A program made the position numbers and the translations under genes. Under the pieces are notes generated by a model. The model saw only the letters and a program-made list of their open reading frames with translations. It did not search any database and was not told the DNA's origin. DNA of 64,000 nt, from positions 47,768 through 111,767 of the forward strand of contig PDTD01000015.1 in the NCBI GenBank assembly GCA_002748755.1, written 5' to 3'. Source of the stretch: Desulfobulbus propionicus (GTDB lineage: Bacteria; Desulfobacterota; Desulfobulbia; Desulfobulbales; Desulfobulbaceae). How positions within the stretch are numbered: the stretch's first letter is position 1; the number at the start of each line of letters is the position of its first letter. Below are positions 1-64,000 of the stretch, in pieces.

Positions 1-743
1 GGTGACACGGGATGACGTCCACCGGAGCTTTTTCCTTCACCTCCACCCATGGGGTGGTCAACAGGGTTCATGGCTACGCCCCGTACAGAAGGCCTTCTTC
101 CTTTCCATCGTTTTCTTCCCGCCTTGCCCAATTTTTGGCTACTGTATTCGCTGTTGCCAACTTGGCCTATGCAGGCCCGGCAATCTTTATGAAACTTGCG
201 AACCTCACCTGAAGGCAGCTTAACAAGAACATAATTTCCATCCTTGGCCATGAGCTGGGCAGAAGCTCCTGCTGAACGAACGAGCTGGGCTCCCTTACCA
301 ATCTTCATTTCAATGTTATGAATAATCGTACCAAGGGGAATATTTATCATCGGCAGACAATTTCCAGGTTTAATGTCCACATTATCACCTGCGACTATGG
401 TATCTCCTACTGCTATACCGTTAGGTGCCAAAATATAATTTTTTTCACCGTCTGCATAGGTGAGCAAAGCGATATGAGCAGATCTGTTGGGATCATATTC
501 AATGGAAGTGACCTTTGCAGGAACCGTGGTTTTGTTTCTCTTCCAGTCAATCAACCGATATTTTCTTTTGTGTCCTCCACCTCGGTGGCGGGTTGTTATA
601 CGACCATAGTTATTTCGTCCACCGGATTTTTTCAGCGGCCTGAGTAGACTTTTTTCAGGTCCATTATCAGAGAGGTACTCCTGATGAACAGAAACATAAT
701 GACGTTTTCCAGGTGATGTCGGTTTATGGGTCTTAATTGCCAT
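1..743 (-). CDS. rplB: 50S ribosomal protein L2 (partial)
   Basis: Large-subunit protein that binds 23S rRNA near the peptidyl-transferase centre. The minus strand from the ATG at 743 reads [19 protein letters not shown] and stays open to the window edge. About 247 of the usual ~275 residues are visible, up to the conserved [19 protein letters not shown] segment, so only the C-terminal tail is missing. It lies 53 bases after rplW in the S10-type gene order (rpsJ-rplC-rplD-rplW-rplB). The family is unmistakable; the gene is cut by the window, not truncated in the genome as far as can be seen. Confidence 0.97.
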
Positions 744-796
744 TGTTTATCCTGTAATCTTGTATCTTCAGGGGGAAAATCCAGCGACTATTGTAA

Positions 797-1087
797 TCAA
801 AGTTCATCGAGGAAATTAATTTCACCCTCGGACAGAGTGACATATGCTTTTTTCCAATCGTTGGTTTTTCCTATAGACTTCAGACCTACGCGCTTCTTTT
901 TTCCCCGCATTGAAGTAGTTCGCACGTCCGCTACTTTGACATTAAATAGTTGTTCAACCGCTTGCTTAATTTCTATTTTATTAGCTGCCCTTGCAACTTT
1001 GAACGCGACGGTTCCCTGGGTTTCCTGCAACCGGCTGCTTTTCTCGGTCAGACAGGGTCCCTGTATGACTTCATAGAGTATTTTCAT
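797..1087 (-). CDS. rplW: 50S ribosomal protein L23
   Basis: Large-subunit protein at the polypeptide exit tunnel, the docking site for trigger factor and SRP. The 96-residue product matches the family length. It shows the typical N-terminal ILYEVIQGPCLTEKS segment, the NKIEIKQAVEQLFNVKV helix and the basic MRGKKKRVG loop. The start overlaps the rplD stop by four bases (ATGA), which implies translational coupling. It is part of the S10 operon. Confidence 0.97.
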   Translation of the reverse strand: MKILYEVIQGPCLTEKSSRLQETQGTVAFKVARAANKIEIKQAVEQLFNVKVADVRTTSMRGKKKRVGLKSIGKTNDWKKAYVTLSEGEINFLDEL

Positions 1088-1707
1088 ACCAACAACCTCT
1101 CTTCAATCTTCTCAATGCTGTTTTGTACGAGCATCAATTTCGAGTACTTCAATATATCATATACGTTGAGGCCGGCAACAGGGAGAACTTTGTAACCGAT
1201 TGCATTCCTGCAAGACTTGGCGGCAGTTTCATCATTATCCATGGTAATCACCAGGCAATCATCAAACTGGAAATTATGCATAACAGCAACAAAATCCTTG
1301 GTTTTGATTTCTTTTAATCCCAAATCATTGACAACAACGAGATTGTTTTCCTTCAATCGAGTGCTTAAGGCCATTTTTAGCGCAAGACGTTTGACCTTTT
1401 TAGGCATGGAATAGCTGTAATCTCTCGGCTTTGGGCCAAAAACTGTACCTCCGCCTCGCCATACCGGGGAGCTTTTGGTGCCGGAGCGCGCACGTCCTGT
1501 ACCCTTTTGCCGCCAAGGTTTGGCTCCCCCGCCACGCACCTCACTACGGTTTTTCGTGGAAGCATTCCCCGTACGTCTGTTGGCTCTTTGCATGCAAACA
1601 ACCTCGTGCAAAATGCCAGTATTAACCTCTACTGCAAACAGATCTTCGTTGAGTTCAATTTCTCCCACTTTCTCTGCCTGATTATTTACAACATCACATA
1701 CTGCCAT
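1084..1707 (-). CDS. rplD: 50S ribosomal protein L4
   Basis: Large-subunit protein whose extended loop lines the exit tunnel. In E. coli it is also the autogenous repressor of the S10 operon; whether it acts so here cannot be judged, because the upstream leader context differs. The product has 207 residues. The long arginine- and glycine-rich loop (RGGGAKPWRQKGTGRARSG then WRGGGTVFGPKPRDY) is intact. It lies 27 bases after rplC and overlaps rplW. Confidence 0.97.
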   Translation of the reverse strand: MAVCDVVNNQAEKVGEIELNEDLFAVEVNTGILHEVVCMQRANRRTGNASTKNRSEVRGGGAKPWRQKGTGRARSGTKSSPVWRGGGTVFGPKPRDYSYSMPKKVKRLALKMALSTRLKENNLVVVNDLGLKEIKTKDFVAVMHNFQFDDCLVITMDNDETAAKSCRNAIGYKVLPVAGLNVYDILKYSKLMLVQNSIEKIEERLLV

Positions 1708-1734
1708 GAGTATCTCCTTACGAGCAGCCTTGGG

Positions 1735-2367
1735 TTATGCTTTAGTATAAATACGTAACAAACCGTTTTTAGCACCAGGCACCGTACCTTTCAGCAAGAT
1801 AACATTATCCTCTTTCCTGATGTCAACAATAGTGAGATTTTTCTGTGTAACCAGAACATCACCCATATGGCCCGGAAGTTTTTTCCCCTTCACAACACGA
1901 GCAGGCCATGCACTGCAGCCAATGGATCCTGGCGCTCGATGAAATCCAGAACCATGGGAGGCTTTCCCACCCGCAAAGCCATGCCTTTTCATGACCCCTT
2001 GATACCCTCGACCTTTCGACTTACCGGAAACGTCGACGAAATCACCTACATTGAGCACCTCACTAGCGGTAATTTGCTGGCCAAGTTCGTACGCTTCTGG
2101 ATCAGTAACCCGAAACTCCTTGATATGATAAAACCCTTGCCCGCCGGCTCGCTTGAAATGTCCTGCCTCCGGTTTATTTATTCGGGCTGCCTTTTTCTCT
2201 AGAAACCCAACCTGTATGGCGTTGTACCCTTCTTTAGCGGTAGTCTTTTTCTGCAGAATCGTACATGGACCAGCTTCGACAACAGTAACAGGTATGGACC
2301 TCCCGTGTTCATCATACACCCGTGTCATCCCAATCTTTCGGCCCAGAATTCCTTTTGTCTTCGACAT
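1735..2367 (-). CDS. rplC: 50S ribosomal protein L3
   Basis: Large-subunit protein near the peptidyl-transferase centre. I chose the ATG at 2367, giving MSKTKGILGRKIGMTRVYDE and 210 residues, because this matches the family's N-terminus. An in-frame TTG 18 bases upstream would add MNTGRK without family support. The conserved HGSGFHRAPGSIGCSAWPARV loop region and GHMGDVLVTQKNL are present. The glutamine methylated in E. coli L3 lies in a comparable segment, but I did not align it. Second gene of the S10 group. Confidence 0.95.
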   Translation of the reverse strand: MSKTKGILGRKIGMTRVYDEHGRSIPVTVVEAGPCTILQKKTTAKEGYNAIQVGFLEKKAARINKPEAGHFKRAGGQGFYHIKEFRVTDPEAYELGQQITASEVLNVGDFVDVSGKSKGRGYQGVMKRHGFAGGKASHGSGFHRAPGSIGCSAWPARVVKGKKLPGHMGDVLVTQKNLTIVDIRKEDNVILLKGTVPGAKNGLLRIYTKA

Positions 2368-2444
2368 TTTTCTACCCGTATTCAATTAATCACTCGTGGA
2401 TAAAATATTACTTTTTTCTGCTTTTAACCTTGCGCCCAGATCCC

Positions 2445-2759
2445 TTAAGGAAGCTTAATCTCAACGTCAACACCAGCTGAGAGTTCCAGCTTCATCAAGG
2501 CATCAATGGTTTGCTGGGTTGGTTCAAGGATGTCCAGCAGTCTTCTGTGGGTTCTCATTTCAAACTGCTCTCTGGACTTTTTATCTACATGAGGAGAACG
2601 AAGGACAGTATATTTATTGGTACTGGTTGGCAGAGGAATCGGTCCAGCTATAGTTGCACCGGTTCTTCTTGCAGTTTCGACAATTTCTCTGGTTGAAAGG
2701 TCAAGTAATTTATGGTCGTAACCCTTCAGTCTAATACGGATCTTATCAGCAGGAATCAT
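2445..2759 (-). CDS. rpsJ: 30S ribosomal protein S10
   Basis: Small-subunit protein that also serves as the NusE antitermination factor with NusB. The 104-residue product shows [15 protein letters not shown], the [14 protein letters not shown] loop and [18 protein letters not shown] clear Shine-Dalgarno (AGAGGAG) sits 4 to 5 bases before the ATG, immediately after the stop of the dead tuf fragment. So rpsJ keeps the original spacing from the lost tuf gene. nusB lies elsewhere in this window (31.0 kb). Confidence 0.97.
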
Positions 2760-2769
2760 TGTACTCCTC

Positions 2770-3000
2770 TTATTCGATAATTTCGCTGATCACACCAGTA
2801 CCAACGGTTCGTCCACCTTCACGAATAGCGAAACCAAGTTCTTTTTCCATGGCAATGGAGTGATCAATTCGCCTGTGATAAGCTCGTTATCACCTGGCAT
2901 AACCATTTCTATTCCGTCCGCCAGCGCAAACAATACTGTTCCATCAGTAACTCTGAAGTATAACTAAGCTCGGTTTCAATTAAAAAATGGCGTCTGCTCT
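2770..3000 (-). pseudogene. 3' remnant of a second tuf gene (EF-Tu)
   Basis: Read on the minus strand directly after the fusA stop, this stretch encodes the last ~75 residues of EF-Tu: QTPFFN, then [30 protein letters not shown], and finally [20 protein letters not shown] and a stop. Two in-frame stops interrupt it (TGA at the Gly after PFFN, TAG four codons later). One base is missing at the Ile of the TPIAM motif. No start and no G domain remain. It lies where tuf sits in most str operons (fusA-tuf-rpsJ). The intact tuf of this window is at 18.5 to 19.7 kb and differs at many bases, so this is not a recent copy. Confidence 0.93.
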
Positions 3001-3009
3001 GTGAACCCA

Positions 3010-5091
3010 TCATACGCCCCGTATTGCTTGGGTGATCTCTTCAGCTTTTTTCTGAGGAACTTCTGTAAATTCTGCAAACTGCATGCTAAAAACTGCCCTG
3101 CCCTGGGTCGCCGATCTAAGATCAGTAGAATAGCCAAACATTTCGGCCAAGGGGGCTTTGGCCTGAATAACCTGTCTGTCTTTTTCCACCTCAACACCCG
3201 AAACCTGCGCTCGTTTTTTGTTGAGATCATTGATAACATCGCCCAGATATTCTTCGGGTGTTACCACCTCAAGCAACATAACCGGTTCAAGCAGCTTGGG
3301 ATCGCCTTCCTGAGCTGCCGCACGGCATGCCATAGTAGAAGCGACACCGAAAGCCATTTCCGTGGACCGTTCCTCATCATAAGAACCACCGACCAGATGC
3401 GCCTCTACATCAATAACCGGATACCCTATGATTGGACCGGAATCCAAACTGTCCAATACCCCTTTCTTGATAGCCTCGACATATTGGTCGGGGATTGTTT
3501 TGTCATCAATCGCAGAATGAAAGCTTGTGCCACTACCTGCTGGAGCCGGGCGTAATTCAAGCTCGACATGCCCATACTGCTCTTTGCCCGTTACAAGGGT
3601 TTCAAATCGGCCAACGCCAGTACCAGTTTTGGTAACAGTTTCTCTGTAGGCTACCTGTGGTTTACCGATATTCGCCGAGACCTTGAACTCTCGAATCAGC
3701 CTGTCCACCACAATTTCAAGGTGTAATTCACCCATACCGGAAATAATCGTCTGTCCGGTATCTTCATTCACCGTAACCTTAAAACTGGGATCTTCTTTCA
3801 TGACCTTATCCAGGCTTTCTGATAGTTTTGCCTCGTCCGCCTTCGTTTTGGGCTCAATGGCTATTCCTATCACAGGTTCAGGAAAGGTCATTTCTTCCAG
3901 GACTATAAAATCTCCATTAGCACACAGCGTATCACCGGTGGTGGTCCATTTGAGACCGACCACGGCCCCAATATCTCCCGCCTGTAAGGCTGTGACCTCT
4001 TCACGTTTATTAGCATGTAACTTCAATAGCTTGGATATTTTTTCCGTTTTTCTTTTCAAGGGGTTAAACATTTTCTCACCAACCTTGAAAATTCCGGAAT
4101 ACACCCTAATAAAGGCAAGGCTACCCACATAGGAATCAGACTGCAGCTTAAAAACCAGACCGCAGAACTTTTCACTCCCTACAGGTTGCCGGATAAGAGG
4201 CACACCTTTCTTATCCTTCCCCTCAATCGGGGGAACATCTATGGGTGAGGGCAGATACCAGTTGATGGCATCAAGTAAAGGTTGTACCCCTTTGTTCTTA
4301 AACGCCGATCCACACAAAACTGGGACAATCTGCCGGTTGAGCGCCGCTTTTCTCAGTGCTGCGCGCAGTTCACCAGATGTAATCTCTTGATCATCTATAT
4401 ATTTTTCCATGATCTCCTCATCGAAGTCGGCCAACTTCTCGAGGAGTATCATCTTGGCGGCCGATGATTCGCCTACTAATTCATTAGGAATGGGCTCTTC
4501 AAAGACGTCCATCCCCAAAGAGTCCTCATCAAAGGTCAGTAGCCTCTCTTCAACGAGATCAATGATACCACGGAAAGTATCTTCGCTCCCGACAGGCAGG
4601 GTAACTGCCACTGGGTCGGCCCCTAGCCGCTGACGCATCTGGTCTAGGCAGCGCTCAAAGGAAGCCCCGACCCGGTCCATCTTATTAACAAAGGCAATCC
4701 TAGGGACCTCGTATCGATCAGCCTGTCTCCACACCGTCTCAGACTGAGGTTCCACTCCCCCTACAGCACAAAAAACAGCAACAACACCGTCCAGGACTCT
4801 CAAGCTACGCTCGACTTCAACCGTAAAATCTACATGGCCGGGCGTATCTATGATATTTATGACAACATCTTTCCAATGACAAGTCGTTGCAGCAGAGGTA
4901 ATGGTAATACCGCGCTCTTGTTCTTGCTCCATCCAGTCCATAACCGCAGTGCCGTCATGAACTTCGCCGATTTTATGAGACTTACCTGTATAAAAGAGTA
5001 TACGTTCAGTGGTTGTGGTTTTTCCCGCATCTATATGCGCCATAATACCGATATTGCGCACGTTCGATAACGTATCCGAACCAGCCACCAT
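3010..5091 (-). CDS. fusA: Translation elongation factor G
   Basis: Ribosome-dependent GTPase that drives translocation and ribosome recycling. The 693-residue product has the G1 motif [14 protein letters not shown] near residue 20, [10 protein letters not shown] (G2), DTPGHVDF (G3) and NKMD (G4). Domains II to V follow, ending [20 protein letters not shown] near the C-terminus. The length is typical for a single-domain-set EF-G1. The start ATG at 5091 is preceded by an AGGAGAAC-type ribosome binding site. It follows rpsG in the str operon. The stop is followed at once by the tuf remnant, so the deletion that killed tuf left fusA whole. Confidence 0.98.
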
Positions 5092-5212
5092 GTTCTCCTG
5101 TTCTCGTACTTCTCATTTTCTCGGTTGCAATACCCAAGAAAAATTTTTCGTTATTACAACAGCTGCTCATCTCTGTCAATACTTATACTATCCACAGCTG
5201 TATTTTTTCCAA

Positions 5213-5686
5213 CTACCAACGATAATGGGCAAAAGCCTTATTTGCTTCCGCCATTTTATGGGTATCATCTTTTTTCTTCACCGATGCGCCCCTACTATTG
5301 AAAGCGTCAAGCAGTTCAGCGGCCAGCTTTTCTGCCATCGACCTGCCCGATCTCTTCTGCGCAAAGCCAATAATCCAACGAATGGCCAGCGCATTTCTTC
5401 TTTCAGGGCGGACCTCAACCGGTACCTGATAGGTCGCACCACCAACACGACGGCTTTTAACCTCTATACGGGGTCGTACTTTCTCCATGGCTTCTTCAAA
5501 TACCACCAAGGGTTCCTGATCGGTGACCTTCTTTGCTAGGATATCCATAGCCCCATAGAAGATACTCCTGGCGGTATTCTTTTTTCCATTCTGCATCAGA
5601 CCGTTGGTAAACTTTGACACCAACACGGAGTTGTACCGTGGATCTGGGTTTATCGGACGCTTATCTAATAATTTTTTTCTTGGCAT
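5213..5686 (-). CDS. rpsG: 30S ribosomal protein S7
   Basis: Small-subunit head assembly initiator that binds the 3' major domain of 16S rRNA. The 157-residue product shows [40 protein letters not shown] and [15 protein letters not shown], all standard for S7. It is the second gene of the str operon, between rpsL and fusA. In E. coli S7 represses this operon through the rpsL-rpsG spacer; here that spacer is only ~30 bases, so that mechanism is not supported. Confidence 0.97.
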
Positions 5687-5716
5687 AATATTTCCTGTGG
5701 TGCCTGTAACAGAGAA

Positions 5717-6088
5717 TTACTTCGGCCTTTTTGCTCCATATTTAGACCGACCCTGACGACGATCATTAACGCCCAAAGCATCCAGGGTACCACGTACAAT
5801 ATGATAACGCACACCGGGAAGATCCTTGACACGACCACCACGAATCAGCACAACGGAGTGTTCCTGAAGATTATGACCGATGCCGGGAATATATGAGGTA
5901 ACCTCAATCCCGTTTGTTAACCGCACCCTTGCTACCTTACGTAGAGCTGAGTTAGGCTTTTTAGGCGTCGTGGTGTATACACGCACGCAGACCCCGCGCT
6001 TTTGAGGGCAATTCTGTAAAGCCGGCGTATTCGATCTTTTGGTGATTTTTTTTCGTCTTTTGCGGACGAGCTGATTAATTGTGGGCAT
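5717..6088 (-). CDS. rpsL: 30S ribosomal protein S12
   Basis: Small-subunit decoding-site protein. The product has 123 residues. [18 protein letters not shown] and [16 protein letters not shown] are intact. Both lysines whose change gives streptomycin resistance in E. coli (Lys43 and Lys88 equivalents) are present, so a sensitive-type S12 is predicted. It opens the str gene group, about 110 bases after rpoC. No separate promoter was obvious in that gap. Confidence 0.97.
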
Positions 6089-6198
6089 TCAAACCACTCC
6101 TTTACAAAATAGTCAATCATGCGTCAATAAGGTTGTAAATGAGCACGAAAGGTTCGATATTTAAACTATATCATCAAAAAGGTCAAGTTAAAATTTTA

Positions 6199-9100
6199 TC
6201 AATTCTCCTTGGTGATCCTGTACCGAGACAAACCAGTGCCAGCCGATATCAACCGACCCATGATGACGTTTTCCTTCAAACCGGAAAGATCGTCTATCTT
6301 TCCAGCCATGGCTGCGTTGGTAAGAACCTTGGTTGTTTCCTGGAAAGAAGCGGCTGAAATAAATGAATCCGTCGACAATGACGCCTTGGTCACCCCGAGG
6401 AGTAACGATTCTGCACTTGCAGGCTGCAGCCCGCCCATGGCCAATAATCGCTCATTTTCCTCCTGAAATTTCCACCATTCGACCTGCTGCTCGAGCATAA
6501 AGACCGAGTCGCCGGGATCAGTAATCCGAACCCTTTTCAGCATCTGGCGAACAATAGTTTCAATATGCTTGTCATTGATTCGAACGCCCTGCAGTCGATA
6601 AACTTCCTGGATCTCGTTTACCAAAAACCTGGCCAGCTCTTCAGAGCCAAGCACCCGAAGGATATCATTGGGAAGAACAGCGCCCTCCATAAGCCGTTCA
6701 CCAGCCTGAACCAGGTCTCCTTCGTGCACGGTTATATGTTTAGCTTTGGGAACAAGGTACTCCTTTGGCTCACCAGTTTCCGGGGTTACGACTATTCGTC
6801 GTTTTCCTTTCAGATCCTTGCCAAAGCTTACCAAGCCGTCAATTTCACTGATAACAGCCTGTTCTTTAGGCTTACGTACTTCAAACAGTTCCGCCACCCT
6901 GGGAAGGCCACCCGTAATATCCTTGGTCTTGGTAGTTTCGCGTGGAATCTTGGCCACCACGGTACCAGGAGTAATTATTTCATGCTCATCAACGGTGATA
7001 ATTGACCCCACTGGAAGCGGATACCGGGCAGCCTGATCCGTGCTCTCCAGTTTCACTGTTCTGCCCCTCTCATCTTTTATAGAAATTCTGGGGTTAATCT
7101 GCTTGCTTGATGTACTGGTTGTGATCACCTTGCTTGCCTTGCCGGTAATTTGATCGACCCGTTCCTGCATGGACTCGCCTTCAAGAACATCACCGTATTT
7201 CACCTTACCACCGACCTCTGCCACGATCGGTATGGAAAAGGCATCCCAATCGGCGATAACGCTCCCTGGGTCGATGGTTGCACCTTCCTCGATTCGCAAG
7301 ACAGCACCATAGGGGACAGGAAATCGCTCTCGATCAACGCCTTGGCTATCAAGAACAGAGATTTCTGCATTCCTATTCATAACCACAAGGAACCCCTCAT
7401 TGTTGACAACAGAATGCAGGTTTTTGCACTGAACCCGGCCACCACGCTGGGTTCTGATTTCGGCCTGCTCCACAGCTCTGCTCGCCGTACCGCCAATATG
7501 AAAGGTCCGCATAGTGAGCTGAGTTCCAGGCTCACCAATAGACTGGGCCGCGATAATACCAACAGCCTCCCCTATATTTACCATGTGGCCACGACCGAGA
7601 TCACGCCCATAACACATGGCACAGACACCACGCTTGGCTTCACAAGTTAACACAGAGCGGATCATCACCTGATCAACCCCTGCCGCCTCAATGGCGTCCA
7701 CCTTATCTTCGGTGATCTCCTCATCCATTTCAACCAGAATTTCACCGCTATGTGGATCAACCACATCCTCCAGTGCGACACGCCCCAGTATGCGTTCACC
7801 GATCCTGACAATAACCTCACCGCCCTCGACCAGTGGTTCGGCCTTCACACCGCGCATGGTTCCGCAGTCTTTTTGAACAATGGTGGAATCCTGGGCCACA
7901 TCCACTAACCTTCTCGTCAAATAACCGGAGTTAGCGGTTTTAAGAGCAGTATCGGCCAGTCCCTTACGTGCCCCATGGGTGGAAATAAAATATTCCAGGA
8001 CATTGAGTCCTTCGCGAAAATTCGCTTTAATGGGGGTCTCGATAATCTCTCCGGAAGGCTTGGCCATTAAGCCTCGCATACCTGCCAACTGTCGGATCTG
8101 ATCTTTGGAACCACGTGCTCCTGAATCCGCCATGATATAAACAGCGTTGAAGCTTTTGAGTTCCTCGACTTGGCCATTCTTATTGGGAGTGTACTCGACC
8201 GCCATCTCATCCATCATTTCTTTGGTGATTTTTTCGGTGGCTTTCGACCAAATATCAATAATTTTATTGTACTTTTCACCATCTGTAATCAGGCCGTCAC
8301 TATACTGCTGATCAACTTCCGCCGCCTCTTTCTCTGCATCTTCAACAAATTCCTCCTTCCGTACAGGTATTTTCATATCGTTGATGCAGATCGAAATTCC
8401 TGCCAGGGTGGCGTACTCATACCCAAGGTCCTTCAAACGATCCGCCAATAAGACTGTTTCCTTGGTTCCTGCATGTCGGTAGGTATAATCTATCAAAAAA
8501 GCGAGTTCTTTTTTCGCAAGTTCTTTGTTGACCAGAGAAAACGGTACCCCGTCTGGGAGAAGCTCGCCGACGATAACCCGCCCAACGGTGGTGTCCACCA
8601 TTTTCCCTTTGATACGAGCCTGAATTTTTGCCTGAAGGTGCACGGCACCGTTATCGTAGGCTATCCGGACTTCGCCCGGAGAACTGAACCGGGTGTCTTC
8701 GCCGACCACACCAAGCTTTTGGCGGGTCATGTAATAGAGTCCCAAAACAATATCCTGACTGGGGATAATAATAGGTCCGCCGTTGGCTGGGCTGAGAATA
8801 TTGTTGGTGGACATCATTAACACCCGTGCTTCGACCTGGGCCTCGACAGAAAGCGGGACATGCACTGCCATCTGATCACCGTCAAAGTCTGCATTAAAGG
8901 CGGCGCAGACCAGAGGATGCAGCTGGATAGCCTTGCCTTCGATAAGTACGACCTCAAAGGCCTGCATGCCAAGGCGGTGAAGAGTAGGAGCACGATTGAG
9001 AATGACGGGATACTCACGAACTATATCATCAAGGACATCCCATACCTCCTTGGCGCCCTTTTCCACCATTTTGCGGGCACTTTTAATGGTAGAAACATAA

Positions 9101-10266
9101 TTCTTATGTTCCAACCGGTTGTAAATAAAAGGCTTAAACAATTCAAGAGCCATCTTCTTCGGCAGGCCGCACTGGTGCAGGCGCAAATGCGGCCCGACTA
9201 CAATGACAGACCGTCCGGAGTAATCGACCCGCTTTCCAAGCAGGTTCTGGCGAAAGCGTCCCTGTTTTCCCTTGAGCATGTCTGAAAGTGACTTCAAGGG
9301 GCGCTTGTTGGGACCTGTAATGGTTCTGCCTCTTCTACCATTGTCAAAGAGGACATCAACCGCCTCCTGCAACATTCTCTTTTCATTACGGATTATGATA
9401 TCGGGCGCATCGAGTTCAAGTAACCTCTTAAGCCTGTTGTTACGGTTAATAACCCGCCGATAAAGATCATTGAGGTCAGAGGTTGCAAAACGTCCCCCTT
9501 CCAGGGGCACCAAGGGACGCAAGTCGGGAGGCAGAACAGGGATAACTTCAAGGATCATCCATTCAGGCTTATTGCCGGAATCCCTAAATGCCTCAACCAC
9601 ACTCAGGCGCTTGCCATACTTGGCCCGTTTGGTCGCTGACCCGGTGGTTTTCATCTCCTCTCGCAATGTTGCGGACAGTTCTTTGAGTTCAAGGGCCATG
9701 AGCATTTCACGGATAGCTTCAGCCCCTATGCCGACACGAAACTGGCCAGGATACATTTCAAGAGCATTGCGGTACTGTTCTTCGTTGAGCAAGGTGCCTA
9801 CGGCCAGGTCTTCGACCTGGGAGGCGACAACGGCATAGGACTCGAAATAGAGAATACGTTCGAGCTGTTTCAGCGTCATGTCAAGAATTGCGCCAATCTT
9901 TGAGGGCAGGCTTTTCAAAAACCAGATATGAGCAACAGGCGCAGCCAATTCAATATGGCCGAGGCGCTCTCGCCGAACCTTGGACTGGATAACTTCCACC
10001 CCGCACTTTTCACAGACAACGCCCCTGTGTTTCATGCGTTTATACTTGCCGCAGTTGCACTCGTAGTCTTTTACAGGGCCAAAGATCTTGGCACAGAAAA
10101 GTCCGTCCCGTTCCGGCTTAAAAGTTCTATAGTTGATGGTTTCCGGCTTCTTAACTTCACCGTGGGACCATTCTCTGATTTTTTCAGGGGATGCAAGAGA
10201 AATTTTGACCTTGTTAAAACTGACGGGCCCTTTTGGTTTTGCAAAGAAATTGAACAGTTCTTCCAC
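6199..10266 (-). CDS. rpoC: DNA-directed RNA polymerase subunit beta'
   Basis: Catalytic clamp subunit of RNA polymerase. The product has 1355 residues. The N-terminal zinc site ([20 protein letters not shown]) is near residue 70 to 90 and the catalytic aspartates are in [12 protein letters not shown]. The bridge/trigger loop region [19 protein letters not shown] and the second zinc site (CGTMRG ... [13 protein letters not shown]) are complete. The length is slightly below E. coli's 1407, without a large lineage insertion. It follows rpoB by 78 bases and is probably cotranscribed from the rplKAJL region. Confidence 0.98.
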
Positions 10267-10344
10267 GTAATCACCTATATCTTATCTAATCAGCATCTGT
10301 CTGCAGAGGATGTCTATTGTCTTCATTCCAGTCCGCTTTGGGTG

Positions 10345-13300
10345 CTATTCCTGCAGTTCTACGTCTAAGCAAAGACCTTTGAGTTCCTTAACCAAAACAT
10401 GGAAAGACTCGGGAAGACCTGTTTCCAAAAAATTGTTCCCTTTCACAATTTTCTCATACATGGTTGTTCTACCCTCCACATCGTCGGACTTAACCGTGAG
10501 AAATTCCTTTAAGGTATAGGCTGCCCCATATGCCTCCATCGCCCAGACTTCCATTTCGCCCAGTCTCTGGCCGCCAAATTGTGCTTTCCCGCCCAGAGGC
10601 TGCTGGGTAACCAGAGAATATGGGCCTGTTGAACGAGCATGGATCTTATTGTCAACCAGGTGATGCAGCTTCAACATGTACATAACACCAACTGTCACCT
10701 GATTATCAAAGGGCTCTCCACTGAGCCCGTCGTACAGAGTGGATTGGCCAACTTCATCTACGCCTGCCTCAACCAGCATCTGTCTTATCTCAGACTCTGA
10801 AGCTCCATCGAATACGGGGGTGGCCACATGTAAACCATACTTGGCGTTCCGGGAGAATTCAAGGAGTTGGTCATCGTTACAATTGTCTAGAATCAAAGCA
10901 CATTCATCAGCAGAATAGATTCGGTGCATTTGTTCCTTGACCAGCTCCAGTTCCTTTCGGCGAGCCATGTTGGATATTTTTTCTCCTAGTCTTTTGGCGG
11001 CAAACCCCAAGTGGCATTCGAGCACCTGACCAACATTCATACGCGACGGTACCCCTAGTGGGTTCAGGACGATATCCACCGTAGAGCCGTCAGCAAAGAA
11101 CGGCATGTCCTCTTCAGGCAGCAGGCGTGACACAACACCTTTATTCCCATGCCGACCAGCCATTTTATCACCCACGGCAAGCTTACGCTTGGTCGCGACA
11201 TAGACCTTAACCATTTTGACAACGCCGGGAGGTAAGTCGTCTCCTTTTTCCATACGCTCGACAATTCCCTCATAACGGCTACGAACCAAGGCAGCCTGGC
11301 TACTGTACCTGCTGAAGATAGCCTCCATTTCCCCGAGGTATTTAGCTTTTTCAGCAAAATCAAGATGTCCCAGGCGTGCAAACTCTACCTGCTCGATAAT
11401 TTCTGGGGTAAGCTGTTTCCCCAATTTGAGGATGACATTGCCTTGATTATCCTCCACATCACTCTTGGTGGTACGACCGTCGAGTAAATCTCCCAAGGCC
11501 TTTCGCACCCCTTTTTTCAAACTTTTCAGTTCATCTTCCATGTCACGATTGAGTCGTTCTATTTCAATTTCTTCAATCATGACAGTACGCTCGTCCTTAT
11601 CAACGCCTTTTCGGGAAAAAACTTTGGCATCAATCACAACACCTTCCACTCCTGGAGGTACCCTGAGGGAGGAATCCTTGACATCACCGGCTTTTTCTCC
11701 AAAAATAGCCCGCAACAATTTCTCTTCAGGGGAGAGCATACTTTCCCCTTTGGGGGTAACCTTACCCACCAGCATGTCACCTGGCCCAACCTCGGCGCCG
11801 ATACGAACGATTCCAGAATCATCCAGGTTACGAAGCCCTTCTTCACCCACGTTGGGAATGTCGCGGGTAATCTCTTCTTTGCCCAGTTTGGTATCCCGGG
11901 CCATAATTTCAAATATTTCAATATGAACAGAGGTAAAGGTATCTTCTTTAAGAAGACGCTCGTTGACGAGAATAGAATCTTCAAAGTTATAACCGCGCCA
12001 GGGCATGAAAGCGATGGTGACATTCTTACCCAACGCGAGCTCCCCCTTCTCGCAGGAAGGGCCATCTGCGAGAACAGATCCCTTGGTCACCCTCTCTCCC
12101 GGCAGGACCAATGGCTTTTGATTAAAACAAGTATTTTGGTTTGATTTCTTATACTTAGATAGACGATAGACGCCCACACCCGTATCAAACCCATCCGTCC
12201 CTGGTGCATCATAACGAACCACAATGCGGCAGGAGTCGACTTCCTCAACAACACCATCTCCACCTGCCAGAAGGCAGGCCCCGGAATCCTGGGCCACATA
12301 TTTTTCAATACCGGTACCGACAAGAGGCGATCTTGTGCTGAGCAGGGGCACGGCCTGGCGCTGCATATTAGAGCCCATAAGGGCACGGTTGGCATCGTCA
12401 TTTTCCAAAAAAGGAATAAGCGAGGCGGCCACAGAAACTAGCTGATTAGGGGCTACATCCATCATGTTGATGTCTTCAGCAGGCACCATGGAAACCTCAT
12501 TCTCCTGACGGGCAATGAGATAGTCATCCACAATACGATCCCCCTGCAATTTCACCTTTGCAGGCGCAATGGTATATTCTTCTTCCTGGGTGGCTGAGAG
12601 ATACGTATAGTCAGCAGCTACTGTACGCTCTTGAACGTAGCGATAAGGCGTTTCAATGAACCCGTAAGGATTCACCGTCGCATAGGTAGCCAATGATACT
12701 ATTAAACCAATATTGGGCCCCTCTGGCGTTTCAACGGGGCAAATTCTCCCGTAGTGCGTGGGGTGTACGTCACGAACCTCAAACCCAGCACGCTCTCGCG
12801 ACAGACCGCCTGGTCCCAAGGCAGAGAGTCGACGTTTGTGGGTGACCTCGGAAAGAGGATTGGTTTGGTCCATGAATTGGGAGAGCTGGGAGGTTCCAAA
12901 AAACTCCTTAATAGCTGAAGTAACCGGTTTGGGATTGACCAGGTCATGGGGCATGAGCGTCTCAATCTCCTGCAGAGTCATTCTCTCTTTAATGGCTCTT
13001 TCCATTCGCACCAATCCCATCCGGTACTGATTTTCACAAAGCTCTCCAACAGTTCTTACCCTTCTGTTCCCCAGGTGATCTATATCGTCACCTTCCTTCA
13101 GCTCATCCTTAATGTGTACCAGATGCTTGACCCCTTCTAAGATATCCTCCCTGGTGAGCGTACGGGTTTCAATGGGTGTGTTCTGAGCAAGTTTGGTATT
13201 GATCTTGTAGCGACCTACCTCAGAGAGGTCATAACTCGCAGAATTAAAAAACAGATTATCAAAAAATGTCTGGGCTATTTCTGCCGTTGGAGGGCTGGAA

Positions 13301-14418
13301 GGTCTCAGCCGACGATAAATTTCTATCAATGCCTCTTCCTTATCTTTTACCTTATCCACTGCCAATGTTTTTCTGAAGGATTCGGTAACATGCACACCAT
13401 CAATAAAGAGAAGTTTGAAAGATACTACCTCTTGCTCAGACAGTGACTCCAGAAATGTTTGGGTCACAACATCGTTACAGCGTCCAATAACCTCTCCAGT
13501 AAGGGGGCTGATAACATCTTCTGAAAAGTATCGACCGACGAGTTCCTCGGCCTGAATAGGAAGAGAGGAAATATCTCTATCGAGAATCCGGCCAGCAAGC
13601 GCCTTGGAAATCTTGCGTCCTTTCTTACCGAGCAATTCGCCGCTGGCCGGATCAATAAGATCGGCCTGCAGTCTTTGCCCAATAAAAATTTCTGGTTTAA
13701 AATCAACTGTGAAGATGCCGTCTACTGTTCGAATGGTTTCCTCCTGATAAAATTCCTGGAGCAACTCGACCTGGGAATAACCCAAGGCTTTGAGCAGCAC
13801 GGTGACTGGCATTTTCCGGCGTCGATCTATTCGCACATAGAGAACATCCTTGACATCAAACTCAAAATCAAGCCAGGAACCACGAACAGGTATGATACGC
13901 GCTGAGTAAAGGCGTTTGCCAGAGGTATGTGATTTCCCGTTGTCATGGGTAAAGAAAAGTCCGGGAGATCGCTGCAGTTGATTGACCACGACACGCTCAG
14001 TGCCGTTAACAACAAAAACACCATCTTTGGTCATCAGCGGAAGAGCACCTAGAAAGATCTCCTGCTCTTTGATATCCCGTACAGATTGCACCCCTGTCTC
14101 TTCATCAATGTCAAAAGTGATCAAACGAACAGTAATTTTTACGGGTACCTCATAGGTCATGCCCCGCTCCACACATTCCTCTACCGTGTATTTGGGTTCA
14201 CCAAAACTATAACGGACAAATTCCAGGGAGCATAATCCATTGAAGTCAGTGATAGGGAATATGTCCTGGAAGATGGCTTGTAGACCTGCCTCTTTACGCT
14301 CATCAGGTGCAACATCCCTTTGGAGAAAATGCTCGTAAGATTCTCGCTGCATAGCAATGAGATGCGGGGGTTCAACTATGTGACTAGTTTTGGCAAAACT
14401 CTTACGTACTCTTTTCAT
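10345..14418 (-). CDS. rpoB: DNA-directed RNA polymerase subunit beta
   Basis: Second catalytic subunit of RNA polymerase. The 1357-residue product contains the rifampicin pocket [20 protein letters not shown] followed by [16 protein letters not shown]. The residues usually mutated in resistance (Asp of FMDQ, His of THKRR, Ser of SALG) are wild type. [13 protein letters not shown], the [13 protein letters not shown] active-site loop and the C-terminal [19 protein letters not shown] are present. It is separated from rplL by ~200 bases carrying a perfect hairpin, a likely attenuator. Confidence 0.98.
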
Positions 14419-14531
14419 GTATTCCCTCGAACTTTTCCGCGAAATGAAGACAAATGTTGTGTAAACAAATCACATATGCCTAATTTATGGTAAAAAATAA
14501 AATGCAAACTATACCCTTTCCTGTAAACACA

Positions 14532-14566
14532 GTAACGCTACAGGATTTGGCATCCTGTAGCGTTAC
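14532..14566 (-). promoter_or_regulatory. rplL-rpoB intergenic hairpin, probable attenuator or processing site
   Basis: A perfect 15-bp inverted repeat (GTAACGCTACAGGAT / ATCCTGTAGCGTTAC) with a 5-nt loop lies 60 bases after rplL and 114 bases before rpoB. On the minus strand no run of T follows, so it is not a full intrinsic terminator. In E. coli the same gap holds a partial attenuator and an RNase III site that set the ribosomal-protein to polymerase ratio. A like role is inferred from position and structure only. Confidence 0.7.
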
Positions 14567-14625
14567 CACAGTTCATAAGGGAACTGGCTCGAGTTGTTCC
14601 TCGACCAGTACGGTGTTAATGAAGT

Positions 14626-15009
14626 TTATTTAATCTCAACAGTACCGCCGGCACCTTCAACCTTGGCTTTGATCTCTTCCGCCTCTTCCTTGGTCACACC
14701 CTCTTTAATTGGAGCTGGGGCGTCTTCTACCAGGGCTTTCGCTTCCTTGAGGCCAAGGGAAGTGATCGCACGGACTTCTTTTATCACTTTAATCTTCTGA
14801 TCTCCTGCACTGGCGAGAATCGCGTCAAATTCTGTTTTTTCCTCGACAGCTTCACCACCGTCTCCGGCCGGTGCACCGGCAGCTGCGACTGCCACAGGGG
14901 CCGCAGCAGAAACGCCAAATTTTTCCTCCAGCTCACCGATCAACTCTGAGAGTTCAAGTACGGTCATGTTGGAGATAAATGCAATAACATCATCTTTTGT
15001 AACAGACAT
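14626..15009 (-). CDS. rplL: 50S ribosomal protein L7/L12
   Basis: Stalk protein that recruits translational GTPases. The 127-residue product has the N-terminal dimerisation domain ([20 protein letters not shown]), an Ala/Gly/Pro-rich hinge and the C-terminal [20 protein letters not shown] domain ending GAGGTVEIK. It follows rplJ by 62 bases with a strong AGGAGG-type ribosome binding site, as expected for a protein needed in several copies per ribosome. Confidence 0.97.
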
Positions 15010-15071
15010 GATAATTCCTCCTAACGGACTGTCTATTGCTCATAGGCTCAATACATGAGACAACGGGCATA

Positions 15072-15590
15072 TTAATTGTCTTTTTGATCTTTGATTGCAC
15101 CAAGGGCATACACAAACTTTTGGGGAATGGCATTGAGAACACGTACAAAGCCAGTAGGTACTGCGTTCATGGTGCCCAAAAGTTTTGCAAGCAATTCTTC
15201 TCTGCTCGGCAGTTTTGAAAGAGCGACCACTTCTTCGGCCGTCAAGATGGTTCCTTCAAGACCGGCGCAGCGAATTTGCAGATGTGCATTGTCTTTTGCA
15301 AATTTGGCAAGCGCCTTGGCCGGTCCTACAGGTTCCTCAAAACTGAAAGTTATGGCTGTCGTTCCTGAGAAGTGCTCGGTCAACCCCTCATACTCCGTGC
15401 CACGTACCGCCAATCTGAGCAGCGTATTTTTTGCAATCTGGAAATGTGCGTTGTTTGCACGAAGATTGCTGCGCAATTCTTCCAGTTCCGTCACCTTGAG
15501 TCCGCGATAGTCGGTAACAACTGCGAACTTAGCTTTGGAAAAGGTTTCGTTGAGCGCACTGACCACATTGGTCTTTTCATTGCGATCCAA
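15072..15590 (-). CDS. rplJ: 50S ribosomal protein L10
   Basis: Base of the ribosomal stalk; binds 23S rRNA and the L12 dimers. The 172-residue product starts MDRNEKTNVVSALNETFSKA and shows the typical VVTDYRGLKVTELEELRSNL and NTLLRLAVRGTEYEGL segments. In E. coli the L10-L12 complex represses its own leader mRNA. Here a 434-base gene-free leader precedes it, consistent with the same kind of control. Confidence 0.96.
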   Translation of the reverse strand: MDRNEKTNVVSALNETFSKAKFAVVTDYRGLKVTELEELRSNLRANNAHFQIAKNTLLRLAVRGTEYEGLTEHFSGTTAITFSFEEPVGPAKALAKFAKDNAHLQIRCAGLEGTILTAEEVVALSKLPSREELLAKLLGTMNAVPTGFVRVLNAIPQKFVYALGAIKDQKDN

Positions 15591-16024
15591 CGGTTATTCC
15601 TCCTAATAAGGTTTCAACGGGACTGTCAAAGATGCAGACAGGTGAATTATCAAGACCTATACGTTTGACAATAAAGTATCTGATACCGGTCTAGGCAGGA
15701 CATCTTTCGATATTTAAACGTATTGTTCCTGCTGTCTTTGACCTTCCCAGGTTTATCAGAGTCTTATACAAGACCGCTGCGGATACAAATCATTGAGTGT
15801 ACTCAATGGTTTTACTTTTCTTTCAGTAGGAAGTAAACATATCTCAATGTTTCTAAGCAGTTACTCCCCTGGAGTTTCGCATTCTGGTACCACAATGTGT
15901 TTCGGTGGGATCTCGTCTGAACTCTCTCGGATATAAGCACATTTGCCTGTCCGGTGGAGTAAACTAGCAAGCCAAGGTGTGGTTTGTAGATGTCCTTGAG
16001 AACGCTTCTCTCACCCCTTTTTTC
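15591..16024 (-). promoter_or_regulatory. rplA-rplJ spacer: probable L10 leader
   Basis: 434 bases with no coding sequence in an otherwise tightly packed operon. Spacers of this kind ahead of rplJ fold into the L10(L12)4 autoregulatory leader in many bacteria. I see an 8-bp inverted repeat (CATTGAGT / ACTCAATG) at 15791-15808 and several short stems, but I could not establish the conserved kink-turn by eye. The assignment rests on position and length. Confidence 0.4.
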
Positions 16025-16729
16025 CTATTTAATGAGTCCCCGAACCTGCAGGGGATCCACCTTGACACCTGGACCCATTGTGCTGGAGAGAGAGATAGTT
16101 TTGAGATAAACCCCTTTACTGGTGGACGGCTTCAATTGGATAAGCTTGTCCACAAAGGCTACGATGTTTTCCAACAGTTTATCAACCCCAAAGCTGCACT
16201 TGCCAACGGCAGCGTGTACAACACCGGCCTTATCCACCCTGAAGTCGACCTTTCCCATTTTTACCTCTTTAACCACACGGTCAATGTCAAAGGTCACCGT
16301 ACCCAATTTCGCATTGGGCATGAGGTTTCGAGGACCGAGTATACGGCCTATTTTTCCGACTTCACCCATCATATCCGGGGTGGCTATGGTTTTATCGAAC
16401 TCTAGCCAGCCTTCTTTTATCTTTTCGACATATTCCGCTGAACCAGCATAGTCTGCGCCTGCAGCAAGAGCTTCCGCCTCCTTATCACCCTTGGCAAAGA
16501 CCAGCACCCGAACCTCTTTACCAGTCCCGTTGGGGAGGATAACACTTGAGCGCACCATCTGGTCTGCGTGGCGTGGATCGACACCCAATCGCACAGCGAT
16601 ATCCACTGATTCCTCAAACTTGGCATATCTGGTCTCAAGGACAAGCTGTAAGGCCTCATTGAGATCGTAAAGCTTGGTTCGGTCTATGTTTATGACAGAA
16701 TTTTTATATTGTTTTCCACGTTTTGGCAT
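16025..16729 (-). CDS. rplA: 50S ribosomal protein L1
   Basis: Mobile L1-stalk protein that helps eject deacylated tRNA. I chose the ATG at 16729 ([20 protein letters not shown], 234 residues), which fits the family and has a GGGTGG motif just upstream. An earlier in-frame start 42 bases upstream would add [14 protein letters not shown], which is not family-like. The conserved [23 protein letters not shown] and [18 protein letters not shown] segments are present. It sits between rplK and the rplJ leader. Confidence 0.96.
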
Positions 16730-16798
16730 ATTTTCCACCCTGTTTATATTCTCCCCTACTACAGCGGGCACTGCAAGGGTACACGAACCAGTCGCAAC

Positions 16799-17224
16799 TT
16801 ATTTAACGACTGTAATTCCGCAGCTTCTAGCGGTTCCTTCAACAATTTTAATCGCCTGTTCAACGGTATAGGCATTCAAATCAGGCATTTTCGTTTCTGC
16901 TATTTCTTTAATTGTATCAACAGACAGTTCCGCCACACGCTCCCGTTTGGGATTACTTGATCCCTTATCAAGCCCGGCCGCCTTGAGTAACAGCACTGAG
17001 GCTGGTGGAGTTTTGGTAATAAAACTAAATGAACGATCCTGATAAACAGTTATGACCACAGGTATAATGGTATCCCCTGCAGACTGCGTCTGGGCGTTAA
17101 AGGCTTTGCAGAAATCCATTATATTGACACCATGCTGGCCAAGAGCCGGGCCAACGGGTGGTGAGGGATTGGCCTTACCGGCTGGAATCTGCAACTTAAT
17201 GTAGGACTGTATTTTTTTTGCCAT
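16799..17224 (-). CDS. rplK: 50S ribosomal protein L11
   Basis: Factor-binding-site protein of the GTPase centre, target region of thiostrepton. The chosen start at 17224 gives [20 protein letters not shown] and 141 residues, the standard size. A GTG nine bases upstream is also in frame but unlikely. The proline-rich [18 protein letters not shown]-terminal loop and the C-terminal [12 protein letters not shown] segment are intact. Confidence 0.97.
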
Positions 17225-17252
17225 TTTGTACACCTGAACGAGCTTGCACTCG

Positions 17253-17816
17253 CTAATTTTGACTTACCTGAATATATTCCAACTCCACAGGGGTTGACCG
17301 CCCGAAAATGGAGACCATAACTTTAACCCGCCCTTTATCAGGATAGACCTCTTCAATGACACCCTGGAAGTTGGCAAAAGGCCCATCAATAACCCGTACC
17401 ACATCGCCTTCTGCGAAAACAACCTTGGGCTTAGGTTTGCTGGCACCCTCTTCCATGCGACCGATAATCTGCAAGGCCTCTTTCTCTGTTAGGGCCGGTA
17501 TCCGTTTATAAATATCTTTTTCATTAGCAGCCTGAGAGACATTAACCCCTACAAATCCAGTCACCCGCGGCGTTTCCTGAACCGTGTGCCAGCTATGCTC
17601 ATTCATCTCCATATTTACCAGAATATAGCCTGGAAAGAACTTCCTTTCTGACGTTCTTCGGGCGCCTTTCACCATCTCGACGACCTGTTCCGTCGGTACC
17701 AAAATTGCACCGAAGAACTCCTCTTGACCAGCAATCTTGACCCGCTCTTCCAAGGTTGCCTTGACTTTATTTTCAAATCCGGTGTGGGTATGAATAATAT
17801 ACCAGTGCTTTGCCAT
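17253..17816 (-). CDS. nusG: Transcription elongation/antitermination factor NusG
   Basis: Housekeeping NusG, which binds RNA polymerase and couples it to the ribosome or Rho. The 187-residue product has the NGN domain ([32 protein letters not shown]) and a C-terminal KOW motif ([20 protein letters not shown]). It lies between secE and rplK as in most bacteria. A second, diverged NusG paralogue occurs at 58.5 kb in the siderophore operon. Confidence 0.97.
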
Positions 17817-17831
17817 GAGTATGCAAGGTGG

Positions 17832-18134
17832 TCAGGAATTGAGGATGAACGTTACGAGTCTACCAAGAAGGAGGTCAACGGTACCAAGATATGTGGCTAT
17901 GATTATGACGAGCAGCACGACAAACCCTGTCAGCCCAGCAGTCACCTTTTTCGCAGGCCAGACAATTTTCAGAAACTCCGCCTTGACTTCCTTAACAAAC
18001 GTACGAATTTTTGATGGAGACCAAGAAAATGCCTGTTCTTTCTGGACTGTCTCAGACTTGGCAACTTGCTTTGCCTTCATGCCCTTTGATTTCTTTTTCG
18101 CAACCATATTTTTCGTAGTATGTTTACCGCCCAT
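17832..18134 (-). CDS. secE: Preprotein translocase subunit SecE
   Basis: Small essential membrane subunit of the SecYEG channel. The C-terminal half has the SecE signature (FVKEVKAEFLKIVWPAKKVT) and one membrane segment (GLTGFVVLLVIIIATYLG). The N-terminus is a lysine-rich soluble stretch. The frame stays open into the upstream tRNA-Trp, so the start is uncertain. I take the ATG at 18134 (MGGKHTTKNMVAKKK, 100 residues); the ATG at 18107 is a good alternative, since neither has a strong Shine-Dalgarno. Starts inside the tRNA can be excluded. Confidence 0.88.
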   Translation of the reverse strand: MGGKHTTKNMVAKKKSKGMKAKQVAKSETVQKEQAFSWSPSKIRTFVKEVKAEFLKIVWPAKKVTAGLTGFVVLLVIIIATYLGTVDLLLGRLVTFILNS

Positions 18135-18161
18135 CTCGTGCATTCTGATTATGCTAGACGA

Positions 18162-18238
18162 TGGCAGGCCAGGAGGGATTCGAACCCCCAACCCCCGGAT
18201 TTGGAGTCCGGTGCTCTACCAATTCGAGCTACTGGCCT
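18162..18238 (-). tRNA. tRNA-Trp (CCA anticodon)
   Basis: Cloverleaf on the minus strand: acceptor AGGCCAG pairs with CTGGCCT, the anticodon loop reads CTCCAAA, the T arm has GGTTCGAATCC. The discriminator G is followed by an encoded CCA. The tRNA sits between rpmG and secE, a common order (tuf, tRNA-Trp, secE, nusG). Confidence 0.96.
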
Positions 18239-18244
18239 CCAGTA

Positions 18245-18394
18245 CTATTTCGTCTCTTTATGCGAAGTATGCGTCTTACAAAAAGAACAAAACTTTTTCA
18301 TTTCAAGCTTATGCGGAATGGTGCGCTTGTTTTTTGTTGTTGTATAATTTCGCCGCTTGCACTCTTGGCAAGCCAGCGTGATTATCTCTCTCAT
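18245..18394 (-). CDS. rpmG: 50S ribosomal protein L33
   Basis: Small zinc-ribbon ribosomal protein. The 49-residue product begins [20 protein letters not shown] and ends [13 protein letters not shown]. Two CxxC pairs (CQEC and CSFC) are intact, so this is the zinc-binding C+ form rather than the zinc-free C- paralogue. It lies 6 bases before tRNA-Trp and about 100 bases after tuf. Confidence 0.95.
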
Positions 18395-18413
18395 GATAGC
18401 CCCTGATAGAGGA

Positions 18414-18441
18414 CTACAGCCGGGACTGAGCCCGGCTGTAG
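18414..18441 (-). promoter_or_regulatory. Hairpin between tuf and rpmG
   Basis: Perfect 11-bp inverted repeat CTACAGCCGGG / CCCGGCTGTAG with a 6-nt loop, 55 bases after the tuf stop. No T run follows on the minus strand, so full termination is unlikely. It may protect the tuf mRNA 3' end or attenuate transcription into rpmG-secE. Confidence 0.6.
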
Positions 18442-18495
18442 CAGTTCACTGATGAGCCGCCCCGCTGCATTACATGACAAGGGGCCGAATGCAGT

Positions 18496-19686
18496 CTATT
18501 CGATAATTTCGCTGACAACGCCTGCGCCAACAGTGCGCCCGCCTTCACGGATCGCAAAACGAAGCCCTGCTTCCATGGCGATCGGTGTGATTAACTCGCC
18601 AGTGATATGAATATTATCCCCAGGCATAACCATTTCAACACCCTCATCAAGACTCACCACACCGGTCACGTCTGTTGTACGGAAGTAGAATTGCGGCCGG
18701 TAGCCATTAAAAAATGGTGTATGACGCCCTCCCTCCTCCTTGGTGAGAATATAGGCTTCTGCCTTGAACTTTTTATGCGGAGTAATTGAGCCTGGTTTTG
18801 CCAAAACCTGGCCACGAACAATTTCTTCACGTTTGATACCGCGAAGCAGAGCACCGATATTATCTCCAGCCTGCCCTTCATCCAACAGTTTACGGAACAT
18901 CTCCACGCCTGTGCATGTGGTCTTGGCCGTTTCACGGACACCGACAATTTCGACCTCTTCACCCACCTTGATTACTCCACGCTCAACCCGACCAGTAGCA
19001 ACGGTACCACGACCAGAGATGGAAAAAACATCCTCAACAGGCATGAGAAAAGGCTTGTCCACATCGCGCTCAGGCTCCGGGACATAACTGTCAACAGAAC
19101 TCATAAGCTCCCATATACACGCTGATTTTTCCGCATCTTCAGGATTCTCAAGAGCAAGCAATGCCGACCCCCGAACAATGGGGATGTCATCACCGGGAAA
19201 ATCATACTTGTCCAGCAGCTCTCGCAACTCCATTTCAACCAGCTCTACCAGCTCCTCGTCATCGACCATATCGCACTTGTTGAGAAAAACGACAATAGCA
19301 GGAACACCTACCTGGCGAGCAAGCAAGATATGCTCACGGGTCTGAGGCATGGGCCCATCATCAGCACCAACAACTAGAATAGCGCCGTCCATTTGAGCAG
19401 CACCAGTGATCATATTTTTGATATAGTCGGCATGTCCCGGGCAGTCCACATGGGCATAATGACGATTTTCGGTTTCATATTCCACATGCGCTGTAGCAAT
19501 AGTGATACCACGCTCTTTTTCCTCAGGCGCCTTATCAATTTCACTAAAATCAGTAAAATTTGCTTGACCCTTTGTGGAAAGAACACGGGTAATTGCTGCG
19601 GTCAGTGTAGTCTTGCCATGGTCAATGTGCCCAATTGTTCCAACATTGACATGCGGCTTAGTCCGCTCAAATTTTTCCTTTGCCAT
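18496..19686 (-). CDS. tuf: Translation elongation factor Tu
   Basis: GTPase that delivers aminoacyl-tRNA. I chose the ATG at 19686 ([20 protein letters not shown], 396 residues) with an AGGAGAC motif ten bases upstream; an upstream in-frame start would add a non-family decapeptide. G motifs [24 protein letters not shown] and NKCD are intact, and the C-terminus reads [15 protein letters not shown]. This tRNA-linked copy, equivalent in position to E. coli tufB, is the only intact tuf in the window; the fusA-linked copy is a pseudogene. Confidence 0.98.
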
Positions 19687-19751
19687 TTCACGTCTCCTCG
19701 GACAAAAGTTCAACATGACTCAGTCGACCAGCTAGACAATCGACTGACACG

Positions 19752-19826
19752 TGGAGCCCACGACCGGACTTGAACCGGTGACTTCCTCCTTACCAAGGAG
19801 GTACTCTACCACTGAGTTACGTGGGC
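19752..19826 (-). tRNA. tRNA-Thr (GGT anticodon)
   Basis: Acceptor GCCCACG pairs with CGTGGGC; anticodon stem CCTCC / GGAGG encloses the loop TTGGTAA. T discriminator and encoded CCA. It is 65 bases upstream of tuf, last of the four-tRNA group. Confidence 0.96.
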
Positions 19827-19881
19827 TCTTATAGTTTGTATGAATTGCTACTACAAAAAACGATCCAGCTTATACAAGAGA

Positions 19882-19957
19882 TGGAGCGGGAAACGAGACT
19901 CGAACCCGCAACCCTCAGCTTGGAAGGCTGATGCTCTACCAATTGAGCTATTCCCGC
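19882..19957 (-). tRNA. tRNA-Gly (TCC anticodon)
   Basis: Acceptor GCGGGAA pairs with TTCCCGC; anticodon loop CTTCCAA between TCAGC and GCTGA. CCA is encoded. Third gene of the tRNA-tuf transcript. Confidence 0.96.
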
Positions 19958-20004
19958 TCGATAATTTTATAATCGCTGGAACGACGATCTTGACCAGATG
20001 CTCG

Positions 20005-20089
20005 TGGTGGAGGGGGGAGGATTCGAACCTCCGAAGGCTCCGCCGACAGATTTACAGTCTGTTCCCTTTGGCCGCTCGGGAACCCCTCC
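20005..20089 (-). tRNA. tRNA-Tyr (GTA anticodon)
   Basis: Class II tRNA with a long variable arm. Acceptor GGAGGGG pairs with CCCCTCC; the anticodon arm reads CAGACTGTAAATCTG. A discriminator and encoded CCA. Second gene of the group, same order as E. coli thrU-tyrU-glyT-thrT-tufB. Confidence 0.96.
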
Positions 20090-20148
20090 ACTTATCTATT
20101 TACGTACCGGATTATACACCATGATGACCATCCGGCGGTCGTGTAATC

Positions 20149-20224
20149 TGGAGCTGGCGATGGGACTTGAACCCGCAACCCCCTGATTACAAATCAGGTG
20201 CTCTGCCAGTTGAGCTACGCCAGC
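20149..20224 (-). tRNA. tRNA-Thr (TGT anticodon)
   Basis: Acceptor GCTGGCG pairs with CGCCAGC; anticodon arm CTGATTTGTAATCAG. T discriminator, encoded CCA. First gene behind the strong promoter at 20237-20265. Confidence 0.96.
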
Positions 20225-20236
20225 GTCAATCGGCAC

Positions 20237-20265
20237 AGTCTACCGCAGAACAGTTACACTGTCAA
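20237..20265 (-). promoter_or_regulatory. Strong sigma70-type promoter of the tRNA-tuf operon
   Basis: On the minus strand TTGACA (20260-20265), a 17-base spacer and TAGACT (20237-20242) precede tRNA-Thr(TGT), which starts 12 bases after the -10. The -35 is a perfect consensus match and the -10 matches at four of six. A/T-rich sequence lies just upstream. It likely drives the four tRNAs, tuf and at least part of the downstream ribosomal operon. Confidence 0.85.
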
Positions 20266-20411
20266 TTCTTTTTTTATTTAATTGCCCCTGCAGCGGTGCC
20301 TGAACGGACAATGACAGCCCGCCTTTGTTCATATCTCAATGGATATCCCACACAGCGCAAGCAGCGGATATTGATGGCAGGCTGTTATACAACACTGAGC
20401 ATGAATTGCAA

Positions 20412-20450
20412 ACAAAAAAGCCGGGGACATTCGCCCCCGGCTCTATTTTT
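20412..20450 (-). terminator. Intrinsic terminator after qmoC
   Basis: Stem AGCCGGGG / CCCCGGCT with an 8-nt loop, followed on the minus strand by a run of T and also flanked by T-rich sequence on the plus strand. It ends the qmoABC transcript and insulates it from the tRNA-tuf promoter 150 bases beyond. Confidence 0.85.
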
Positions 20451-20469
20451 TTATTTCAGATCCAATTAC

Positions 20470-21678
20470 CTATTCATTTAGTGGATCTTTGACATAGGCT
20501 GATTCACGATACCGTTCAAAAGCCATGGCAAAGGTACGATACACGATGTGAGCGAATTTTGTATAAGGTAAGTACAAAAACAACATCATGATAGATACCA
20601 GATGCAGATAGTAGACAACATAACCCAGAGAGGGAATACCTGTCAGCCTGAGCACCTCAGCACCGAGACCCGTTGCCCCAACACTTGCAATTATCCAGAT
20701 CAGAAACCAGTCATAAAAGGTATTGGAGGCCTTGCCCTCAGCTTCCATTTTTGTACGATTCATCCACAGGATACCGATACCGACAAGCAGGGCAACAGCA
20801 GATACGTTGGCAAGCACCTTAAAAGGATTCCACATGGAAATTGGCCCATGCATAGAGGGAATAAATATTCCGATTACATCCTGGGTAAATGCCGAATATA
20901 TGGTTACGATAAACAAACCACAGAAGGAAAGGAGCAAGGGAAGATGCCCTCGAATCCTTGCATTGTTAGGACCGCATTCCTTAAATCGTTTGTGCTCAAA
21001 GATCTCCACAAGTGCCGGGTAGAGAAATTCTTTAACAAAAGTCCCTATTGTTGGTCTGTACTGTGCACTGGTGGCGACAAGATTTTCCTCCATTGTTTTC
21101 CACATGGTGGAGAGCCCTTTGTAGACGGAAAAGACAGCAATTACCACAGAAGTCAAAAAAATAAGGTCTATGAAAAGGACGTTTTTTGAAAGGTAACGAA
21201 AATCCCAATGGCCAAAAAAATGAGTGTAACCGACCTGGGAAAAATGCTCTTGCGTCGGAAAATGCATGCCTCCAGAAATGATCCACATCAGAAAAATAGT
21301 CAGCGAAGGAAGACCAATCAACATGGGGAGATTCTTGGCAGATGCACATAATTTTGCCAGACCGGCAGGCCAACCGTAATGCTGGTAGGCATAAGCCCTG
21401 ATGGCGCCCAAGACATCTCCAGGTTTTGCGCCTCTTGGACACATATCAGAACAGTCACCGCAATTGTGACAGAGAAACACATTGGGGTCGGCGATTAGCC
21501 GGTCTTTCAGGCCCCATTGGGCCAGTATCATTTCGCGGCGAGGAAAAGGGTTACCATCTTGGGACAGTGGGCAGGCAACTGAACAGGTAGCACATTGGTA
21601 GCACTGTTTCAGCGTGTCACCGCCAGCCTCCTTCATCGCTTTTATGAACTCTAAATCAGGTTGCACGTTCATAGACAT
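20470..21678 (-). CDS. qmoC: Quinone-interacting membrane-bound oxidoreductase subunit C (QmoC)
   Basis: Membrane subunit of the Qmo complex, which passes electrons from menaquinol toward APS reductase. The 402-residue product fuses an HdrC-like N-terminus with two [4Fe-4S] motifs (CYQCATCSVACP near residue 27, CHNCGDCSDMCP near 71) to a HdrE-like membrane domain with about six hydrophobic segments (for example LLLSFCGLFIVTIYSAF) for haem b and quinone. The start at 21678 follows an AGGAGG site by five bases. Last gene of qmoABC, ~120 bases after qmoB. Confidence 0.95.
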   Translation of the reverse strand: MSMNVQPDLEFIKAMKEAGGDTLKQCYQCATCSVACPLSQDGNPFPRREMILAQWGLKDRLIADPNVFLCHNCGDCSDMCPRGAKPGDVLGAIRAYAYQHYGWPAGLAKLCASAKNLPMLIGLPSLTIFLMWIISGGMHFPTQEHFSQVGYTHFFGHWDFRYLSKNVLFIDLIFLTSVVIAVFSVYKGLSTMWKTMEENLVATSAQYRPTIGTFVKEFLYPALVEIFEHKRFKECGPNNARIRGHLPLLLSFCGLFIVTIYSAFTQDVIGIFIPSMHGPISMWNPFKVLANVSAVALLVGIGILWMNRTKMEAEGKASNTFYDWFLIWIIASVGATGLGAEVLRLTGIPSLGYVVYYLHLVSIMMLFLYLPYTKFAHIVYRTFAMAFERYRESAYVKDPLNE

Positions 21679-21800
21679 TTTATCCTCCTGTCATACAATA
21701 TGAGATCGTTCATATTTCAAATTTATTGCAACATCACCAAACTCAAAGCCTGCTGCCATCCACTGCTGACAGCGGACGGCAATCTCATTAACAGGGAATC

Positions 21801-24065
21801 CTAGAAGCCTTTGAACGGATTTGGCCCCATCTCGATGATCTCTTCAACAAACTCATCAATGATCCCGGGAATTTTGTCGTAATCGGAAATGGCTATTTCC
21901 CGAACGCCACAACGCTCAGGTTCGAGCCCCAGAGAACCAAGGGTCTCCCCAATGTTTTCCATACGCCTGTTTGCGATCTCAGAGCCTTTTACAAAATGAC
22001 ACTGATAGTCGTCTCCGTACTTACAGCCAAGGAGCAAAGCACCGTCCATGCCCGAAGACATGGCATCCTTGATCCAGACCATATTCATGGATCCCAGGCA
22101 GCGCACAGGAATAAAACGAACCAGGGCGTTCATCTTGTTACGATGCATGCCGGACATATCTAATGCCGGATAGGCGTCGTTCTCGCAGACAAAGACAATA
22201 ATACGCAGTTTATCCTCGTCATCATCAGGCACGTCAACTGATTTGACCATTGAACCGATCATGTCAATAGAGTAATCGGCAAAGTTAATGATTCGCTCTG
22301 GGCAGGCCCCCATGCAGGTACCACACCGCCGACAACGGGTGGGGTTAGGCAATGGCGTACCTTTTTCGTCATCGTCGAGGGCGCCAAAGGGACACTCTTC
22401 CGTACACCGTTTACATTGCGTACAGCGGGAGAAGAAAAAATCAGGATAGGTTTGATCTCCTGATCGAGGGTGGACAGCGACCCCACGATTGGCGGACTCT
22501 ATGCACTGGATAGCTTTAAGCGCAGCACCGGTAGCGTCATCTATGGTTTCTTCCATGTTCTCTGCTTTACGGACACCGCCACAGGTGTAGATGCCGGTTC
22601 TCCTCGTCTCGTAAGGGAAACAGACAAAATGCGAATCCGCGTACCCATCAAACAGATCCAGATCCAGAAAAGCTGGCCCCTGACGGTAAGCCAGGTTAAT
22701 GGTTGGATTATCAGCTGTGGTTGGAACCATACCCGCAGCAAGAACAACCATATCGACATGGATGGCCAGATCTTCGCCCAGGAGACTGTTAGCAGCGGTT
22801 ACAATCAGACCAGAACCATTGGCTTCGACCTTGGTAACAGCGGCTTTCGTCATAAACACGCCATCTTTCGCCTGCATATTTTTATAAAAATGCTCGGCAT
22901 TCCCTGGTGTCCGCATATGCTGGTACAGGATGAAGGCCTGACCGGTTTCCGGGTTATCATCAACTACGTAGTTGGCTTGCTTTAAGGCCACCATGGAGGT
23001 GACAGAGTTACAGTAGGGGAAATCCTTGTCATCCTCTTTTCCCCCCGGACTCTGAACAAAGGCCACCTTAGCAGGAACCTTGCCCTTTTTGGCCAAAGCT
23101 TCAAATTCAGCATTGGTAACTACACCTTGCAGAGATCCGTACCCCAGGTGCTCATACTCTGAGACATCAGCAGGGCGCCAGCCGGTTGCCAGAACAACAG
23201 AACCATACATTTCTCCTTCTGGATTAATGTCGGTGTATTTTCGCATTCCCGCATTGGGGTCTTCCAGCTCACCTTTGTCGATTTTCTCCTGTTCATCAAC
23301 AGTCACGCGGGCGGGTGCATCCCATGGGGACTTGGTAGCCGCGTCTTTAAAGGAAACATTAAATTTACCAGGAGCACCGGAGATTCGTGCTACTTCGGTT
23401 TCCGTTCTAACGGTAATCTGGGGATCTGCCTGTACATCGGCAATCATTTGCTCAATACTTGGCTCCTGGAGCTCTCTGTACGGATAGGTAACAGGAAACA
23501 TTTTTCGCCAGCCGTTCGCCTTTCCACCGAGCTTGTCTAATTTCTCGACCAGCGTCACTTCGTAGCCTGCTTTAGAGGCCTCTCTGGCAGCCGTCAAGCC
23601 AGCAATCCCCCCACCCATGACCAGGATATTTTTGTGGAGGGTTTCCAGTTTGTACGGCTCAGGCTTTTCAGTCTTTTGAGCCCTGGTGACAGCCATACGA
23701 ACATAGTCCTCACCCAGTTCCTGAAAAAACTCTTTTTCCGTATCAGAAAAGGCTTCCCCATCCTCTGGCTCACCCACTGTCCATGCCACCTGCTCCCTCA
23801 GGTTACAACGAATCGTAAGAGTATCAGCCCCAAAGTTAAATTCGTCCTGCATTACCCGCGGGGAACAGCCGCAGACGATAATGGTGTTCACACCCTTTTC
23901 CTGTATATCCTGCTCAATGAGTGCGCGTCCCTCGGCCATACAGAGACGTCCATGGTCTATCATTTCGACCCCGGCTTCAGAAGCGACACTCTTTAAACCA
24001 TCAACATCAAGAACTTTGCCGACACCACAACCAGTACAGAGATAGGCTCCGTATACTTTATCCAT
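21801..24065 (-). CDS. qmoB: Qmo complex subunit B (HdrA/MvhD-like flavoprotein)
   Basis: Soluble flavin and iron-sulfur subunit of the Qmo complex. The 754-residue product begins with a CTGCGVGK cysteine motif and has an FAD Rossmann fold (VMGGGIAGLTAAREA, near residue 150). Two ferredoxin clusters follow at roughly 570 to 620 (CTQCKRCTEECP, CRRCGTCMGACP). An MvhD-like C-terminal domain includes RCLGSMN and CKYGDDYQCH. Fusion of HdrA-like and MvhD-like parts is the mark of QmoB. It follows qmoA by only 11 bases. Confidence 0.95.
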   Translation of the reverse strand: MDKVYGAYLCTGCGVGKVLDVDGLKSVASEAGVEMIDHGRLCMAEGRALIEQDIQEKGVNTIIVCGCSPRVMQDEFNFGADTLTIRCNLREQVAWTVGEPEDGEAFSDTEKEFFQELGEDYVRMAVTRAQKTEKPEPYKLETLHKNILVMGGGIAGLTAAREASKAGYEVTLVEKLDKLGGKANGWRKMFPVTYPYRELQEPSIEQMIADVQADPQITVRTETEVARISGAPGKFNVSFKDAATKSPWDAPARVTVDEQEKIDKGELEDPNAGMRKYTDINPEGEMYGSVVLATGWRPADVSEYEHLGYGSLQGVVTNAEFEALAKKGKVPAKVAFVQSPGGKEDDKDFPYCNSVTSMVALKQANYVVDDNPETGQAFILYQHMRTPGNAEHFYKNMQAKDGVFMTKAAVTKVEANGSGLIVTAANSLLGEDLAIHVDMVVLAAGMVPTTADNPTINLAYRQGPAFLDLDLFDGYADSHFVCFPYETRRTGIYTCGGVRKAENMEETIDDATGAALKAIQCIESANRGVAVHPRSGDQTYPDFFFSRCTQCKRCTEECPFGALDDDEKGTPLPNPTRCRRCGTCMGACPERIINFADYSIDMIGSMVKSVDVPDDDEDKLRIIVFVCENDAYPALDMSGMHRNKMNALVRFIPVRCLGSMNMVWIKDAMSSGMDGALLLGCKYGDDYQCHFVKGSEIANRRMENIGETLGSLGLEPERCGVREIAISDYDKIPGIIDEFVEEIIEMGPNPFKGF

Positions 24066-24076
24066 TGTCTTACCTC

Positions 24077-25339
24077 CTACCGTCGTCCAATCTGGATTGC
24101 TTTGAGGGCTGCCGCTGTAGAAGACTGCCCACTGGTATAGACATCAACAGCAGCTTTAGCACATCCAGCTGAAATCATACCTTTTTCAGGCTCGGAAACA
24201 ATAAAACCGTTGCCATCCACGGTCAATCCGTACTGGGTGGCCAACGCGCCAATGGCGGGTTTCATGCCCGTTGCCAAAACGCAGAGATCCACTTTCTGGT
24301 TGACCTTGTTTCCAGTCAGGGTGTCCTCAGCCACGACTGTCACCCCGCCATCATCTTCTGCTACGATATCGGCGACTTTTCCCTTAATAAAGGTAGTGTT
24401 TTCATCATCCATGAATTTTGCCCGAAAACTTTCATATTTTCCAGGTGTTCTCAAATCAATATAAAAAACATAGACCTTTGCTTCAGGATACTGCTCACGG
24501 ATGTAGGAAATCTGCTTAAATGTTGCCATACAACAGATATAGGAGCAGTGCTCCATATGATTTTCATCCCTTGATCCCGCACATTGGACAAATGCAAAGG
24601 ATTCTGGTTTCTTATCATCACCGGGACGCAGAATAACTCCTTTTGTAGGACCGTTTGGTGCGGCCAACCGTTCCATCATCATATTGGTGACAATCGCCGA
24701 TGAAGAGGAGGATTTAAGGTTTTCAATTTTTTCGGCATCATACGGATCCCAACCAGTGGCCCAGATAATGGAGCTGACATGCAGCGTGAACACTTCCGGC
24801 TGCATGGTCAAATCCACACAACCCTGCCCATATTCACAGGCAGCTTGCATGGCAGCGAGACTTTCTTCGGAAAGAGCATCCTTGTCAGCTACAAAACGCT
24901 GGGGAAAGGCCATCTCATGAGGAATATACAGGGCCTTGATCTTATCCATTCCAAAATTAAACGGATTGTCAATCAGATCCTTGCAGGCCTCAACACAAGC
25001 AGTACAGGCCCTACCGTTGGCTTTGACATACCTGGGAGTCGTTTCCAGTTCGACGCGGTAATCCCCGGGTTCACCAGATATTGTCTTGACTGTTGTCAGG
25101 GTATAGGTCCTGATTTTCCGATTCTCCTTAATGCGTTTAAAGTTAATTTCAAGCCCGCACGTTGGAGGACAAAGTTTTGGAAAATATTGATTTAATTGCG
25201 CAACTCTCCCGCCAAAGTATGGATTTTTATCGATAAGAAAAACATCCCTACCGACTTCCGCAGCTTCAAGGGCAGCTGTAAGGCCGCTTATACCGCCGCC
25301 TACAACCAGAACTGCACCATTTCCTGCAGTATCATTCAT
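24077..25339 (-). CDS. qmoA: Qmo complex subunit A (HdrA-like flavoprotein)
   Basis: Flavoprotein subunit of the Qmo complex. The 420-residue product opens with an FAD fold (LVVGGGISGLTAALEAAEVG), then the cysteine motif LCPPTCGLE, and CTACVEACKDL near residue 110. A second dinucleotide-binding stretch and a C-terminal SAGCAKAAVDVYTSG segment follow. It is first of three packed qmo genes. A terminator separates it from aprA, so it is expressed either by read-through or from a promoter of its own that I could not pinpoint in the 120-base gap. Confidence 0.95.
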   Translation of the reverse strand: MNDTAGNGAVLVVGGGISGLTAALEAAEVGRDVFLIDKNPYFGGRVAQLNQYFPKLCPPTCGLEINFKRIKENRKIRTYTLTTVKTISGEPGDYRVELETTPRYVKANGRACTACVEACKDLIDNPFNFGMDKIKALYIPHEMAFPQRFVADKDALSEESLAAMQAACEYGQGCVDLTMQPEVFTLHVSSIIWATGWDPYDAEKIENLKSSSSSAIVTNMMMERLAAPNGPTKGVILRPGDDKKPESFAFVQCAGSRDENHMEHCSYICCMATFKQISYIREQYPEAKVYVFYIDLRTPGKYESFRAKFMDDENTTFIKGKVADIVAEDDGGVTVVAEDTLTGNKVNQKVDLCVLATGMKPAIGALATQYGLTVDGNGFIVSEPEKGMISAGCAKAAVDVYTSGQSSTAAALKAIQIGRR

Positions 25340-25456
25340 GCCAAACCTCCATTACCTCTGTATTGAATTTGATGAAAGGTGCTTTCTATTTCAATTGATC
25401 CAAAGAGAAGGATTACCTCATCTTCTGTCTCAACTCAAACAGAAATGCCAATGCAT

Positions 25457-25496
25457 ACAAAAAATCTCCAGACCCCTCTAAGGAGTCTGGAGATTA
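25457..25496 (-). terminator. Intrinsic terminator after aprA
   Basis: Inverted repeat AATCTCCAGAC / GTCTGGAGATT with a short loop that itself pairs partly (CCT / AGG), followed on the minus strand by TTTTTTG. It lies 30 bases after aprA, so aprBA mRNA probably outnumbers qmoABC mRNA. Confidence 0.8.
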
Positions 25497-25525
25497 CCTA
25501 TCATACGCTCAATATCGATTGACTG

Positions 25526-27541
25526 TTAGATCCAAGGATCGGTCTCAATGATATTAAGACACTCAACCTTTTCGCACGTCCATTCTTTGGTCTCTGGATC
25601 AAAGGTGGAGTTAACAAATGCTTTCCAATTTTCGTCATCGCAGGTCGGATAGTCTGAACGATAGTAGAAGCCGGGATAACGGGATTCTTTCCGGAACTCA
25701 ATGTGGCGAATATGAGTTTCAACACACCAGATACGGTGATAATTCTCCCAGGCACGCATCAGTTCATGGAGATCACCCGCAGCCATAAGCTCGGCATCTT
25801 CACGCAGCATTTTAAGAAGATCCAGGCAGATGTTCAGCAGTTTACCAGAGGTCATATAGTAGGTAGCAACACCACCACCGTATTCGTCGGTGGCTTTCAT
25901 CAGACGCATCATCATACCTGCAGGCTTGCAGTAGTTAGGGTTAACGTCTGCTGCAGTGGTAGCACCGACATGCTCATGGTACCGTTTGACAGGTGCGTAA
26001 ATTTCGTCAGCCAGCTCTTGCGCTGTTTGGGCCAATTCAGGCTGAAAATCTGCATTGTCACGGCAGTACTTGACCATCTGCTTGGCACAGATACGGCCTT
26101 CAGCATGGGATCCAGAGGAGAACTTATGACCAGAAGCACCAACACCATCACCACCTGTAAACAGGCCGTTAACAGTGGTCATACGGTTGTAGCCCCACTT
26201 GTACTGATGCGAACGAGGTCCGTCTACAGATGGCACCCAGTCTTCTTCAGGACCAGAAGTCCAGATACCGCAACAACCGGAGTGAGAGCCAAGCATGTAA
26301 GGTTCGGTGGGCATGATTTCAGAACCTACCTTTTCAGGCTCAATATTCATACCAGCCCAGAGACCAGCCTGACCAACGGACATATCGAGAAAGTCTTCCC
26401 ATGCCTCTGACTCAAGATGTTTCCAGAACTTCTTAATCTTCTTCTCATCCATACCAGATGCCCGGCGCTCATCAAGAAAAGCATTCAGAGCAACGTCAGT
26501 GGCCATGTAGATGGGACCGCGACCAGCTTTGAGTTCTTCAATCATCAAGTGGTTACGAAGACAGGTTGGGGTAACCGGAGACTGACCATACGGCATGAAT
26601 TTTGCCAGTTCATCCTTAACCGCGTCTGTATTCGCGTAGAACTCACCAAGACCGTTGGAAACTTTTGCTTTAAACAGAAGGAACCATGCACCAACCGGTC
26701 CGTAACCATCTTTAAAACGGGCTGGGGTGAAACGATTTTCCATCATGGTCAGGGTAGCACCAACCTGCGCACACATGGTGTAGGTGGAGCCAGCGTTCCA
26801 TACAGGATACCAAGCACGGCCTTTTCCTTCACCGGTTGAACGTGGGCGGAAAATGTTTACCGCGCCACCACAGGCAACCATTGCAGCCTTACACTTGTAG
26901 ACATGTACTTTGTTCTCACGGGTGGAGAAACCTACCGCACCAGCAATGGTGTTCTCTCGGTTCTTGTCAAGGAGCATCTTAACGATAAAGACACGTTCAT
27001 GAACATTTTCTTCACCAAGAGCTTTCTTGGCAGGCTCAGCCACGATACATTTGTAGGACTCACCATTGATCATTATCTGCCATTTACCGGTACGTACGGG
27101 TTGTCCACCCTCACGCAGGGTCGGGGCAGGCTTGGAGCCGTCAAGGTTTTCACCATCAGCATCCTTTTTCCAGACAGGCAGACCCCATTCTTCAAACAGC
27201 TTAACAGACTCATCAACGTGGCGACCGAGATCATAGATGAGGTCTTCGCGGACAACACCCATGAGGTCGTTACGTACCATTTTTACGTAATCTTCTATGG
27301 CGTTTTCGCCAATATAGGTGTTAATCGCAGAAAGCCCCTGAGCTACAGCACCTGAACGCTCAAGAGAGGCCTTATCAACGAGGGTGATTTTCATACCCTC
27401 TGGGGCCCATTTACCAATTTCAAATGCAGCACCGCAGGCAGCCATACCGCCGCCAACGATCAATACATCACACTCATGCTCAACAACTTCCGGATCCACT
27501 ACAGCTTCGAGTTCGCCCAGCGGTTTGTTTGGTAATGCCAT
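25526..27541 (-). CDS. aprA: Adenylylsulfate reductase subunit alpha
   Basis: FAD subunit of dissimilatory APS reductase; reduces APS to sulfite and AMP in the cytoplasm. The 671-residue product carries the flavin fold (VLIVGGGMAACGAAFEIGK), the succinate-dehydrogenase-like AQGLSAINTYIGEN loop and the family segments PVWNAGSTYTMCAQVGATL and LGSHSGCCGIWTSGPEEDW. The length is standard for SRB-type AprA. It lies 57 bases after aprB. Which AprA clade (sulfate-reducing or sulfur-oxidising) it belongs to needs a tree; the linked qmoABC favours the reductive type. Confidence 0.97.
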   Translation of the reverse strand: MALPNKPLGELEAVVDPEVVEHECDVLIVGGGMAACGAAFEIGKWAPEGMKITLVDKASLERSGAVAQGLSAINTYIGENAIEDYVKMVRNDLMGVVREDLIYDLGRHVDESVKLFEEWGLPVWKKDADGENLDGSKPAPTLREGGQPVRTGKWQIMINGESYKCIVAEPAKKALGEENVHERVFIVKMLLDKNRENTIAGAVGFSTRENKVHVYKCKAAMVACGGAVNIFRPRSTGEGKGRAWYPVWNAGSTYTMCAQVGATLTMMENRFTPARFKDGYGPVGAWFLLFKAKVSNGLGEFYANTDAVKDELAKFMPYGQSPVTPTCLRNHLMIEELKAGRGPIYMATDVALNAFLDERRASGMDEKKIKKFWKHLESEAWEDFLDMSVGQAGLWAGMNIEPEKVGSEIMPTEPYMLGSHSGCCGIWTSGPEEDWVPSVDGPRSHQYKWGYNRMTTVNGLFTGGDGVGASGHKFSSGSHAEGRICAKQMVKYCRDNADFQPELAQTAQELADEIYAPVKRYHEHVGATTAADVNPNYCKPAGMMMRLMKATDEYGGGVATYYMTSGKLLNICLDLLKMLREDAELMAAGDLHELMRAWENYHRIWCVETHIRHIEFRKESRYPGFYYRSDYPTCDDENWKAFVNSTFDPETKEWTCEKVECLNIIETDPWI

Positions 27542-27598
27542 ATTTCTTATCTCCTAATAATTTAATAGCGTTATCAATGCAGCCTCTCCCAAGCCCGC

Positions 27599-28024
27599 TT
27601 AGGCGAGTTTGGTGGGTGTGGGCAATTCACTCTCCAGCAGCAGACACTCGTCGTCAAGATTTGCGCCTTTCTCACCGGGATACTCATTGGCAGCACCTTC
27701 CGCAGTTGTCCGAATCGGGAATTTAAAGCGCTTCATATTGCCATTACGGAATTTAACCGTCCACATGATAGAGTCTGAAGACCGCATCGGATGCACCTGA
27801 CCGCCCATGGGCACGAAGTCATCATACCCACGAACAAAGATTGCACCCTGAGGACAAATTTTGACACAAGAGTAGCACTCCCAGCATGCATCCGGCTCCT
27901 GATTGTACGCTCTCATCTCCTCAATATTGAGCACCATGAGATCGTTAGGACAGATGTACATGCAGGCAGTCTTATCGCCACCCTTGCAACCATCACATTT
28001 TGAAGGATCTACGTAACTTGGCAT
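27599..28024 (-). CDS. aprB: Adenylylsulfate reductase subunit beta
   Basis: Iron-sulfur subunit that feeds electrons to AprA. The 141-residue product has two [4Fe-4S] motifs, the first with the AprB-specific insertion (CDGCKGGDKTACMYICP) and the second standard (CWECYSCVKICP). The long C-terminal tail that wraps AprA follows (MKRFKFPIRTTAEGAANEYP). First gene of aprBA, preceded by a 550-base upstream region with a candidate promoter. Confidence 0.97.
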   Translation of the reverse strand: MPSYVDPSKCDGCKGGDKTACMYICPNDLMVLNIEEMRAYNQEPDACWECYSCVKICPQGAIFVRGYDDFVPMGGQVHPMRSSDSIMWTVKFRNGNMKRFKFPIRTTAEGAANEYPGEKGANLDDECLLLESELPTPTKLA

Positions 28025-28572
28025 TAAACTACCTCCTCACTTGGTTTTTCCTTTTGGTCTCACAAAAAAAGGGGACCAATTACCTCTAGCTTCTTGTTGC
28101 TCAGAAAAACAAACGTATTTACTCACAACTCATCCGTTTTCCACCTTAGCTGCAACCGTTACATTATGCTCGGTACGTAGCAGATAGACCCGAAGCAAAA
28201 AAATGAACAGTCACTCATTATGGTGAAAGAATGATTTAATTTGTTGCCCTGTCATTGTCAAGAAAAATCGTCAAATCAAGGCTGAACAGCGAAATTTAAC
28301 AAAAGTATCAGAAAAATGGATACATGCTGATATCTCTCTTTCCCTTCATCTCTTTTTTCTGATTTTTTTTCAGAAAAAAGATCATTTTCAAAAAAAGGGC
28401 AATGGATCAGCCAAAAGTTCAGCCTCGCAAAACACACAGGCCCATCGAAAACCAGGTATTCTTGTCGGACTCTCCCCCTCAAGGTTCCGACACCCGTCTT
28501 GTTTGTGACCTGGGTGATTGTTGGCTGAAGTACCCATGGGTGACCTGCAAAGAAAAAGCTGACTTGGTAGGT
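28025..28572. other. Gene-free upstream region of aprBA
   Basis: About 550 bases between aprB and ftsK. Apart from the candidate promoter at 28233-28261 I see no gene; the longest open frame (28276-28482, minus) has no family-like sequence and poor start context. Promoter and leader of the highly expressed apr operon are the expected content. Confidence 0.5.
28233..28261 (-). promoter_or_regulatory. Candidate promoter of aprBA
   Basis: Minus strand TTGACA (28256-28261), 17-base spacer, TAAATC (28233-28238). The -35 is perfect, the -10 matches at four of six. It would give a leader of about 200 bases ahead of aprB. Confidence 0.45.
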
Positions 28573-30774
28573 TTATGAACTCAGGTTATAGTCCGACCGC
28601 ACCAAGACTTCCCGCGGACGCGAACCGTCAGCAGGTCCTACGATACCTTCTCGTTCCATGGTTTCAATCATCCGTGCCGCCCGATTGTACCCCACACGCA
28701 GCCGCCTCTGCACCATAGAGATGGAGGCCTGCCCTGTTTCCGTTACCACTGCCACGGCCTCATCATACTTTTCATCGTGTTGTTCTCCATCATCGACGTC
28801 ATCCCCCGATTCCTCTTCCACACTTTCCAGGACGGATTCGTCATAATTAGCAGAGCCTTGCTGTTTTAAAAAGTCGATAATCCGCTCGGTTTCCTGTTCT
28901 GAAATGAAGGCCCCATGGATGCGCTGCAGTTTTGCCGCACCTGGGGGCAGAAAAAGCATATCCCCCATACCGAGCAGATGTTCTGCACCCGATCCGTCCA
29001 GGACAGTCCTCGAGTCGACCCTGGAGGAAACTTTGAACGAAATCCGGGTGGGGAAGTTGGCCTTGATCAGGCCTGTGAGGACATCCACTGACGGCCTCTG
29101 AGTGGCCAACACGATATGCATCCCTGCGGCCCTGGCCATCTGCGCCAGTCTGGCTATGGAGGTCTCCACATCCTTTGAGGCCACCATCATCAGGTCGGCA
29201 AGCTCATCAACGATGATGACGATATAGGGCAATTTTTCCTCTGCAATACTATTGTATGAGGCAAAGGACTTAACCCTGCTTTCCTCAAGCAGTTTATAAC
29301 GCCGTTCCATTTCACGTACTGCCCAGATAAGAGCTCGGGAAGCCATTTTCGCCTCGACAACAACAGGATGCAGCAGGTGGGGAATGTCATCATAGGCCGA
29401 GAGTTCGATCCGTTTCGGATCTATCATCAACATGCGGACTTCATCCGGTGTGGCCCGGAAAAGAATCGAGGCAATAAAAGCATTGATCGCCACCGATTTT
29501 CCTGCACCCGTGGCCCCGGCAATGAGCAAATGGGGCATCTGTGCGAGATCCGCAACCACAGGCCGACCAATGACATCAAACCCCAGAGCAAGACAAAGTT
29601 TGGACTTGGAATTCTTGTACTCTTTGGAAAGCAATATATCCTTCAGGTATACAGTTTTTCTTTTAGGGTTGGGGATCTCTATACCCAAAGCAGCCTTCCC
29701 CGGTATGGAGCCAACAATACGCACCCGGTCGACCTTTATAACCATGGCCAGGTCATCGGCCAGGGAAACGACCTTGTTGATCTTTACGCCGGGTGCGGGC
29801 GCATACTCATAGGTCGTTACCACTGGTCCAGGAGATATGCCCGAGACAACGCCCTGAACTCCGAAATCCAGCAGCTTGTCGGTCAATATCTGACTTGTCT
29901 GCATATAATGTTCCCTGCTGACTTCGATGGCATCCCTGACATTCTGGTCCAACAGTCGTATGGTTGGCAGGCGGTATGTACCAAACTTGGTGGGCTTAAT
30001 GAAAAAGTTCGTTTCTTCTTCAGGCTCTGAGCGGACAGGCTCACGGACAACAGGTTCATGAACCAGGGACTGTGATACAGAGGGGTGAGAAGTGAGTTCT
30101 CCTGCTTTTTTTCCCTTCGTTCCTGATACCAACGTACAAGCCGGTACCGGCAATGCCTCATCACCCTTTCCTTGTTTTTCAGTCAAGAACAGTCGCTGTA
30201 TTCCTCTGCCCAACGAACCAAAACAAGCCGCAACTGTAGTCTGGATCAAATGCAAGGTTGTTAGCAAGGAAAACCTAACAGTGGCCATCAAAGAAAACAC
30301 GAGAACAAGTACAAGGAGCATTATCGAACCGACACTGCCAAAAGTACCGTTCAATACACGCCAGATCGTGGCGCCCAGATACCCCCCTGCAGTACTGTAT
30401 GCAGAAGGCAGTGCGGCATGCTTGCCCCCCCCTAAAAGGCCGGCAGAAGAAATCAGAATCCCGCTGATCCCCGGTACAACCCATGGCAAGCGGCGAAGAG
30501 ACACCCAGGTGAAAAAGAAATGTATCGCACTATACAACAGGATCACCGCAGGTATAAACGCAGCCAATCCGAAAATTGAGAACAGGTAATGGGCCACAAA
30601 AAAACCAAATGATCCGCACCAGTTGGCCGCAGGTTCCTGCAGTCCGTTTTCATACAACAACAAAGGCAGCAGGTAGCTTATCAAGCTTAACAGAAGGAAA
30701 ACAGAAACAAAAAGAAACAACAGACCAACTGTTTCCTGCACATGCCTGGAGGGATGTCCTTGTGATTGTGTCAT
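28573..30774 (-). CDS. ftsK: DNA translocase FtsK/SpoIIIE
   Basis: Septal ATPase that pumps chromosome dimers apart and links segregation to division. I start at the ATG at 30774 (MTQSQGHPSRHVQETVGLLF, 733 residues); the open frame runs 74 codons further up, but that extension is not family-like. N-terminal region: about four membrane segments (LLFLFVSVFLLLSLISYLLP and others). C-terminal motor: GATGAGKS (Walker A) and YIVIIVDELADLMM (Walker B). End: winged-helix gamma domain (SMVQRRLRVGYNRAARMIET) that reads KOPS-type sites. Confidence 0.95.
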   Translation of the reverse strand: MTQSQGHPSRHVQETVGLLFLFVSVFLLLSLISYLLPLLLYENGLQEPAANWCGSFGFFVAHYLFSIFGLAAFIPAVILLYSAIHFFFTWVSLRRLPWVVPGISGILISSAGLLGGGKHAALPSAYSTAGGYLGATIWRVLNGTFGSVGSIMLLVLVLVFSLMATVRFSLLTTLHLIQTTVAACFGSLGRGIQRLFLTEKQGKGDEALPVPACTLVSGTKGKKAGELTSHPSVSQSLVHEPVVREPVRSEPEEETNFFIKPTKFGTYRLPTIRLLDQNVRDAIEVSREHYMQTSQILTDKLLDFGVQGVVSGISPGPVVTTYEYAPAPGVKINKVVSLADDLAMVIKVDRVRIVGSIPGKAALGIEIPNPKRKTVYLKDILLSKEYKNSKSKLCLALGFDVIGRPVVADLAQMPHLLIAGATGAGKSVAINAFIASILFRATPDEVRMLMIDPKRIELSAYDDIPHLLHPVVVEAKMASRALIWAVREMERRYKLLEESRVKSFASYNSIAEEKLPYIVIIVDELADLMMVASKDVETSIARLAQMARAAGMHIVLATQRPSVDVLTGLIKANFPTRISFKVSSRVDSRTVLDGSGAEHLLGMGDMLFLPPGAAKLQRIHGAFISEQETERIIDFLKQQGSANYDESVLESVEEESGDDVDDGEQHDEKYDEAVAVVTETGQASISMVQRRLRVGYNRAARMIETMEREGIVGPADGSRPREVLVRSDYNLSS

Positions 30775-31013
30775 ACCTGAAAAACCGCTGAGCGAGATTT
30801 TTAAACTGAAATTGAAAAAAAGAGCATGCAGGTATTTGTGCAAGCGGACGCCCCCTGGGGGGCTGCTGTTTACCAGATCACCACAAGCAGGCAAGCAATC
30901 TGTCAGGGGTCTTGAAAGATTCCGAGGCAGAACACCATCTATAAAAACGACCTCAACAAACAAGACGTACACAGCAGACGGTTGGGAGTAAGACAAAGAG
31001 CAGGCACACCCGT

Positions 31014-31505
31014 TCAGGTATTCTGGCGGTGCTCTGGCGCAGCCTGAGCTGATGAAAAATCCTGGTTAGTTGGTTTCCCCTCAGATTGCATTAGAGTCGC
31101 CTGAACGGCATCCAAAATACCGTTGATAAAAGAAACAGAGTCGGCAATGGAATAGCGTTTGGCAATTTCCAGGGCTTCATTGATCACTACTTGGGCGGGG
31201 ACATCTTCCCGAAAAACCATCTCATACACGGCTATGCGTAACAGGTTACGATCCACAAGCGACATACGTTCCATACGCCAGTTATGGGAGTGATCGACAA
31301 TGTACCGGTCAATGGCCTGCCGGTTTGCCATAATGCCCCTGATCAGCTTTTTGCCGTACGCAATCGCTTTTGCACTCACCTTGTACAAGCCACAAAACTG
31401 TTCAATATACGATTCCCCTTCTTCAGGACTGTCGTCGCGTCCCTGGCAGTCATGGCTGTATAAAAACTGCAGGGCAAACTCTCTGGATTTCCGTCGCAAT
31501 CCCAT
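31014..31505 (-). CDS. nusB: Transcription antitermination protein NusB
   Basis: RNA-binding partner of S10 (NusE) in rRNA antitermination. The 163-residue product begins GLRRKSREFALQFLYSHD and has the conserved SLVDRNLLRIAVYEMVFRED and PAQVVINEALEIAKRY segments. A poorly conserved tail of ~20 residues ends it. It follows ribH, the classic ribH-nusB pairing. Confidence 0.95.
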   Translation of the reverse strand: MGLRRKSREFALQFLYSHDCQGRDDSPEEGESYIEQFCGLYKVSAKAIAYGKKLIRGIMANRQAIDRYIVDHSHNWRMERMSLVDRNLLRIAVYEMVFREDVPAQVVINEALEIAKRYSIADSVSFINGILDAVQATLMQSEGKPTNQDFSSAQAAPEHRQNT

Positions 31506-31565
31506 TTTGTTCCACCCCTTTTGTGCGTTGTGAAAGAATCACTGAGATTGGCAAAAACATCCCTG

Positions 31566-32033
31566 TCAGGGAATAGTTTCCACCAGGTTGATCATCTCCA
31601 AAGCCCCCACTGCCACCTCAGCGCCCTTATTACCGGCTTTACTTCCAGCACGCTCTATGGCCTGCTCAATGGTTTCCGTGGTCAGTACACCGAAAAGTAC
31701 AGGCACACCTGTGTCGAGCATGACCTGAGCCGATCCTTTGGCAACCTCCCCGGCCACATAATCAAAATGCGGCGTTGCTCCCCGGATAACAACACCCAAA
31801 CAGATGACCGCGTCATACTTTCCTGAGCGAGCCATCTTCTGAGCAACCAAGGGAATTTCAAAAGCACCGGGCACCCTGGCCACATCAACGTCCTCACTGT
31901 TGACCCCTGAACGTACCAGGGCGTCCAAAGCACCTTCCAACAATTTTTCACTGATAAAGGCGTTGAACCGCGCGACCACAATACCTACTGTACGCCCATT
32001 GCCCTGTAAATTTCCTTCAAAAAAATTTGCCAT
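31566..32033 (-). CDS. ribH: 6,7-dimethyl-8-ribityllumazine synthase
   Basis: Condenses the ribityl-pyrimidine with 3,4-dihydroxy-2-butanone 4-phosphate, the penultimate riboflavin step. The start at 32033 ([20 protein letters not shown], 155 residues) is chosen because AAGGATGG lies at the right distance; the open frame runs further upstream without family similarity. Substrate-site segments are [31 protein letters not shown] and [15 protein letters not shown]. The catalytic His is in TPHFDY. Confidence 0.95.
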
Positions 32034-32315
32034 TGCTTCCATCCTTTTTATTGTCAGCCAAGTATTTGGCCGCATTTTTTGTACCGTGCCAAAGAAAAGC
32101 TCATGAAGCCCCTCGTAATGGGTGGCGAGGTCGCCGTCTTGTAGGCCCAGAATACAGACTGCGTATCCGGACAAAACCACCCATCAAGTCACAACATTTT
32201 TCCGCAGGCTCTTGATGACAGGGGCCCCTGTGGAAAATGGCTACAGGGGTCTGGCCTGGGCTGTGATTGGCAAAAAAACGATCTTGGGCTACCATTCGGT
32301 AGCTAGTCCAGATCT

Positions 32316-32529
32316 CTCTTGAACATTTTGTATCATTTAAGAAAAAATATACCAAAGCAGGTGTATGTGATGTCCTTGAACAGACTTCCATTTCGACAAA
32401 ATTCACCAACACTCAGCCCAGGCGGAACCATCTTGGGCAGCGTTTTGGCAACACATTGACCCAAATAGAATAAGGTGTCAAAAACTACCGAACCTGGCAC
32501 CACCTGAGCTGATAAAACATCCGGACTAG
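32316..32529. repeat. Dispersed hairpin repeat, copy A
   Basis: First of three related ~210-base intergenic elements in the same orientation. It starts near GAACATTTTGTATCATTTAA and ends CCGGACTAG. The core is an imperfect inverted repeat of ~38 bp: arms 32413-32452 and 32475-32512, where GGCGGAACCATCTTGGGCAG faces CTACCGAACCTGGCACCACC. The last four bases (CTAG) overlap the ribBA stop codon, so the element abuts the end of that gene. Confidence 0.85.
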
Positions 32530-33740
32530 TTATCGATCATTTTCAACAAGTGCCCCATCTTGTCCCGTTTCGTGCGCAGATACTTCACATTCTCTTCGTC
32601 ACTGAGGATTTCAATGGGCAGGCGGTCCAAGACCTCCAATCCATATCCTTCCAGACCAATGATTTTTTTAGGATTATTGGTCAAAAGACGCATCTTTCTC
32701 ACCCCAAGATCCCGTAAGATCTGAGCACCGATGCCATAATCACGAAGATCAGGCTTAAATCCCAGATGTACATTGGCCTCGACGGTGTCCAGGCCGTCGC
32801 AATCCTGCAGTTCATAAGCCTTGAGCTTATTGATCAGCCCAATCCCTCGCCCCTCCTGGCGCATGTAGAGGATGACCCCCTTGCCCTCCTGCTCCACCAT
32901 ACGCATGGCGGCATGGAGTTGGGAGCCGCAGTCACAACGGGCTGAACCGAACACATCCCCGGTCAGACACTCGGAATGGACCCGAACCATCACCCTCTCA
33001 TCGGAAGTAAATTCTCCTTTCACCAAGGCAACATGCTCTAAATTATCCACATGATTGGTATAGGCAATCACCCTGAACGTACCGGCATGCTCTGTCGGCA
33101 ACCTAGCTTCCGCCGCCCGGGTCACAAACGTCTCCTTGCGAAATCTGTAGGCGACAAGGTCGGCAATGGTGGCAATCTTCAAACCATGTTTTCTGGCAAA
33201 CACCTCAAGATCGGGCATTCGGGCCATGGTACCGTCTTCGTTCATGATTTCACAAATGATTCCGGCAGGCCGCATACCTGCAATCCGCGCCAGGTCGACG
33301 GACCCTTCTGTTTGCCCTGTTCGGACCAACACACCGCCCTCCCGGGCGCGTAAGGGAAAAATATGACCCGGGCTGATTATATCTCTTGGTGTTGCCTGAG
33401 GGGAGACGGCAACCTCAATGGTCCTGGCCCTGTCAGCCGCTGAAATTCCTGTGCTGACACCGGTTCGGGCCTCAATGGAAACAGTGAAGCCCGTTCCATA
33501 AGGCGACTGATTATTGGATACCATCATCGGAAGCCCCAGCTGTTCCGTGATTTCCGAACTCATAGCCAGGCATATCAGACCTCTACCATGGGTCGCCATA
33601 AAATTAATAGCCTCAGGGGTCACGCATTCCCCGGCCATACAAAGATCCCCTTCATTTTCCCTATCCTCATCATCGACAAGGATGATCATTTTGCCGGCTT
33701 TAATATCTTCTACCACTTCTTCAATCGGGCTGACAGCCAT
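32526..33740 (-). CDS. ribBA: Bifunctional DHBP synthase / GTP cyclohydrolase II
   Basis: Makes both precursors of riboflavin: 3,4-dihydroxy-2-butanone 4-phosphate from ribulose 5-phosphate (RibB half) and the pyrimidine from GTP (RibA half). The 404-residue product has the RibB metal motif [11 protein letters not shown] at ~20 and [12 protein letters not shown]. It has the RibA zinc site [17 protein letters not shown] near 260 and GTP-binding [20 protein letters not shown]. Both halves look active. It lies 230 bases after ribE. Its stop coincides with the end of a dispersed repeat. Confidence 0.96.
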
Positions 33741-33969
33741 TGTACTTCCTCAATATGAAAGAACGTCGTCCTCTCTCTTTGTTCTCGCTACCGGTCGAAA
33801 GACCGAACGCACTCAGGGGCACCCCATCTGTGCACGCTTACATTTATTTCAACAACACCTGCATAGACCTGTACCACTTCTGGCTGCTTACAATTCTCAC
33901 TTGAGAATATATCACACAGTCAGACGCCTGATGCAGGGGTACGGTTCCTCCGAATCAAAAGTGCCACCA

Positions 33970-34617
33970 TCAAAGAAACCCATGCTCCGCCAGAAACGAA
34001 GTGCTGATGGAACTGTTTGATTCCGGACGGTTCCCGGTCAGCAGTTTTTCCACATACTTGCCGATGATATCCACTTCAACATTCACCCTGTCACCCTGTT
34101 GCAACTCACCCAGATTCGTTACGACAAGAGTATGGGGAATGATGGATACCGAAAAAAGAGCCTCTGTGCAACTATTCACGGTCAGGCTGATCCCATTAAT
34201 GGTTATCGACCCTTTTTCAATTATATACCTAGTTAAATCAGATTCCAGGGCAAAGGTAAAGATGGTAAAATCGCCGGTGGCTGTTCGTTCACGTACCACA
34301 CCCTGGCAGTCAACATGACCGCTGACAATGTGGCCGCCAAGACGGTCACTGAGCCGCAACGCCCTCTCCAGGTTAACCCGGGAGCCAACCACCAGTCGCC
34401 CCAGGCCTGTGCGGGCGATACTTTCTGGTGAGACATCAGCAACGAATCGATTTCCCTTGATATCCCTGGCAGTCAGACAAGCTCCATTCACTGCAATGGA
34501 TTCGCCTTCTTCTGGATCTGTCAAGTCAAAACCGGCCTCAACAGTCAGAACCAATCCACCGCCAACAGACGCCTTGTGCACGACTGTCCCTGTTCCTTGT
34601 ATTATTCCGGTAAACAT
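33970..34617 (-). CDS. ribE: Riboflavin synthase alpha chain
   Basis: Dismutates two lumazines to riboflavin. The 215-residue product starts MFTGIIQGTGTVVHKASVGG and contains two lumazine-binding repeats; SIAVNGACLTA in the first corresponds to SITINGISLTVN in the second. GGHIVSGHVDCQG lies between them. No ribD precedes it in this window and I found no FMN riboswitch upstream. Confidence 0.95.
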   Translation of the reverse strand: MFTGIIQGTGTVVHKASVGGGLVLTVEAGFDLTDPEEGESIAVNGACLTARDIKGNRFVADVSPESIARTGLGRLVVGSRVNLERALRLSDRLGGHIVSGHVDCQGVVRERTATGDFTIFTFALESDLTRYIIEKGSITINGISLTVNSCTEALFSVSIIPHTLVVTNLGELQQGDRVNVEVDIIGKYVEKLLTGNRPESNSSISTSFLAEHGFL

Positions 34618-34736
34618 ATCTCAACAGTGTCCTCAAAAACATGCTCTTGGTACACAATTGGTCGTATCTGACACCATTTGCATCTTTCTGCGGCCAATAA
34701 TCAGAGACTTCCTCGCAGCGGGTTCCCCATGGAGGA

Positions 34737-35345
34737 TCAACTCTCCTGCTCCAAGGCCTCGGCCTTTTTCGCAAACTCTTCAGCCAGTCTCGAATGTTTA
34801 TAATTGGCATGAATGTTGGAAATGGTGCGATAGGCATCTGCAGCCTTTGTGCTCTGCCCTGTTTCCACATATAACTCCCCGACAACTATCAAAACCTCAA
34901 CCGCTCCTTGGGGATTGTTGATCAGTCGATAATGCTCAAGCATATCGAAAAGCAGTTCAAAGGCCTTGTCTGACTCTCCCTGTTTGCGATACGCTGCGGC
35001 CAGCTTTTTGTTCAACGACAACTGTGAGAAGGAATCGTCCACCTGCTCACATATTTCCGATGCCTGGCTATAGAACTTGATTGCCCGCGCATACTCTTCC
35101 TTGGCCATACAGGTGTCACCCAATCGATCTGAGGCGTTGGCAACCCCCTGAATGTCCCCTTCTTCTTCAAAACCTTTGAGCGCATTGTGGAAACTGATGG
35201 CCGCCTGGGAATAGTTGCCATTGGTCAGATAGGTCCGCCCTTCACGGTAATCTTTTCTTGGCTGAGTCTCATTTAAAGCATCTTCGCCAGTGCTCTCAGG
35301 CATTGGTTTGATTGCCCCCAAAGGTTGCACAGTATCATTGGCCAT
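34737..35345 (-). CDS. TPR-repeat protein
   Basis: Function unknown. The 202-residue product holds about four tetratricopeptide repeats, for example YLTNGNYSQAAISFHNALKG, RLGDTCMAKEEYARAIKFYS and KKLAAAYRKQGESDKAFEL. There is no signal peptide or membrane segment, so it is a cytoplasmic scaffold type. Its start overlaps the stop of the upstream HEAT-type gene by one base, and another TPR gene lies just beyond. These three form an unnamed operon between riboflavin genes. Confidence 0.8.
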   Translation of the reverse strand: MANDTVQPLGAIKPMPESTGEDALNETQPRKDYREGRTYLTNGNYSQAAISFHNALKGFEEEGDIQGVANASDRLGDTCMAKEEYARAIKFYSQASEICEQVDDSFSQLSLNKKLAAAYRKQGESDKAFELLFDMLEHYRLINNPQGAVEVLIVVGELYVETGQSTKAADAYRTISNIHANYKHSRLAEEFAKKAEALEQES

Positions 35346-36481
35346 TATACCTCTCCCTTATGTATGTTCTCCAATGCATCGGCAGCCAGCTCAGCGATGG
35401 TACACTCCACCGGTTCTCCCTGCTCAAATATGCATATGACAGTTGTATCCTGTTGCAATGGCATCACCTGAAAGGCCGCCTCTCTGGCCTGAATCCTGCC
35501 AAGCAGTCGCACCAGTTGTCCCCGTACTTCGGCATCCTGATCATTGAGCAGTACCAGCAGAGAGTAAAAAGGTGTTTTGCGTACCAAGTCCGGCCTGTTC
35601 AGAGCTATTTCCGCCAGCCCCCATATCGCACCCGCCCGGGTGGAGGTATCGTGCAGAAAGTTATACAGGTGACGGGTAAATGCCCCATAAATATCGGGCC
35701 TGCAAGCGACAATGGCCCCAATGGCCTCGACCATGCCCCAAGGGGTTGAGGCCGAATCCGAACACGCCTCAAAAAGCCGGTGTAAAAGATCGGCCACCTG
35801 GCCTGGTTCACGGGTCGCCACCCTGGAACAAACTTCGGCCAGAATCCAGGTTATTTTGCCGCGAACCCGTAAATCCGGCTCATAAAGCAGACGTTGCAAA
35901 AAACGCAATGTCCGTTTGTCATCAAAGGCATAGTCCACCAGTGCTGACACATCTCCCTGCACTGCCAATTGGCGGACTATCTGCTTTGTGCTCCTCTTTT
36001 TCTTGCGCCTGGGGTCCCGTTCGGGCTCGACCTCCGGCAGAGAAGGGCCTCTCTCCTTCTGCTTTGCAAACTCGTTCTCCTGCTGCTGCCTGTATTCGAA
36101 CCGGGCCACAATTTCTTCCAGTTCTTTATGCAGACGAACAAAAAAAAGCACCCCCCGCACAGCCCGACCATCCAGGTTTCGCTTGGGGATAATCTGGTGG
36201 GTCACCTCATCATAGTCTTCGACCCGACCGGTTAAATAATCCTCCTCCGGCATAAGCTCCCAGGCGAGATCCCACTCATCGTTGCAGGCGCTTACCAGGC
36301 ACTCAACCATGGCAGAGCCGACATTATGTCCAGTGGCATCACTAACATAAATGGCTCCACAGGAACACCTGCCCATGGGAAACTCGGTCATTTTCCGCTG
36401 TTTGGCCTCTGATGGTGGCTCTATGTCGCCTCCGCAGAAGGGACACCAGGGCGTACAGTTGGCTTCGGCTTTACTTGCCAT
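35345..36481 (-). CDS. Zinc-finger plus HEAT-repeat protein, possibly DVU0298 family
   Basis: Function unknown. From the ATG at 36481 the product has 378 residues. The N-terminal ~50 residues hold CPFCGG and RCSCGA pairs, a likely zinc site. A central charged stretch (ERDPRRKKKRSTKQIV) follows. From ~170 onward there are alpha-helical HEAT-like repeats (LLYEPDLRVRGKITWILAEV, DTSTRAGAIWGLAEIALNRP, LNDQDAEVRGQLVRLLGRIQ). This layout recalls a family described from Desulfovibrio (DVU0298), but I name it from memory only. It sits between two TPR genes with overlapping or near-overlapping ends. Confidence 0.75.
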   Translation of the reverse strand: MASKAEANCTPWCPFCGGDIEPPSEAKQRKMTEFPMGRCSCGAIYVSDATGHNVGSAMVECLVSACNDEWDLAWELMPEEDYLTGRVEDYDEVTHQIIPKRNLDGRAVRGVLFFVRLHKELEEIVARFEYRQQQENEFAKQKERGPSLPEVEPERDPRRKKKRSTKQIVRQLAVQGDVSALVDYAFDDKRTLRFLQRLLYEPDLRVRGKITWILAEVCSRVATREPGQVADLLHRLFEACSDSASTPWGMVEAIGAIVACRPDIYGAFTRHLYNFLHDTSTRAGAIWGLAEIALNRPDLVRKTPFYSLLVLLNDQDAEVRGQLVRLLGRIQAREAAFQVMPLQQDTTVICIFEQGEPVECTIAELAADALENIHKGEV

Positions 36482-36486
36482 GCCTC

Positions 36487-37134
36487 TCAACCTAACTTGT
36501 CTTCCAGCGCAGCGATGAAGCGGCTGTCAACGGAATAGCCCAGGTCCCTTGCCTTCTCCATACATTCCCTGGACTCGACATAGGAGCCTTGAAAATAAAG
36601 GGCGACAGCAAGATTGTTCATAGCCATAGCAGACTCCGGCTCAAGGGTCACGGCTTGCCGGGCCGCCTCAACAGCGTTTTCGTCTTCTTCGTTCATGGTA
36701 TACGCCGAGGTCAGGTTGATCCAGGCAGTGAGAAGCTTGGGATCAATCTCAAGGGCTTTGAGATAACTTTCAATAGCCTCGACGACACTTTCTCTCTGTT
36801 GATGAATAAGGCCTATGTTGACATGTGCTTCAGCCATCTTGGGAGAAATACCTAACGCCTGCCGATTCAGCTTGAGGGCCTTTTCGCTGTCCCCCATATC
36901 AAAATAAATGGCTCCCAGGTTAATCATGCTTTCCATGGAGTGATCGTCCAGCTCAATAGCTTTCTCCAGCTGCTCGATGGCATCCTCTATCCTCCCTACC
37001 TGTCTATAGACCAAGCCTAGGTGGTGCCTGGCCATCACGTTGGCCGGCTTTTCCGCAACAACTTTCTCAAGGTCGCTTATTACAGTTTGCAGGTCAGCGG
37101 TTTCCAGGTCAGCGGTCTTTTCTTGTTCAGCCAT
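36487..37134 (-). CDS. TPR-repeat protein
   Basis: Function unknown. The 215-residue product is almost entirely tetratricopeptide repeats (RHHLGLVYRQVGRIEDAIEQ, NLGAIYFDMGDSEKALKLNR, NIGLIHQQRESVVEAIESYL, NNLAVALYFQGSYVESRECM). It has no signal peptide. First gene of a three-gene TPR/HEAT/TPR operon; the stop is 5 bases from the next start. Probably a protein-interaction adaptor. Confidence 0.8.
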   Translation of the reverse strand: MAEQEKTADLETADLQTVISDLEKVVAEKPANVMARHHLGLVYRQVGRIEDAIEQLEKAIELDDHSMESMINLGAIYFDMGDSEKALKLNRQALGISPKMAEAHVNIGLIHQQRESVVEAIESYLKALEIDPKLLTAWINLTSAYTMNEEDENAVEAARQAVTLEPESAMAMNNLAVALYFQGSYVESRECMEKARDLGYSVDSRFIAALEDKLG

Positions 37135-37284
37135 AAATAGTCCTACTGTTAATGGAGGTTACGTTCAAATAGGTTATAAAGATCAAGTGTCAGCACTATA
37201 CATACATTTTTCCCAAGCGCAAGGCCTGAGCCGATCAGGCCGCCCATTTATAAGCAGGCTCACCGCAAGCTGACTTGCCTGTTC

Positions 37285-37304
37285 GGAATAAGCGCCCTTA
37301 TTCC
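37285..37304 (-). terminator. Hairpin after ribF, possible weak terminator
   Basis: Perfect 8-bp stem GGAATAAG / CTTATTCC with a 4-nt loop, 9 bases after the ribF stop. A second small stem (GCAAG / CTTGC) follows at 37265-37278. No T run on the minus strand, so termination would be weak or factor dependent. Confidence 0.45.
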
Positions 37305-37312
37305 CCTTCCTG

Positions 37313-38269
37313 TCACTTCTTATAGGCAATAAGCTTCCTCTGTCTGGCCACTGCGAGCACTTTGTGGGCCACTGCCACATCCTTGCTGATCTGGGACATC
37401 AACGCCTCAGCGCTTTCAAAGGCCATTTCAGTGCGCAGATACCGCAGGAGGTTAATTTTCAGCGGTTTCCCGTAAATGTCGGCATTGAAATCAAATATAT
37501 GGGTCTCAGCCACCAGCTCGTTCACCCCAAAAGTGGGATTATACCCGATGTTAGCCACACCACCGTACTGCCTGCCATCATAGAGCACCTGGGTGACATA
37601 CACACCGCTTTTTGGACAAAGATCCTCTTCTGAAAGGTAAAGATTGGCTGTGGGGAACCCTAATGTTCGCCCTCGTTTTTTACCGGGCTGAACAACACCT
37701 CGTATTTGGTAGAAACGTCCCAGCAACTTATAGACATCGCGCATCCTACCCGCAGTCACCAAGGTCCGTATTCTGGTGCTTGATACCAGGTCATTATCAA
37801 CGTAATGCGGCTCTATCACTTCCACACTAAACCCCTTTTCCCTGCCTTGTTGCTGAAGAAACGAAATGTCTCCCTGCCTGCCTTTGCCCAAGGCATAATC
37901 GTACCCAATCACCAGCCCGCGCAGGCCGATTTTTCCCATTAATATGCAATCTACAAAAGCCTCGGCAGACGTTGCCGCAACGGTACGTGTAAAGGGGATG
38001 ACAATCAGGACATCGATTCCCGCCTGTTCAATCTGTTCGATTTTTTGGGCAGTGGTTGATATCAGCCGAATCCCCTTGGGACTGATTACCTTTAATGGAT
38101 GGGGGTCAAAGGTGATGGCAACGCTGGTTCCCTGATCTCTGTGCGCATGCTCAACAACCCTTTCAAACAACAGTCTGTGCCCAAGATGCACACCGTCAAA
38201 ATTGCCTATTGTTACCTGTGCATTGACAAAGGGAGCCGTAATTTCGTCTAAATCTCTATAAATCTTCAT
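37313..38269 (-). CDS. ribF: Bifunctional riboflavin kinase / FAD synthetase
   Basis: Converts riboflavin to FMN and FAD. The 318-residue product has the N-terminal nucleotidyltransferase motif (TIGNFDGVHLGHRLLF) and a C-terminal flavokinase domain (GRTLGFPTANLYL, then GVANIGYNPTFG). Both parts look complete. It is followed (minus) by the TPR/HEAT operon ~180 bases away. FAD supply fits the many flavoproteins here (AprA, QmoA, QmoB). Confidence 0.95.
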   Translation of the reverse strand: MKIYRDLDEITAPFVNAQVTIGNFDGVHLGHRLLFERVVEHAHRDQGTSVAITFDPHPLKVISPKGIRLISTTAQKIEQIEQAGIDVLIVIPFTRTVAATSAEAFVDCILMGKIGLRGLVIGYDYALGKGRQGDISFLQQQGREKGFSVEVIEPHYVDNDLVSSTRIRTLVTAGRMRDVYKLLGRFYQIRGVVQPGKKRGRTLGFPTANLYLSEEDLCPKSGVYVTQVLYDGRQYGGVANIGYNPTFGVNELVAETHIFDFNADIYGKPLKINLLRYLRTEMAFESAEALMSQISKDVAVAHKVLAVARQRKLIAYKK

Positions 38270-38474
38270 ATACCCTTCAAAGCATCCTTAAAAGGGTGTC
38301 CTTACAGAACCAGAATACCTATCTTCGTCACATCCCCCCCACAGGCAGAGGCTCACCAAGCATTTTTGCTCAAATACATACATCCATCTTTTTCTTACAA
38401 TAAGTGTTCTTTCCTGCCTTGGCAACTCCATCAGGAACCGCTCTTGGTATTGACAAGCCCGGATTTCTTATAAC

Positions 38475-38697
38475 CATTCTGGCTCATTTGAAAAAATGAG
38501 CCGAAAACAGATGGATGCGATGGCCAACAGCCAGCTCAAATTTCGCCAAAATGTGCGCCATGGGTCAATCCAGGCGGTACCATCTTCGGCAGTCTTTTGG
38601 CAACGTATATACCCAAGTATAATGATACCCAAGTATAATGCGTTACCAAAAACTACCGAACCTGGCACCACCTGAGCTGGTGAGAAATCAGGGCTAG
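38475..38697. repeat. Dispersed hairpin repeat, copy B
   Basis: Second copy. Hairpin arms 38565-38604 and 38642-38680 (GGCGGTACCATCTTCGGCAG against CTACCGAACCTGGCACCACC). The loop of this copy holds a 17-base tandem duplication (TACCCAAGTATAATG plus two bases, twice), absent from copies A and C. Ends GGGCTAG. Confidence 0.85.
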
Positions 38698-39203
38698 CCC
38701 GGCAGGACGATAAGGACTGCTCCCTGAAACCCATCGTAGGGTATTGTAAACGAATTCCTAACAACCGTTACCGCAGCGGACGGCCAGGGTCCAAGGGGAC
38801 AATTCAAGCCTGCCTTCCCTGAGCACGGATAAAGTGACCGGGTTCTGGTAACCTTTCCAGACCCTCATGCAAGGTGAAGATATGTACACTAATTACGCGA
38901 AACACGCAAATCCTTCATATGCAAATCCTTCATATAACAATCAGAGTATAGAAAGCTCTCACTTCGGCATCAATAATGATCATGCTGCCAGAAGCCTTTC
39001 GTCTAACCATCATAACTGCATTTCTTTGCCATGGAGGCTGTGCAGGCGATATTGGGCATTCAAAGATGCTCGCTGTACGCAAGTCCATTGAGAGACTTTC
39101 AAACAAGTATCCTTCTTCCCTCTGCACGAATAGTGAACTTGCAAAAATCCAAACCGCCTTTGGTGGACAAGAGCACTTTTTTACCGCATCCCTAAGAAAG
39201 CCC
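38698..39203. other. Gene-free stretch ahead of tRNA-Leu
   Basis: Open frames here have no recognisable similarity and weak start contexts. The only structure I see is a 15-base perfect tandem duplication at 38906-38935. Confidence 0.5.
38906..38935. repeat. 15-base tandem duplication
   Basis: GCAAATCCTTCATAT occurs twice head to tail without a mismatch. Confidence 0.9.
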
Positions 39204-39233
39204 TTGACAAAAAAGCTTCTCCAACGATAGTAT
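39204..39233 (+). promoter_or_regulatory. Promoter of tRNA-Leu
   Basis: TTGACA at 39204-39209, followed 16 to 18 bases later by GATAGTAT, which offers two weak -10 hexamers. The tRNA begins 11 to 13 bases after that. Matches the tRNA-Thr promoter in style. Confidence 0.75.
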
Positions 39234-39243
39234 GCCTCGCAAT

Positions 39244-39330
39244 GCCGAAGTGGCGGAATTGGTAGACGCGCTAGGTTCAGGGTCTAGTGGGGGTATCCTC
39301 GTGGAAGTTCGAGTCTTCTCTTCGGCACCA
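39244..39330 (+). tRNA. tRNA-Leu (CAG anticodon)
   Basis: Class II tRNA: acceptor GCCGAAG pairs with CTTCGGC, D arm GGCGGAATTGGTAGACGC, anticodon loop TTCAGGG, long variable arm GTGGGGGTATCCTC, encoded ACCA end. It stands alone on the plus strand with its own promoter and terminator, at the border between conserved chromosome and IS-rich DNA. Confidence 0.95.
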
Positions 39331-39341
39331 TGTAAACAATC

Positions 39342-39384
39342 AAGGCTTTATCTCTTTATATCAAAAAGATAAAGCCTTTTTTCG
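39342..39384 (+). terminator. Intrinsic terminator of tRNA-Leu
   Basis: 12-bp stem AAGGCTTTATCT / AGATAAAGCCTT with a 13-nt loop, followed by TTTTTT. It lies 11 bases after the tRNA. Confidence 0.9.
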
Positions 39385-39477
39385 TTTGAAATCTCCTCCT
39401 GACCCACTCTCCTACCCATCCTTTTTTTCCTTTAATTTGCTGGGGGTATTCGTAACTCCTAGAGTTGATGCCGGATT

Positions 39478-39686
39478 GCTCATGAACATTTTGTCTCATT
39501 TGAGAAAAAATATACAAAAACATATGGATGTGATATCCGGGGACCGGCTTCCATTTGGACAAACTGACCACCAATGCTCAGGCACCATCTTTGGCAGTCT
39601 TTTGTCAACATATATATCCAATTATATTGCGTTACCAAAAAGTACCGAACCTGTTACCGCCTGAGCTGACCAGAAATCCGAGTTAG
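39478..39686. repeat. Dispersed hairpin repeat, copy C
   Basis: Third copy. The left part is close to copy A (GAACATTTTGTCTCATTTGA, CTTCCATTTGGACAAACTGA). Arms 39575-39609 and 39631-39669 (GGCACCATCTTTGGCAGTCT against GTACCGAACCTGTTACCGCC). Ends GAGTTAG. Confidence 0.85.
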
Positions 39687-39889
39687 AATTTCAGCATCCC
39701 TTCTGGATTGGGAGTCTGTGGGGTACAATTCTGGATAAAACGTAGCTGCCCACCCCCTCTTTTTTAGGGAAAATGTTGTCTGCAATGCAGAAAATACTTG
39801 ACAGGTTTTTCAGGGATTCTTTTTACAAGGGCCTGATTCGTTTAAGAAACACCATTAAATGAGCCATTATCCAGGGAGTTTTAAACTCA

Positions 39890-40650
39890 CTGTGCGGGGG
39901 TAAGGCGATTTGTCACAATCAGGCCCGTCTGAAACGTGAATTTGAGCAACTTTGCTCTGACGGTAAAGTATCGTCTGAGATCAAAGATGTGATGAATAGT
40001 CTGCTGGTTGTAGTAGAGCTGATTCTGTCGGTTTTCCTGGAAAAGAAAACGCGCAAGAACAACAACAATTCCAGCCTGCCTTCTTCTCAAACCAATAAAG
40101 ACGATACCTCCGCTCCGAGCAAGGGGAGCCAGGGGAAAGGGTGAGGTGTCTCAGGCGAGATCAGCAATACTCAAGTAAGGGAAACGGTTTCCAGGGCAGA
40201 AGTGGTAAACTGTGATGTCTGCGGTGTCAACCTGAGCAAGACTCCTGGTAAGGGCCACAAGAAGCGTAGCAAATTCGATATTGTTTTTGAGAAGGTTGTC
40301 GAACATATTGATGCGGAAATAAAGCAATGTCCCAATTGCGAGGCCACGGTCAAAGGACTATTTCCTGAGGATATGCCGGGTTCTCTTATCTATGGAAATG
40401 GAATCAAGGCGTTTGCCATTCACCTGATAATCAGTCAGATGGTCGCCTTGAACAGGGTTCAGAAACAGATTGCAGCCATGATTGGTTCGATCATATATTC
40501 CTTCGAAGGAACAACCCTGAAACTGCTTCATCGTAAAGGTGGAAAAGAGGGGATTGAGGGGCTCAACATCATTCCGCGATATGGTGGTATGATAATTCAT
40601 GATTGCTGAGCATCATACTTTCGATACTCATTTTACCCACAGTCTCTTCA
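39890..40650 (+). pseudogene. IS66-family transposase (TnpC) remnant
   Basis: The plus strand encodes an IS66 TnpC N-terminal half. A leucine-rich helix region (DVMNSLLVVVELILSVFLEK) is followed by a TGA stop at about 40141. The zinc-finger segment (VVNCDVCGVNLSKTPGKGHK, IKQCPNC) and the GLFPEDMPGSLIYGNGIKAF stretch come next. Internal sequence is missing between AAMIG and TTLKLLHRKGG. The frame ends in GGMIIHDC and a TGA where the family has Trp. The rest of the IS is replaced by an IS1634 remnant. Clearly dead. Confidence 0.85.
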
Positions 40651-41610
40651 GAAGACCCGGAAAAAGAAAACCTGACAGTGGTTTTCGACAAGGGGGTGAA
40701 CAGCGAGGACAATAGAGCAGCCCTTGACTCCCAGTAGCAAATCAATTTCATAACGACCTATTCAACGTATTACAGCGAAGATCTTGTTCATGTTGACTTG
40801 AGTCGATTTGCACCGGTTGACCCAGAAAAAACAGAAGATTGTTAAAGAAAAACAAACATGGAGATCAACTGATTGCCTGGAGAACAGAGGGCAAGTATTG
40901 GGGAAAAAAGCCCACTGTTATTGTTAGTTACAATCCGCTTACCGTCACAAAAAAGCGGTACAGTTTCCCAAAAAAACTGCTGCGCCTGCAGGGGCAATTA
41001 CTCATTTTCCAGACGAAAGTAAACACTCAGGCTCCGCACTGGAAAAACATAGCCACTGTTGTCCATCCTTACAAGGAGCTGTGCTCAGAACTCCATATAC
41101 CAACTGACCTCTATACTGCTGAGGTGAGTGATTATGGAGAAAGCTTAAACATGAATTTTCGCAAGAACCATTACCGAATTGGCAGGTACCTTGATCGCTC
41201 TGGCAAGAATATCATCGTTACCGATAGTATGGACTGGACGACGGATGAGATTGTCAAGGCAAGCCTGGATCGCTGGATAGTGGAGGATAGTTTTCGCCAG
41301 TCAAAAAATGATGACCTGGTAGCGATAATACCAGTTCGTCATTGGACTGACAGCAAGATCAGGTCATATATTCACTTGCGTTGCGGCCTATACCCTGTTG
41401 CGGATAATGGAAATCAGGCTTAAATGTGCCGGCTTGGATATAACTGCAAAAACGGCAATGAGGCAGATGCATAACCTACACTTGTGCCTTACCTGGCTAC
41501 CTGGTAAAAGAAAAGCTACCAGAATACTTGAAGAGCCTGTCGATCTCCAAGCCCCAATTTTTAAGGCGTTCGGCTGGAAAAATAACAGTGGGGTCTTACA
41601 AAAAATTTAA
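40650..41610 (+). pseudogene. IS1634-family transposase remnant
   Basis: C-terminal two thirds of an IS4-superfamily DDE transposase of the IS1634 type. Fragments in order: DPEKENLTVVFDKGVNSEDN, TTYSTYYSEDLVHVDLSRFA, DQLIAWRTEGKYWGKKPTVI, then WIVEDSFRQSKNDDLV with the catalytic Glu, HWTDSKIRSYIHL, and in another frame LRIMEIRLKCAGLDIT. At least two stops or frameshifts interrupt it, and the N-terminus is absent. It truncates the IS66 remnant on its left. Confidence 0.8.
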
Positions 41611-41713
41611 ATGTAATGCGTTGTAATTGAAAAAAATTTTTTAAACTTATAACGAACTAACCGATAAACTCCTGTCAAACAGACTTTTGCTGACAATCGA
41701 ATTTGTTTTCATC

Positions 41714-42145
41714 TCAACCATTTGGCTTGATGGCAGAGACTGCAATATTTTCAGCACCGGCCAAACGACACTGATCAAGTACCGCGATAAGCTTTGAGGT
41801 GGGACAATCGCCGTCAGCATCAATGATTACGCCGCCATCTGCGTTTTCAGCAAGAAAAATCTCCACCAGCCCCCGAACTCTTCTGAGTTCGACATGATCC
41901 CGATTAATAAAAACATGGCCTTCAGGAGTGACTCCGATAATCATACCAGTGGCTTCCTTCATCTCAGCAGATGCTGCTTCAGGACGATTAACTTCAACTC
42001 CAGACTCTTTAACAAAGCTCGCTGTCACCAGAAAAAAAATCAAGAGGATAAAGATCATGTCAATCAAGGGCATCATGTCTATCTCAACATCGGTCCGGTC
42101 AGAATCAAACAAGACAGAACCTCTGAACGACCCCATTTTATTCAT
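41714..42145 (-). CDS. exbD: Biopolymer transport protein ExbD/TolR
   Basis: Periplasm-facing subunit of a proton-driven motor that energises TonB-type transport. The 143-residue product has a short cytoplasmic N-terminus, one membrane helix with the essential Asp (IDMMPLIDMIFILLIFFLVT, residues ~23 to 42) and a periplasmic domain (TGMIIGVTPEGHVFINRDHV). It belongs with exbB at 42.9 kb but an IS4 remnant lies between. tonB, which normally follows exbD in such loci, is not found; IS remnants occupy that place. Confidence 0.9.
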   Translation of the reverse strand: MNKMGSFRGSVLFDSDRTDVEIDMMPLIDMIFILLIFFLVTASFVKESGVEVNRPEAASAEMKEATGMIIGVTPEGHVFINRDHVELRRVRGLVEIFLAENADGGVIIDADGDCPTSKLIAVLDQCRLAGAENIAVSAIKPNG

Positions 42146-42241
42146 ATTTCACCCACTCGTATCCAGTTATAGTTATTTGAAATCAAGAACCATTGTACTT
42201 ATTTTTGCTTTCGTGTCTTATAAAAGGGGAATTGAACAACT

Positions 42242-42820
42242 CCCTTAAAATCTACCTTTGGTATCGGTTGAACTGCAGTAATCGCTGGATCTTTGTCGTA
42301 GATGGGCTAAGCTTGGCAAGAAATGTCATGGATGACAATACCAGCATGCTATTACGTGCAATCCAAATTTGACTCATGACGGCAGCACAGATGATGCCGA
42401 GAAATATCTTGATTTCTGGTTTTTCTTGAGCATCTTAAAGGATTGCTCCACCTCCCAGCGATTTGTAGAGATATCAGCTGTAATTTTTGCTACCAAGTCA
42501 AAAACATTGGTGAGGAGCTTTGTTCGTACAATTACACTTCTTTTATCCTGGATCAAGCGCAACACAGCGCTGATAGACCTTTTCGAAGAGTCCTTACTAC
42601 AACTCTGCTGGCTGCTTGTTGTTCCTGTCAGCACGTGTAATTTTTTTCACATGACACACCCCAAGATAGGGGTACCTACTGATGAACGGGCCTCACCGGC
42701 TCAACGTGCGACACTTTCGCTGAATCAGATAAGCTTTTTGAGAAGAGCATTTCAATCATTACAATCATGTCTACCAGTAGGTTTAAGCAGTTGTACGAAT
42801 ACCGTATTACTATGAGCCAT
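42242..42820 (-). pseudogene. IS4-family (DUF4372-type) transposase remnant
   Basis: Heavily decayed. The minus strand from 42820 reads MAHSNTVFVQLLKPTGRHDC, the start of DUF4372-type IS4 transposases. The middle is deleted or scrambled. The C-terminal part reads LVAKITADISTNRWEVEQSF KMLKKN, with the usual Glu of the catalytic triad, and continues in another frame as IKIFLGIICAAVMSQIWIAR. It separates exbD from exbB. Confidence 0.75.
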
Positions 42821-42889
42821 GGCCTGAATCGTATTGTATGTTCATGTATTATCGATAACAACATCATACCAGAAAGAAGTTTTCAGGCC

Positions 42890-43537
42890 TCATCTCTCTT
42901 CCTTATCTGGACCGCAGTGTATTTCGCCTTCCTTTTCCAGCAACTGAACAAGACCTCTCTGAAATACAAGTAGATCCCGCTGGATATTGCCTGACTTTTT
43001 CTTCAACACTTGACCAATAAAGATGCCAGGAATAGCAACCAGAAGCCCTGCCTGGGTAGTTATCATCGCCTCCCGAATGCCCGAAGCCATTGCTTGGGCA
43101 TTACCCATACCATACATACCAATTACCTTAAATGTTTCAACCATGCCAGAAACCGTACCGAATAGGCCTAGCAGCGGAGCAATTGCCGCAAGAATAATGA
43201 TGGTTGGGATGTATTTTTGGATGGCTCCGCTCTGCTTACGGATGGCCGCATCCAGCAACAGTTTATCAGCCTCTTTGTTTGCAGAGCCATTGCCCCTGCT
43301 GATCGCCATAAAATGATTAATGGCCAAGGCCCGGGGGCTACTCGACGCACAGGCCTTTCCTGTTTTCAGACAGGCCATTGCCTCAGACAAGGTTATCCGG
43401 CTCCTACGACTCCGCCAAATCCAATCTGCCTTGAGGACAATCAAGCCCCATAACCAGCCGGAAACGAAAAATATAGGGAGCATTACTGGCCCGCCAATCT
43501 GAATAAGCACCCAGAGGTTTTTAATTATTTCCATCAC
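42890..43537 (-). CDS. exbB: MotA/TolQ/ExbB proton channel family protein (small ExbB)
   Basis: Membrane subunit of an ExbB-ExbD type proton channel. The 215-residue product has three hydrophobic segments: near residues 10 to 35, in YIPTIIILAAIAPLLGLFGT, and in ITTQAGLLVAIPGIFIGQVL. Conserved APLLGLFGTVSGMVETF and EAMITTQAGL motifs of the family are intact. Second of two ExbB-like genes in the locus, as in DUF3450-ExbB-ExbB-ExbD systems. Confidence 0.9.
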   Translation of the reverse strand: MMEIIKNLWVLIQIGGPVMLPIFFVSGWLWGLIVLKADWIWRSRRSRITLSEAMACLKTGKACASSSPRALAINHFMAISRGNGSANKEADKLLLDAAIRKQSGAIQKYIPTIIILAAIAPLLGLFGTVSGMVETFKVIGMYGMGNAQAMASGIREAMITTQAGLLVAIPGIFIGQVLKKKSGNIQRDLLVFQRGLVQLLEKEGEIHCGPDKEER

Positions 43538-44106
43538 TCTTATTTATTGTTTAAAAGATACCCCCGTTAAACAGGAAAATCATTGCCAATAATCAGGAAA
43601 GGAATTGGCAACACACTCCTCTCAAAATCTGTATGCCCGACACGTTCAAACAGCCCAAGGTAAAGCTCATCACCATGCGATAATCGTTATGGGACGCAAG
43701 AGCTACGCCATGTAGTCAGGAGAAGTCACCACCAACGCCAAAAATAACCAGCATTCTCAATCTCAAAAAATTCAGCCATCAACAGGGACTGTGTAAAGTT
43801 TTTCGAACCAAAATTCCACCTGAACAGCGGCAGAAGGTATGATCTCAATCATAGCTCACCCGGAAGGCTACCCTTGGTGTGGTGGTGGGAAGTCTTCCCA
43901 ATGCTGTATTCGGCGCCAACCACAGGAAAACGACTCGATAGTCTCCCTACCTTCTCAATCGTCAACAACTGCTTTGTCGGCGGCACCCCCAGCAACGTTC
44001 TGGTGCACCCTGTATGAGCGATGGCATTGATCGTCACCTCTACCAACGCCCGTTTTAGCTGAATCCTATTCTATTTTGGACAGCAACTTCTTTCCATTTT
44101 TTACTT
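43538..44106. other. Gap between the two exbB genes, probable IS debris
   Basis: About 570 bases in a place where related loci have adjacent genes. An open frame (43849-44046, minus, 65 residues ending SHHHTKGSLPGEL) shows no family I know. The motif GGGACTGTGTAAAG at ~43786 resembles an IS terminal sequence. I regard the gap as remains of an insertion, not as a gene. Confidence 0.4.
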
Positions 44107-45507
44107 TTACACCCGGCTGCAGTTATGTTTTAAGATCGCACCCATCAACGAAACACCTTTTTCTTCCATATCACGAGCGATGTTTTTTACTCTGCCGCCA
44201 AGAAAGGAGGCTGTCATCATGATCGGAATAGCAACAGCCAAGCCGACCTGTGTTGTAACCATGGCTTCAGAGATGCCACCTGCCATAAGCCGTGGATCAC
44301 CGGTGCCATGGACGGTGATAACCTGGAAGGTGTTGATCATCCCGGTTACCGTACCCAGCAAACCGAGAAGCGGTGCCACCGCTGCCAGCACCTTCAGTGT
44401 ACCGATAAACCGCTCTAGCCTTGGAACCTGGGTCAGAATTGCTTCAGACATAGCGCTTTCAATCACTTCCTGATTCTGATTTTTATGCATAAGCCCAGCC
44501 ATAAGCACTTTCCCGGTAGGCCTGCTCTCATGTGGTTTCGTCGTAGCCAATGCCTGCTCAAAATCTCCGTGAAAAACAAGGCTGGTAACCTTGGTCATCA
44601 GCGCATCGGTATTGGAACGCACTCTTGAAAGGAAGATTATTCGCTCAAGTGCGATGATAATTGCAGCAAGTCCCACCAATAGAATCGGGATAACGAGCAC
44701 TCCGCCACTTCTTAGCCGTTCAGCCAGCGTCTCTTTTCTCGACAGCTGGCTGATGGCAACTCCACCGGAGATATCCATCGGAGCATTATTCTGCTCTCCG
44801 TCATAAAATGAAGTAATGGCTCTAGAGACAAAATAGCCGGGATCACCGCTCATGAGCAGACGGTTGGAACCCGGGCTGAAAGTAAGGAAACCATTGTCTT
44901 TATCGGTTTCAAACAGGCCGCCCATATGACCAAACCTGATAATATCCGCATTCCTGTCTTCACCATTGCGATCAAGGACTGATCCCTGGTAGCGTACAAT
45001 AGCCTTACCTGCCTCGATATCATCAAAGTACATGTCTAACAGACCTGTGATATCCGCCAAATCAAAAATCCGCTCACCAGAAAAATATGCATTGAGCTGC
45101 TCCATGCGTTGCTGTTGCCGACTGGAATAAGGCGATTTTTCAGCCAAACCGAGAAAGTTACGGATATGATCAAGGAAAATATTATCTAATTCTTCCTTGC
45201 TGGCTAGACGGGTAGTAATCTCATGCTGGAGTTTATCACGCTTATCAGCAAGAGCTTGGACTTCTTCCTTGTCGATGGAAAGTTTTTTTTGTTCAGTTGC
45301 AACTTCCTTTTTCAGTGCTGCGATCTTTTGCAGCAGTTGCTGACGATTCTTATCTATCTCGGAACGCTGTTTTTTCTGTTCTGATACAGCCTGGCTATAT
45401 CGCCTGTTAACATCACTCGCAGCGCTGTTGATATCCTCAGCTTCTGCGCCGGTAATCCAAAAGAAAAGCAACCCGAAAACAAAGATTTGAAATTGATGTA
45501 TATTCAT
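44107..45507 (-). CDS. Large MotA/TolQ/ExbB protein with N-terminal coiled coil
   Basis: ExbB-type proton channel subunit of the DUF3450-associated class. The 466-residue product has a signal peptide (FVFGLLFFWITGAEAED), a long periplasmic coiled coil (RSEIDKNRQQLLQKIAALKK and following) and a periplasmic domain. Its C-terminal TolQ/ExbB domain has segments GVLVIPILLVGLAAIIIALE and VLAAVAPLLGLLGTVTGMIN, then AMVTTQVGLAVAIPIMMTAS. The start overlaps the DUF3450 gene stop by four bases. It likely transmits proton-motive energy to a dedicated TonB. Confidence 0.9.
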   Translation of the reverse strand: MNIHQFQIFVFGLLFFWITGAEAEDINSAASDVNRRYSQAVSEQKKQRSEIDKNRQQLLQKIAALKKEVATEQKKLSIDKEEVQALADKRDKLQHEITTRLASKEELDNIFLDHIRNFLGLAEKSPYSSRQQQRMEQLNAYFSGERIFDLADITGLLDMYFDDIEAGKAIVRYQGSVLDRNGEDRNADIIRFGHMGGLFETDKDNGFLTFSPGSNRLLMSGDPGYFVSRAITSFYDGEQNNAPMDISGGVAISQLSRKETLAERLRSGGVLVIPILLVGLAAIIIALERIIFLSRVRSNTDALMTKVTSLVFHGDFEQALATTKPHESRPTGKVLMAGLMHKNQNQEVIESAMSEAILTQVPRLERFIGTLKVLAAVAPLLGLLGTVTGMINTFQVITVHGTGDPRLMAGGISEAMVTTQVGLAVAIPIMMTASFLGGRVKNIARDMEEKGVSLMGAILKHNCSRV

Positions 45508-46322
45508 TGTGCTGTCGTCCCCTGCATTTTCTCTGTTTTGGGCTGTGCTACCGGCAAGTTACTTAAACCCACCAACCGAATGCCTTCCGCCATCTCAATG
45601 GCATCACGAATCGCGGTACTATCATTTTCTATTGGCTGCCAAATGAAATCAGACATATCCCACTGCCAAGCCTTCTCACTATCCAGCGTTATAGCATAGA
45701 CACCTACCCGGCCGACCTGAAGAATTTTTACCCTTCGACGCTGACCATCTACCTCAATCTCATCTTCCAGCACATTCACCTGATGACCAAAATCCACCTC
45801 CCTGGCCACAGCATCAAGCACAGCCCTGGTCTTACCCAGCAGGCCGCTGTCGTAATCATTCAACACCATGAAGGCTTGGTGGAGGGCCTTGCGCCGTTCA
45901 GTCAAATGAACCGGAATATCTCCAGCAACCATCCTCTGCAGCTTTGTCAAGATTTCTTCTAGAACCGGCAACAGTTTCATGTTTACCGCCTCCATGGCCT
46001 CTGCCTTTTTCTGCAGGCCTGCAATCTTGCCTTTAAGATCACTTTTGTAGGCAACGAGTTTCTTCCGCTGCCACTGGGTATGCTCCAGACTATTTTCCAA
46101 ATCCTCAATTTGTTCTAACAACCGATGCTCCTCCTCAACCCATGAATCATGGGTCGCCTGGGAGGCCAAGCCAACTTTCACCGCTTTTTCGGAAATGCCT
46201 TGTACATCTGAGGCACTGGTGGCAAATGAGATCTTTGTCATCATCAACATACACAGACTTAAAAAAAACACGTGCCATCTGTATTGTACCAAACTGCCTG
46301 TAAACTCAGATTTCACTTTCAT
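45504..46322 (-). CDS. DUF3450 family periplasmic coiled-coil protein
   Basis: Partner of ExbB-type motors in TonB-dependent uptake loci; its exact role is not established. From the ATG at 46322 (MKVKSEFTGSLVQYRW) the product has 272 residues, with an N-terminal export signal (VFFLSLCMLMMTKISFATSA). A coiled coil covers ~50 to 110 (EEEHRLLEQIEDLENSLEHT). A C-terminal globular part contains KILQVGRVGVYAITLDSEKA and WQWDMSDFIWQPI. Start residues upstream of 46322 are in frame but less likely. First gene of the module. Confidence 0.88.
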   Translation of the reverse strand: MKVKSEFTGSLVQYRWHVFFLSLCMLMMTKISFATSASDVQGISEKAVKVGLASQATHDSWVEEEHRLLEQIEDLENSLEHTQWQRKKLVAYKSDLKGKIAGLQKKAEAMEAVNMKLLPVLEEILTKLQRMVAGDIPVHLTERRKALHQAFMVLNDYDSGLLGKTRAVLDAVAREVDFGHQVNVLEDEIEVDGQRRRVKILQVGRVGVYAITLDSEKAWQWDMSDFIWQPIENDSTAIRDAIEMAEGIRLVGLSNLPVAQPKTEKMQGTTAQ

Positions 46323-46631
46323 ACCTCGTATCATTTGAAAAACCACTTTTTTATTATAATTTTTTTTGAGATAAAAAGAAAAAAAAACGGAGTCTATTTA
46401 CATATTTTTTTTCATTGTTCCAAACTATTAAATTCGTTTATACACATTCTATTCAATATCACTAGCGCCCGCTGATAGGAACCTGAAATCAAACAATATT
46501 TTTTGAATAGTTTCGGCTTTGTGTTTTACCGCAGGAGGGTCGAACAATTCCCATACCCCCTGTGTTAGGATAGTTGTCGTGCTCTTGATGTGGCATTCTA
46601 ATTAAAAATCAGGGGCAAAAAAAGAGGAAAT

Positions 46632-47126
46632 ATGCACTATCCAAAAGAACGAAAAGAGGCAATCTTGAAAAAGATGCTACCACCGAATAACAAGCCTATC
46701 AAGGAGTTGGCTGCAGAAGAAAGGATATCTGAAGCTACTTTATATAACTGGCGGAATGCAGCACGAGCTGAAGGCCGATTGTTGCCTGACGGAGCCAGCA
46801 CACCCCATGGCTGGAGTAGCAGGGACAAGTTTACCGCAGTACTGGAGACATCCGCTCTCAATGAAGCTGACTTATCAGCGTATTGCCGAGAACGCGGCTT
46901 GTACCCTGAGCAAATCCACCAATGGCGGCATTCTTGCGAGCAAGCCAACGATTGGGATCGTAGCCAAAACAAGAAGCTGCAGCAGGCCCGCAGGCGTGAC
47001 CAACGCCCTATAAAGGATCTTGAAAAAGAACTTCGCAAAAAAGAAAAAGCCCTCGCAGAGACAGCAGCGTTGTTGGTGCTGGAAAAAAAGCTCGGAGCGA
47101 TCTGGGGATCAGGAGAGGACGAATGA
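46632..47126 (+). CDS. IS3-family transposase OrfA
   Basis: DNA-binding half of the transposase. The 164-residue product has a helix-turn-helix (IKELAAEERISEATLYNWRN, residues ~23 to 42), a second similar unit (NEADLSAYCRERGLYPEQIH) and a C-terminal coiled coil (KDLEKELRKKEKALAETAAL). Its end overlaps the orfB start by four bases (ATGA), as in many IS3 elements. Confidence 0.9.
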   Translation: MHYPKERKEAILKKMLPPNNKPIKELAAEERISEATLYNWRNAARAEGRLLPDGASTPHGWSSRDKFTAVLETSALNEADLSAYCRERGLYPEQIHQWRHSCEQANDWDRSQNKKLQQARRRDQRPIKDLEKELRKKEKALAETAALLVLEKKLGAIWGSGEDE

Positions 47127-48204
47127 TCAGCACCCCCGATCGCCAGGAGACATTTGCTTTGATCAATGAGGCTGTAGCAGGTGGGGCCAGACTTCACAAG
47201 GCTTGCAAAGGTGCAGGTATAAGTGAAAGAACGTTTCAGCGCTGGACCAGTTGCTGCACCGTCAAAAGTGATGGCAGACCAACGGCAGAGCGTAAGGCAC
47301 CGGCCAACAAACTGAGCCAGGAAGAACGCGCGCAGATAGTTGCAATCTGTAACAGTGAGGAATATTCCAGTCTACCACCCCCCAGATCGTGCCTGATCTG
47401 GTTGACAAGGGCCTGCACATTGCCTCTGAATCAAGCTTTTACCGCGTATTGAGAGAAGTCGGTCAAGTGCAGCATCGAGGCAAAGCCCAGCCACCGCAAA
47501 AACGTTTTAGACCAACACCTTTGAGTGCTGATGGGCCAAATCAGCTTTGGAGCAGGGACATTACTTATCTGGCAACTCCCATAAAGGGTATATTCTATCG
47601 ATTGTACATGATAATGGACATTTACAGCCGAAAAATTGTGGCCTGGGAGGTGCATGCCAACGAAACAGCAGAATTAGCTGCCGAATTGATAGAAAAAGCC
47701 TGCTGGGCAGAACAAACATGCAGGGAGCAGTTGGTCCTTCATGCCGATAATGGCTCTCCGATGAAAGGGGCAACCATGCTGGCAAGGCTACAGAAACTGG
47801 GGATTATGCCTTCTTTCAGCCGTCCCTCTGTCAGTAATGACAACCCGTATTCTGAGAGCTTATTCGGGACAATGAAGTACACACCTGCCTATCCGACCCA
47901 GCCCTTTGGCAGTCTGGATGATGCACGCACCTGGGTGCAGGGTTTTGTTAAGTGGTATAATGAAAAACACCGCCATAGCGCGTTGAAATTTGTCACCCCG
48001 TCGGAGCGACATCAGGGCAAAGACAAGGCAATATGGCAACAAAGAAAACATGTTTATGAAGCAGCTAAACGCCGGAATCCAGAGAGATGGACACAAGCCA
48101 CGAGAAACTGGGACCACATAGACACGGTTTGGCTCAATCCTGAAAAAAACAAGCAGGGAGAAAAACAACAAGAACAGGTGGAAAGGGCTGCGTACTTACA
48201 GTAA
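47123..48204 (+). pseudogene. IS3-family transposase OrfB, one frameshift
   Basis: DDE integrase half. The N-terminal part ends in the zero frame at 47452 after EEYSSLPPP. A change of frame at a run of six C (about 47379-47384) restores QIVPDLVDKG and the rve domain: WSRDITYLATPIKGIFYRLY (first Asp), VLHADNGSPM (second Asp) and PYSESLFGTMKYTP (Glu). It ends at 48204. One base more or two fewer in the C tract would restore a full ~360-residue OrfB. A sequencing error or slippage at the homopolymer is therefore possible. Confidence 0.85.
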
Positions 48205-48420
48205 CTCAGCCTGTTTGTCGGCCCCCCGTCGGAGACGCCTCTCCGCCATTGCCGCTTTCAGGTTCAGCGTCATGGCCTGAGATGGTCAAGGCTACGGAGC
48301 GCAGCGGAATACCCTTGGGCTTGGCCTTTACCGTCTCAGTTTATAACGCTACTCCCAAAGTCCAAATACTTTGGTAAATTTTAAAAATGAAGTACAAGAA
48401 ACACGACAACTAACTTGACA

Positions 48421-48901
48421 GACGTCGATTCACAGGTCACTCACCTTGGTGTTCGGGTTGCTCCTCAGCATTGCCCTATCCTCTAGATGAGTGGTATCAC
48501 GCTAACAAGATGGATGAGATACGTCAAGATTATCTCAAGAGCGGTTGTCCAAAGCAAACGACAGCAGAATCCACTTAAAAAATGCCGCTCAGTGGTTTGG
48601 ATATGGGGGGGTAGGCTCACAACACCCAATGAACCTTATGGCGATGCGAGTAATGAATTTCAGCAATATGTGATGTCAAAGCACTATACGGATATGCTAC
48701 CCCTCCACCTGTATAATACCGGTGGAGGTATGAAACTCTAAACTCCAGTCAAACGTTCTTACTGTTAAATCAAGGGAAAATGCACTTTTGAAAAGCTTGT
48801 GGATTCCATAAATTATTACTTAAAATATCAAAATACTGATTGGGAAGAGATCAGGCTGACCACTTAAATGTGGCTTTGTAATCGGTTACAACCTTTTCTC
48901 C
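48421..48901. other. Unassigned stretch, faint radical-SAM/SPASM-like remnant
   Basis: No intact gene. One plus frame from ~48446 reads HSPWCSGCSSALPYPLDEWY HANKMDEIRQDYLKSGCP, and a nearby frame reads SQHPMNLMAMRVMNFSNM. These faintly recall the cysteine-anchored segments of radical-SAM proteins with SPASM domains. Stops occur every ~30 codons. I would not name it on this evidence. Confidence 0.25.
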
Positions 48902-49184
48902 TCAGCGGCCAAAAAGCAGGCGTAAATCCTCTTCATCTTCGCCGAATGGAATACAACGCCCTGGAAACAGAAAAAAACGTATTTCTTTCCAATAATTGGA
49001 ACTTGATTTGGAAAACCAAAACTGATATCTTTTTAAATCATTGGTAGAAGTGTCTTTTTTCTTCAAGTAACTTAAAAAAAACACTTGGAGATGAAATACT
49101 TCTCGGCACCATTTTACCTGCCGCCATAAGTAAAACCTGGATTGCCCGTATCTCTAGTAATCTTTTTAAATAAATTTGTTTCAT
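48902..49184 (-). pseudogene. Small unknown ORF with a frameshift in a T tract
   Basis: The minus strand from an ATG at 49184 (AGGT seven bases upstream) reads MKQIYLKRLLEIRAIQVLLM then MVPRSISSPSVF. Eight T (49073-49080) put the continuation LSYLKKKDTSTNDLKRYQFW ... FGEDEEDLRLLFGR in another frame. Seven T would give one product of ~94 residues. I do not recognise it. It lies downstream of the biosynthesis genes on the same strand. Confidence 0.35.
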
Positions 49185-49436
49185 TTATTACCTATATTCA
49201 GCGAATAGAGCAGTTCCAACAATGTTGGATCGTCATTCTTCGAAAGTGATATCGTTATTTTTTGCAAAAAATTGCTATAATGATATTACTTTTTAAATAA
49301 ATTGAAATATTAGTTTTTAAAAATTAAAAAAAATCTATTAATAAATTTTTAACTTTCTTTAACCATATACTGTTAATAAGAAATATAATTTCTTCGATAT
49401 AATGATTGTAACATCTATTTTTGATCTTTTATAGAG
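49185..49436. other. AT-rich spacer
   Basis: Very A/T-rich sequence after the DAHP-synthase-like gene (minus). No gene or clear hairpin terminator seen. Confidence 0.5.
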
Positions 49437-50744
49437 TCATTTTTTTAAATACGATTCCATTGTATGTTGCCTTAAAGTCTCCGCAATTTTCAATGCAACC
49501 TCAAGGCTTTGTTTTGCGTTGAGATAGGGATAACAAAAATTATCATCACTGGATAAAAAAGATTTTTTTTCTATTACCGATTTTTTATTCTTATATTTCA
49601 TTTTTGCGTCATCACTTGTCATTTTCAAATGAATACCGCCAGGAATAGTGCCTTCAGCTGAATGAATATTGAAAAAAGAAATTATTTTTGAAATAATATC
49701 GCTTATATCTTTTATATTTTTTGAATCATTTTTATGTTTATCAGTATCCATTATATCACAACACCACACTACATGAAAATCTTCTCTTTTTATTTCACGA
49801 AGTAATTTAGATAACGATTTTTTAAAACCATTTTTTTCAAGTTGAGTTATAAGAACTAGCCTTCCTTTTTCATTTGTAGGATTTAATAAGGTAATTAAAC
49901 GTTTTATATCATCAATTTTATTTTTCGATCTAATTTTTATTCCAATAGGATTATGAACTTTACGTAAAAATTCAATATAATCTTTATTTACTTGGTAAAC
50001 ACTATCCTCAATCCATAAAATATGTGCTGAGCAGTCATACCATTTTTCTGTAAAATGATCAAAACAAGTAAGAGCTTCTTCGTAGCAAGGCAAAATCTCT
50101 TTATGATATATATAGAGTTGTGTTTGTTTTATTTGAGGAATTTCACCACTAAAACCCAAATTTTTTATAAAACATAATACTTCATCAATTTCTCTAATAA
50201 GACATGCGTAACGTTGATCCATCAAAGAATTGGAAACAAGTTCATGGTTCCACCCTTGAACTCTCTCCAATGAACTCAAGCCTCCGTCAGTAAAAGCTCT
50301 CAGGAGATTCATTTCCGATGCCGATAGATGATAGACATTAAGCAGGCTGCATGGATTAAGCTCACAATCTTTGGACAAAGAGTCGACACTACAAACCATA
50401 TCTTCTTGATTCGAAGGCAACGAATTTCTCTTTTTTGTCGCGTTTTTACCAGATAAAAGCCTGTTAAATTCCTTAGCAATACATCCTGTTTTAATAACAG
50501 GAAGTCCTCCGACATAGCTCAAAATAAGCGCCATTTGGAATAAAATTTTAAATTTTTCGCATATATCAGGGGATTTAACATTGCAACAGTTCTCCGAACA
50601 GTCTTCGCCTTGAAGCAAGAACGCTCTTCCATCAACAGCTTCAGCTAACTGTTTTTTTAAAGAGCAGATCTCTTCAGAAAAAACCAGTGGAGGTAAAACA
50701 GTAAGCTGTTCCAAAACACCACTTACTGCCGACTTATCTCCCAA
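49437..50744 (-). CDS. Class II DAHP synthase homologue lacking active-site residues
   Basis: The 435-residue product aligns along its length with class II 3-deoxy-7-phosphoheptulonate synthases: LPPLVFSEEICSLKKQLAEA, GRAFLLQGEDCSE, NLLRAFTDGGLSSLERVQGW, WYDCSAHILWIEDS, NPIGIKI, AEGTIPGGIHLKMTS, YPYLNAKQSLEVALKIAETL. Against M. tuberculosis AroG (numbering from memory), Cys87 and Lys306 are kept (Cys49, Lys270). Metal ligands His369, Glu411 and Asp441 become Asp333, Lys374 and Tyr405. PEP-site Arg126, Arg284 and Arg337 become Leu97, Ser248 and Gln301. The frame is intact, so this looks like a repurposed or newly inactivated enzyme. It lies ~100 bases after the cysteine synthase gene. Confidence 0.88.
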   Translation of the reverse strand: MGDKSAVSGVLEQLTVLPPLVFSEEICSLKKQLAEAVDGRAFLLQGEDCSENCCNVKSPDICEKFKILFQMALILSYVGGLPVIKTGCIAKEFNRLLSGKNATKKRNSLPSNQEDMVCSVDSLSKDCELNPCSLLNVYHLSASEMNLLRAFTDGGLSSLERVQGWNHELVSNSLMDQRYACLIREIDEVLCFIKNLGFSGEIPQIKQTQLYIYHKEILPCYEEALTCFDHFTEKWYDCSAHILWIEDSVYQVNKDYIEFLRKVHNPIGIKIRSKNKIDDIKRLITLLNPTNEKGRLVLITQLEKNGFKKSLSKLLREIKREDFHVVWCCDIMDTDKHKNDSKNIKDISDIISKIISFFNIHSAEGTIPGGIHLKMTSDDAKMKYKNKKSVIEKKSFLSSDDNFCYPYLNAKQSLEVALKIAETLRQHTMESYLKK

Positions 50745-50846
50745 TTTCGGTTGTTGCGAAATGGTATATTTTTTCCAACTTGATTTTGTCCAGATAATAA
50801 ACCTCCCAGCCGCTGCAATGATACATTTTTTTCTTGTATAATAAGG

Positions 50847-51770
50847 CTATAAAAAGCTTAACAGATCAGTGCTAAAATACCGCTCAATTCTGTCTGGAAG
50901 AATAGTAACGATCCGTTTTTCTTTCCCAAATTTTTTGGCTGCAAGCATAGCACCCATAACATTTGCACCTGAAGAAATACCTACCAAAAGCCCCTTCTCC
51001 ATGGAAAGACGGCGAGCTGTAGTAAGAGCATCCTCATCATCAACCTCAAAAATTTCGTCTATTATCTTTTGGTCTAGAATTTCAGGAATAAAACCATCTC
51101 CAATTCCCTCTATTCGATGCAACCCTGGCTCATGCCCGAGCAAGGCCGAATTATCCTTGGGCTCAACCGCAACAATTTTAATCTCTGGATTTTTTTCTTT
51201 AAGGTACGTTCCTACTCCCATGATTGTTCCACCGCTTCCAATTCCGGATACAAAAACATCAACCTTTCCACTCATATCTTTCCAGATTTCAGGGCCAGTG
51301 GTTCTATAATGAGCATCAATATTATTCTTATTTTTAAATTGATCAGGAATAAAAATATTAGATGAATTATTTCGCATCTCCTCTAACTTCTCTACTGCTC
51401 CTGCAACATTTTTATTTTTTGGAGTTAAAATAAGTTTTGCATTTAATGCACGAATTAGTTTTCTTCTTTCTATACTCATGTTTTCAGGCATGATAATAGC
51501 AACTTCGTATCCTAAAATACAACCAACCATAGCTACTGAAATACCAGTATTACCACTGGTGGCTTCTACTATTAAATCACCTTTTCTTAATTCATTTCTT
51601 TTTTTTGCTTCTTGAATAATATGAAATGCTACTCTATCTTTTATTGATCCACCTGGGTTGAGATATTCAGCTTTAACATAAATAATATGATTATTAGAAA
51701 TATTATCTGATAAATTTAAAGTAAATAGTGGTGTTGAGCCAATATGGGTAAGGGCTCCAAATTTTTCCAT
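50847..51770 (-). CDS. Cysteine synthase (O-acetylserine sulfhydrylase family)
   Basis: PLP enzyme that makes cysteine from O-acetylserine and sulfide. The 307-residue product has the PLP lysine in LNPGGSIKDRVAFH (Lys44), the substrate loop EATSGNTGIS and the phosphate loop GIGSGGTIMGV; the C-terminal GISSGANVMGA serine region is also present. It resembles CysK/CysM equally by eye. In salicylate-thiazoline siderophore clusters, cysteine is the residue cyclised onto salicylate, so a dedicated supply is plausible. The codon pattern is AT-rich, unlike the core genes. Confidence 0.9.
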   Translation of the reverse strand: MEKFGALTHIGSTPLFTLNLSDNISNNHIIYVKAEYLNPGGSIKDRVAFHIIQEAKKRNELRKGDLIVEATSGNTGISVAMVGCILGYEVAIIMPENMSIERRKLIRALNAKLILTPKNKNVAGAVEKLEEMRNNSSNIFIPDQFKNKNNIDAHYRTTGPEIWKDMSGKVDVFVSGIGSGGTIMGVGTYLKEKNPEIKIVAVEPKDNSALLGHEPGLHRIEGIGDGFIPEILDQKIIDEIFEVDDEDALTTARRLSMEKGLLVGISSGANVMGAMLAAKKFGKEKRIVTILPDRIERYFSTDLLSFL

Positions 51771-51846
51771 AGTTCTTATTCCCTTTGTAACTTAGACAAG
51801 GCAACTTATCATAGTATATGATGTTAATTATCGATGTAAAAAAGTC

Positions 51847-52145
51847 TTACTGCTGTAAGAAATTTAATAAACTTTTTTTTGTCATACGAGCGTCGCGATC
51901 TACCAGTATTTTATCGGCATTACGCACCATCCAGATACGGTGGACAATCAACAGCACCATTTTCTTCTGGCTATGCCCTGAAAGCGTTTGCTGACTTTTG
52001 ATTTCGGTAAAGGCATCAAGAGAAGCGGATTCCTTATTGAGGATAAAATTCTAAACATCTTCCACCATACCTTAGCCAATGGAAAATCTCAGCCGTTCGC
52101 CGCTGAAAAGCCTTTTGCCAGGCCCCCCAATTGTGGTGATACTTG
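51847..52145 (-). pseudogene. C-terminal ghost of an ABC exporter ATPase
   Basis: On the minus strand, broken frames encode in order an ABC signature (TIGGPGKRLFSGERLRFSIG), a D-loop segment (NKESASLDAFTEIKSQQTLS) and the switch region with its His (VLLIVHRIWMVRNADKILVD), ending FLQQ and a stop. Walker A and membrane parts are gone. The layout is that of fused permease-ATPase exporters, several of which move siderophores. It lies right upstream of cysteine synthase. Confidence 0.75.
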
Positions 52146-52622
52146 CGAATTTCGGAACTTTGTCATACTAGATTTCAGTCTGAGGAAAATTCCTAATATT
52201 ATCATTTTTAGTAGAGTTATATCGCGGCCAGATAAGATACATCGCACCCAGCACGTTAGCAGGTTTGAGAAAACGAAACAGAGTTAGCTCATCTTTAATG
52301 ATTATCACTGTACTGATTGACTTTCTTTGTCAACTATTACACCAGTTATATCTTACTTTGAGTAACACTCATGATTAGATTTAATAAAATATTTTAATTG
52401 GTATCTACCATCTCAATTTTTTTGCAAAAACTACTTTCAGTTTTATGGCCCTAAAGCAAGAACAAAGGAAAAAAATACAATCAAGATAAGAAAAAATATA
52501 GTACGATTGACTGAACACCTTTACTATTATTGCTATGTCTTACTCTTTAGCAAACGATTTGAAAAGTATAAAAGGGCTGATACAAAAAAATCGAAAAGAA
52601 GAGCAACACTGACCCGAAATTC
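52146..52622. other. AT-rich gap, no gene seen
   Basis: Stop-rich in all frames. It may hold further decayed exporter sequence, but nothing recognisable was found. Confidence 0.4.
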
Positions 52623-53645
52623 TTATATACGATTAGTCTCAGATTTAAAAAAGACCAGAGGGCAGCACATCTGCCGAACCTGATCGATCAAAAAAGCCAG
52701 AAGCATCAGGTGGTCGAAAACCGCACTGAGGTATTTTCTGCCAATGCCGTACTTATGCCCCAGGCTGTCGCCCTGATCATTGCCTGCATCATCGGTCAGC
52801 CAGTACTCAAGGAAATTGACTCGTAGTGATTTTCCACTGCATTTATGGTGATATTCGTGGTCTTTGAGCTTGGCACCAAGAATATAATGAAGATTATGCT
52901 TTTCCAACTCATGGATATGGGGGTGCATTGGAAGCAATCGCATCTTCTCTTACGATGACCTTGAGATGGGGTGGTCACCTTGAAAATCTTCCAGGTAAGG
53001 TTTGGCAGCATTACCTTCGCAATCATTTTTATTGCTTCCATCTTGCTTGATAATCATCTCAGGGCAGGTTGGGAGCACCTCTGAGTGGTCAGGGTGCACA
53101 AAAACTCCGGCTACCATCTGTTGGTAGTATTCCACCTTGGCGTTACCTTTTCGTTTACTCTGGCCATGGGAGGAGTTGATCTTTTCAGAAGTATAACCCC
53201 CGGTACCGTCTACAGCCAAAAGGTAATAACCATCAAGAAACCTCATCTTTTGATGGGTCTTACTCCGTTGGATCTGTGCACAAACCGTTCTAAACGGTCG
53301 GCGAATATCTCTAACAGACACAAGATCAAGAATGGTGCGCATCTGGCTGTTAGATGGAATATCATCTCTATTGAAGGCTTCATGCAGGCTATCGGGCTCA
53401 TTCTGACGGCGTCGCTCAAAGGCTAACAGGGATGAATCTTTAAGACAAAACATGGCCAAGCCGGACATCAATGCATCGCAAAGAGATATTTGGGTGTGGG
53501 CAGCCCGATGATCGGGTGCTTTAGCAAAATCCTCACGTAGTTTTGCGTAGAGGGCATCTGCGTAGAGGTGGTTACGCATTTTGAAGCGACGATAGGTTTT
53601 GTTGGCCCTACATTGTCCATTGATCAGTCTGTTGAGTGAGGCCAT
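52623..53645 (-). pseudogene. DDE transposase pseudogene (ISNCY-like)
   Basis: Starts MASLNRLINGQCRANKTYRR at 53645 and continues DALMSGLAMFCLKDSSLLAF, MRFLDGYYLLAVDGTGGYTS (catalytic Asp region), YYQQMVAGVFVHPDHSEVLP, MIIKQDGSNKNDCEGNAAKP. It then shifts frame near 52950 and again resumes as MHPHIHELEKHNLHYILGAK to 52623. The family is one I know as an orphan transposase class of Deltaproteobacteria. Two frameshifts make it inactive. It interrupts the biosynthesis cluster. Confidence 0.8.
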
Positions 53646-53987
53646 GGTTTTCTCATATAACTCACTGTTCTTACAATAAGACGTGACCGCCTACTCGTGC
53701 TTGTCAAGTAAAAAACGACCTGTACGGCAATTATGGAATGCGTAACTTCAAGTGGATACTGAGTAAAAGTTTACGAAAATTCCTCTTTCCATACTGCGGT
53801 ATTTAAGGCTTTGCGTTCCTAACGGGAACTGCTGACGATACTTTGTTACACAACAATGGTATGAATTGTTAAAAGAAAGGAATCGCGATGCTCACCGGCA
53901 TTCAGTACCGATCTGGTCCGGTTTGTTCCTGATTTTTTACTGGAGCTGAGCGAAAAGACTATCTGATAAACTAGACGTTTTCTGGTT
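53646..53987. other. Gap between transposase and thioesterase
   Basis: 340 bases. A plus-strand stretch near 53898 reads FSTDLVRFVPDFLLELSEKT and may be the end of another transposase; otherwise nothing recognised. Confidence 0.35.
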
Positions 53988-54749
53988 TTATTCAGCGACA
54001 TATTCAGTCAATATTCCAGATAGATATTCCAACACAGCCTGGCGATCAGACTTGATGAAAAAATGATTTCCATGGAAACTCTTGATGGTCAACGGCCCTG
54101 TAGTGTGTTGACGCCACTCCTGTTGCATATTCCTATCTGCCCTGCCGTCATCACTTCCAATGAGTGCTATAATAGGGCAGGAAAAAGGGGCCGCGTCATA
54201 ATAGGAATAGGTCTCATCCATGGAAAAATCAGCGCGCAAAATCGGTAAATACACGTCCATCACTGTGTTGCTTTGGAGTACTGGGGTTGGTGTACCTGTA
54301 TATTGCTTCAGTTCCTCGATTAACTCCTTGTTCGGCAGTTGATGAAGCGGTCGCAATTTTGGAATATGAACGGGACGGGAGCCCGAAACGAATAGACAAA
54401 CGGGTTGTACTCCCCACCTTCTGCGTATTTCGCGCGCAAATTCGAAAGCAATTTTTGCCCCCAAGCTATGCCCAAAAAAGGCGAAGGGGATATCTAGGTA
54501 GGGTGCAAGTTCCTCCGCCATGGACGTAACCAAGTCTGAAAGCCTGTTATATGGTTTTTCGGCAATCCGATTCTCTCTGCCCGGAAGCTGAACAGCGCAG
54601 ACATCCACACTCTGGACTATTTCTTTACGCCAGGAGTAAAATATCGAGGCACCGCCACCTGCGTAGGGAAAACAAAACAAACGCAAACGTTCTCTTGCGC
54701 TTGAGGACCCCCTGATTAACCAAGGACTGTTATGCAAAGTTACATTCAT
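53988..54749 (-). CDS. Type II thioesterase (GrsT/RifR-like), first copy
   Basis: Alpha/beta hydrolase that frees stalled acyl groups from NRPS/PKS carrier proteins. The 253-residue product has the family N-terminus (LRLFCFPYAGGGASIFYSW), VDVCAVQLPGREN, the nucleophile elbow FFGHSLG (Ser95), LRADFSMDETY and the catalytic His in GNHFFIKS. All triad positions look intact. It is cut off from the main operon by ~800 bases of unassigned DNA. Such enzymes nearly always accompany a megasynthase, which is not in this window. Confidence 0.92.
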   Translation of the reverse strand: MNVTLHNSPWLIRGSSSARERLRLFCFPYAGGGASIFYSWRKEIVQSVDVCAVQLPGRENRIAEKPYNRLSDLVTSMAEELAPYLDIPFAFFGHSLGAKIAFEFAREIRRRWGVQPVCLFVSGSRPVHIPKLRPLHQLPNKELIEELKQYTGTPTPVLQSNTVMDVYLPILRADFSMDETYSYYDAAPFSCPIIALIGSDDGRADRNMQQEWRQHTTGPLTIKSFHGNHFFIKSDRQAVLEYLSGILTEYVAE

Positions 54750-55551
54750 TTGAAGAAAGAGCGTTGGAACAATACAGATTATTTTTTTAAATATAGTTGG
54801 TTAGTTTACTAAAGCCTCTAGAATTTGACAAAGGCACACCTATACAATAGGTTCCCCAAAAAAGAGGCCTCTCAAAAAGACGATATCAAACGAATCAGTA
54901 GAAAACAATTACAATCCAATCATTTTAGTTGGCAATGTTTAACAAGGAAACACAAAAAAGAAATGGCCAAAGAAATAACATTTACTATTCTTGCTAAATA
55001 TAAGAAGCTTGATAGTAATAAGGGATATTCATTGAAAAATTAATAAGAACGATGGAACAGGGTCCTGAGTCCCGCCTTATACCTCTGAGTATTATGGTTG
55101 ATTTTGCATATAATTTTTCTTACGAGCCGGGCTTATCAATTTGAACAAAGCGTAAGGTACATGGCGGGAGATTGAAAACGAAGAACCATTGTTTATTGAC
55201 AACTTACTCATCAACCAAAACATCTAGGCATTCTTGGCGAACAACGGATATTCTCCCGCCAGGTGCGTGCTCTTTTTCCTGTCAACTCTTTCGGGCATTG
55301 CTTAAAGCGATTACCTGAAACAGGAACGTTGGTATACTCGTCGCTTCCTCGGCCTGCCCCTCAATATCAGGAAACAGATTGATGTATCACCGTTAAAATG
55401 AGGGAAAAAACCTTAACGCCTTGAATTACTGGAAACGTAGCGTAACATTTCGATAGCAAGTAAAAAACAAAAAGATGATTATCATGCTGCTCGTTTGTTA
55501 CTTTTCAACACCTTTTAATAGGAAGGTGAAAAGACACCATCTAACATTGCC
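54750..55551. other. Unassigned 800-base gap inside the siderophore cluster
   Basis: No intact gene. A 72-codon plus frame (54825-55043) is lysine rich without family similarity. GGCGGGAGA at ~55164 and TCTCCCGCC at ~55252 form an inverted pair ~80 bases apart. The expected place of NRPS genes is here, but I see no adenylation, condensation or carrier-protein motif. Confidence 0.5.
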
Positions 55552-56883
55552 CTATTGAAACTTTAAATAGCTGGCAACAGTACCCAACTTCTCACACGTC
55601 TCTTCAAGCTCTCGTTCCGGAATCGATTTAGGGACTAAACCTGCACCTGCTCGCAGCCACGACTCTTGAGGTGTCTGGTAAAAACTTCTTAACACAAGAG
55701 CAGCGTCAATACACCCCTCACTATCACAAGTCATCACACAGCCACTATATAAATCGCGAACTTCCTCTTCATGACGGCTGATGCTTTCTATTGATTCCAT
55801 TTTTGGTATTCCCGTTGCAGTAACAGCAGGAAAAAGAGCGTAGAAGGCATCCCATGAATTACATTCTTCTCGTAATTTTCCCCTAAGACGAGAACCAAGA
55901 TGACGTACCCGCCCCCTCGGAATCACACTCATAAAATTATCAAGAAAAATATCTGATCCATTACAAACTTGTTGCATCTCCTCAAATGCCAATTTTACAG
56001 AAACAGCGTGCTCGGCAATCTCTTTGGTATCATTGGTTAATTCATCTTCCAATTTTTTATCTTCTACTGAATCTTGTGCTACTGCTCTAGTTCCCGCTAA
56101 TGGTTGAGTGCTTACCATTCTGTTTTTATCTACCTCGACAACAGTTTCGGGACTAAAACCAGAAGCCTGCAAGTTTCCAATATTAAGAAGAAACGATCTA
56201 GCTGGGCTATTTCCTTTTCGTCCAGCAAAATAACTAGCAACCATATCAATCTTTTTATCAAGAGTAACCTTTCTTGAAAGGATAACTTTTTGATATTGTA
56301 ATGAATTTATTTCATCAACAGCTTTCTTGACAATAGATTTATATTTTTCAGCATTAAAACTTTTAATTTTTGATGAAATATCATATTCTCTCTTAACACG
56401 TTCGTTAAGAGAATTATTTAAGTTATTTTTATTATTATTTTGTATAAAATCTATACTTTTTTGAAGTAATGCACTATCAGATGATTCCAAAATCGCCTCA
56501 TTTTTAGAAAATGATACTCGCAACTTTGGAACAATAATTTTTAAAAGTAAATCATCAGGAACACATGATGCATCCAAATGTATGTATCTAGAAAGTTCAA
56601 AATTTGCAAAACCAAAACCTTTCCAATTTTCCCGAGAAAGCAACTTACTGGCTCGAATCATTGAATCAGAAAAAGCATTATTGACAAATTCTGTTTTTTC
56701 TCCTTTAACATTAACTACTGTTTTATTTCCATAAAAATTTATATATGATTCTATTCCTAAGCCAAATAAATACTTATCATTATTTTCATAGATAATATAT
56801 TCTTTATCAAAATTTTCTTCGGCAAGAATACAAACCATATACAAATTATCAATATTTTTATCAAAAACAATTTTACTCTGCAT
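55552..56883 (-). CDS. Salicylate synthase (Irp9/MbtI/YbtS type)
   Basis: Converts chorismate through isochorismate to salicylate and pyruvate. The 443-residue product has the chorismate-binding domain with base Lys199 (YQKVILSRKV) and acid Glu246 (GFSPETVV), spaced as in MbtI Lys205 and Glu252. Also present are TQPLAGTRA, TKEIAEHAVSV and ERELEETCEKL magnesium ligands, RHLGSRL, FPAVTATGIPK and LRAGAGLVP. Similarity to MbtI/Irp9 is clearer than to EntC, and no separate isochorismate lyase gene is present. It follows the aryl-AMP ligase by 14 bases. Confidence 0.88.
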   Translation of the reverse strand: MQSKIVFDKNIDNLYMVCILAEENFDKEYIIYENNDKYLFGLGIESYINFYGNKTVVNVKGEKTEFVNNAFSDSMIRASKLLSRENWKGFGFANFELSRYIHLDASCVPDDLLLKIIVPKLRVSFSKNEAILESSDSALLQKSIDFIQNNNKNNLNNSLNERVKREYDISSKIKSFNAEKYKSIVKKAVDEINSLQYQKVILSRKVTLDKKIDMVASYFAGRKGNSPARSFLLNIGNLQASGFSPETVVEVDKNRMVSTQPLAGTRAVAQDSVEDKKLEDELTNDTKEIAEHAVSVKLAFEEMQQVCNGSDIFLDNFMSVIPRGRVRHLGSRLRGKLREECNSWDAFYALFPAVTATGIPKMESIESISRHEEEVRDLYSGCVMTCDSEGCIDAALVLRSFYQTPQESWLRAGAGLVPKSIPERELEETCEKLGTVASYLKFQ

Positions 56884-56897
56884 AACATACTCTCCTT

Positions 56898-58493
56898 TTA
56901 TTTGTCAGAAAACATGTTTACAAGAGACTTTTTGTCAATTTTTCCAACGCTCGTTAAAGGAAAAGTATCGACCCGCTCTAGTTGATCAGGGAATTTATAC
57001 TGAGCGACCCCCAAATTTCGTAGAAAATCATGTAGTTCCCGCAATTCCACTTCTTTGCTGGAAATTATGACAGCACAGCTTCTTTCGCCCAGCTCCTCAT
57101 CAGGAAGAGCGATAAGAACCGATGTTTCTATTTCAGGATATCCATTCAAGTAGGATTCAATTTCTGCCGCTGCAATCTTTTCCCCTGCACGATTTATTTG
57201 CTCTTTTATCCGCCCAATAACAATGAGATTTCCATCTTTGGTAAAATATGCCAAATCGCCAGTTCGATAAAAATTGTCCTTAGTAAAATCTTTTTTGTTT
57301 TGCTCTGGAGCTTTGTAATATCCACGGATACTATAGGGACCTTTCAAAATCATCTCCCCCACCTCTCCATCATTCACATCATTGAGGTTTTCATCTACAA
57401 TTCTGACGTTATCGTGAGGGCTAAGGGGTTTCCCTTGTGTTGTCAAAACAATCTCTTCAGGATCATCAAGTGAGGTGTAGGAGAGAAACCCTTCGGCTGT
57501 ACCAAAGACTTGCTGAAGGGTACAATTCATTTCCGGCCTGATTCTCTTGGCTAAATTCGCATCTAGTGGTGAACCTCCCACAAGCAGGACTTCCAGGCTT
57601 GAAATATCGGTATCGTCCCATTCCAAAGCCTGCAACCAAAGATTAACAAGGGAAGGAACTAATGCTGTAATCGTAACCTTCTCCCTGGCAATAAGGGGGA
57701 AGGTCTCATCAGGACTTGCTGTAGAGCTCAAGACGACTGTTCCTCCCGTAAAAAGCGTTCCCAAGATACCAGGGCTCGCCAAAGGGAAATTATGACCAAC
57801 AGGTAAAGCAGCGAGAAAAACAGATCCTGCATCCATCCCGCATCTTATAGCCGAAGCTTTGGCTTTATAGGCGTAATCAGCATGCGTTCGAGGGATCAAC
57901 TTCGGGATTCCAGTTGTCCCTCCTGACAGGAGAAGGAGGGCCATATTTTCATGCGCAGGGGGAGAGAGTTCTAAATTCTCTTCTATCGATAAATTGTTAC
58001 TTTGATAGAAATCCTTATCGGGATCGTCAATAATCAAATGAGTTATACAAGGATTGTTTTTTTGTATTCTTTCCGCCATTGCACTATACTCAAAACCAAG
58101 ATATGATTTGCTAAAAATATATGCCTTTGGTTGAGCTATTGCAAAAATGCCATTCAATTCCTTCTCCCGATGAGCAGGCATTGTTAAAACAGGAACTACT
58201 CCAATTTTAAATAAAGCAAAACAGGTAACGACAAAGCAAATAGAATTTGTTAATTGGATTGCTACATTATCTCCATTTTGCAATCCTAACCCAAGAAAAG
58301 AATGAGCTAACTTGTTTGCCTCGTCATTAAGTTGAGCATAACTAAGTCTACGATTTTTTTCAATTAATGCTACTTTATTTCCATATCTCAAAACAGCACG
58401 TTCTAGTTCTTCTCCAAGAGACAATTTCTCCCAATATCCCAATTTCTCGTACAATTCAACATCACTGTCAGAAAAGCATTTGTATAAACTCAT
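56898..58493 (-). CDS. Aryl-AMP ligase, salicylate or 2,3-dihydroxybenzoate type
   Basis: Stand-alone adenylation enzyme that activates an aryl acid and loads a carrier protein. The 531-residue product shows LLLSGGTTGIPKLIPRTHAD (P-loop), PVGHNFPLASPG, QVFGTAEGFLSYT, YRTGD and INRAGEKIAAAEIE, with the C-terminal Lys in VGKIDKKSL. Specificity positions as I recall them from DhbE (235, 240, 333, 337) read Asn, Ser, Ala, Leu: Ser is DHB-like and Leu is salicylate-like. The neighbouring salicylate synthase favours salicylate. It overlaps the NusG-like gene by four bases. Confidence 0.92.
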   Translation of the reverse strand: MSLYKCFSDSDVELYEKLGYWEKLSLGEELERAVLRYGNKVALIEKNRRLSYAQLNDEANKLAHSFLGLGLQNGDNVAIQLTNSICFVVTCFALFKIGVVPVLTMPAHREKELNGIFAIAQPKAYIFSKSYLGFEYSAMAERIQKNNPCITHLIIDDPDKDFYQSNNLSIEENLELSPPAHENMALLLLSGGTTGIPKLIPRTHADYAYKAKASAIRCGMDAGSVFLAALPVGHNFPLASPGILGTLFTGGTVVLSSTASPDETFPLIAREKVTITALVPSLVNLWLQALEWDDTDISSLEVLLVGGSPLDANLAKRIRPEMNCTLQQVFGTAEGFLSYTSLDDPEEIVLTTQGKPLSPHDNVRIVDENLNDVNDGEVGEMILKGPYSIRGYYKAPEQNKKDFTKDNFYRTGDLAYFTKDGNLIVIGRIKEQINRAGEKIAAAEIESYLNGYPEIETSVLIALPDEELGERSCAVIISSKEVELRELHDFLRNLGVAQYKFPDQLERVDTFPLTSVGKIDKKSLVNMFSDK

Positions 58494-59023
58494 TTTTTTC
58501 TCTCTAAAATTTGAAATCCAAGTGTCATCGGAACCAATCGGTTAAGTAGTCGAACCATTACTTTGGCTTTTCTTTTCCTTTTATCAATAAAAACTATCTC
58601 GCCTTCAATATCCTTTAGTGGACCAGATATTATAGCAACATTCTCTCCTTCTTCCCAATGAACTTCTGAAAGCTCTATTACCCCGTTATCATCTGCCATA
58701 AAAAAAATATTCAACATTTCACTCGCCTTCACCGTAGCCGGTGAATCATGAAACATTACAGGTCGAATTTTTTCTGAAATTAGTGGTGTTTTTCCTATTG
58801 CAAGGAGCTTTTCAATTTCTTTCTGGACAAAAACATATCCTGGGAAAAGGACTTTTGTTACAACTTGAAACTCTCCTTTATAAGTATGATACATTTTTTT
58901 TTGAGGAAGATATGTTGGTATAGAAAATTCTCCTACTCGATCAATTGAGTCTTTCATTTTTTTTTCTTTTCCAACTAGAGTCTGCAACACAAACCAGTTC
59001 TCTGGGCTACGATGCTGATGCAT
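58490..59023 (-). CDS. Specialised NusG paralogue (LoaP/RfaH-like)
   Basis: Operon-specific transcription elongation factor. I start at the ATG at 59023 (MHQHRSPENWFVLQTLVGKE, 177 residues) with AAAGGA eight bases upstream; an upstream in-frame start at 59077 overlaps the thioesterase gene. NGN domain: NWFVLQTLVGKEKK and VLFPGYVFVQKE. KOW domain: VAIISGPLKDIEGEIVFIDK. The basic KRKRKAKVMVRLLNR segment and closing GFQILERKK resemble LoaP, which lets polymerase read through long biosynthetic operons. Housekeeping nusG is at 17.3 kb. Confidence 0.87.
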   Translation of the reverse strand: MHQHRSPENWFVLQTLVGKEKKMKDSIDRVGEFSIPTYLPQKKMYHTYKGEFQVVTKVLFPGYVFVQKEIEKLLAIGKTPLISEKIRPVMFHDSPATVKASEMLNIFFMADDNGVIELSEVHWEEGENVAIISGPLKDIEGEIVFIDKRKRKAKVMVRLLNRLVPMTLGFQILERKK

Positions 59024-59057
59024 TTCATTTCCTTTTATTTTATACTGAGAATTTTGT

Positions 59058-59813
59058 TCAAAAACAATATCTCTCAAGATCGTATGAAATCGCTGAAAGT
59101 AATGATTCTGTAGATGAGTTTATAAAAAAATGGTTACCTTCAATTTTGTGTATTAAAAACTCCTTTGATGTGTATTTATTCCAAGGTATCATAACATCCT
59201 TAGGCCCTTCCTTATCATTACTTCCATAGAATGCAGAAATAGGAATATCAAGAGGATCTTCTTTTTTATGATTATATGTCTCTTCAATAGCTAAATCGGC
59301 CCTTATAATTGGAATATATAACCTCATAATTTCTTTATTTTCAAGAATAGCATTAGGAGTTCCAGAAAATCTTTTCAATCCTTCAACAAGTTCTTCTTCA
59401 GGAAGATGATGTAGTGGTGAAGGCTCTGGAATATGAGGAGCCCTTGCTGCCGCCACAAGCAGATGTAGGGGAGAAGGAAGGCTTTTCCTACGTAGTTCCC
59501 GAGCGAGTTCAAAGGCAACCAAGGCACCAGTACTATAGCCAAAAAAAGCAAATGGCATATCTAAGTAATCCTGTAAAGAGGATAAAAGCTCATCTACCAA
59601 CACATGAACATCTGCTATCGGCGCCTCGGAGATACGGCTTTCCCTACCGGGAGGCTGTACCGCATAAATTTCTATCTTTTCAGGTAAAATGTCATTCCAT
59701 ATCCTGAAAATTGATGCCCCTCCCCCTGCGTAGGGAAAGCAGAACAACCGTACTTGAGGAGTTTTTCTTCTATAGGGAACTATACTCTTTGAATCAGATA
59801 AATTATGCACCAC
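59058..59813 (-). CDS. Type II thioesterase, second copy
   Basis: The 251-residue product has VRLFCFPYAGGGASIFRIW, IEIYAVQPPGRES, nucleophile elbow FFGYSTG (Ser94), LRADLAIEETYNH-type segment (IIRADLAIEETYN) and the catalytic His in EGNHFFINS. It opens the four-gene operon thioesterase, NusG-like, aryl-AMP ligase, salicylate synthase. It is clearly related to the copy at 54.0 kb but not a recent duplicate, with many differences throughout. Confidence 0.92.
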   Translation of the reverse strand: MVHNLSDSKSIVPYRRKTPQVRLFCFPYAGGGASIFRIWNDILPEKIEIYAVQPPGRESRISEAPIADVHVLVDELLSSLQDYLDMPFAFFGYSTGALVAFELARELRRKSLPSPLHLLVAAARAPHIPEPSPLHHLPEEELVEGLKRFSGTPNAILENKEIMRLYIPIIRADLAIEETYNHKKEDPLDIPISAFYGSNDKEGPKDVMIPWNKYTSKEFLIHKIEGNHFFINSSTESLLSAISYDLERYCF

Positions 59814-60193
59814 AGTCTACGATGTTTTTATTTTTATTAATATTTTCAGTATGTTGAAACAAAAAGAGGAAAGTCGGTGTGATACGGTATCGAGACATAG
59901 TCCTCTCCCCTTTCATCCAACGAAAATCAACACAACGCTGATGAATGGATTACGGCTACCCTCTCCGCAAACACAAAGATATGAAAAATGAGGCGCTTCT
60001 CTGCTCTGTGGCAAGGGAAACGGTTTATAGTCGGGCTAAATAATCATGTTCTATAAGCCTAAAAAGTATATACACTATGAAAACAAATAGCTCAATATAA
60101 AATTATTAGCCAAATGCAGGATAACTTAGACAAATAACTCTATTATTTGGCAACTTACTATTTTTACGTTTTTTAAAGTCCTTCTCGTGGCTG
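59814..60193. other. Upstream region of the salicylate operon
   Basis: 380 AT-rich bases. The promoter of the operon should be here, but I could not single out convincing hexamers or a clear Fur box. It ends at an IS fragment. Confidence 0.4.
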
Positions 60194-60319
60194 TGGCCCC
60201 AAAAAACTGGATAATGTGGTAAGCTATAAGTCAGACCAAATTCAGCTGGATCTAACAATGGAAAAAAACGCCAAACACACAGTCCACAGTTCAAGGCAAA
60301 GGTTGCTTGAGCAGCCATT
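60194..60319 (+). mobile_element. IS3-type 5' fragment
   Basis: The same sequence as the element that begins at 63744: TGGCCCC-AAAAACTGGA, AAGCTATAAGTCAGACCA, CACACAGTCCACAGTT, AAGGTTGCTTGAGCAGCCAT. The start codon context is damaged and one base is missing after the ATG at 60258. It stops abruptly at 60319, where an IS66 fragment begins. Confidence 0.85.
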
Positions 60320-61081
60320 GATTCGCATAGCCTTACCAGCACCGCAGATTATTCCTAAATCCATAGCCAGCACAGGACTGCTGGCAGCCTGACGGCCAAG
60401 TTCATCGATCACCTTCCTTATTATCGCCAAGAACAGCAGTTCAAACGGTTGGGCATCGAGCTTGCCCGTACCCTGATGTGCCGCTGGGCCATGCAAGTTG
60501 CCTCTGCCTGTCAACCGCTGTTCAACCAGCTGCAGGATGAATTGCAGGACAGTGATTACATCAATATCGATGAAATTACGGTGCAGGTTGTAAAGGAGCC
60601 GGGTCCTGACCCCACTACCAAATCCTATATGTGGCTGTTCCGTCGAGGTGATCCGCACAGACAAGTACTTTTGTATCAGTATCATCCGACCAGAAGCGGC
60701 GATGTGGTGCGCGATGATCTCGGCGATTTCAAGGGATACGTACAGACTGACGGGTATGCTGGGGACGATTTCCTTGATCACCGCAAAGACATTCAGCATA
60801 TCGGGTGTCTTGTCCATGCCCGGCGTACGTTTGCTGATATCGTCAAGGCCCAGGGCAAGAAAGCCAAACCTGGGAGTGCGCATAAAGGGGTTGCCTTCTT
60901 CAGTAAACTTTACAAGAAAAAAAAGATGTGCCGTGATGAACATCTTCCCCCTGAAGAAATTTATCAACGGAACCAGAAACACTCCAAACCGATATTGGAC
61001 GACTTGAAAAGCTGGCTTGAGAAAAAAATAGAGCAGGTACCAACAAAAACGGCAGTGGACCCAATTGATTGGACAGCCTGA
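60320..61081 (+). pseudogene. IS66-family transposase (TnpC) central fragment
   Basis: Plus strand reads LPAPQIIPKSIASTGLLAA, frameshift, then TAKFIDHLPYYRQEQQFKRL, YINIDEITVQVVKEPGPDPT (first Asp), SYMWLFRRGDPHRQVLLYQY, GYVQTDGYAGDDFLDH, HIGCLVHARRTFADIV, ending KTAVDPIDWTA. The N-terminal zinc finger and the C-terminus are absent. It differs from the IS66 remnant at 39.9 kb, which keeps the other end, so the two may be of different subgroups. Confidence 0.85.
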
Positions 61082-61118
61082 TGGGTGAGATAAGCTACAA
61101 GCCCTGAGATTAAAATAT

Positions 61119-62537
61119 GGTTCCTCAGCAGAATCTGTGGATAAATTGGGAGAGTAAGCTCTAAAATTATCAGAAATCACCTCCCCATTATGGGGTGAAA
61201 AAACAAAGCATCTCGTTGTATATTTTGGAATTATGAATAGCAACCAAACCGTCCAAATCCAAAACAAAACAACGAGATACAGATAAAATCTATACTGAAT
61301 AACATGCAAACGCACAATGGTTCGTTTACGGAACCGTGAGACTGGTGGAACAAGGCGAAAAGTAGAGCCTTGAAATTGAAATAAGATCGCGTAAAGGAAG
61401 CAAACCTACTTGTTCTATTTGCGGAAAAAAATGTGCCGATTACGATACTCAGCCCGTTCGCAGATTTGAATTCGTTCCCTTTTGGGGTATCGCTGCTTTT
61501 TCCTGTATGCTATGCGCCGGGTAGATTGTCCTAGCTGCGGGATAAAGGTTGAACGCGTGCCCTGGGCAAAGGGAAAAAGACATTTGACAAACACATACCA
61601 GTGGTTTCTTGCTGGTTGGGCAAAACGTCTTTCGTGGCTGGAGGTTGCCCGTTGTTTTCGAACCTCCTGGGAAAATGTTTTCCGCTCGGTTCAGATGGCT
61701 GTTGAATGGGGGCTTGAGCACAGAGAACTGGAAAATATTGAAACAATCGGTACCGACCAAATCTGCTGGCGAAAACGAAGCGATACTTTTATCACTTTGG
61801 TTTACCAACTTGATGCAGGCAAAAGACGCTTGCTTTGGATAGGAAAAAACCGAACGGCAAAAACCTACCGTGGATTCTTTGAATGGTTGGGAACCGAGCG
61901 TTGCAAACGATTGCGATGTATTTGCACCGACATGTGGAAACCGTATTTGCAAATCATTGCTGAAATGGCCCCTGATGCCGTCAATGTTCTTGATCGGTTT
62001 CATATAATGAGCCACATGAATAAAGCGATAGATAAGGTAAGGGCCAGAGAAACAAAAGAACTGAGAGAGACAGGGAAAGCACCTGTTCTTAAAAAGAGCC
62101 GCTGGTGTTTTCTTAAGCGTCCAGAGAACCTGACTAAAAAACAGGTCGACAAACTGGCCGATTTGCTCAAGTGCAACACAAGAAAGATTAGGGCTTATCT
62201 CCCCAAGGAGGATTTCCAGCACTTCTGGGAGCATAAATCCCCTGCATGGGCAGGAAAATTTCTTGATCAGTGGTGCACGAGAACCATGCGTTCCCGAATT
62301 GATCCGATGAAGAAAGTAGCAAAGATGCTGCGCAGTCATAAGCCTCTTCTACTCAATTGGTTTCTGGCAAAAAATACCATTGCTCTTGGGTGTGTTGAAG
62401 GATTTAATAACAAGGCAAAAGTGGTCACAAAAAGATCGTATGGTTTTCGGTCTTATTACCAGTTAAAAACTGCTCTATATCATACACTTGGAGACTTGCC
62501 TGAATTACAATCCACCCACAGATTCTGCTGAGGAGCC
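61119..62537 (+). mobile_element. ISL3-family insertion sequence with terminal inverted repeats
   Basis: Left end GGTTCCTCAGCAGAATCTGT and right end (reverse complement) GGCTCCTCAGCAGAATCTGT match at 19 of 20 positions. The span is 1419 bases and contains one transposase reading frame. No 8-base target duplication is evident at the flanks. Confidence 0.88.
61303..62531 (+). pseudogene. ISL3-family transposase with N-terminal defects
   Basis: The N-terminal part reads FVYGTVRLVEQGEK then a TAG stop, and continues with the zinc finger (SKPTCSICGKKCADYDTQPV, RRFEFVPFWGIAAF). A frameshift follows, after which one long frame from 61482 carries AMRRVDCPSCGIKVERVPWA, IGTDQICWRKRSDTFITLVY, CICTDMWKPYLQIIAEMAPD (Asp), VLDRFHIMSHMNKAIDKVRA and ALGCVEGFNNKAKVVTKRSY (Glu). 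The C-terminus lies within the right inverted repeat. Two lesions suggest it is inactive. Confidence 0.85.
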
Positions 62538-62638
62538 GACAACAACATCATCGTTGGTGATGGTTTGTTTGCGGTAAGTGAATAGCTTGGTCAGAGAGAT
62601 ACTATGACCGATGTACGCTCCGAACGTACGGGAAAATT

Positions 62639-62761
62639 GAGGCCGGTGAACTATTACACCTTTTTGACAGTACAATTGTGGCAATAGCGATTACCGACCG
62701 GCTCGTTTATAACTCGGAGATCCTTGTCATGGAGGGCAAAAGTTATCGAAAAAGATCATAA
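62639..62761 (+). pseudogene. IS21 IstB C-terminal remnant
   Basis: About 40 codons read EAGELLHLFDSTIVAIAITD RLVYNSEILVMEGKSYRKRS and a stop, the tail of IstB-type ATPases (normally FGDP, ATAILDRLLHHS, GESYRL). The rest is absent. Confidence 0.65.
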
Positions 62762-63037
62762 AGCCAAAATACAATCAGCTGGTACCATGAAGGAAATATT
62801 CGTCTTGTCGCATTTGTGGCTGTTTTTTATCCTTTGATTACATTGACAAAAAAATTCATCATGACTCATTCCTGTGAGAAAAATGAAGAAGTACTTTATG
62901 AGGCACTTACTATAGTTTAATCAAAAAAAGACCAACTCTTCATAAGAAATCCGGGTTATAGGCACTTTGCAAATTTATATAGATTTAAAAAGGTCATTCA
63001 GTTATACTTAGATTGATCATACTTTTTTTTAAATATT
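62762..63037. other. AT-rich upstream region of the ZinT-like gene
   Basis: No gene seen. The downstream part merges into the candidate operators of the next entries. Confidence 0.4.
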
Positions 63038-63058
63038 GTTAACGTTTATAACGTTGAC
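63038..63058 (+). promoter_or_regulatory. Candidate operator palindrome upstream of the ZinT-like gene
   Basis: GTTAACGTT TAT AACGTTGAC: 9-base arms with one mismatch around a 3-base centre, 30 bases before the start codon. The shape and place suit a metalloregulator such as Zur, but the sequence only loosely resembles known Zur boxes. Confidence 0.5.
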
Positions 63059-63061
63059 TAC

Positions 63062-63077
63062 GAACAATTATCATTAT
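63062..63077 (+). promoter_or_regulatory. Fur-box-like sequence overlapping the translation start region
   Basis: GAACAATTATCATTAT; its reverse complement contains ATAATGATAAT, 11 bases identical to the consensus Fur box. It lies 11 bases before the ATG, where binding would block expression. Confidence 0.4.
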
Positions 63078-63088
63078 GGAGATTTAAA

Positions 63089-63727
63089 ATGAGAAAAAAA
63101 TTGTTCACGGCCCTGTTTTTACTTGTTTTCATTTTTTGTAATACTGCATTTGCCACCAATAAGGAAAAAGAAGGAGTTTCTGATCTCACACCCTGGCTTG
63201 GGTATTCTGTATCGATACTGAAATTGTATCAGGGGGAAGTAGCAAATAAATATTTTGCTGAGGTCAAAAAACATGCCCCTGAAGGATACACCATAGAAAT
63301 GGTTAAAGATTTTATTTATAATCAGTTTTCATCAAAATTTAATTCCTTGCGTGTTATCGATGAAAACACGATTACCATCGATAACAAGATTACTGGAGAT
63401 TATGCTTATGTTGGCAGCATCAATACAGTATGGAAAAACCAAAAAAAAATTACCTGGGAAATTTTTAAGACAGACTCGAAAGAGATGATTGAAGCCGGGT
63501 ACAAATATTTCCTCTTTTTTCCATTTCACCAGCATGGCAAAAATTCTTTAAGACACGCTCATCTCAGGTACGGCAATGAAAATTTTGACTATTTGGTAAC
63601 TGATCCATCGGTACAGTCTTGGTGGCCCACCATATATCAGCCTGAAAAAACCGATGAGTCCAAAATTATGGCTCAAATGATAGAAAAGGCAAAATTGCAG
63701 GCTTCAATGCTTCCTCAACTAAAGTAG
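63089..63727 (+). CDS. ZinT-like periplasmic metal-binding protein
   Basis: Exported protein with a signal peptide (KKLFTALFLLVFIFCNTAFA, cleavage after ~23). The 212-residue product has the layout of ZinT/YodA: an N-terminal WLGYSVSILKLYQGEVANKY segment, then FPFHQHGKNSLRHAHLRYG with three histidines where E. coli ZinT has its zinc site, and SWWPTIYQPEKTDESKIMAQ matching the ENWPTYYPYQL segment. It probably buffers or hands over Zn. Similarity is moderate, so the identity is likely but not certain. It stands alone between IS remnants, with an ATGGAG ribosome binding site eight bases upstream. Confidence 0.7.
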   Translation: MRKKLFTALFLLVFIFCNTAFATNKEKEGVSDLTPWLGYSVSILKLYQGEVANKYFAEVKKHAPEGYTIEMVKDFIYNQFSSKFNSLRVIDENTITIDNKITGDYAYVGSINTVWKNQKKITWEIFKTDSKEMIEAGYKYFLFFPFHQHGKNSLRHAHLRYGNENFDYLVTDPSVQSWWPTIYQPEKTDESKIMAQMIEKAKLQASMLPQLK

Positions 63728-63743
63728 CCAATACGGATGGCGG

Positions 63744-64000
63744 TGGCCCCCAAAAACTGGACAATGTGGTAAGCTATAAGTCAGACCATATTCAGGAGGA
63801 TCTGACAATGGGTAAAAAACGCAAAACACACAGTCCACAGTTTAAGGCAAAGGTTGCTTGAGCAGCCATTCAAAACGACGAAACAATGTCTCAAATCGCC
63901 AGCAGATTCGGTGTCCATCCTACCATGGTTTCCAACTGGAAACGACAAATGCTCGAAGGTGCCGCCGACATCTTTGACAAGAGCAACAAATCCAGAAAAC
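63744..64000 (+). mobile_element. IS3-family element, left end and partial orfA
   Basis: Begins TGGCCCCCAAAAACTGGACA and runs off the window. orfA starts at 63808 behind AGGAGGA: MGKKRKTHSPQFKAKVA, then an in-frame TGA, then AAIQNDETMSQIASRFGVHP and MVSNWKRQMLEGAADIFDKS, a typical helix-turn-helix. The TGA at codon 18 also occurs in the fragment at 60.2 kb. Confidence 0.85.

Follow-up and report, generated by a model that had tools for sequence, protein, structure and literature searches.

The gene on the minus strand at 49437..50795 of the window, by which we mean the whole 64,000-nucleotide stretch of Desulfobulbus propionicus DNA analysed here, was identified by PF01474, structure matches and alignments as a class II DAHP synthase homologue that lacks the metal and PEP ligands. 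The explanation that we prefer, and to which we give about an even chance, is a non-catalytic class II DAHP synthase paralogue, likely a helper protein, encoded in an AT-rich salicylate cluster that was acquired; selection would have acted on its frame and its contacts. Aromatic biosynthesis begins with DAHP synthase, which is also a main point of its feedback control, and if this explanation is true, a dead paralogue that keeps its interfaces and is tied to a salicylate cluster would represent a new way to steer shikimate flux.

Gene, reading frame and start

The homologue matched PF01474 over the whole profile (375 bits, profile positions 1-438 of 438) and the solved class II DAHP synthases 5uxm (E = 8.8e-91) and M. 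tuberculosis AroG (2ypo, E = 3.8e-60), and these matches bear out the full-length class II fold that an earlier reading, made from the sequence only, had assigned to it. The score for the class II equivalog TIGR01358 was 375.7 bits against a cut-off of 614.7, which was thus not reached. The same sequence-only reading had described an open frame of 435 codons starting at 50744. The minus-strand frame 49437-50744 is indeed open, whereas this DNA contains 22-54 stops in each of its five other frames; the start is less secure, as homologous sequence continues upstream of this TTG to 50795, giving 452 codons without a stop. Residues are numbered here in the 452-residue frame, where residue 1 is the codon at 50795 (subtraction of 17 gives the earlier numbers).

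Upstream of the TTG at 50744, residues W2, K4, S6, W7, Q14, Q15 and P16 are conserved and L13S is not, and this conserved part reaches close to the end of cysK. A GGGAGG motif (50802..50807, minus strand), which from its sequence is ribosome-binding-like and would presumably act in this way, precedes in-frame ATT (50798) and ATC (50795) codons and lies 6 bases before the ATC (window positions 50793-50807). No in-frame ATG, GTG or TTG follows GGGAGG before the TTG at 50744, which itself lies inside the conserved region. The relatives start at an upstream ATG, and at this position the gene has the ATC that stands behind GGGAGG. The start may therefore be either non-canonical or recently lost.

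Active-site residues

The roles of the active-site residues follow those described for M. tuberculosis AroG in passages of two papers (PMC7144000, PMC5493349), and AroG positions are given in brackets. Among the metal ligands H350D (His369), E391K (Glu411) and D422Y (Asp441) were lost and C66 (Cys87) was the only one kept; among the PEP residues R105C (Arg126), R265S (Arg284) and R318Q (Arg337) were lost and K287 (Lys306) was the only one kept. The replacement of three of the four metal ligands, numbered Asp333, Lys374 and Tyr405 in the sequence-only reading, was thus reproduced by alignment as H369D, E411K and D441Y, as was the persistence of one Cys and one Lys, Cys87 and Lys306. Its three lost PEP arginines were right in number and for Ser248 and Gln301; its Leu97 corresponds to Arg135 of the E4P phosphate site, and the remaining PEP arginine, Arg126, is the position it numbered Cys88. 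Other changed sites were K112R (Lys133), R114L (Arg135, E4P phosphate site) and K360N (Lys380). The multiple alignment places L114 at Arg135 and a gap in the pairwise HMMER alignment would place K117 there, the arginine being lost either way. S115 (Ser136) was kept, Cys440 also remains, and Asp264 at the Glu283 position stays acidic, as in nearly all of 140 aligned relatives (D in 71, E in 68, A in 1).

At the metal, PEP-arginine, Lys133 and Arg135 positions these 140 relatives are canonical, the exceptions being two gaps at Asp441. The 140 aligned rows are not 140 independent genomes, as the two source sets share some organisms and identical rows were seen, and class II matches outnumber them (in the class, 237 of 257 genomes have one). 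The duplicates L034-L039 were left out of the first alignment and L067, owing to a coordinate error, out of the second protein alignment; L071-L086 lie outside the 140-row set, some of them being in alignment A2, and the stretch L093 did not enter the analysis. The alignment query itself found at least 590 stretches and at least 579 relatives, and active sites were taken from the best 80.

Cysteines number 17 in the protein, several of them replacing conserved arginines; the 140 relatives have 5-11, with a mean of 6.7. Neutral simulations, described below, gave maxima of 16-20 cysteines, so that the count is within or close to them, and a cysteine-rich new metal site was considered suggestive only. 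The wider alternative, a new enzyme in which the DAHP synthase barrel is re-used for a reaction needing neither this metal site nor PEP, appears improbable. It would accommodate the remaining Lys306, Cys87, Cys440 and acidic residue at 283, the polar replacements (Asp, Lys, Tyr, Gln and Ser) and a cysteine count above the maximum among the relatives, but that count is what the simulations also approach, one sequence cannot define a new conserved set, and the neighbouring genes suggest no substrate.

Pattern of loss and neutral simulation

The relatives are at least 95% identical at 155 positions, and the protein kept 93 of these. The losses were uneven along the chain, with 5 of 19 such positions kept at 101-150 and 12 of 13 at 151-200 (chi-square p = 0.0012), and unevenness of this size was reached by 2 of 2000 permutations matched for residue type. 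The subunit interface was taken from published data on M. tuberculosis AroG, as given in the passages of PMC5493349 that we used and mapped from AroG position 52 onwards, which makes a weaker test than a structure model would. The near-invariant positions were kept in 19 of 21 cases at the interface, 3 of 12 in the active site and 71 of 122 elsewhere (interface versus active site p = 2.5e-4, interface versus rest p = 0.006, active site versus rest p = 0.035, values uncorrected for several tests), and the residue-matched permutations gave 0.0011 for the interface and 0.024 for the active site. Other results tell against this pattern. When all mapped sites were taken, conserved or not, the tetramer interface was kept no better than the rest (10/23 versus 160/339, p = 0.83) and the dimer interface weakly better (21/32, p = 0.063). 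In the strict set of invariant positions the excess of losses in the active site was modest (p = 0.023; 0.054 among R, K, H, E, D, C and S sites), and hydrophobic sites were kept in 26 of 38 cases against 21-24 expected, although a wider set gave 50 of 70 against 34-38.

Neutral evolution was simulated from a consensus ancestor with the codon usage of the cluster; no indels were allowed, and base composition and transition bias were varied. Simulation to the observed 226 changed sites of 439 produced a mean of 21-32 nonsense mutations and a minimum of 9 (200 runs in each of 6 settings). Strictly invariant positions served as sites hardly able to change while the enzyme worked, and simulation calibrated on their losses (56 of 128) produced a mean of 14-25 and a minimum of 3 (300 runs in each of 9 settings). 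The absence of any stop, against 14-32 expected on average, indicates that selection held the frame open for most of the divergence. Invariant sites were also kept more often (122 of 198) than the means of 93-97 simulated without a fold constraint. These comparisons support selection on the frame and fold after catalysis was lost, a conclusion that applies to the past divergence and is not proof for today; the gene may be dying now.

The proposal of the sequence-only reading that this is a pseudoenzyme rather than a product of random decay thus found support in the open frame, the uneven losses and the near-invariant interface residues that were kept; the roles it suggested, as a regulator of chorismate flow or a binding protein for salicylate supply, are hypothetical. 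Its opposite, a decaying pseudogene which has met no stop yet and on which selection ended when the genome shrank and the siderophore cluster fell apart, is possible, if somewhat unlikely. The strictly invariant arginines were lost in 12 of 14 cases against 5.5-6.8 simulated, a loss to which C-to-T mutation at Arg codons could contribute, and these losses together with the 17 cysteines, many of them Arg-to-Cys changes, are what C-to-T decay would give. The conserved N-terminus without a conventional start codon before it and the GC content at first codon positions (GC1), at 0.40 below that of the neighbouring genes, fit the same account. The nonsense mutations that decay should have brought on average are, however, absent, and the losses are not spread evenly but spare the interface.

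The salicylate cluster and its origin

The homologue lies in a cluster of genes on the minus strand. Directly upstream is cysteine synthase A (CysK, 50847..51770; TIGR01139 382.6 bits, cut-off 350.95; 2egu, E = 8.9e-86), and further upstream are a type II thioesterase (53988..54749; PF00975) and a salicylate synthase (55552..56883; TIGR03494 412.7 bits, cut-off 325.15; MbtI structures at E of about 1e-72). The next gene encodes an aryl-AMP ligase of the salicylate or DHB type (56898..58493), which scored 603.9 bits with TIGR02275, below the DHB cut-off of 723.55, and whose probable substrate is suggested by its neighbour. It is followed by a NusG/LoaP-like antiterminator (58490..59077; PF02357; NF033641 LoaP 113.5 bits, just under the cut-off of 125) and by a second type II thioesterase (59058..59813; PF00975). 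The LoaP-like gene may be a sign that the operon was formerly longer. On both sides of the cluster, at 46632-48204 and 60449-62531, lie transposase genes (HTH_Tnp_1 with rve, IS66 and ISL3).

The GC content at third codon positions (GC3) was 0.22-0.27 in the DAHP synthase homologue, cysK, the salicylate synthase, the LoaP-like gene and one thioesterase, compared to 0.48-0.53 in rpoB and rpoC; it was 0.34 in the AMP ligase and 0.47 in the other thioesterase (53988..54749), unlike most of the cluster. The simplest reading is that the AT-rich salicylate cluster was laterally acquired. Class II genes are general in the group, occurring in 52 of 57 near genomes and in the 237 of 257 genomes of the class mentioned above, own genome included in both counts, and the salicylate synthase cut-off was passed in 4 of the 257, again with the own genome. 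The nearest relative of the dead homologue, from family f12, had 48% identity and the five matching genomes of the genus 41-43%; by this comparison orthology to the gene proper to the genus was judged unlikely. The end branch of the homologue is about 10 changes per site long and saturated, and its placement in the tree is therefore unsure.

Decay would also be in line with the absence of an NRPS condensation domain from the genome assembly and with the IS elements on either side of the cluster, but the adjoining cysK and salicylate synthase score above their family cut-offs. The genome had three carrier-domain matches, of which the first is a 79-residue frame, the second falls within a long AMP-ligase/acyltransferase-like protein and the third lies next to a ketosynthase-like frame. 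A one-contig genome of the class (G012) carries a salicylate synthase (L202:9850-11205) with about 54% identity to that of the window; none of the other cluster genes occurs near it in 20 kb, and transposase-like frames lie on one side.

Search for relatives with the same losses

None of the 140 aligned relatives shares the substitutions. The sequence-only reading had held that such an absence, together with relaxed selection, would indicate a decaying gene, and the first half of this is what we observed; the restriction of the losses to this one sequence among those aligned counts in favour of decay. Scans for close homologues, resting on short peptides of this protein, gave 36 pattern matches in genome contigs and 6 in viral contigs, none of them related. 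Of 199 fetched loci, none carried a cysK or LoaP match alongside a class II DAHP synthase; a single locus, L141, whose DAHP synthase is canonical, had a weak match to the chorismate-binding family (123 bits).

The space of relatives searched included Desulfobulbaceae, Desulfocapsaceae and the cable bacterium Candidatus Electrothrix. Class II matches were present in 103 plasmid records, with a best identity of 37.7% among the matches listed, in 2 phage records at about 31-32% identity, and in 22 of 395 genomes of the phylum sample, own genome included.

Genome assembly and missing partners

The host is a relative of sulfate reducers and cable bacteria, and its assembly comprises 2.0 Mb in 44 contigs. 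No catalytic housekeeping DAHP synthase was found in this 90.66% complete assembly; the only match to the class I family was KDO8P synthase, and chorismate synthase is present. One chorismate-binding-family match was found, where most genomes of the class listed have two or more, and as this match is the salicylate synthase, no TrpE/PabB-like gene was found. The genes that neighbour the housekeeping locus in the genus were missing likewise: the linked 188-residue gene and rpoN were not found in the assembly, these two empty searches having had no positive control, and lptB was not found, the best match having 31% identity. We do not claim that the homologue is the sole DAHP synthase of the cell, since the assembly also lacks the genes that accompany the housekeeping locus; the missing genes may reflect a reduced genome or an incomplete assembly, both being possible.

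We consider it very improbable that the protein is still a DAHP synthase with a rearranged or partial active site. The remaining Cys87 and Lys306, and an assembly that has no other DAHP synthase yet retains chorismate synthase, speak for it, but three metal ligands (His, Glu and Asp) were lost together with three PEP arginines, and the lack of a housekeeping gene may be an assembly gap, with rpoN and lptB of the same neighbourhood not found either.

Proposed role and comparison with known systems

For the preferred non-catalytic paralogue, we propose that a DAHP synthase in an acquired AT-rich cluster once raised the chorismate supply for the salicylate synthase, that catalysis was then lost, and that the protein may have been retained as a folded, oligomerising one. 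Its likeliest role would be that of a helper subunit whose partner could be a further copy of itself, a catalytic class II DAHP synthase or a chorismate user such as the salicylate synthase, and which might modulate or scaffold this partner in the manner of a prozyme. This function is perhaps now fading as the genome shrinks. The points against this reading are the single copy with such losses, the uncertain start, the weak retention of the interfaces over all mapped sites and an assembly in which no catalytic DAHP synthase partner was found. The more specific idea of a bacterial DAHP synthase prozyme, a dead class II subunit that would use the kept interface to join either the catalytic DAHP synthase of the host or the salicylate synthase and would steer shikimate flux to salicylate by altering normal feedback control, is doubtful and is put forward tentatively.

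The active class II DAHP synthases (PF01474, TIGR01358; AroG and 5uxm) share with the window protein full-length homology, the N-terminal region, the inserted region and many near-invariant structural and interface residues, whereas the window protein lacks three metal ligands, three PEP arginines, Arg135 and Lys380. A class II DAHP synthase gene accompanies a salicylate synthase and an AMP ligase in the caboxamycin cluster as well, according to the sections consulted of PMC5481532, where CbxF is described as a DAHP synthase favouring chorismate supply; the window protein does not have the residues for that. In M. tuberculosis, chorismate mutase is activated by DAHP synthase without active-site residues being lent (passages of PMC4281200), and this complex (also PMC5493349, in part) resembles the proposed helper in that the boost comes from surface contact and not from an active site. 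The DAHP synthase of that complex is active, whereas the window protein is known from its sequence and its contact with a partner is conjectural. In trypanosomatids, AdoMet decarboxylase and deoxyhypusine synthase are activated by prozymes, their dead paralogues (excerpts of PMC5201418, PMC6221367 and PMC3663545); the window protein is like these in being a dead paralogue with an assembly surface that has presumably been retained, and differs in fold and organism.

A search of the open-access literature, which mostly excludes subscription papers, returned no paper joining "DAHP synthase" with "pseudoenzyme", and none of the open-access matches listed linked either term, pseudoenzyme or prozyme, to DAH7PS or 3-deoxy-7-phosphoheptulonate synthase. 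Elsewhere in the window, at 44107-46346, adjoining genes share the DUF3450 domain, which in one of them is fused to a MotA/TolQ/ExbB domain.
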